Made by a program: the position numbers and the translations under genes. Below the pieces are notes generated by a model, which was not told where the DNA came from, made no database searches, and saw only the letters and a program-made list of their open reading frames with translations. DNA of 28,620 bases from Clostridia bacterium (GTDB lineage Bacteria; Bacillota_A; Clostridia; Christensenellales; Aristaeellaceae). Position 1 is the first letter of the stretch, and each line of letters opens with the position of its first letter. Below are positions 1-28,620 of the stretch, in pieces. Location of the stretch: contig JAFWQM010000058.1 in NCBI GenBank assembly GCA_017509065.1, positions 1 through 28,620 of the forward strand. The letters are read 5' to 3'.

Positions 1-139
1 ATTCAGATGCGGGATGAGAAATCGTTCCAGACAAGGAACGAAACCGCAGGAATACTGGAGGTATTTCAAGGTTGAGTGACGCAGGATGGACCGATTTATC
101 GCCCGCACATAATTCATGATTTAGTTGGGCGAGCAATAA
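1..139. repeat. Copy A of the edge repeat (right-hand part), structured element
   Basis: The first 58 bases match 28506-28563 with one mismatch (position 40, G here and T there). Bases 102-139 form the outer right arm: they are complementary to the left arm seen in the other copy at 28480-28518. The non-Watson-Crick positions in the first half of the arm are mostly G-T, which would be G-U wobbles in RNA. Inside lies a perfect small hairpin, TCGTTCC (22-28), loop AGACAA, GGAACGA (35-41). The left arm of this copy would lie just outside the window, so the full element should be about 165 bases. It could be a structured RNA or a MITE with long terminal inverted repeats; I cannot assign it to a named family. 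Confidence 0.7.
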
Positions 140-448
140 CAACTCACCAACATACGTCGCTATGTAAAAATCCAAAGCGTTTTTTCCTTTTGTTTTCAGC
201 TTGCGCAGTTCAATTTTGCAGCCGGATTGGATGATGCGATTCATTGCACCCTGCTCAACTTTATCATTACTGTCGCTGTAAAACAAAACGACCGTGTCCT
301 GGTCTGTCAGCAATTCAGCGCCTGTCAGTCCAGCACTGTGGACATTCTCATAATCGATTAGAAAATGCAATGGAATCATCCTCATGGGGTTGGGATTATC
401 TTTAGGACGTGGCGGAGGCTCCGTTTGGGGACGAGCTACTATTCCCAT
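1..448 (-). CDS. PIN/NYN-like nuclease-fold protein, 3' end cut by the window edge and probably altered by a repeat
   Basis: The frame is open from ATG at 448 to the window edge (149 codons, no stop). After a Pro/Arg-rich N-terminus come IDYENVHSAGL, VVLFYSD and KNALDFYIATYVGEL, the pattern of PIN/NYN-type metal-dependent nuclease folds with acidic residues in DYEN and ALDF. Family members usually continue with a SNDxG-type motif. Here the frame instead enters the repeat at about 139, so the last ~46 residues are repeat-encoded and lack that motif. This suggests interruption by the element. An in-frame ATG at 463 is an alternative start and neither start has a clear ribosome binding site. It lies about 40 bases after the GTPase gene on the same strand and may be cotranscribed. 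The nuclease-fold call is by motif resemblance only; substrate unknown. Confidence 0.6.
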   Translation of the reverse strand, partial: MGIVARPQTEPPPRPKDNPNPMRMIPLHFLIDYENVHSAGLTGAELLTDQDTVVLFYSDSNDKVEQGAMNRIIQSGCKIELRKLKTKGKNALDFYIATYVGELLLLAQLNHELCAGDKSVHPASLNLEIPPVFLRFRSLSGTISHPASE

Positions 449-489
449 GCTATAGTATACCATGGAAAAGAAAAATGTCTTTCCTTATT

Positions 490-2421
490 TCACTCATCAA
501 AAATGTTTCCTTCCAGCGCGTTGCGGGCAGCGAGAATATATTTGGCGGTATCCAATGGATCAACCCCCCGGCGGGTATTTATTTTTCCTAATTCCAGAGG
601 ACACTCCCGGTAGCTGTGAAGCCTTGTGTTCATGCTGCCCTTTCCGCTTGTGACAGAGGCGAATGCTGTAGGGTAGTCCATACTGGCAGCCACGGGAATC
701 AGCGCGGTCAGGGCAACGGCGCCGTCCTCCGAAGCGGTGTCCACGATCTCTCCCCGCATCAGCTGTACGTCGCTCATGACCCGGCCCAGGTATTCTTCCG
801 GCATCACAAACCGTGCTTCCAGAATCGGTTCCAGCAGCACGCTGCCGCCCCGGCGCAGGCCGTCCTGAATGGCCATGGGCGTGGCGACGATAAAGTCCAG
901 GGGATGGGTATGGATCAGGTGGTGATTGCCGCCTACCAGCGTAATGATCACATCCGTCACCTGCCAGCCCAGCCGCCCCTGGCTCAGCGCCTGGGGCATC
1001 GCCTGCTCCACCTGATGCTGGTAACGGGGCATGATGTCCTTGCCCGGAACCACGGAGGAAAAGGAAACCCCGCTGCCCCGCGGCCCCGGCTGAATATCGA
1101 ATTCCAGCACTGCCCAGCAGGGCTTGGGCATGGTGTACGCCACAAAGCCGGTCGCCCGCTGCCGGATGGTTTCCCGGTAAATCACCGCGGGCTCGCCGAA
1201 GGAAACGGTCAGACCGAAGCGGGTCTGCAGCACTTCCTGGAGGATTTCCAGCTGTACCTTGCCCATGACCTGCAAGTGCATTTCCCCGGAAGAACGGGAA
1301 TAGCGGGCATGAAGCAGCGGGTCTTCGGAAGATAACACAGCGCAGGCTTCCCGAAGCGCCTGCATCTTGTCCTGCGATTCGGGAATCACCTGAACCGTGA
1401 TGAGCGGAGAGCGGAAAAGCCCCGGCTGCACCTTTCGCGGCAAACGCTTCTCATCCCCAAACACATGGCCGATTTCAATATCTCCTAAACCGTAAACCAC
1501 CCCGACGCGCCCGCTTTCAAGGGAACCCACATCCTTCCCCGCCGCGTCGCGTATCTGGCTGATTTTCCGCTGGACGACGATTTCCCGGCCGGTGATTTTA
1601 TCACGTCCCGTTACGAGATCGACTGCCATGCGGTTTTCCAGCCTGCCGCCGTACAGCCTGACCCACACGCCCCGGCCCATGACCGGATCCTGAGCCGCGG
1701 CAAACACGACCCCGCAGAGGTCAGGACTGTCCGTTTCGGGCGGGGGAAGATAAGCGGCGACAGCGTCCAACAAGCTGTCTATTCCTTCGTTCCGTAAAGC
1801 AGAACCGTAAAGAACGGGATGCGCTTCACCGCTTTGCGTCTTTTCCGCAAGCCGCTTATGCAGTTCCGCTTCCCCGATTTGCTCGCCTTCCAGATAACGC
1901 GCCATGAGATCATCGTCCGTGCCGCAGACATACTCAGTCAAGGTGTCCTGATCCCACAGGGGCACCGCATCCGCAGTCAGGCGCTTTTGTATGTGCCGAA
2001 GCGCCTGTTCTGCATCCGCGCCGGGACGGTCCATTTTGTTCAGGAAGAAAAGAAAAGGAAGGCGCTGCTCCTTCAAAGCCCGAAACAGCGTTTCCGTCTG
2101 GGGCTGTATGGCCTGAACCGCGTCCACCACCAGCACAGCCGCGTCCAGCGCCCAAAGGGAACGCTCGATTTCCGCTGAAAAATCAGTATGGCCAGGTGTG
2201 TCAATGAGAACAATGGCTGTGTCCTTCCACGTCAATTCAACGCAGGTGGCTTTCACTGAAATGCCCCGGCGGCGTTCCACGGGCAGGTCGTCCGTGAACG
2301 CGGTGCCCCGATCGACACTGCCCGCTTGCCGCAGCTTTCCGGCGTGAACAAGCAGCTGCTCGGAAAGCGTGGTTTTTCCCGCGTCCACATGCGCGAAAAT
2401 GCCGATATTGCGATACGTCAT
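490..2421 (-). CDS. Tet(M)/EF-G-like ribosome-protection-type translational GTPase
   Basis: The 643-residue product has the length and order of Tet(M)/Tet(O)/EF-G-like factors: a GTPase domain, then EF-G-like domains II to V. Visible motifs are G1 AHVDAGKT (10-17), G2 region RRRGISVK (50-57, with Ser where EF-G and Tet(M) have Thr), G3 DTPGH (74-78) and G4 NKMD (128-131). I chose the ATG at 2421, not 2466, because AGAAGGTGG lies about 12 bases upstream and the protein then begins MTYRNIGIFAHVDAGKT as the family does. It starts 7 bases after the hydrolase stop, so the two are cotranscribed. By family such proteins act on the ribosome in the cytosol. Sequence alone does not show tetracycline resistance; this may be a divergent housekeeping or antibiotic-protection paralogue. 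Confidence 0.88.
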   Translation of the reverse strand: MTYRNIGIFAHVDAGKTTLSEQLLVHAGKLRQAGSVDRGTAFTDDLPVERRRGISVKATCVELTWKDTAIVLIDTPGHTDFSAEIERSLWALDAAVLVVDAVQAIQPQTETLFRALKEQRLPFLFFLNKMDRPGADAEQALRHIQKRLTADAVPLWDQDTLTEYVCGTDDDLMARYLEGEQIGEAELHKRLAEKTQSGEAHPVLYGSALRNEGIDSLLDAVAAYLPPPETDSPDLCGVVFAAAQDPVMGRGVWVRLYGGRLENRMAVDLVTGRDKITGREIVVQRKISQIRDAAGKDVGSLESGRVGVVYGLGDIEIGHVFGDEKRLPRKVQPGLFRSPLITVQVIPESQDKMQALREACAVLSSEDPLLHARYSRSSGEMHLQVMGKVQLEILQEVLQTRFGLTVSFGEPAVIYRETIRQRATGFVAYTMPKPCWAVLEFDIQPGPRGSGVSFSSVVPGKDIMPRYQHQVEQAMPQALSQGRLGWQVTDVIITLVGGNHHLIHTHPLDFIVATPMAIQDGLRRGGSVLLEPILEARFVMPEEYLGRVMSDVQLMRGEIVDTASEDGAVALTALIPVAASMDYPTAFASVTSGKGSMNTRLHSYRECPLELGKINTRRGVDPLDTAKYILAARNALEGNIFDE

Positions 2422-2428
2422 CAAACGA

Positions 2429-3016
2429 TCATTCCACCTTCTCTTTTGCCGCTGCTGCCGCGTCATATCTTTCCGCGTATGCCCTCACGATCCGCATCGT
2501 GTCCCGCATGGTCTGGATATCAAAGTCAACGTCACCCGTTTCCAGGGAGTGATTCGCGTTTTCAGTCTCATAGAGTGGGATGCCCTTCTGCTTGCAGTTT
2601 TGTTCGATCACCTTTGTGTCCGCCCATGGATCGGCTGTCCCGTGAAACACAATCGCGGAATGATCGACAAACCGGAACGTATCCTCAACCGGGGTAAATA
2701 AAATGTGACGGCACGGAATGTGATGACGCCGGGCATATGCCGCGCACACAACAGTCCCTACACTTTTGCCGATCAGCAGGATATCTGAATAATCACTCCA
2801 ATCAATCCCTTTCAGAATCGCCTCCGCCTGGTCCAGCGCCATATGCGCGGCCTGCCGCATCTTTTCAGGATGACCCTTTACGCCCGATGGAAAACCGGTA
2901 TACGAAACGGGTACGATCTCCCAGTCCAATCCTTTCAGCAGCTTCCAGCTATAGTACAGCAGCGGCTTGTCACAGGTGTAGCCGATACCGGGAAATAAAC
3001 ATACGATTTTTTTCAT
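2429..3016 (-). CDS. Alpha/beta hydrolase family protein
   Basis: A 195-residue cytosolic protein starting MKKIVCLFPGIGYTCDKP. A full hydrolase triad can be proposed: nucleophile Ser in GKSVG, Asp in HGTADPWAD, and His in NANHSLE. The size suits a small single-domain esterase or acyl hydrolase. A TTG start at 3058 would add 14 residues; I prefer ATG at 3016, although its ribosome site (AAAGGA, about 14 bases away) is weak. It is the first gene after a consensus promoter (3076-3104) and runs directly into the GTPase gene. The substrate is not evident. Confidence 0.8.
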   Translation of the reverse strand: MKKIVCLFPGIGYTCDKPLLYYSWKLLKGLDWEIVPVSYTGFPSGVKGHPEKMRQAAHMALDQAEAILKGIDWSDYSDILLIGKSVGTVVCAAYARRHHIPCRHILFTPVEDTFRFVDHSAIVFHGTADPWADTKVIEQNCKQKGIPLYETENANHSLETGDVDFDIQTMRDTMRIVRAYAERYDAAAAAKEKVE

Positions 3017-3075
3017 ATTGTTTGCCGCAATCCTTTGTTCTGCCTGGTGGTCAGGCAATTCATTCGAGCAAGATC

Positions 3076-3104
3076 ATTATACTTGCCGTGCTTCTGTTTG
3101 TCAA
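3076..3104 (-). promoter_or_regulatory. Sigma-A-type promoter of the hydrolase/GTPase operon
   Basis: On the minus strand TTGACA (3104-3099) is followed after exactly 17 bases by TATAAT (3081-3076). Both hexamers match consensus perfectly. It sits 60 bases upstream of the ATG at 3016, which fits a short leader. Confidence 0.85.
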
Positions 3105-3139
3105 AGAAATATGTGGTTCGACTGTTACTTTTCTTATTA

Positions 3140-3168
3140 TTTTCAAAATAGTTGATAGTCCGTATAGT
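3140..3168 (+). promoter_or_regulatory. Possible promoter of the M42/oxidoreductase cluster
   Basis: TTTTCA (3140-3145), a 17-base spacer and TATAGT (3163-3168). The -10 box is also one half of an inverted repeat, TATAGT and ACTATA (3178-3183), which could be a regulator site. The rest of the 3061-3345 intergenic region is AT-rich and holds no gene that I can support. Confidence 0.35.
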
Positions 3169-3345
3169 CATACCCGAACACTATAGATGATCATGCTATT
3201 CCCATAATAATCAGATATAAATCAGTACTTACGATGTAGAACGCCGGGTAAACCGCAGACTTTTTACAGGATTTTTTTATTTTTGGGAGAATACAAATAA
3301 TGAAAAATCGAGCGAAAAACAGATGATCGCAGAAAGGATACTGGC

Positions 3346-4404
3346 ATGAGAAAGACCAATTTGAAGAAGTATACGGATTTTCTGGTAAAGGAGACGGAAA
3401 CTCTCCTGAATATTGATTCTCCCACAGGGTATACGGAAGACGCGGCTGCCTGGGTGAAGAGTGAGTTTGAAAAGCTGGGCTTTGAAGCGAAGCTGACCAA
3501 CAAAGGCGGAGTTCTTGTTCCCTTCGGTGGCAGAGACGTGGAAAACGGACTGCTGCTGGAAGCGCACGTGGATACGCTCGGCGGCATGGTTGCTGAAATC
3601 AAAGGAAACGGACGCCTCCGGCTCACGAACCTCGGCGGCATGAACCCCAACAATGCCGAAACTGAAAACGTCCGCGTGGTCACAAAGTTCAACGGTATTT
3701 ATGAAGGAACTTTTCAGCTCTGCAACGCTTCCATCCATGTGAACGGCGAATACAACAACATCAAGCGTGGATGGGACACCTGCGAGGTTATTCTTGATGA
3801 GGATGTAAAGAAAAAGGAAGATACCGAGAAGCTCGGCATCGCCGTGGGTGATATCGTCTGCTTTGAGCCGAATGTCCGGATCACGAAAACCGGCTACATC
3901 AAGTCCCGCTTCCTGGATGATAAGCTGAGCGTCGGCATCCTCTTAGGGTTTGCGAAATATATCCGGGATGAAAAGATCATCCCCAAGCGCGCACTTTACG
4001 CCCATATCACAGTCTTTGAAGAGGTCGGACATGGCGGGGCCGGCAATGTCCCCGCAGGATGCACAGAAGCGATTTCCGTGGATATGGGCTGCGTTGGCGA
4101 AGGCTTGCAATGTACGGAAAAGCAGGTTTCCATCTGCGCTAAGGACAGCCATGGTCCGTACAGCTATCCGGTGGTCAAAGGGCTGATCGAAGCCGCAAAG
4201 GCGTGCGGCGCGGATTACGCAATAGATATTTATCCGCACTACGGCAGCGACGTGGAAGCAACGCTCAGAGCGGGCAGCGACCTCCGTCACGGGCTGATTG
4301 GCGCGGGCGTATATGCTTCCCACGGCTACGAAAGAAGCCACAGAGACGGCGCGGAAAACTCGCTGCGTTTGCTGATCGCCTATGCATTAGGGAATGAACA
4401 GTGA
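3346..4404 (+). CDS. M42 family metallopeptidase (first copy)
   Basis: The 352-residue product has the motif series of the M42 (glutamyl aminopeptidase/tetrahedral aminopeptidase) family: EAHVDT (His74, Asp76), RFLDDKLSVG (metal-bridging Asp about 191), FEEVGHGG (catalytic and metal Glu about 225-226), SVDMG (Asp246) and a late SHGYERSH (metal His near 330). Such enzymes are cytosolic, two-metal, often large oligomers that trim peptides from the N-terminus. AAAGGA lies 9 bases upstream of the ATG. It is first in a same-strand cluster with an oxidoreductase and a second M42 gene. It is only distantly similar to that second copy, so this is not a recent tandem duplication. Confidence 0.88.
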   Translation: MRKTNLKKYTDFLVKETETLLNIDSPTGYTEDAAAWVKSEFEKLGFEAKLTNKGGVLVPFGGRDVENGLLLEAHVDTLGGMVAEIKGNGRLRLTNLGGMNPNNAETENVRVVTKFNGIYEGTFQLCNASIHVNGEYNNIKRGWDTCEVILDEDVKKKEDTEKLGIAVGDIVCFEPNVRITKTGYIKSRFLDDKLSVGILLGFAKYIRDEKIIPKRALYAHITVFEEVGHGGAGNVPAGCTEAISVDMGCVGEGLQCTEKQVSICAKDSHGPYSYPVVKGLIEAAKACGADYAIDIYPHYGSDVEATLRAGSDLRHGLIGAGVYASHGYERSHRDGAENSLRLLIAYALGNEQ

Positions 4405-4419
4405 CTGGGAGAAGCACGT

Positions 4420-4509
4420 ATGATCCGAATCAAGAAGCTGCCGCTAACATGTAAAGCATATTGGATCGAACCAGACAAAAACAGCTGCGCTGCGGAAAGG
4501 GTGCTGTGA
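4420..4509 (+). CDS. Possible 29-residue small ORF between the peptidase and oxidoreductase genes
   Basis: ATG at 4420 lies 7 bases after GGGAGA and the frame ends at a TGA only 3 bases before the next gene's ATG. The product begins MIRIKKLPLTCKAYWIEPDK and contains two cysteines. It fills almost the whole 108-base gap between the flanking genes. I do not recognise it. It could be a real small protein, a coupling ORF that feeds ribosomes to the oxidoreductase gene, or chance. Confidence 0.35.
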   Translation: MIRIKKLPLTCKAYWIEPDKNSCAAERVL

Positions 4510-4512
4510 ACA

Positions 4513-5562
4513 ATGTTATCCTATATCATCGTAGGCTCGGGATACCGGGCGGAGTACTTCGGCAGGATTGCCGCGACCTATCCTTCTCTTTTTCGGGCGA
4601 TGTATCTGTGCCGTTCGGAAGAGAAGGCCGCTTTGATGAAAGCCCGCACCGGCATGGAAGCGACCACGTCCCGCGACGCCTGTGTTTCCTTTCGCCCGGA
4701 TTTTGTCGTCATTGCCGTTGATTGGGCGCATGTGGCGGACGTGGCGGAAGAATGGCTGGATTACCCCGTGGTTACGGAAACACCCGTGGGGAATACCATG
4801 GAAAAGCTGAACCGCCTGTGGTCGCTTCACCTGCAAGGGGCAAAGATCGTATGCTGCGAACAGTATCACCGCTATCCGATCCTCGCGGCGGGCCTGAATG
4901 CCATTCAGGAAGGGAAGATTGGAGAACCTTCTTCCCTTTATATTTCCCTGTGCCATGATTACCATGCCGCCAGCCTGATTCGGAAAGCGCTTCGTATCTC
5001 AGGAGGAGAAACCTACACCCTCCGTGGTGAAAGGAAGCAAAGCCCTGTTGTACAGACCGATTCCCGCGGCGGGGCTATCACCGATGGAAGCGTCAGTCCG
5101 GCGGAAAGAACCGTTCTGCATATCACATTCGCGTCAGGAAAGACAGCCATCTATGATTTTGCCTCGGTGGAATACCGCAGCTTTATTCGTTCCCGGCATC
5201 TGACGGTGCGAGGTGAACGGGGCGAATGGAGCGATTGCATTGTTTACGGATTGGATGAAAAGTGCCATCCGCAGCGCGTCTTCCTCCTGCCGGATATTGC
5301 TGAAAAATACGAAATGCTGGACACGCAGGCCCTCCGCGATCTTCGCAAAACCTGGCGGCCTGAACTATTTCTGGATACGACCCAGGACGAGTTCGCTATT
5401 GCGTCCATCCTGCTGGATATGGAGGATTATCTGAATGGAGGACCTTCGCCCTATCCGTTACAGGACGCGCTGGACGACGCCCGTTTCCTGCTTGCGATGG
5501 AGGAAGCAGTCCAGCAGCCCTGGAAGGAAGTCACAGTACATAGGATGCCATGGTGGGAGTGA
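4513..5562 (+). CDS. Gfo/Idh/MocA family NAD(P)-dependent oxidoreductase
   Basis: The 349-residue product starts with a Rossmann beta strand and GSGYRAEYF, a variant of the dinucleotide-binding glycine motif. It then has PDFVVIAVDW, a VVTETPVGNT segment in the place of the usual EKP loop, and CEQYHRYP, followed by a C-terminal alpha/beta domain. By family it oxidises or reduces a sugar-like or inositol-like substrate in the cytosol. GGAAAGG lies about 10 bases upstream of the ATG. The substrate cannot be read from the sequence, and its place between two M42 peptidases does not point to a known pathway. The Lys of the usual EKP triad is replaced by Thr, so a divergent or non-canonical activity is possible. 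Confidence 0.8.
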   Translation: MLSYIIVGSGYRAEYFGRIAATYPSLFRAMYLCRSEEKAALMKARTGMEATTSRDACVSFRPDFVVIAVDWAHVADVAEEWLDYPVVTETPVGNTMEKLNRLWSLHLQGAKIVCCEQYHRYPILAAGLNAIQEGKIGEPSSLYISLCHDYHAASLIRKALRISGGETYTLRGERKQSPVVQTDSRGGAITDGSVSPAERTVLHITFASGKTAIYDFASVEYRSFIRSRHLTVRGERGEWSDCIVYGLDEKCHPQRVFLLPDIAEKYEMLDTQALRDLRKTWRPELFLDTTQDEFAIASILLDMEDYLNGGPSPYPLQDALDDARFLLAMEEAVQQPWKEVTVHRMPWWE

Positions 5563-5626
5563 ACGCATACTCAGAAAGCGCATTGTGTGTTTCCACAGAA
5601 AACAAAGAACAGGAGGCCAACCTCTT

Positions 5627-6694
5627 ATGAATCACCTTGAAATGATTTCCGCCCTCTCCAACGCTTTCGGCCCTTCCGGTTTTGAGGATGATGTCATAGC
5701 TATTGCCCGAAAACTCGCGCCGAAGGATGCTCGCTTGGAGGAAGATTCCCTGCGGAATCTGTACATCCATCGGAAGGAGAACACGGGAAGCCGTCCTGTA
5801 GTTCAGTTGGACGCCCATTCGGATGAAGTGGGTTTTATGGTGCAGGCTATCAGACCGAACGGGACGATAAAATTTATCACCCTGGGCGGCTGGGTGAACA
5901 GCAACATCCCTGCTCATAAAGTGAAAATCCGCACGAAGGACGGAAGCCTCATTTCCGGCGTGGTTGCAGCCAAACCGCCGCACTTTATGACCGCTGAAGA
6001 AAAAACAAAAATGCCCGCGCTGGACGAAATGTCTATTGACGTGGGAGCGTCCAGTTTGGAAGAAGCAAGGGACAGCTTCGGCATCCGCATAGCCGCTCCC
6101 GTTGCTCCGGATGTGGCGTTTGAATACGATGAGAAACATGACCTCATGATCGGAAAAGCTTTTGACAACCGCCTGGGTTGCGCGGCGATACTGGCTGCGA
6201 TGGAAGCTTTGGCAGGAGAAGAACTATCTGTTAATATTGTTGGGGCAATGTCCTCTCAGGAGGAGATGGGGACAAGAGGAGCAAATGTCACAGCCCGCCA
6301 TATCAAGCCGGACATTGCCATCGTTTTTGAAGGAAGCCCGGCGGATGATACAGTGGTGGAGTCTTGGCTTTCTCAAACAGCTGTTCACCGCGGCCCGATG
6401 CTGCGGCATATTGACGCGCGGATGATCACGAATCCGCGTTTCCAACGCTGGACACTGGATCTGGCGGAAGAACTGCACATTCCTGTTCAGGAAGCCGTGC
6501 GTACAGGTGGAGCTACCAATGGCGCTCCGATCCATCTGTCCAATCAGGGCGTTCCCTGCATCGTGATCGGTTTTCCCGTTCGTTATATTCACAGCCACTA
6601 TGGAATCGCTTCACTGGCTGATTTTGAAAATGGGGTAAAGCTGGCTGTGGAGATCATCAGAAGACTGGATGCAAAAGTAATCGGGGCATTTTGA
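5627..6694 (+). CDS. M42 family metallopeptidase (second copy)
   Basis: AGGAGG lies 10 bases before ATG 5627, which fixes the start although the frame is open upstream. The 355-residue product carries LDAHSDEVGF (His64, Asp66), GKAFDNRLG (bridging Asp), SSQEEMGTRG (Glu pair), VFEGSPADD (metal Asp) and HSHYGI (metal His), the complete M42 set. By family it is a cytosolic di-metal aminopeptidase. Its C-terminus (EIIRRLDAKVIGAF) looks like a normal family end. An IS66 remnant on the other strand begins immediately after its stop codon. Confidence 0.9.
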   Translation: MNHLEMISALSNAFGPSGFEDDVIAIARKLAPKDARLEEDSLRNLYIHRKENTGSRPVVQLDAHSDEVGFMVQAIRPNGTIKFITLGGWVNSNIPAHKVKIRTKDGSLISGVVAAKPPHFMTAEEKTKMPALDEMSIDVGASSLEEARDSFGIRIAAPVAPDVAFEYDEKHDLMIGKAFDNRLGCAAILAAMEALAGEELSVNIVGAMSSQEEMGTRGANVTARHIKPDIAIVFEGSPADDTVVESWLSQTAVHRGPMLRHIDARMITNPRFQRWTLDLAEELHIPVQEAVRTGGATNGAPIHLSNQGVPCIVIGFPVRYIHSHYGIASLADFENGVKLAVEIIRRLDAKVIGAF

Positions 6695-7206
6695 TGCTTC
6701 GAGCCTGTTATGTGCGCCGGAAATGTTCCGGTTTCCGCTTGGCCTGTCAGTTGGCAATGTTCGCAGTGCATTGTTTCATGCGCGATGAGTTTGGTCTTTA
6801 CCTCTACTTCATACTCATACCGCGTTTCGCAGCTTTTCAGATCGCACTGGCCCGCATACGGGCATCCCGCGCACTGATCCGGTTTATGCTGGACCACCTC
6901 GTCAGGCTCGCGGTCTATTTTCATCCCGCTGCCCTTGTGCCCTGCCTGGCCGCCCGCTTTCCTTCCGCTTTTCTCCCGAAGGCTCTTGGGCGCCGCTTTC
7001 TGATACCCGTCTTTCGATGGCGGCGTTGAACTGTTTCCGCTGTTCTTCTTGTGTGTCAGTTCCTCGATTTTCTTTGTCAGCGCCGCAATCTGCGCATCCT
7101 TTGCCGCTATTTCTTCCCGCAGTTTTGTGAGTTGTTCATTCTGTTGCTGGAGCTGTTCGGACATCTTTTGAATCTGCGCAATGAGCTCTTGTATCATCTC
7201 CTCCAT
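6695..7206 (-). pseudogene. IS66-type transposase (TnpC) N-terminal remnant
   Basis: From ATG 7206, with GGAGGTG just upstream, the frame encodes an N-terminal coiled coil rich in Gln/Glu/Lys, then KKNSGNSSTPPSKDG, a typical IS66 linker, then GRKAGGQAGHKGSG and a zinc-finger-like region with CAGCPYAGQC and CEHC. These are the first three segments of IS66 transposases. Similarity ends near residue 168, next to the stop codon of the second M42 gene; the frame then runs on antisense to 6598 without family likeness. The whole DDE catalytic domain is missing and no tnpA or tnpB partner is present, so the element is dead. Confidence 0.85.
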
Positions 7207-7368
7207 TCCGAACACCTCCTCTTTTGGGAAGCAATCAATTTCTTCAGCTAAAGAGCAACTGACGAGATTATTTCTTAGTGAATCAGCCAGACGATGGATT
7301 TCTGCGTATATATATAAGGAACCCGTTGCCGGGAAACAGCAGCCGGAAAAAAACAACGCGCGGACTGA

Positions 7369-7384
7369 GGCAACGCCGGTTGCC
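7369..7384. promoter_or_regulatory. Perfect inverted repeat upstream of the secreted-protein gene
   Basis: GGCAAC, 4-base loop, GTTGCC. It lies 35 bases before the ATG at 7419 and downstream of an AT-rich TATATATATA stretch (about 7304-7314) that could hold the -10 box. It could be an operator or a leader hairpin. Confidence 0.25.
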
Positions 7385-7418
7385 AATCCGTCATGATAAG
7401 ACGAGGAGGAAGAATAAA

Positions 7419-8063
7419 ATGAAAAAAATGACGGCTATTTTGTGTGCTATGCTTCTGGTCTGGTTTGCGGTCGCCGCTTCCGCCGAAGCTCCTGTGTCAA
7501 ACCTTTACAAGCCAAACACGTCCGAAACGTTCAAGGCCCTGGTCGGGGGAAAGAGCTTTGAAGCCGGAATCACCCATATTGAATCGACCGGTGAGGACGA
7601 AGACGCGAAATTCACGATTACGATAACCATTTATGAGAGAGACCGGTTCGACGCGGCGGTGATTGAGAACTTGGCGGAACACGATATCCTTTGCTTCGGA
7701 GACGGAACGGCCTTTATGGTCATGGACGTAATTCACGATGAATTCGGCGTGACCGTAAAGGATGGCTTCAATAACGGCTATTCCTTCTACAAGTTGGAAG
7801 ATGGAACCTATATTGTCACTACGGATACCGAAAATCCATTCTATACGGAAATTTTCACGGTCAAAGTACCGCTGGAAAAGGACATCAGCTTCCTGGACTG
7901 GAGCGATCCGGAAAACCTGGATGCGCCTGTGAAGCTGGGATTCGATGAATTGCTCGATCATCTGCTGGAAGGAACAAGCTTTGCTCCGTACAACACCAGG
8001 GTCACCTTTGATGAGAACGGAAAACTGGTTGAGCTCCTGTACAATTACTCTCCCTGGAACTAA
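7419..8063 (+). CDS. Secreted protein of unknown function
   Basis: GAGGAGG lies 9 bases before ATG 7419. The 214-residue product has a clear Sec signal peptide (MKK, hydrophobic core, cleavage likely after AASA at about residue 22-23) and no lipobox cysteine. The mature part is acidic and beta-rich, with FTITITIYERD, DILCFGDGTAFMVMD and a C-terminal TRVTFDENGKLVELLYNY. I do not recognise the family. It converges on oppA, with a shared hairpin between them. The neighbourhood gives no clue beyond export to the cell surface or medium. Confidence 0.8.
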   Translation: MKKMTAILCAMLLVWFAVAASAEAPVSNLYKPNTSETFKALVGGKSFEAGITHIESTGEDEDAKFTITITIYERDRFDAAVIENLAEHDILCFGDGTAFMVMDVIHDEFGVTVKDGFNNGYSFYKLEDGTYIVTTDTENPFYTEIFTVKVPLEKDISFLDWSDPENLDAPVKLGFDELLDHLLEGTSFAPYNTRVTFDENGKLVELLYNYSPWN

Positions 8064-8104
8064 GGTTTCCCCGGAAGGGATTCGTGCTATGCCCGGCACA
8101 CTAG

Positions 8105-8134
8105 AAAAGGGGACAGGCCGTTTGGCCGGTCCCC
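8105..8134 (-). terminator. Rho-independent terminator of the opp operon
   Basis: The hairpin arms are GGGGAC and GTCCCC (8109-8114 and 8129-8134) with an inner GGCC/GGCC stem and a GTTT loop. On the minus strand it is followed by TTTTC. It lies 30 bases beyond the oppA stop. On the plus strand there is no T-run, so it mainly serves oppA, although the hairpin could also stop transcripts of the secreted-protein gene. Confidence 0.75.
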
Positions 8135-8163
8135 ATAGAGTTATTCTCGATTATGTCGGCTGA

Positions 8164-9843
8164 TTACTTCCGGGTCGCGTACTGGAAGAAGAAGTAGCCC
8201 AGGGAGGTGAAGCCGACGTTGTCGATATTGCCGCTCTTGCAGTACAGCTGCGTGTAGTAGTAGATCGGAGCCACCGGGAAGCCGCCTTCGCCAAACAGCA
8301 TCTTTTCTGCGTCATACATCGCCTTGTCGCGCTCTGCGCCGGGCATCATGCCTTTCGCGGCAACGATCGCCTTGTCGAACTCTTCGTTGGAATACAGGCC
8401 GTAATTGTAGCTGCCGCCGGTCAGCATCAGCTCCAGATAAGTCATGGCGTCGTTGTAGTCGGCAATCCAGCCCAGGCGCGCCACGCCGAAGGTGTGCTCG
8501 CCCAGCCCGTTGGTGTAGGTTGCCCATTCCTGGTTGGCCAGGTCGATCTTGATGCCCAGCACGCTCTCCCAGTCGTAGCCCACCGCTTCAGCAATGGCCT
8601 TGTGGGTTTCGGACGTGTTGAAGTTGTAGACGATGGTGGTTTCCGGATCCCAGGCGCCGTCTGCCACAGCTTCGTCATACAGATCCATGGCCAGGTCGCA
8701 GCGGCCGGTATAAGTCGTCAGGTCCGCATCGGGATACTGCTCGGCCAGCCAGCCGTAGATGGCGCCAAGCTCGGAGCTGCCGTAGGCGAAATCTTTCATC
8801 TCAGAGTCCAGGATACCGGAAGCCACCAGGCCGGTAGCAGGCACCTGGCCGCCTTTGGTCACGTTCTTGACGATATGTTCACGGTTGATGGACAGAACCA
8901 GCGCCGCGCGGACACGCCAATCGGTGATCTTGGAGCAGTTCAGGTACAGATAGTAGGTGCCCACGTAGGGGTTGGTGAAGCAATCGCCGGAAGCCTGCAG
9001 GCTTTCGATCATGTTGGTGGGGAAAGAATCGATGAATTCCCATTCACCGGTCTGGTAGCTGGACAGAATGGCAGTTTCGCTGTCGCTCAGGTGCCATACC
9101 AGCGCATCCGGGCCAAGCTTGTCATAGTCATAGTACTTGTCGTTCTTTTCCATCCGGATGTAGCTGTCATGTACCCATTCGGTCGCCTTGTAGGGGCCGT
9201 TCACGACGATGTTCGCGGGATCGGTCCAGTTTTCGTTGCCCTCAACCACATCCTGGCGCAGAGGCATCAGGGTCGGGAAAGCGCACATGCTCAGGAAGTA
9301 GGCGCAGGGGGATTCCAGGGTCACTTCGAAGGTCTTGTCGTCAATCGCCTTAACGCCTAGTTCGGAAGGATCCTTTTCACCGGCCTGGATCGCAGCGGCG
9401 TTCAGCACGATGTTGTCCAGGAAGTAGCCGTAGTCCGCGGCGGTGGCGGGGTTCACCAGGCGCTGCCAGCTGTACACGAAATCCTGGGCCGTAACGGGCT
9501 TGCCATCGGACCAGACGGCGTCGTCGCGCAGGGTGAAGGTGTAGACGGTCTGGTCGTCAGACACGGTGTAGGAAGCGGCCTGTCCGGGGACGACGTCCAC
9601 GTTGTACATGGTCGGATCCTGGTCATTGGAATGCTCATCGGTCAGCACGTATTTCATCAGGTTTTCAAACTGATGGTTCGCGTAGATCGCAGAGTCCACG
9701 GAGCTGCCCATGTTGGGGTCGATGGTCTCAGGCTCGCTGGCGATGCACAGATCCAGTACGAATCCTTCTTCGTCGGCAACAGCCATGGAAACCATTCCCA
9801 GCACCAGGCAAAGGGTCAGAAACAGGGATACGATTTTCTTCAT
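8164..9843 (-). CDS. oppA: Peptide ABC transporter substrate-binding protein (OppA type)
   Basis: This 559-residue product is an extracytoplasmic solute-binding protein of family 5, which binds oligopeptides for import. It shows the family start region (CIASEPETIDPN), YTFTLRDDAVWSDGKPVTAQDFVYSWQR and late ARLGWIADYNDAMTYLELM. The N-terminus is a signal peptide ending VSMAVADEE without a cysteine near the cleavage point, so it is not an obvious lipoprotein, unlike most Gram-positive OppA proteins. AGGAGG lies 9 bases before the ATG. It is the last gene of oppBCDFA, 57 bases after oppF. Peptide is the likely substrate given the full Opp operon; other di- or oligopeptide-like ligands cannot be excluded. 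Confidence 0.92.
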   Translation of the reverse strand: MKKIVSLFLTLCLVLGMVSMAVADEEGFVLDLCIASEPETIDPNMGSSVDSAIYANHQFENLMKYVLTDEHSNDQDPTMYNVDVVPGQAASYTVSDDQTVYTFTLRDDAVWSDGKPVTAQDFVYSWQRLVNPATAADYGYFLDNIVLNAAAIQAGEKDPSELGVKAIDDKTFEVTLESPCAYFLSMCAFPTLMPLRQDVVEGNENWTDPANIVVNGPYKATEWVHDSYIRMEKNDKYYDYDKLGPDALVWHLSDSETAILSSYQTGEWEFIDSFPTNMIESLQASGDCFTNPYVGTYYLYLNCSKITDWRVRAALVLSINREHIVKNVTKGGQVPATGLVASGILDSEMKDFAYGSSELGAIYGWLAEQYPDADLTTYTGRCDLAMDLYDEAVADGAWDPETTIVYNFNTSETHKAIAEAVGYDWESVLGIKIDLANQEWATYTNGLGEHTFGVARLGWIADYNDAMTYLELMLTGGSYNYGLYSNEEFDKAIVAAKGMMPGAERDKAMYDAEKMLFGEGGFPVAPIYYYTQLYCKSGNIDNVGFTSLGYFFFQYATRK

Positions 9844-9900
9844 TGGTTGGTTCCTCCTTTTTTATTTATACAATTCACCGACAGGTGAAGTGTAATCAGA

Positions 9901-10902
9901 TTATGCCGGATCATCCAGCATGTGGCATGCGGCAAAATGGCCGGGGCCATATTCTTTCAGTTTGGGCGCCGTCTCTTTGCAGCGCGCCGTGGCATAGGGA
10001 CAGCGGGTGTGGAAACGGCATCCGCTGGGCGGATTGATGGGGCTTGGGATCTCTCCCTCCAGCAGGATGCGCTGACGGGTCTTGTTCTTCTCTGGATCCG
10101 GCAGCGGCACGGCGCTTAACAGGGTTTGGGTATACGGATGAATCGGATGATTGCACAGCTCGTAGCTTTCCGCCAGTTCCACCATACTGCCCAGGTACAT
10201 GACCCCGATCCGGTTGGAGATATGCCGCACCACTGAAATATCGTGGGCAATAAACAGATAGGTCAGATGGTTGGCTTCCTGCAGATCCTCCAGCATGTTG
10301 ACCACCTGGCTCTGGATGGATACGTCCAGCGCGGAAATCGGCTCGTCGCACACGATGAATTCCGGCTTTACCGCCAATGCCCGGGCGATGCCGACGCGCT
10401 GCTGCTGGCCGCCGGAGAACTCGTGCGGGAAGCGGTTCGCGTGCTCCGTATTCAATCCCACCTCGTCCAGCAGGTGATTGATCATGTCCCGGCGCTCATT
10501 TTTGCCGGCACAAATCTTATGGATATCCAGGGCTTCGCCCACGATCTCCCCGACAGTCATCCGCGGGTCCAGGCTGGCGGAGGGATCCTGGAAGATGATC
10601 TGCATCTTCCGGCGGTACGGCTTCATTTTGAGGCTGATCTTTTTCTCCTTATCGAAGATCGTTGTGCCGTCATAGACGATCTGGCCGTCGGTCGGCTCGA
10701 TCAGGCGGATCATCGTCCGCCCCAGCGTACTTTTGCCGCATCCGCTTTCGCCCACGATCCCCAGCGTTTCTCCCCTGAAAATGGAGAAGGATACGGACTC
10801 GACAGCCTGCACATACTGTTTGGGCTGGAAAGGGTTTCCTTTTACCTGGAAGTATTTTTTCAGTTTTTCTACCTGGATCAGTACCGATTTCTCCTCATTC
10901 AT
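9901..10902 (-). CDS. oppF: Oligopeptide ABC transporter ATP-binding protein OppF
   Basis: The 333-residue ATPase has Walker [11 protein letters not shown]-loop [13 protein letters not shown], signature FSGGQQQR, Walker B FIVCDEP and the switch His in FIAHD. The C-terminal oligopeptide extension carries [14 protein letters not shown], a cysteine cluster typical of OppD/OppF that may bind an iron-sulfur cluster. Its ATG overlaps the oppD stop by 4 bases (ATGA), indicating translational coupling. It pairs with OppD on the cytosolic face of the OppBC channel. Confidence 0.95.
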
Positions 10903-11924
10903 GATTTCAGCGCCTCCTCTCCGGGATTCGGCTGAGCCGTGCCGTTCATGGCATGCAGCCAGCAGGCGCTGATATGCCCGTCGCCGAGATCCGTAAAATC
11001 AGGCTTTGTCCGCAGGCAGATCTTCCGGCATTCGCTGCACCGCGGCGCAAAGTTGCACCCCTTCGGCGGGTTCAGCAAGTCGATTGGCGTTCCCTCAATG
11101 GGGATCAGCCGCTCATGCCCATCCTCGTCCAGCCGCGGCATAGACGCCAGCAATCCTTTGGTATAGGGATGCTGCGGATTGTAAAAAATGTCGTTCACCT
11201 TTCCCTGCTCGATGATTTTTCCGGCATACATGACGGACACCCGGTCGCAGATCTCCGCCACCACGCCCAGATTGTGCGTGATAAAGATGATCGACGTGTT
11301 TGCTTCCCGCTGGAGCTTTTTCATCAGTTCCAGGATCTGCGCCTGGATCGTCACGTCCAGCGCGGTGGTGGGCTCGTCCGCGATCAGCAATTTTGGCTTG
11401 CAGATCAGCGCCATGGCAATCATTGCCCGCTGGCGCATCCCGCCGGAAAACTCATGGGGGTATTGCTTCATACGTTTTTCCGGGTTATTGATTCCAACCT
11501 GGTCCAGCATCTCCACCGAACGCTTCCACGCTTCCGCCTTGGAAATGGAGGACTCATGCACCAGCAGCGCCTCCATCAGCTGATTGCCGATGGTGTACAC
11601 CGGGTTCAGGCAGGTCATGGGATTCTGGAAAATCATGCTGACCTTGTTGCCCCGGAACTGGCGCATCTGCTCCGGCGTAAAATCCAGCAGATTCTTTCCT
11701 TCAAAGGTGATCGATCCGCCGATCACTCTTCCCGGGCTTTGCAGCAGCCCGATGATGGAATATGCTTCCACGCTTTTGCCGGAGCCGCTTTCGCCGACAA
11801 CACCCATAACTTCGTTGTATCCCAGGCTGTATGAAATACCGTCAACGGCTTTCACTTCCCCGGCCGGGGTAAAGAAGGAGACTTTGAGGTCTTTGACTTC
11901 GATCAGTTTATCCAACTTAGCCAA
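10899..11924 (-). CDS. oppD: Oligopeptide ABC transporter ATP-binding protein OppD
   Basis: The 341-residue ATPase has Walker [22 protein letters not shown] at the Q-loop, signature FSGGMRQR, Walker B LLIADEP and switch FITHN. The C-terminal [14 protein letters not shown] cluster marks the Opp subfamily. The start is TTG at 11924, with AGGAGG 8 bases before it; no ATG fits as well. It begins 13 bases after the oppC stop and shares its last bases with oppF. Confidence 0.95.
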
Positions 11925-11937
11925 TACGATCTCCTCC

Positions 11938-13359
11938 TTACTTTTTCAGTCTGGGATCCAGCGCATCCCGCAAGCCGTCGCCCACCAGATTCAGGCTCAG
12001 CACGATCAGTGTCAGTATAATCGCCGGGAAAACCAACTGATAAGGATACAGCCAAATCGACTTCAGCGCATCCGAGCACAGCGAACCCAGACTGGGCATT
12101 GGCGCGCTGACGCCGAGCCCCAGAAAGCTCAGGAAGGATTCCAGAAATATCGCGGAAGGGATTTGCAGGCAGGTGGTGATCACCAGCGTACCGATGGCGT
12201 TTGGGAGCAGATGCCGCCGGATGATCCGCCATTTTCCTGCGCCAAGCGCTACCGCGGCATTGACGTATTCCTGCTTTTTAAGCTGAAGCACCTGGCCGCG
12301 GACGATCCGCGCCATCGTGACCCAGTATAAAAGCGCGAATGTGATAAAGATACTGACAACGCCGACGCCCAGATCGCTGAGCACTTGAAAGGGGCCGTTC
12401 CTGTTTGCGTCAAGCCATTTCTGCAAAAAGCTGGGATTGTCCTGATCCTGGGGGTTCAGCACCATCTGCAGCAGCAGAACGATCAGCACTTCGGGAATGG
12501 AATAAATCAATTCCACGATCCGCATCATAATGAAGTCAGTCACGCCGCCTGCCAGCCCGGAAATTGAACCGTAGATGGAGCCGATAATAAGAACGATCAG
12601 GGCGGCTGTGATGCCGACGATAATGGAAACCTGAGCGCCGTACATCGTCCGGGCCATCAGATCCCGGCCGGAATCATCGGTTCCGAAGATGTGCGGAAAA
12701 ACACCGTGCATCAGTTCGATCTTCCTGATTTCCCAGCGCAGTTTCTGTTCCTGTTCGGTCAGCTGCGGGATCTCATTCGTCGTTTCGATAGGTTCATCCG
12801 CTTTCCATTCGCCGGTTTCTTTATCGGTTTCTTTCAGGACCAGCGGATACTCTGCATCCCGGTTAAACAGCAGCATCGCGTGGGTTTCTTCGTTGTATGA
12901 TTTTTTGACGCTGAACGTGTAGACCTGGCCGTTCTCGATGAAATAATACTTGATCTTCTTCTGGATCATGCCGCCATCCGCCATGAACGCGGCATAGTAT
13001 CCGTCGTTTTCCTTTGCGATATCAAAACAGAGCCGCTCCTCGTCCGAGTATTCCAGCGGCCCGAGGTTCAGCGACAGCCGGTACTGTTCCTTATAGTCAT
13101 ACGGAATCAGCTTCGGCCCGAGGAAGGCAAACAGAAGAATAACGATGAAAACGAAAAGCGCCACCATGGATACGGTGTTTTTCCGGAAACGGCGCCAGGC
13201 GTCTCGCCAGTAAGATACGCTTTTATGCTTCTCTACAACCGATTCCTTTTCGGTTTCCGTCGCCTTTTCAAGATCCTCCGGCGAAAGTTGGATTGCTTTT
13301 TCGATCGGCTCCGGATCCACCATGAAAGGGCTGACTTTTGCAAAATTGATCTTCTTCAT
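11938..13359 (-). CDS. oppC: Oligopeptide ABC transporter permease OppC with an extra extracytoplasmic domain
   Basis: This 473-residue protein is much longer than the usual OppC of about 300 residues. An N-terminal cytosolic stretch (1-60) is followed by TM1 (about 61-83). Then about 140 hydrophilic residues (85-224) precede FGTDDSGRD (225-233), where normal OppC proteins have a short loop. The permease core follows, with the EAA loop near 365-387 (EYVNAAVALGAGKWRIIRRH) and SFLGLGV. A second small insertion of about 30 residues lies near 302-330. It starts 1 base after the oppB stop, with an AGGAGG site inside the end of oppB. By topology the insert should face outside, close to the OppA docking side. 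Confidence 0.92.
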   Translation of the reverse strand: MKKINFAKVSPFMVDPEPIEKAIQLSPEDLEKATETEKESVVEKHKSVSYWRDAWRRFRKNTVSMVALFVFIVILLFAFLGPKLIPYDYKEQYRLSLNLGPLEYSDEERLCFDIAKENDGYYAAFMADGGMIQKKIKYYFIENGQVYTFSVKKSYNEETHAMLLFNRDAEYPLVLKETDKETGEWKADEPIETTNEIPQLTEQEQKLRWEIRKIELMHGVFPHIFGTDDSGRDLMARTMYGAQVSIIVGITAALIVLIIGSIYGSISGLAGGVTDFIMMRIVELIYSIPEVLIVLLLQMVLNPQDQDNPSFLQKWLDANRNGPFQVLSDLGVGVVSIFITFALLYWVTMARIVRGQVLQLKKQEYVNAAVALGAGKWRIIRRHLLPNAIGTLVITTCLQIPSAIFLESFLSFLGLGVSAPMPSLGSLCSDALKSIWLYPYQLVFPAIILTLIVLSLNLVGDGLRDALDPRLKK

Positions 13360-13360
13360 G

Positions 13361-14305
13361 TCAGTCCTCCTGCGCCGTCAGCGTGATCCTCGGATCAATC
13401 AGACGGTAAACCAGGTCCACCACCAGGTTCATCGCAATCACCAGGGCAGACAGGATCGTCGTTGTGGCCATGATCAGATTGTAGTCGCGGCTCCGGACGC
13501 ATTCCAGGAAGTATTTCCCAAGCCCCGGAATCTGAAAAGTGGATTCCACCACAAAGCTGCCGGTAATGATCCCCGCCGCCACCGGTCCCAAATACGTCAC
13601 AACCGGGATCAGCGAATTGCGCAGCGCGTGCTTCAAAACCAGCTTCCCCGTTTTCACCCCTTTGGCCCGCGCGGTCCGGATGTAGTCCTGGTTGATCGCG
13701 TCCAGCATACTGGTGCGGGTCAGTTTGGCAATATAACAGGTATAATAGGAAGACATGCTGAGGATCGGCATGATGTAGCTTTTGGCATCCTTTAATGACC
13801 CGCTGTTGACGTCCAGCCATCCAAGCTGGACCGCGAAAAGAAGCAGGAGCAGCGTGGCCAGCACAAAGGCCGGGATAGCCACGCCGACGGTGGTCATCAC
13901 GCGAAGAAATCCATCCAGCCACGTTCCGCGTCTGTATGCGGCAATACACCCGAGGGGTATGCCGACGATAATCGATAAAAGAAGCGAAGAAATACCCAGC
14001 TTGATGGAAAGCTCAAATTTCCCCTGTTCGAAAATGATCGCCGATACCCGCGTATCCTGCTGCATCTTCAGGGAAACGCCCAAATCGCCGTGCAGATAGT
14101 TCCGGATATAAGTAATAAACTGTTCAAGCGGAGGCTTGTCCAGGCCGTATTTTTTGTTATTCTGCTCAATCACCGTTTCGGTGTTTTTCTCCGTCTGAAA
14201 AGGACTGCCTGGGATTGCCTTCATCAGAACAAAGGTAATCACCATAATAATGAACAGCGTTACGATTGCTCCCAGCACCCGCTTAATAATGTACCAGGTC
14301 ATCAT
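13361..14305 (-). CDS. oppB: Oligopeptide ABC transporter permease OppB
   Basis: The 314-residue integral membrane protein shows the OppB pattern: N-terminal TM helix, MKAIPGSPF, an extracellular YGLDKPPLEQFITYIRNYLHGDLGVS segment, and a cytosolic EAA loop (DYIRTARAKGVKTGKLVLKHALRN). It ends with FQIPGLGKYFLECVRSRDY and two more TM helices. Two adjacent ATGs (14305 and 14302) are possible; AAGGAG is 4 bases from the first and 7 from the second, so the second may be used. It is the first gene of oppBCDFA. Confidence 0.95.
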   Translation of the reverse strand: MMTWYIIKRVLGAIVTLFIIMVITFVLMKAIPGSPFQTEKNTETVIEQNNKKYGLDKPPLEQFITYIRNYLHGDLGVSLKMQQDTRVSAIIFEQGKFELSIKLGISSLLLSIIVGIPLGCIAAYRRGTWLDGFLRVMTTVGVAIPAFVLATLLLLLFAVQLGWLDVNSGSLKDAKSYIMPILSMSSYYTCYIAKLTRTSMLDAINQDYIRTARAKGVKTGKLVLKHALRNSLIPVVTYLGPVAAGIITGSFVVESTFQIPGLGKYFLECVRSRDYNLIMATTTILSALVIAMNLVVDLVYRLIDPRITLTAQED

Positions 14306-14344
14306 GTCACTCCTTCAGTAAGGTTCTGCTTGAATTATTATTTT

Positions 14345-14372
14345 ATCATAACCATCCTATGAAAGACCACAA
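14345..14372 (-). promoter_or_regulatory. Possible promoter of the opp operon
   Basis: On the minus strand TTGTGG, a 16-base spacer and TATGAT lie 40 bases upstream of oppB. Just upstream, CGATAAA (14379-14385) and TTTATCG (14403-14409) form an inverted repeat that could bind a regulator. The -35 match is moderate. Confidence 0.4.
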
Positions 14373-14776
14373 AAAAACCGATAAAAAACAATCTATGGAT
14401 GATTTATCGTTACCATTCAGGTATCGAAGTCAGTCACAGAAGGTTACGATGGGGCTATTCGCCCCAGTTCCCTTTGTTGGATTATTTATAGCTGAATGGT
14501 ATCGATTTATCCTGTTTTTCATCTGGCAGATAAAAGCATTCTACCCAGCATTGAAACAAGCGACCCGATGATGATGTCCGTGTTTAGCATCGGTCTAATC
14601 ATGATTTCCAGCACTTTGTTAGCGTTGGCTAACATCCATAATTTTTCCGGATTCAGCAGAAATCAAGAAGAAATTTGGATGGGCTGTGCCTGTGGAAAGG
14701 CGCAATCCTGGCTGTGCATTGGCCAACCGATATGGACAGACAGCAAAGCCCTTTGGGGCAGCTGATATGCTCCCGG

Positions 14777-14814
14777 GCAAAAGGGAAGCCCTGAGACCGC
14801 AGAATCTCAGGGCT
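14777..14814 (-). terminator. Terminator of the beta-helix gene
   Basis: A perfect 10-base-pair hairpin, AGCCCTGAGA (14787-14796) with TCTCAGGGCT (14805-14814) and an 8-base loop. On the minus strand it is followed by TCCCTTTTGC. It lies 64 bases beyond the stop at 14878. The T-run is short and offset, so efficiency is uncertain. Confidence 0.6.
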
Positions 14815-14877
14815 GTAGCACGGGAAAGGGGGCTTGAGGCTGGACCTGGTGATACGCCTTTCCGGGAAGGCCCGGAA

Positions 14878-16809
14878 TCACTTTCTCAGGGGATATACCA
14901 GCGCCGGATTCCAGACTGCGAAGGGACCGGGCATAACCTGGCCCGCCCCTCTTTCCTCCCCCGCAAAATCGCACAGAACGCCGTCCGCCGCGGGTACCTG
15001 CCGCACTGACAGCGGATCGTGGAGCAGCTGAAGCCTGCGCAGCTGCGCGGCAGAGCCGAAGGGGGCGTCTTTGCTGACCCGGAAGGCAACAGTCCGCCTC
15101 TCCTCATCCAGTTCAATGTCAAACCAGGCGTTCTGCCCGCTTAGGTCGAAGCCGAAGAACTCCTGCCAGGCGGGAAGATTCAGGCAGGCCTCCGGCTCGG
15201 GGTACATGACCCTGAGATAGCCCCCCTGCATCCGCACATACAGATTGCCGTCCGCATGGTTGTCCCGGGTGGGAAAGTCAATGGCCGCCTCGCCGCATGC
15301 ATAGAAGATATTGTTGAAAACCTTTGCCTCCCGGGAGGTGCCGCCGCGTTCCAACCCGTGCATCCGGAAGCCCACCGGCTTGGCATAATACCCGCTGTGG
15401 CGGCAGCGGCCGATCAGGTTGTGGGCGATCACCAGCCGGTCCGTGCCCTCGCCGTAAACCCCGTAGCCGTTTACCGCCTCCGTCTCCCGCAGCTTATACC
15501 AGCCGGAGGAGCCCGGCTCCTGGGGCACCTTCGATGGATCAAAGCGGCCTTCCACATTCCAGATGATGTTGTTGTCGATGAGATTCACTCCGTCCCGTGT
15601 GCACTCGATGAAAATCGCTTCCCGCTGCTCAATTCCGTTCAGGAAGAGATTGCCAGTAATCCGGTTGTTTTCATTTCCGCAGTCCAGCCACAGATGATCG
15701 GCGCGGAGGGTATTGCGGAACACATTGCGGCGGATCAGGGCGTTCACGCTGTTGTGCAGCTTGATTGCGCCGGCTTCCCAGGACAACTCCATCTTCTGCC
15801 AGCCGGTCCCTTCAATGAGATTGTCTTCAATCAGCATTTCCTCCGCGAACATGCCGGCAATGCCGCAGACGCCCGCATCGCGGATCCTGCAGTTCCGGAT
15901 GACGCTGCAGCCGATGATCTCCCCCTCCCGGTGAGTGTGGTGCCAGCACTCGTTGCCCACGTCGATTGCCACGCCGTTGGACCAGTTGACCTCGCAGTCC
16001 TCAATGATCCAGTGGTGACCGCGGAAGGCGGAGACAGCGCCCCGTTGGGGAACCGGCGCGCCGGTGGCCGCGTGCTCAAGGATCAGCCCTTTGACCCGGA
16101 TATAGTTCAGGAAGGGCTTGTCCGGCGCAAAGCACTGCTCCCGCACTGTCACCTCAATCCGGTGCTCCCTCGGGTCCGCATCCCCGGCCAGACGGAAATG
16201 CACCTTCTGTCCGTTGGCTTCCACCCAGTAGGTGTTGTCCCGCTGCCCCATCAGGTAGTACAGCGGCACCTGGGTCAGCGGCTTTCCGTCGCAGAACACG
16301 CAGCCGCGCCGGTTCAGGTAGGTGGTCATATCCGTCTTGTCATACTCGATGAACAGCCGGTCATGGAGAATGTTCACCGCGCAGAAGGGGTTATAGCCCC
16401 GGAACAGATCCGGGTCCAGGCAGTATTCCCAGATACGCACGCTCTTCGGGTCTACCCCCCGGAGCATCCAGCCCTCGCTGGGGATGAACTTCCCAACCTC
16501 CTCCGAGGCCCGGATCACCACATCCCCGTCACCATAGGCCTCATAGGAAATCAGGTGCGCAGGGTCCGTGCCGCCCTGGGCCGGTTTGACGCACTCGCGG
16601 TACAGGCCCGCATGGATACGGACCCGGGTGCCCGGCTCCGCCTCCATGGCGGCGCGGCCGATGGTTCGGAAAGGGGCAGCCTCGCTGCCGTCGCTGTCGT
16701 CACACCCTTCCGGGCTGACAAACAGCTCCCTCTCCCAGACCGGCTCCGTCTCCCAGAAATGATAGCTGCTGCCATCGGGCAGAATCGCCGAAAGATCCCG
16801 CTGTTTCAT
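14878..16809 (-). CDS. Right-handed parallel beta-helix protein (DUF1565-like), cytoplasmic
   Basis: The frame is open upstream, but GGAGGA lies 9 bases before ATG 16809, giving 643 residues. An N-terminal DUF1565-like segment (ELFVSPEGCDDSDGSEAAPFRTIGRAA, then GTRVRIHAGLYRECV) leads into a parallel beta-helix. Its short strands repeat as N-x-I/F units: VIRNCRIRDAG, LIEDNLIEGT, ALIRRNVFRNT, NRITGNLFLNG, LIDNNIIWN, LVIAHNLIGRC and AKVFNNIFYACG. Such folds bind or cleave polysaccharides. There is no signal peptide, so it probably acts on imported oligosaccharide or is exported by another route. It has its own promoter and terminator. No catalytic residues can be assigned with confidence. Confidence 0.82.
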   Translation of the reverse strand: MKQRDLSAILPDGSSYHFWETEPVWERELFVSPEGCDDSDGSEAAPFRTIGRAAMEAEPGTRVRIHAGLYRECVKPAQGGTDPAHLISYEAYGDGDVVIRASEEVGKFIPSEGWMLRGVDPKSVRIWEYCLDPDLFRGYNPFCAVNILHDRLFIEYDKTDMTTYLNRRGCVFCDGKPLTQVPLYYLMGQRDNTYWVEANGQKVHFRLAGDADPREHRIEVTVREQCFAPDKPFLNYIRVKGLILEHAATGAPVPQRGAVSAFRGHHWIIEDCEVNWSNGVAIDVGNECWHHTHREGEIIGCSVIRNCRIRDAGVCGIAGMFAEEMLIEDNLIEGTGWQKMELSWEAGAIKLHNSVNALIRRNVFRNTLRADHLWLDCGNENNRITGNLFLNGIEQREAIFIECTRDGVNLIDNNIIWNVEGRFDPSKVPQEPGSSGWYKLRETEAVNGYGVYGEGTDRLVIAHNLIGRCRHSGYYAKPVGFRMHGLERGGTSREAKVFNNIFYACGEAAIDFPTRDNHADGNLYVRMQGGYLRVMYPEPEACLNLPAWQEFFGFDLSGQNAWFDIELDEERRTVAFRVSKDAPFGSAAQLRRLQLLHDPLSVRQVPAADGVLCDFAGEERGAGQVMPGPFAVWNPALVYPLRK

Positions 16810-16878
16810 GCTCTTGTCTCCTCCATAAAATGCTTCTGGCTGTCCGTTAAGGCATTGCCAAAGGCGGCTTTCTCCGCC

Positions 16879-16908
16879 ATTATACCGTAATTTGTACGGA
16901 AATAACAA
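16879..16908 (-). promoter_or_regulatory. Promoter of the beta-helix gene with an operator-like palindrome in its spacer
   Basis: On the minus strand TTGTTA (16908-16903), an 18-base spacer and TATAAT (16884-16879). The spacer contains the perfect inverted repeat CCGTA-N5-TACGG (16885-16899), well placed for repression. Immediately downstream the transcript would fold GGCGG/CCGCC into a 5' hairpin (about 16863-16878). Confidence 0.7.
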
Positions 16909-16999
16909 TCCTTTGAAATTATTACAGAGAAGCTCTCTGCATAATCCGCTCATCTATCCTGTAGCCTGCCTCCTTCTGCCGTTTAACAAACCTCGATTT

Positions 17000-17980
17000 T
17001 CAGTCTGATGGCCGTTCTTCTTTCGTATTTTCCAGCGCTTGAAACAGCATCGGGAACACATCGTCAGTGTGGGCGGGAGCATTTGCTTTGGGCCCTGGGT
17101 AGAAATCCTTTTTTGAACAGCCGGCCCGTCCGCCGCCCGCGCAGGCACAGGCGCAGGCACAGGCACAGGAAGCGCAGGCGCAGGAGGACCGGGCGCAGCC
17201 GCCTGACCGGGTATGGGTATGGATAATCACAGGATGTCCGCCGCCAAAGCCGGAGCCGCCTCGGTAATTGTCGTTTCTTCCCGCAATCACCACGATGACG
17301 ATCACGCCGATGATGGTCAGGGAAAGCATCGCAAAGACGATGGCAAGCGTTTCACTTTCTTTATCCACTTTTGCGTTGGTGGACTGCTGATTTTCATCCA
17401 ACTGCATGAAATAGTTCCTGGGATAAACAACCTCCGTCCGAAGCCGCTCACCTTTCCGCAGGACGGTCTTCCAAAACAGATAGCCGTCCTCTGTCTTGTC
17501 AGCGTTGGACGATTGCACGCCCGCTGCGTTCCAGCGGATCACGGCGTTTTTCACTTCGATCTTGTCAAACCAGCCGGGGGTGAGGGAGAAGCGCACCGTA
17601 TCGCCATCCAGCACGAACAGATAAGACTGATGCAGGGAAAAATCGAAGGACACCGTTTCTCCCGCGTAATATTTCCGGTCAAAGGTGATTTTCACATAGG
17701 AGCCGCCGTCGGACAGGTATCCGATCTTTTTGATGTTATGAGAAATAGCGGCGAAGCTGTCGGCGTGCTGATTGGGAATGCCGATCTTCACCCATTCCAG
17801 GGGGCCTTCGGCTTTATCGTCCAGCACCAGCCAATCCACGTGATAGGTCAGGTCCGCCGTGCCATCCTCCCTCAATTGCACGCTGACGCCGTAATTCTGG
17901 ATCTCGTCCAGGTCCTTTGCGAAAGCGGAGAGGGGCAGCAGGCAAAGCAGCAGCGCGAACAAAACGAATATCTTTTTCAT
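17000..17980 (-). CDS. Membrane protein with extracellular DUF2207-like domain and nine-cysteine tail
   Basis: The 326-residue product has a signal peptide (1-21, LLPLSAFA), a beta-rich extracytoplasmic domain (22-210) resembling the N-terminal domain of DUF2207 proteins, one TM helix (about 211-234) and a predicted cytosolic tail. The tail has Gly-rich GGSGFGGGHP, a His/Thr stretch, then nine Cys between 262 and 288 (262, 267, 269, 272, 274, 276, 278, 280, 288), including CACACACAC, and ends GGGRAGCSKKDFY plus 32 residues. Its ATG overlaps the radical SAM stop codon by one base (TGATG), with AAGGAGG 7 bases upstream, so translation is coupled. I infer that the tail is the substrate of the radical SAM enzyme or binds metal; neither is proven. 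Confidence 0.82.
   Translation of the reverse strand: MKKIFVLFALLLCLLPLSAFAKDLDEIQNYGVSVQLREDGTADLTYHVDWLVLDDKAEGPLEWVKIGIPNQHADSFAAISHNIKKIGYLSDGGSYVKITFDRKYYAGETVSFDFSLHQSYLFVLDGDTVRFSLTPGWFDKIEVKNAVIRWNAAGVQSSNADKTEDGYLFWKTVLRKGERLRTEVVYPRNYFMQLDENQQSTNAKVDKESETLAIVFAMLSLTIIGVIVIVVIAGRNDNYRGGSGFGGGHPVIIHTHTRSGGCARSSCACASCACACACACAGGGRAGCSKKDFYPGPKANAPAHTDDVFPMLFQALENTKEERPSD
17135..17187. repeat. Short degenerate GGCACA/GGCGCA tandem repeat inside the Cys-tail coding region
   Basis: Near-perfect 6-base units encode alternating Ala-Cys on the minus strand. Codons alternate between TGC and TGT and between GCC, GCG and GCT, so the protein pattern rather than the DNA repeat seems to be conserved. 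Such a tract can change length by slippage in steps of one Cys-Ala pair. Confidence 0.6.
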
Positions 17981-19341
17981 CAGCAGCCCTCCTTTTTCAG
18001 CGGGCATTCATGGGTCATTTTTGCGGAATAGTCACGGATCGCCGCGGCGGCGGGGCTGTTCCAGATACGCTTCCAATCATCCTTGAGCAGATTGCCCAAG
18101 GGCTTGTCCGACAGCCAGCTCTGGCAGGGCACCACATCGCCGTTGGGAGCCACAGCCATATTGGAAAGGCAGGCTCCGCAGGAGGGCACCATGAGGCCCA
18201 GCTCCCGCAGGGTTTCCTCCTTCACCCAGCCGGGGGACGTGAAGGAAAGCTCCATTTCGTTTTCGGCGCAGTACGCGGCGGCGGCGGACAGGGTATCGGT
18301 GAGCTGCGCTTCGGTCAGCTGCGTGGCCCGGCTGTCCTCGGCCCTGGCGTTGCCGGTGAGGATCAGGCTGGAGCAGGATACATAGCCCACACCCAGATCC
18401 CGCAGCACCTTCAGCGTGTCCACGTATTCCCCGGCGTTCAGGCTGCACAGGGGCGTGTTCACGCTGACGCTGAGGCCCGCCTTCAGTGCGTTGTTCAGGC
18501 CCTCCATGGTTTTATGATGATTCTGCGCGCCCACCAGGATGTTGTGGGCGGCTTCCTCGGCGGAATACAGGGTGATTTGGGTGCTGTCCAGGCTGGCGTC
18601 GTACAAGGCGCGGACCAGGTCCGCCGTCAGGTTCACGCCGTTGGTGTTCAGCCGGGTCACGAACCATTGGGCGTATTCCACCAGCTCCACCAGATCGCTG
18701 CGCAGGGTGGGCTCCCCGCCCGTGAAGGTCAGCTGGGGAATGTTGGCTTTTTTGCAGGCGTCGATCACCCGCTTCCATTCCGCTGTGGTCAGTTCTTTCA
18801 CTTCCGCTTCGGGCTGGCCGGCAGCGTAGCAATGCAGGCATTTTTGATTGCAGTGCCAGTGGCCATCCTTCGTCATGGCGGACACCATCAGATCCATCCG
18901 ATGAGGCGCGGTCATGTAAGGCGCGTATTCACCCAGGGACAGATACCCGATCTCCGTTTCCGGCTTCCGTCCGTATGCCACGTCCATCAGCGCTCTCAGC
19001 ATGGTTTCCAGATCCCTGTGGATGTTTTCACGGGGCGTTCTGGGAAACACGTGGCAGGTATCGCTTACCGTATGCTCCACGATCCTGTCCATGTCCTCCT
19101 GGGCCAGGGGCTGATCCGGAAGCTGATTCACCTGCGTGATGAAATTATTCAGCAGCACCGTCCAGCTTGGATTCACCGGAATGATGTCCTGCCCGTTGAG
19201 AATGACCACAGACGGCTCCTTCATAGGATGCTTAGGGGGCACCAGATGGATGCGCACCACACCGGGACCGCGTGGATTCAGCGTAGTATGCGATACACTG
19301 GTGAAATTGTTTTTCATGTATTTCCATTCCCGTAAATTCAT
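17980..19341 (-). CDS. Radical SAM/SPASM enzyme, probable peptide or protein modifier
   Basis: The 453-residue product starts at ATG 19341, with AGGAGG 5 bases upstream, although the frame is open further. It has an N-terminal region of about 160 residues containing a PqqD-like stretch (VVILNGQDIIPVNPSWTVLL, 45-64) that might be a recognition domain. The radical SAM core follows, with Cys164, Cys168 and Cys171 (CNQKCLHC) and GGEP (208-211). A C-terminal SPASM/twitch domain has Cys388, 391 and 406 in CGACLSNMAVAPNGDVVPC, then LGNLL, IW, and HEC and GC at the end (446, 453). SPASM enzymes use extra Fe-S clusters to modify peptides or proteins, often forming Cys thioethers. It overlaps the Cys-tail gene by one base, making that protein the likely target. 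Confidence 0.88.
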   Translation of the reverse strand: MNLREWKYMKNNFTSVSHTTLNPRGPGVVRIHLVPPKHPMKEPSVVILNGQDIIPVNPSWTVLLNNFITQVNQLPDQPLAQEDMDRIVEHTVSDTCHVFPRTPRENIHRDLETMLRALMDVAYGRKPETEIGYLSLGEYAPYMTAPHRMDLMVSAMTKDGHWHCNQKCLHCYAAGQPEAEVKELTTAEWKRVIDACKKANIPQLTFTGGEPTLRSDLVELVEYAQWFVTRLNTNGVNLTADLVRALYDASLDSTQITLYSAEEAAHNILVGAQNHHKTMEGLNNALKAGLSVSVNTPLCSLNAGEYVDTLKVLRDLGVGYVSCSSLILTGNARAEDSRATQLTEAQLTDTLSAAAAYCAENEMELSFTSPGWVKEETLRELGLMVPSCGACLSNMAVAPNGDVVPCQSWLSDKPLGNLLKDDWKRIWNSPAAAAIRDYSAKMTHECPLKKEGC

Positions 19342-19392
19342 AGCGCCCTCCTGCGACGTTTCAATTTCCATCATGGACTGCCTCACGATCCT

Positions 19393-19421
19393 ATGATACC
19401 AAATCTGAAATGGCGTGACAA
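19393..19421 (-). promoter_or_regulatory. Promoter of the radical SAM/Cys-tail operon
   Basis: On the minus strand TTGTCA (19421-19416), a 17-base spacer and TATCAT (19398-19393), each one base from consensus. It lies 52 bases upstream of the ATG at 19341, which supports that start over upstream ones. Confidence 0.75.
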
Positions 19422-19536
19422 GAGAAACTGTCCCAAATGTCATAAGAAGTGATTCAATTATCATGAGATTCTTTTTGCCACCTTGTCCGGCAGCAATCCA
19501 AATTCTTTTGCGCGGACAGCAAAGGAAAATTCTATC

Positions 19537-19863
19537 TCATACTAACTTTAAAAATATCAAATATCCATTTACGTCCAGTGATGCGTTTAATAGTATCTTG
19601 GTAAGTGAGCAGATAGTATCACATAGGCGATCAACGACTTTACCAAGCGTGATAAAAACCTCATTACGGAAACCATCGGTACGGATTTCGCGCCAAACCT
19701 GCTCAATCGGATTCATTTCAGGGGTATAAGGAGGAATATACTGGAGATGGATATTGTTTGGCACGGATAAAGTCTTCGATTTATGCCAGGGAGCGCCATC
19801 GCAAATCAGCAGAACTTGATCATCGGTATACTGTTCCGAGAGGGCCTTGAGAAAGGTTTTCAT
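19537..19863 (-). pseudogene. IS630-family transposase C-terminal remnant
   Basis: The 108-residue frame contains VLLICDGAPWHKSK (second catalytic Asp) and PPYTPEMNPIEQVWREIR (catalytic Glu), the C-terminal half of IS630/DDE_3 transposases. The upstream half with the first Asp and the helix-turn-helix is absent: only about 80 bases separate the frame from a terminator-like hairpin. It is therefore an inactive fragment, although some IS630 elements split the transposase into two frames and the missing half might have been lost by deletion. Confidence 0.8.
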
Positions 19864-19935
19864 ATCCTTCCGTTTTTCCTCTATTTACCATTTTAGTGCT
19901 TCTTTTCTATATCTGCCCTTTTATTCAGTGTTTTC

Positions 19936-19973
19936 TTAAAAAGGACTGCCTCATTTTTTTAGTGAGACAGCCC
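19936..19973 (-). terminator. Terminator-like hairpin, probably IS-derived
   Basis: On the minus strand GGGCTGTCTCA pairs completely with TGAGGCAGTCC if two G-U wobbles are allowed, with a 9-base AT-rich loop and TTTTTAAG after it. On the plus strand the same positions are mismatches, so it works only as minus-strand RNA. No minus-strand gene lies upstream, so it is likely an IS end or an orphan. Confidence 0.5.
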
Positions 19974-19976
19974 CGC

Positions 19977-20007
19977 GTTACTGCGAAGCCGAAGGCTGAG
20001 CAGTAAC
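19977..20007. repeat. Strong palindromic hairpin next to the IS630 remnant
   Basis: GTTACTGC (19977-19984) and GCAGTAAC (20000-20007) are perfect inverse complements and enclose a second stem AGCC-GAA-GGCT. It lies just upstream of the proS promoter. It looks like a small dispersed palindromic unit or an IS relic. Confidence 0.5.
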
Positions 20008-20036
20008 AAAAAGCCTTAGAATATTTTTTGAAAAGG

Positions 20037-20065
20037 TTGCAATTCTATTTCGGTTGTTATATAAT
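20037..20065 (+). promoter_or_regulatory. Promoter of proS
   Basis: TTGCAA (20037-20042), a 17-base spacer and TATAAT (20060-20065). It lies just upstream of the T-box leader. Confidence 0.8.
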
Positions 20066-20080
20066 GCTTCGTGTTACAGG

Positions 20081-20298
20081 CAATGCACGGGAACATGCCG
20101 CCATTTTTCCAGAGAGTGCGTCCATGGCTGAAAGCGCGCAACGGCAGGCAATCCCGCCCGTGGGCCAGCGGCCAATCCCCGCCGGGACGCTCCCGTTACA
20201 GGGCGCAATGAGCCGGGCGCTTCCTGGAAAGCGCCAAGCAAGGTGGTACCGCGAAGCAAGCCTTCGTCCCTGCAAAGGAACGGAGGGTTTATTTTTTG
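20081..20298 (+). promoter_or_regulatory. T-box riboswitch, proline-type, controlling proS
   Basis: The leader contains the diagnostic T-box sequence AAGGTGGTACCGCG (20240-20253). A terminator follows: CCTTCGTCC (20261-20269) paired with GGAACGGAGG (20277-20286), then a T-rich run. The Stem I base is CACGGG (20086-20091) with CCCGTG (20157-20162). On the 3' side of the internal loop, CCC (20153-20155) followed by G fits a proline specifier codon read by tRNA-Pro(GGG). AGAGAGTGCG and GGCTGAAAG (20111-20133) fall in the upper Stem I, and CCCGTTACAGGG (20192-20203) fits Stem III. Uncharged tRNA-Pro should favour the antiterminator and switch on proS. The CCC assignment is my structural reading; the T-box call is firm. 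Confidence 0.9.
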
Positions 20299-20314
20299 AG
20301 GAGGGAACCAATTC

Positions 20315-21757
20315 ATGGCGAAGGAAAAGAAACAGGAATTTGTGCAGCACATTACACCCCGGGACGAAAACTTCTCCCAGTGGTATACCGACGTGGTCAC
20401 CCAGACCGACCTCATGGACTACACCCCCGTGCGCGGCTGCATGGCGCTCAAGCCCTACGGCAACCGCATCTGGGAGCTGATTCATGAGCAGCTGGACCAG
20501 ATGTTCAAGGATACCGGCCACGAAAACGTGTCCATGCCCATGCTGATTCCCGAATCCCTGCTGCTGAAGGAAGCCGACCACGTGGAAGGCTTCGCGCCCG
20601 AAGTCGCCTGGGTCACCCAGGGCGGTACGGAGAAATTGCAGGAGCGCCTGGCGGTTCGTCCCACCAGCGAAACCATTTTCTGCACCATGTTCTCCAAGTG
20701 GGTACAGTCCTACCGCGACCTGCCCCTCAAGTACAACCAGTGGTGCTCTGTGATGCGCTGGGAAAAGACCACCCGCCCCTTCCTGCGCACGGCGGAATTC
20801 TGGTGGCAGGAGGGCCACACCGTCCACGCCACCGCTGAGGAAGCGGAAGAAGAAACCCAGATGATGCTGAACGTCTATAAGACCTTCTGCGAAAAAAACC
20901 TGGCCATCCCCGTGTTCGCGGGTCAGAAGAGCGATAAGGAAAAGTTCGCCGGGGCTCAGGCCACCTATTCCGTGGAAGCCATGATGCAGGACGGCAAGGC
21001 GCTCCAGGCGGGCACCAGCCACAATTTCGGCACCAACTTTGCCGTGCCCTTCAACATCCAGTATTTAAGCAAGGACAGCAAGCTGGAATACTGCCACGAA
21101 ACGAGCTGGGGCGTCAGCACCCGCCTGATCGGCGCCATCATCATGACCCACGGCGACGAGCGCGGCCTGAAGCTGCCCCCCATGATTGCCCCCTTCCAGG
21201 CGGTCATCCTGCCCATCGCGGCCCACAAGGGCGGCGTGATGGAAAAATGCGAGGAAGCGTTCAATACGCTGAAAGCCGCCGGCATCCGTGTGAAGCTGGA
21301 CGACCGGGACAACGTGTCTCCCGGCTGGAAGTTCAACGAATGGGAGCTGAAGGGCGTGCCCGTACGCGTCGAGCTGGGGCCCAAGGACATCGAAAACGGC
21401 GTGGCCACCGTAATGCGCCGCGACACCTTTGAAAAGACCACCATCCCCCTGGACAACCTGACGGAAGAAATCAAAAAGCTGCTGGAGGACATTCAGCAGA
21501 ACATGTACAAGATCGCCGACGAATTCCGCCTGGCCCACACCAAGGACGTCCACAATTACGACGAACTGAAGGCCCAGGTGGAGGGCGGCTATGCCCGCGC
21601 CATGTGGTGCGGCGACCGCGCCTGCGAGGACAAGATCAAGGAGGAAACCAACGCCACCTCCCGCAACATGCCCTTCGACCAGACGCCCTTCGGCGACACC
21701 TGCGTCTGCTGCGGACGCAAGGCCAATAAGGTCATGTACTTCGCCAAGGCTTATTGA
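20315..21757 (+). CDS. proS: Prolyl-tRNA synthetase, archaeal/eukaryote-like type
   Basis: The 480-residue class II synthetase charges tRNA-Pro in the cytosol. It shows AVRPTSET, motif 2 RTAEFWWQEGHT, motif 3 MTHGDERGLKLPP, an HGTP anticodon-binding domain (QAVILPIAAH to GVPVRVELGPKDIENG) and a C-terminal zinc-like domain with CGDRACEDKIKEET and CVCCGRKA. It ends in the terminal Tyr (YFAKAY) typical of this type. The length matches the short archaeal form lacking the bacterial editing domain. GGAGGG lies 9 bases before the ATG. Expression is under the upstream T-box. Confidence 0.96.
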   Translation: MAKEKKQEFVQHITPRDENFSQWYTDVVTQTDLMDYTPVRGCMALKPYGNRIWELIHEQLDQMFKDTGHENVSMPMLIPESLLLKEADHVEGFAPEVAWVTQGGTEKLQERLAVRPTSETIFCTMFSKWVQSYRDLPLKYNQWCSVMRWEKTTRPFLRTAEFWWQEGHTVHATAEEAEEETQMMLNVYKTFCEKNLAIPVFAGQKSDKEKFAGAQATYSVEAMMQDGKALQAGTSHNFGTNFAVPFNIQYLSKDSKLEYCHETSWGVSTRLIGAIIMTHGDERGLKLPPMIAPFQAVILPIAAHKGGVMEKCEEAFNTLKAAGIRVKLDDRDNVSPGWKFNEWELKGVPVRVELGPKDIENGVATVMRRDTFEKTTIPLDNLTEEIKKLLEDIQQNMYKIADEFRLAHTKDVHNYDELKAQVEGGYARAMWCGDRACEDKIKEETNATSRNMPFDQTPFGDTCVCCGRKANKVMYFAKAY

Positions 21758-21787
21758 TTATTGACATAGCGTAAATACCGGTTCATT

Positions 21788-21830
21788 GACCAGGCGGATT
21801 TGTCAGGAATCAAGTCTGCCTGGTCTTTTT
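21788..21830 (+). terminator. Rho-independent terminator of proS
   Basis: GACCAGGCGGA pairs with TCTGCCTGGTC (one G-U wobble), extended by a TTG/CAA inner stem, and is followed by TTTTTCTC. It lies 30 bases after the proS stop. The minus strand lacks a T-run, so I see no clear terminator for the converging MMPL gene. Confidence 0.85.
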
Positions 21831-21881
21831 CTCATTGATCGCCTCGTACTCCGCTTCTGTTATCTGGAATCGTTTCATCTT

Positions 21882-24083
21882 CTATGTTTTCTTTCTGCGT
21901 ATAATCAGCCGATCCATTGCTGCCAGCAAGCCGGGAAGCATGAACAAGATCACCAGAATCGCCGAAAGGGCCCCTATTCCGATGGTCCGGCAGATTTCGG
22001 CTATTGTCGGATCCGGGTAGGTGTAGCCGAAGATTCCCGTGATCAGCACAATGATCAGCCCGGACGTCATGATCGAATGAATGGAGCCGTCATAGGCCGC
22101 TTTCAGCGAGTCGGGAGGTTCGAGACGGTTCCGGCTTTCCCGGTAGTAATTGGTAAATAAAATGCCGTAGTCAATCGTCGCCCCCATCAGGATACATTCA
22201 ACAATAAGCAGCGCCAGGAAGTATATCTGATACCCCTGCCATCCGATCACTGTGACGGTAACATACACGCCGCACTGAACGATCAGAACAAGAAGCGCCG
22301 GAACGATGAAGGAGCGGGAGGAAATCAGCACGATCAGGAAGATCGCCGCGGCCGTCAGCATCGTAATCGTCCACAGCTCTCCGGTAAAGGAGTTCTGCAT
22401 TTCATAGCTCATGGCTGAATTGCCGATAAGATAGTATTTTCCCGTCAGACTGTTTCCCGCCTCCGTCAGCATCGTCATGAACCGCTCTGTCTGTTCTGAT
22501 TCGACGGGAAGGTTTGAATAAACAATCATCCGCGACCAGCGGTCGGATTTCAGCATGCTCATGCCGCTGTCCAGCTTTTCTTTCGCTCCGGAAATCGTTT
22601 CCCGGATTTGGGGACTGATCATTCTTCCGAACAGCGGATTGCTCAGGAGCGTATCCTTCACATAGCTGAACAGTTCCGGTATTGTCAGTTTTTGATCTTC
22701 CTTGGGAACGGATGAGCCAGCATAATAAAACGTGTAAACCGTATTCAGCATGGCAGGGTCAAAGTCCATGCCCTCTCCCATATCGAACCCCATACCGCTG
22801 AACTCATCCAGCGCTTTTGCCAGTTCATCCGCGGAATATGCTTTCCCGAACAGGTTCGGGTATCCGATGACCTGGGTCACGCCGTTATAATTCCTGAAGG
22901 TATCCGCCAGTTCCGCCATTGCTTCCTCATCACGGTTTTCATAAACGATGACCAGCATATTTTCCGGCGGGAAAATATCCGCGATGCGGTCCACCTTCGA
23001 CAGCGTATAGGCGATCGGCGTGCTGCCCTGCAGGAAGAAAAAAACTCCAAACATTACAATGAATCCGATGGCCAGAACATACCGCCATTTGTAGCTGAAA
23101 CGGGAAAGCCAGCCCATGGAGAAACGGACCGTCCTTTTTTCGGTGCGTTCGATTAGGCCGTCCCCCCTAATGACAATGCCCGGCAGTACGGTCAGTACGC
23201 AAATCAGGCTGATCAGCACGCCCTTGGCCAGAACGAAGCCCAGATCCATTCCGATCTTGAAGTGCATGAACGCCAGCGCAAACAGCCCGACAGCCGTCGT
23301 CATGGCGCTGCTTGCGATGGAGGCGAAACAGTTTTTAAGCGCGGAAGCCATCGCTTCGGTTTTATTCAGCCCCATGGCTTTTTCCTGCCGGTAACGGTTC
23401 ATCAGCATAATGGAGTAGTCAATGGAAAGCACCAGCTGCAAAACCGCCGCGATGGAGGAAGTGACATAGGAGACCTCGCCGAGAAAGATATTCGTTCCCT
23501 CGTTGATGATCACTGCCATTCCGATATTGATCAGGAACAGGACAGGTTCAAACCAGGAATTGCACATGATAAGCAGGAGGATAATCAAAATGATGCCGGC
23601 GCCTACAAACAGCCAGATCGGCATTTCGTCCACGCCTGGATTATCATTCTGGTACACGATATGATATTCCTGGAAGTCTTTCTCCAGCGCGGCTTCGATG
23701 GATCGTTCTTCCGGTGATCCGTAATCCCGGGAAGTGCTGATGACAAACAGTGAATAAGCCCCTTTGTGATATTTGTCACTGCTGTCATGCGCCACGCTTT
23801 CCACATAGGGAATCATGCGAAGCTTTTCCAGGAGCTCTGTTTCATTCTCTGTTTCGAGTCCTTCCGCCATCACCCGGATGCTTTTGTCCGCCCCCATGGA
23901 CGGGAACTCCGCTTCCATGACATCCATGCCGATTTTCATGGCGGAATCGTCCGGCAGATATTTTGTCATATCATAATTGACCTTCACATGCAAAAAAAGC
24001 ACAGCGCAGAGAACAGACAGGGCAATCATCAGGCCCAAAATCCAATACCGGCGGGAAACAATCAATGAGGAAACTTTCTTCAT
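21882..24083 (-). CDS. MMPL/RND-superfamily membrane transporter
   Basis: The 733-residue protein has the two-fold RND/MMPL layout: TM1 near 14-34 and a large extracytoplasmic domain (about 35-170). TM2-6 include LSIDYSIMLMNRYRQE, TM7 is near 315-335, a second large external domain lies at 340-560, and TM8-12 include GATIDYGILFTNYYRE. The two DY motifs are the usual proton-relay Asp positions in TM4 and TM10. By family it exports lipids or hydrophobic compounds, driven by the proton gradient. ATG 24083 has GGAGG 8 bases upstream; the frame is open further but lacks such a site. No dedicated regulator or partner is adjacent, so the substrate is unknown. Confidence 0.88.
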   Translation of the reverse strand: MKKVSSLIVSRRYWILGLMIALSVLCAVLFLHVKVNYDMTKYLPDDSAMKIGMDVMEAEFPSMGADKSIRVMAEGLETENETELLEKLRMIPYVESVAHDSSDKYHKGAYSLFVISTSRDYGSPEERSIEAALEKDFQEYHIVYQNDNPGVDEMPIWLFVGAGIILIILLLIMCNSWFEPVLFLINIGMAVIINEGTNIFLGEVSYVTSSIAAVLQLVLSIDYSIMLMNRYRQEKAMGLNKTEAMASALKNCFASIASSAMTTAVGLFALAFMHFKIGMDLGFVLAKGVLISLICVLTVLPGIVIRGDGLIERTEKRTVRFSMGWLSRFSYKWRYVLAIGFIVMFGVFFFLQGSTPIAYTLSKVDRIADIFPPENMLVIVYENRDEEAMAELADTFRNYNGVTQVIGYPNLFGKAYSADELAKALDEFSGMGFDMGEGMDFDPAMLNTVYTFYYAGSSVPKEDQKLTIPELFSYVKDTLLSNPLFGRMISPQIRETISGAKEKLDSGMSMLKSDRWSRMIVYSNLPVESEQTERFMTMLTEAGNSLTGKYYLIGNSAMSYEMQNSFTGELWTITMLTAAAIFLIVLISSRSFIVPALLVLIVQCGVYVTVTVIGWQGYQIYFLALLIVECILMGATIDYGILFTNYYRESRNRLEPPDSLKAAYDGSIHSIMTSGLIIVLITGIFGYTYPDPTIAEICRTIGIGALSAILVILFMLPGLLAAMDRLIIRRKKT

Positions 24084-24188
24084 GCATATACCTCCGGAAA
24101 GGGGTGAAGTTTCAAAGCGGATAACGGAAAACATTTCAAAAGATCATATACCTGAGACGAAAGCGGAATTTCGTCGCTCCCACAAATT

Positions 24189-24217
24189 ATTGTAACATAA
24201 CTGGTGTTTCTTTTCCA
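24189..24217 (-). promoter_or_regulatory. Likely promoter of the MMPL gene
   Basis: On the minus strand TGGAAA, a 17-base spacer and TACAAT. The leader downstream can fold GACGAAA/TTTCGTC (24156-24175) before the ribosome site. The remaining 24220-24430 region is very AT-rich with several TATAAT-like strings, but I cannot pick one promoter for the MATE pseudogene. Confidence 0.5.
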
Positions 24218-24432
24218 GGCTTTATTTCATCCCAAAAAAGGGCTGGTGCGCAACTCCCAATATAATATAGAGATGTATAATGGGTTTCGGTTTGAAATAC
24301 AAAATAAATATTATAATTTTCCAATAAATATATAAATATAACTGTTCATACTGCGGTATATTGGGGGCACAGCGGAGGACAGGAAAAACGTGATCTCTGC
24401 TGGAAATGAAGGATTACGGAGGAGCGCAGAGC

Positions 24433-25627
24433 ATGTCAAACAGGAAGGCAGCCGTTCTCGATATGACGCAAGGGAACGCGATCAAAATGATTCTCACCTT
24501 CGCCGTCCCGCTTTTTATCGGAAACATTTTCCAGCAGGTCTATTCCATGGTGGACACCATGGTGGCCGGTTACTGCCTGGGGGATCAGGCCATTGCGGCT
24601 ATCGGGGCTACGTCATCGCTGTACAGTCTCATTATTGATCTGGCCTGGGGCCTGAACAGCGGCTTTGCCCTGGTGGTGACACAGGCGTTCGGGGGCGCAC
24701 GACAAAAACAAAATCCGCCGCTCCATCGGGCATATGATGATGCTGAATGGCACGATCACCGTCCTGCTGACGGTGCTGGCGATGGTGTTCCTGCCCGCGC
24801 TGATGCGCCTGATGAACACTCCGGACAGCATTTTCTGCCAGGCGTACAGCTACATGGCGGTCATTTGCTGCGGTATGCTGGCGACCATCGTATCCCAGGC
24901 GGTTTCAGGTGTGCTGACCGGCGTGTACGTGTACCGCGCCTATGGCCGCACGATGCCGAGAAAGGATGATTTCAGGCTGGAAAACGGCATCACCAAGGAA
25001 ATGCTTTCCACCGGCGGGGCAATGGCGTTCATGTACAGCGTGGTATCGCTTGGCTCCGTGGTCTACCAGGGCGCGACCAACGTGCTGGGTGAAATCGCCA
25101 TCGCGGCGTTCACGGCTTTTCGCAGGATCCACAATATCCTGATTCAGCCCATGTCCACCATCATGGACGCTTCCGGCACGTTCACCGTCCAGAATTGGGG
25201 CGCGAAGCAAAAGCGCCGCATCCGGGAAACGCTGCACAGGGTGATGTTCATGGAAGCGGCCTGGGGCTTCCTCTGTGTCGCCATTGTGTATCTGTTCGGG
25301 GGCGACATCATCCGCCTGACCACCGGCACCCGGAATCCTGAAATGATCAGCCTGGCGGTGACGGGGCTGAGGATTCACTTCTCCATGTAACCGGTGCTGG
25401 GCGTGCTTCTGGCCCTGCGCGTCTCCATGCAGTCCATGGGTGAAAAAGCTGCGCCGATTATTTCCAGCACAATTGAGCTCGCCTTGAAGGGGCTTGCCGC
25501 GCTGTGGCTGATTCCGGCCTATGGATTTATCGGAACCAGCATCACGGAGCCTGTCACCTGAGTGCTGATGACTGTGTTCTTATTGCTTGTGTATCTGACG
25601 CAAACCAGAAAAAAACTGGCGGAGTGA
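24433..25627 (+). pseudogene. Decayed MATE-family efflux transporter gene
   Basis: ATG 24433 has GGAGGA 9 bases upstream and encodes a normal MATE start (MSNRKAAVLDMTQGN, then AVPLFIGNIFQQVYSMVDTMVAG). Near 24700 the frame is lost by a single-base change; family sequence resumes in another frame as DKNKIRRSIGHMMMLNGTITVLL. About 80 residues seem missing at the SGVLTGVYVYRAYG junction near 24925. A TAA at 25388-25390 and a TGA at 25559-25561 interrupt the rest (PVLGVLLALRVSMQSMGEKAAP and so on), which ends at 25627. With four separate lesions the gene cannot be functional. MATE proteins export drugs or metabolites with Na+ or H+. Confidence 0.88.
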
Positions 25628-25661
25628 CGGTAGCCTTCTCCATAATTATTCTTGCTCTTCA

Positions 25662-25690
25662 TTGAAAACGTCTGTTTCCTGTGTTATAAT
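25662..25690 (+). promoter_or_regulatory. Promoter of aspA
   Basis: TTGAAA (25662-25667), a 17-base spacer and a perfect TATAAT (25685-25690), 94 bases before the start codon. Confidence 0.85.
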
Positions 25691-25783
25691 GGCTTCCGAA
25701 TTCATTGTAATTTGCGGCGGCATCGCCGTAATTTCCAAAGAATACAGGCATACAGCGCATGAGCATTGGAGGGGGAAACCACA

Positions 25784-27157
25784 TTGAGAACAGAGCATGA
25801 TTCCATCGGCATTGTGAACCTGCCGGACAACGCTTACTACGGCGTACAGTCCCTGCGGGCCAAGGAAAACTTTCCCATGACGGGGCATTTGATGCATCCG
25901 TATATGGTCGAAAGCCTGGTCATGATCAAGAAGGCCGCCGCTATCGCCAACCAGCGCGCGGGCGCGCTGAAGCCGGAGATCGCCTCGGCCATCATCCGGG
26001 CCTGTGACGAGATCCTGCACGGCAAGCTGCGCGACCAGTTCATCGTCGATCCCATTCAGGGCGGCGCGGGCACCTCAGCCAACATGAACGCGAACGAAGT
26101 GGTGGCAAACCGTGCGTGCGAGATCATGGGCGGGGAAAAGGGGGACGGTACTGTTCACCCCAACGACCATGTGAACATGGCCCAGTCCACCAACGACGTG
26201 TTTCCTTCCGCTGGCAAGCTGGCAGCGCTTCGCATGACGGAAGCGCTGCTGTCGGCGTTGGACAGGCTGATCGCCGCCTTCGACCGGAAAGCGCAGGAAA
26301 ATGCGACGGTGCTCAAGCTCGGCCGCACGCAGCTGCAGGACGCCGTGCCCATGTACCTGGGGCAGGAGTTCAAGGCCCACGCCGATGCTCTACGCCGCTG
26401 CGCCAACCGCATCCTGCGCAGCCGGAACGAGCTGTTTGAATTGAACCTTGGCGCGACGGCCATCGGCACCAGCATCAATGCCAGCGACGGATATCTGAAC
26501 TGCGTGATGGACATTCTTGCAGACCTGATCGGCCAGCCGGTAAAAGCGGCGGACGACCTGATCGACGCCACACAGAACGCCGACAGCTTCGCGGCCATTT
26601 CCTCCGCGGTCAAGAACTGCGCCCTGGTCATGTCCAAGATCGCCAACGATATGCGCCTGCTCTCCAGCGGCCCCTGCGGCGGCATCGAGGAATTGCAGCT
26701 GCCCGCGCGTCAGCCCGGCTCTTCCATCATGCCCGGCAAAATCAACCCGGTCATCCCGGAAGTGGTCACCCAGGCGGCTTTTCTGGTGGCGGGCCACGAC
26801 GTGACCATCTCCATGGCGGTGGAAGCTGGCCAGCTGGAACTGAACGCCTTTGAGCCGGTGATTTTCTATTGCCTGTTCGAATCCCTCGAAGTGCTGACCC
26901 ATGCCGCCGACACGTTCCGCGAGCGCTGCGTGGAGGGCATTCTGGCGGACGTTGACCATTGCAACGATATGCTCATGAAGTCCACGGTCATCGCTACCGC
27001 CCTGTGCCCGGAAATCGGCTACGAGCAGGCGACCGCGATCGTGAAGAAGGCGCAGATGGAACGCCGCACCGTGATGGATGTGGCGCAGGAAGAACTGTCC
27101 ATGCCTCCCGAAGCACTGGAACAGATCATTAACGACTGCCTGAAAGAACGCTGCTGA
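25784..27157 (+). CDS. aspA: Aspartate ammonia-lyase
   Basis: This is a fumarase/aspartase superfamily enzyme that converts L-aspartate to fumarate and ammonia in the cytosol. Family motifs are DNAYYGVQSLRAKENF near the N-terminus, GGAGTSANMNANEV, HPNDHVNMAQSTNDVFPSA and the signature GSSIMPGKINPV. The length of 457 residues is normal. The start is most likely TTG 25784, which has GGAGGGGG 8 bases upstream and gives the family-like beginning (M)RTEHDSIGIVNLPDNAYYG; an in-frame TTG at 25766 lies within or before that site. The T/H/N motif pattern favours aspartase over fumarase. It has its own promoter and terminator. Confidence 0.93.
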   Translation: MRTEHDSIGIVNLPDNAYYGVQSLRAKENFPMTGHLMHPYMVESLVMIKKAAAIANQRAGALKPEIASAIIRACDEILHGKLRDQFIVDPIQGGAGTSANMNANEVVANRACEIMGGEKGDGTVHPNDHVNMAQSTNDVFPSAGKLAALRMTEALLSALDRLIAAFDRKAQENATVLKLGRTQLQDAVPMYLGQEFKAHADALRRCANRILRSRNELFELNLGATAIGTSINASDGYLNCVMDILADLIGQPVKAADDLIDATQNADSFAAISSAVKNCALVMSKIANDMRLLSSGPCGGIEELQLPARQPGSSIMPGKINPVIPEVVTQAAFLVAGHDVTISMAVEAGQLELNAFEPVIFYCLFESLEVLTHAADTFRERCVEGILADVDHCNDMLMKSTVIATALCPEIGYEQATAIVKKAQMERRTVMDVAQEELSMPPEALEQIINDCLKERC

Positions 27158-27204
27158 TCAGGAGACCATCATAAAATAAAGCTGTTTCAAACTCCTGATT
27201 CATA

Positions 27205-27255
27205 AAAAACCGGCATGGAATCCGACCGATACGGTTGACATTTCATGCCGTTTTT
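27205..27255. terminator. Bidirectional terminator between aspA and the converging secreted-protein gene
   Basis: CGGCATG (27211-27217) pairs with CATGCCG (27244-27250), extended by AAT/ATT. It has TTTTT after it on the plus strand and an A-run before it, which gives a T-run on the minus strand. The plus side ends aspA 50 bases after its stop. Confidence 0.8.
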
Positions 27256-27376
27256 ATAATTTGGGAGATACTTTGAGGTTTGTTACAGCCCTGTTCCCTT
27301 GAAAAAACCTCCGTTCAGAAGCTGCACGTTCCGGTAAGGCCGGCGGCAGAAACAGGGCTTCTATTTCTCTTTGCGG

Positions 27377-28138
27377 TTATTTACGCTGCGCAAAGGTGAA
27401 GGTCACTTCCATCGTTTCTATGTGGTTCATGCACGCAAGACTTCGGTCCAGGATAGTGGCTGAAATGCCGGTAAAGTCGCCGTAGAGGACCCTCGCCACG
27501 GCCTTCGTGATAGGTGTCCTTGCCCTGCACGCCGATGTAAGCGTTGAAGTCGGCCTGCTTGAGGGCGTCCGCTTCTTCCTGGGTCATGGGCGCGTCATCT
27601 TTTTCAATGGGCTTGCCATAGATGAAGTTGAAGGTGATTTCCACGGTCTTGACGGCGGCAAAGGCTTCCTTGTCCACGATGATGGGGGAAGCGCCTTCCA
27701 GATCACCGTCGGCGCGGCGGGCGTCGGCGGGAATTTCGCCAACCCATTCGTTGTAAATGTTTTCACGGGTCTCGATGCCGTTGTCGGAGGAGGTGTAGCC
27801 CTTGCCAAGCTCAATGGCTTCGCCGTTCACCTTGATTTCGGTAATGTCGATGAAGTAACCGTTGAAGGTCTTTTCGCCGTTCACGATGCCCAGCGCTGTG
27901 AAGGCCAGGCCCTGGGCTTCCTCGTTGAATTCCAGGCCCACGGTGTAGGTGCCCGCGCCGGTGATTCGGCGGTGGTTGCCTTCACGGGATATTCGTTTCC
28001 GTCGTACCAGAACTGGTTGGCCCAAGCACCGTCGGCGTACATGATGTAAGCCACGGGAGCGGCGGTTTCTTCCGCCAGAGTAGGAACGACGCTCATCAGA
28101 AGCGCCAGGCATAGGATGACAGCCAATGTTTTCCTCAT
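27377..28138 (-). pseudogene. Secreted protein gene with two offsetting frameshifts
   Basis: ATG 28138 has AGGAGG 8 bases upstream and starts a signal peptide (MRKTLAVILCLALLMSVVPTLAEE) and PVAYIMYADGAWANQFWYDGNEYPVKATTAE. Near 27965 one base seems missing, and the protein continues in the next frame: TGAGTYTVGLEFNEEAQGLAFTALGIVNGEK and so on, to YIGVQGKDTY. Near 27505 the first frame resumes (ITKAVARVLYGDF to METMEVTFTFAQRK without the initial segment) and ends at TAA 27377-27379. The repeated beta-type segments suggest a secreted, possibly carbohydrate-binding, domain protein. It may be a decaying gene or carry sequencing errors; the two changes cancel out. Function unknown. Confidence 0.7.
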
Positions 28139-28326
28139 GTGATTTCCTCCTTAAAATTCGAGTTTTGGGAACGGGTGCATATCGCTTCTGCCTTTTCGAC
28201 AGATAAGCTCTTATCATGCTTCCTTTGCCCTGCCCAGCGTTTCTCCCGGGAGCAGTTCTCCCGTTACCCTCCCCGCTGCCCGCGTTTTACAAGTGAAACG
28301 CAAACTCTGCAATCGTTTGCAATACT
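28139..28326 (-). other. Structured leader of the secreted-protein gene
   Basis: About 190 bases lie between the likely -10 box and the ATG. Inverted repeats here are GATAAG-CT-CTTATC (28202-28215), CTCCCG with CGGGAG in a 17-base hairpin near 28237-28262, and GCGTTT-N8-AAACGC (28283-28302). No small gene is convincing. Confidence 0.4.
28308..28321. promoter_or_regulatory. LacI-family-type operator next to a TATAAT box
   Basis: TGCAATCGTTTGCA is a near-perfect palindrome with a central CG, the typical form of LacI-family operators. On the minus strand it follows TATAAT (28332-28327) by 5 bases, so a bound protein would cover the transcription start. I see no good -35 box at standard spacing (a TTGACA lies 25 bases upstream of the -10). 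Confidence 0.5.
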
Positions 28327-28460
28327 ATTATAATTTGCTCTTCCATTCTTCCATGATTGTCAATCACTTTCAGAAATATTTTTGTATTTTGTTATATCTA
28401 TGGAAATGTCAGGCACTTTTTGAAACTATTCTTTTTAATTATGGAACTTTGTCGAAAATG

Positions 28461-28470
28461 CAAACGTTTG
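28461..28470. promoter_or_regulatory. Second LacI-type palindrome
   Basis: CAAACGTTTG is a perfect 10-base palindrome inside a TGCAAACGTTTG context that matches one half-site of the operator at 28308-28321. The two sites are about 150 bases apart and flank the putative promoter region, which would allow looping. It ends 10 bases before the repeat copy. Confidence 0.4.
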
Positions 28471-28479
28471 AGTTTTTGC

Positions 28480-28620
28480 TTATTGCTCGCCCAATTGAAT
28501 CGTGAATTCAGATGCGGGATGAGAAATCGTTCCAGACAAGGAACTAAACCGCAGGAATACTGGGGCCGAAGCGCTCGAAAAACAATCCGGTGGATTGTTT
28601 TTAGCGGAGGCCGGGCGGCA
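28480..28620. repeat. Copy B of the edge repeat (left-hand part), with a different interior
   Basis: Bases 28480-28518 are the left arm of the long stem (TTATTGCTCGCCCAA...). Bases 28506-28563 repeat 1-58 with one mismatch. After AATACTGG the sequence departs from copy A: AAAAACAATC (28578-28587) and GATTGTTTTT (28593-28602) form a perfect hairpin with loop CGGTG, bracketed by GGCC (28564-28567) and GGCC (about 28609-28612). The final GGCGGCA resembles the GACGCA of copy A, so the shared frame probably resumes beyond the window. The variable part would then be an inserted or exchanged stem. Confidence 0.7.

Follow-up and report, generated by a model that had tools for sequence, protein, structure and literature searches.

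Introduction

On what does a radical SAM/SPASM-type enzyme act when the gene that overlaps its stop codon encodes a membrane protein with a cysteine-rich tail? The question is raised by a locus on contig JAFWQM010000058.1 of a Clostridia bacterium, in a window (the whole stretch of DNA that was analysed) of 28,620 nucleotides. The recurrence of the two genes together suggests that the enzyme chemically rebuilds the tail, which may thereby become a site for sensing or for metal. If this is true, scattered Clostridia-type genomes (8/293 in the class sample described below) use radical SAM peptide chemistry to make a permanent portion of a membrane protein, and RiPP chemistry may then build part of a membrane receptor, not a free peptide.

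The Enzyme Gene and Its Build

The enzyme is encoded on the minus strand, with the following features:

17980..19341, minus strand: radical SAM/SPASM-type maturase, 453 aa
18976..19293, minus strand: putative RRE-like (PqqD-like) peptide-binding domain, N-terminal, residues 17-122 (predicted structure)
18829..18852, minus strand: CxxxCxxC (Cys164, 168, 171) of the radical SAM cluster, invariant in 26/26 loci (25 distinct)
18373..18375, minus strand: Cys323, candidate active-site residue that ends a barrel strand, invariant in 26/26 loci (25 distinct)
18004..18180, minus strand: SPASM/Twitch Cys set 388, 391, 406 and 446, in 26/26 loci (25 distinct); Pfam SPASM covers 388-446

Two Pfam domains were matched above their cut-offs, namely Radical_SAM (70.2 bits vs 29.5) and SPASM (40.6 bits vs 21.5, with a single Cys set), and the enzyme falls below the curated cut-off of every family among the best 25 of 66 NCBIfam matches. 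The PADLOC profile for prokaryotic viperin, which has no curated cut-off, scores 54.3 bits over residues 163-308, covering the common radical SAM core only. The N-terminal part is predicted to form four strands (17-21, 29-34, 44-48 and 52-56) followed by three helices (58-71, 81-98 and 104-122), and the structural alignments of SuiB and SkfB to the enzyme begin at their residues 3-6 and 12; the order of strands and helices in the model and the full-length alignment agree on a predicted RRE domain at the N-terminus, where Pfam reports no PqqD match in the sequence at E <= 1.

The invariance of the cysteines was scored in 26 homologous loci, which represent 25 distinct places because L008 and L075 are one locus. 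Cys323 forms the end of strand 320-323 in the predicted model, while Cys299, replaced by Val in L067 and L078, lies outside the invariant set. The three Fe-S cysteine sets that an earlier note had read from this sequence are reduced to two, CxxxCxxC and one four-Cys set, which are accompanied by the invariant barrel residue Cys323; the inventory of invariant Cys thus corresponds to two cluster sets and is closer to a Twitch-like single auxiliary site. Cys 388, 391, 406 and 446 are enough for one predicted auxiliary cluster. Immediately upstream of the enzyme gene lies a transposase-like ORF (19537-19863, minus strand; DDE-type, as judged by eye).

The Carrier, a Predicted Single-Pass Membrane Protein

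The second gene, here called the carrier, follows on the same strand:

17978..17982, minus strand: TGATG, enzyme stop overlapping carrier start (sequence)
17000..17980, minus strand: carrier, 326-aa single-pass membrane protein
17918..17980, minus strand: signal peptide, about residues 1-21 (hydropathy; cleavage site by eye)
17375..17917, minus strand: extracytoplasmic beta-sandwich domain, residues 22-202
17270..17359, minus strand: transmembrane helix, about residues 208-237 (hydropathy; helix in the model)
17099..17197, minus strand: Cys tail, residues 262-294 (CARSSCACASCACACACACAGGGRAGCSKKDFY), predicted substrate

Both genes lie where the earlier note had placed them, with the carrier ATG overlapping the enzyme stop codon (one base in common) and AGGAGG 7 bases ahead of this ATG. 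The architecture given there, namely a signal peptide, an ectodomain, one transmembrane helix and a Cys tail, agrees with hydropathy and with the predicted structure, in which the ectodomain is modelled with pLDDT mostly >90 and the tail is disordered. Among 132 tail proteins, 123 have an N-terminal hydrophobic segment and one helix, and in all 27 carriers that have a zinc-ribbon pattern (27/27) it sits between the helix and the tail, which fits a cytosolic tail. The tail is hence predicted to lie on the cytosolic side, with the beta-sandwich outside.

No NCBIfam family matches the carrier at E <= 1, and Pfam DUF2207 scores 13.1 bits, under its cut-off of 24.4. None of ten carrier relatives that were scanned reached any NCBIfam cut-off, and the single Pfam cut-off reached among them was that of a zinc ribbon in P0042.

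The gene that follows the pair in the window (14878-16953, minus strand) encodes a 691-aa protein that appears by eye to be a right-handed parallel beta-helix and has no relative in the other loci compared.

Conservation of the Cysteine Tail

The carrier tail contains nine Cys (262, 267, 269, 272, 274, 276, 278, 280 and 288), eight of which fall within 19 residues as the earlier note had reported, with CACACACAC at 272-280. Related tails were collected as 133 proteins, made up of the best 120 of 1096 matches in one search and 13/13 in another. The tail core reads CACACAGGGRAGC in 118 of these proteins and CACACAGGGRVGC in 13, the two exceptions being one with CACACAGSGRAGC and one in which the repeat is lost, so that CACACAGGGR[AV]GC is present in 131/133. 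The unbroken CA runs number 3 to 5, and 16-45 residues follow the motif. Beyond the last tail Cys the 133 proteins divide into two clades, with mostly (S/T)xKDFY vs SERGYQVxxW. The core is not universal, as G284 reads AVGGRVGC and a Tyr breaks the CA run in one of the two G215 copies; the tail of G619 terminates in KDFI.

The conservation among the 133 tail proteins is partly selected for because they were retrieved with tail words, a selection that affects neither the dN/dS set nor the enzyme search. The dN/dS set comprised seven full genes (the window and L001-L006), which were pooled, with L008 omitted as divergent and L007 as truncated by its contig (the L007 genome also contributes the contig L009). 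In this set dN/dS is 0.004 for the Cys tail at a pS of 0.50, compared with 0.062 for the linker, 0.102 for the ectodomain, 0.115 for the part after the tail, 0.229 for the signal peptide and 0.429 for the helix. The tail is under extreme purifying selection and the protein sequence is what is kept; a dN/dS of 0.004 at a pS of 0.50 therefore means more than a frozen DNA microsatellite, and a repeat artefact of this kind is ruled out by the codon variation.

Pairing of Enzyme and Tail Across Genomes

Tail and enzyme were sought in separate searches, with a tail profile (A1) and an enzyme profile (A2), in the same three genome samples (293, 113 and 247 genomes). In the class sample of G001 (293 genomes) the tail was found in nine genomes and the enzyme (E <= 1e-50) in eight, with 8/8 in common; the ninth tail match, G203, is marginal (E 3.8e-4, half the profile covered, an internal stop), and no ORF with tail or enzyme motifs was seen at its locus. 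The order sample of G215 (113 genomes) yielded 14 genomes with the tail and 14 with the enzyme, and the order sample of G001 (247 genomes; enzyme E <= 1e-30) three and three, the genomes being identical in both cases. The hypergeometric probability of such coincidence is 7e-15, 4e-18 and 4e-7 for the samples of 293, 113 and 247, with genomes treated as independent although they are related, and the three samples are themselves not fully independent because G001, G215 and some negative genomes recur. The earlier note had asked whether such Cys tails mostly occur without a nearby SPASM gene, and the opposite was found: all enzyme genomes have the tail and every tail genome has the enzyme, save the one marginal match. 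Because the pairing of enzyme and tail is exclusive in the samples, the substrate can be assigned with unusual confidence for a radical SAM family that is uncharacterised.

Across the three samples there are 23 distinct enzyme-bearing genomes, in 20 of which tail and enzyme are neighbours on one contig; these include G335 and G289, where the carrier and the enzyme, respectively, are cut by the contig start. In G178 and G209 (2/23) the contig ends within the carrier, next to the enzyme. In G284 (L067, 6660-9592) the carrier is interrupted, its start adjoining the enzyme and its tail-bearing part lying ~2 kb away, with opposite-strand ORFs separating the pieces. In G209 (L078, 7128-8345), where the contig truncates the carrier, the open frame of the enzyme starts only within the N-terminal domain, so that this copy has an in-frame stop in that domain and the pair may be decaying. 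One stop was flagged in each of the enzyme matches of G366, G339 and G335: in G366 and G339 the flag looks like the natural end of the gene, because no further stop was seen from the N-terminal motif to the end, and in G335, with two stops near the end, it is read likewise.

The enzyme lies immediately upstream of the carrier in 8/8 genomes retrieved with the carrier as query. The window's group shares this order, whereas the carrier comes first in 14/14 genomes of the G215 sample. Each searched genome that bears the tail has one, or two tandem carriers in G215 and G356; tail pieces lie on two contigs in G335, and the carrier of G007 is split across two contigs. In L064 and L071 a tandem pair of carriers stands ahead of a single enzyme gene.

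Clustering of the neighbours at 26 loci, in which antisense ORFs chosen by the procedure masked some pair members that were recovered separately, yielded no third gene common to distant loci, and a third gene in the module was rejected on this basis. The next commonest neighbours occur at 4/26 loci (L064, L070, L071 and L076), which are apparently close relatives. A promiscuous tag carried by many different proteins is likewise unsupported, as carriers with a zinc ribbon fall into the cluster of the window type.

Comparison With Known Systems

In the structure prediction the enzyme fold is closest to the RiPP maturases SkfB and SuiB, including on the N-terminal side. In passages of a published account, SuiB and SkfB are described as carrying an N-terminal RRE, and SuiB and CteB as having two auxiliary clusters and small precursor peptides (PMC6231123). 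SkfB and other sactisynthases resemble the present enzyme in the N-terminal RRE, the combination of radical SAM and Twitch/SPASM parts and the Cys-bearing target, and SkfB is the best structural match. However, SkfB acts on a small peptide, whereas the partner here is a 326-aa membrane protein; the two enzymes share 19% identity over the structural alignment, and in the HMM alignment SkfB is without the barrel residues Cys299 and Cys323. Having one auxiliary-cluster Cys set and two Cys that are absent in SkfB, the enzyme may catalyze a reaction that differs from that of SkfB. SuiB and CteB are alike in fold and N-terminal RRE but have two auxiliary clusters and small precursors, whereas the enzyme here has Cys for one. 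The SCIFF/ranthipeptide family is not among the best 25 of 66 NCBIfam matches, and CteB resembles the enzyme in fold and, weakly, in sequence.

The enzyme of the ACGX system (TIGR04340) would have a similar Cys/Ala/Gly-rich repeat target, judging by its name, and membership is not indicated at 51.5 bits, below the NCBIfam cut-off of 400. TIGR04133 (rSAM_w_lipo), a SPASM enzyme whose name refers to a lipoprotein partner attached to the membrane, offers an annotation precedent only; it scores 83.6 bits vs 425, and the partner here is by contrast a single-pass protein with a Cys tail. The SPASM enzymes anSME and QhpD act on whole proteins, and are alike in that the substrate is a protein and not a small peptide, but their substrates are enzymes with other motifs. 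No small leader-core precursor was encountered as a partner, the only partner common to distant loci being a membrane protein of about 300-430 aa. A search of open-licence papers returned no description of an enzyme and Cys-tail carrier pair among the matches listed, and DUF2207 together with radical SAM gave no match there. While the build of the enzyme is known, what appears to be new is a dedicated partner in the form of a cytosolic tail that is a fixed part of a single-pass membrane protein.

Proposed Mechanism and Alternatives

We consider it probable that the two genes form a maturase/substrate module in which the tail of the membrane protein is itself modified by the enzyme, thioether crosslinks on Cys being the most likely product. 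The proposal of the earlier note that the target is the tail of a full membrane protein, and not a free small peptide, is well supported in so far as linkage, conservation, predicted topology and the SkfB/SuiB-like build all favor it. That the tail is the substrate is strongly inferred: this is the simplest reading because no other gene always accompanies the enzyme and the tail is the best-conserved stretch of this one, because the tail is predicted to be in the enzyme's compartment, and because the enzyme is built like peptide maturases. The thioether chemistry and the sensor or metal role would be further steps from there. Sactipeptides form a donor/acceptor hairpin, and thioether links are the leading guess because the Cys-rich N-side and Gly-rich C-side halves of the tail resemble it; the acceptor residues are indistinguishable by sequence.

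In the proposed mechanism, the carrier would span the membrane so that the beta-sandwich faces outward and the tail reaches into the cytosol, where the radical SAM enzyme would dock the tail via the RRE-like N-terminal domain, generate the 5'-deoxyadenosyl radical and install modifications on the CACACAGGGR[AV]GC segment. The likeliest product would be intramolecular thioether links from N-side Cys to Gly-rich C-side residues, with the electron passing to the single auxiliary Fe-S cluster. The carrier would keep the modified tail, which would form a rigid element rich in Cys; a plausible function might be that of a metal or redox site linked to the domain outside.

It is less likely, yet deserves attention, that the tail is modified by other radical chemistry, in which Cys323 would serve as hydrogen donor or ligand: Ala or Cys might be epimerised, the conserved Phe/Tyr might receive C-C or ether links, or Cys might be oxidised in the manner of sulfatase maturation. 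The aromatic positions are however not universal, since the second tail clade has ERGYQVxxW and not KDFY, whereas the Cys, the Arg and nearly all Gly are. Improbable in our view is a tail that is not a substrate at all, and that instead binds a metal or Fe-S cluster, gives the enzyme electrons or iron, or tethers it to the membrane. CxC repeats are ready metal binders, and obligate pairing suits a partner as well as a substrate, but the enzyme has the build of a peptide maturase and no alternative candidate substrate gene common to distant loci lies nearby. We regard it as very improbable that the tail is a RiPP core that is cut from the carrier and released: the core is close to the C-terminal end and the maturase is RiPP-like, but no gene beside the pair is common to distant loci, and hence no protease or exporter either, 16-45 residues lie beyond the motif, and the tail is predicted to be cytosolic.

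If crosslinking of the retained tail is the correct reading, a broader possibility, which we put forward tentatively, is that some transmembrane proteins form a class in which a dedicated radical SAM enzyme crosslinks a permanent cytosolic tail, with CACACAGGGR[AV]GC as a ribosomally encoded cofactor or as a redox/metal reporter linked to a sensor domain outside. The short common core amounts to a compact peptide, which allows a direct test of the reaction.

Occurrence of the Pair

With the carrier as query, the nearest loci (82-88% identity) come from MAGs labelled Clostridia or Clostridiales, some of which derive from rumen or reticulum; a Lachnospiraceae MAG contains one further relative at 45% identity. 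A mobile or phage gene was set aside as an explanation: the plasmid search gave no match to the pair, and of five stretches in viral contigs that matched a pattern none was confirmed. The pair is present in an unannotated 7.4-kb "Bacteriophage sp." record (L086, MT837216.1), with an enzyme 53.8% identical, and this record is probably a bacterial contig. An ERGLQV-type tail protein (P0248) is encoded on a 223-kb contig named Candidatus Shapirobacteria, and if the binning is right, the tail extends outside Clostridia.
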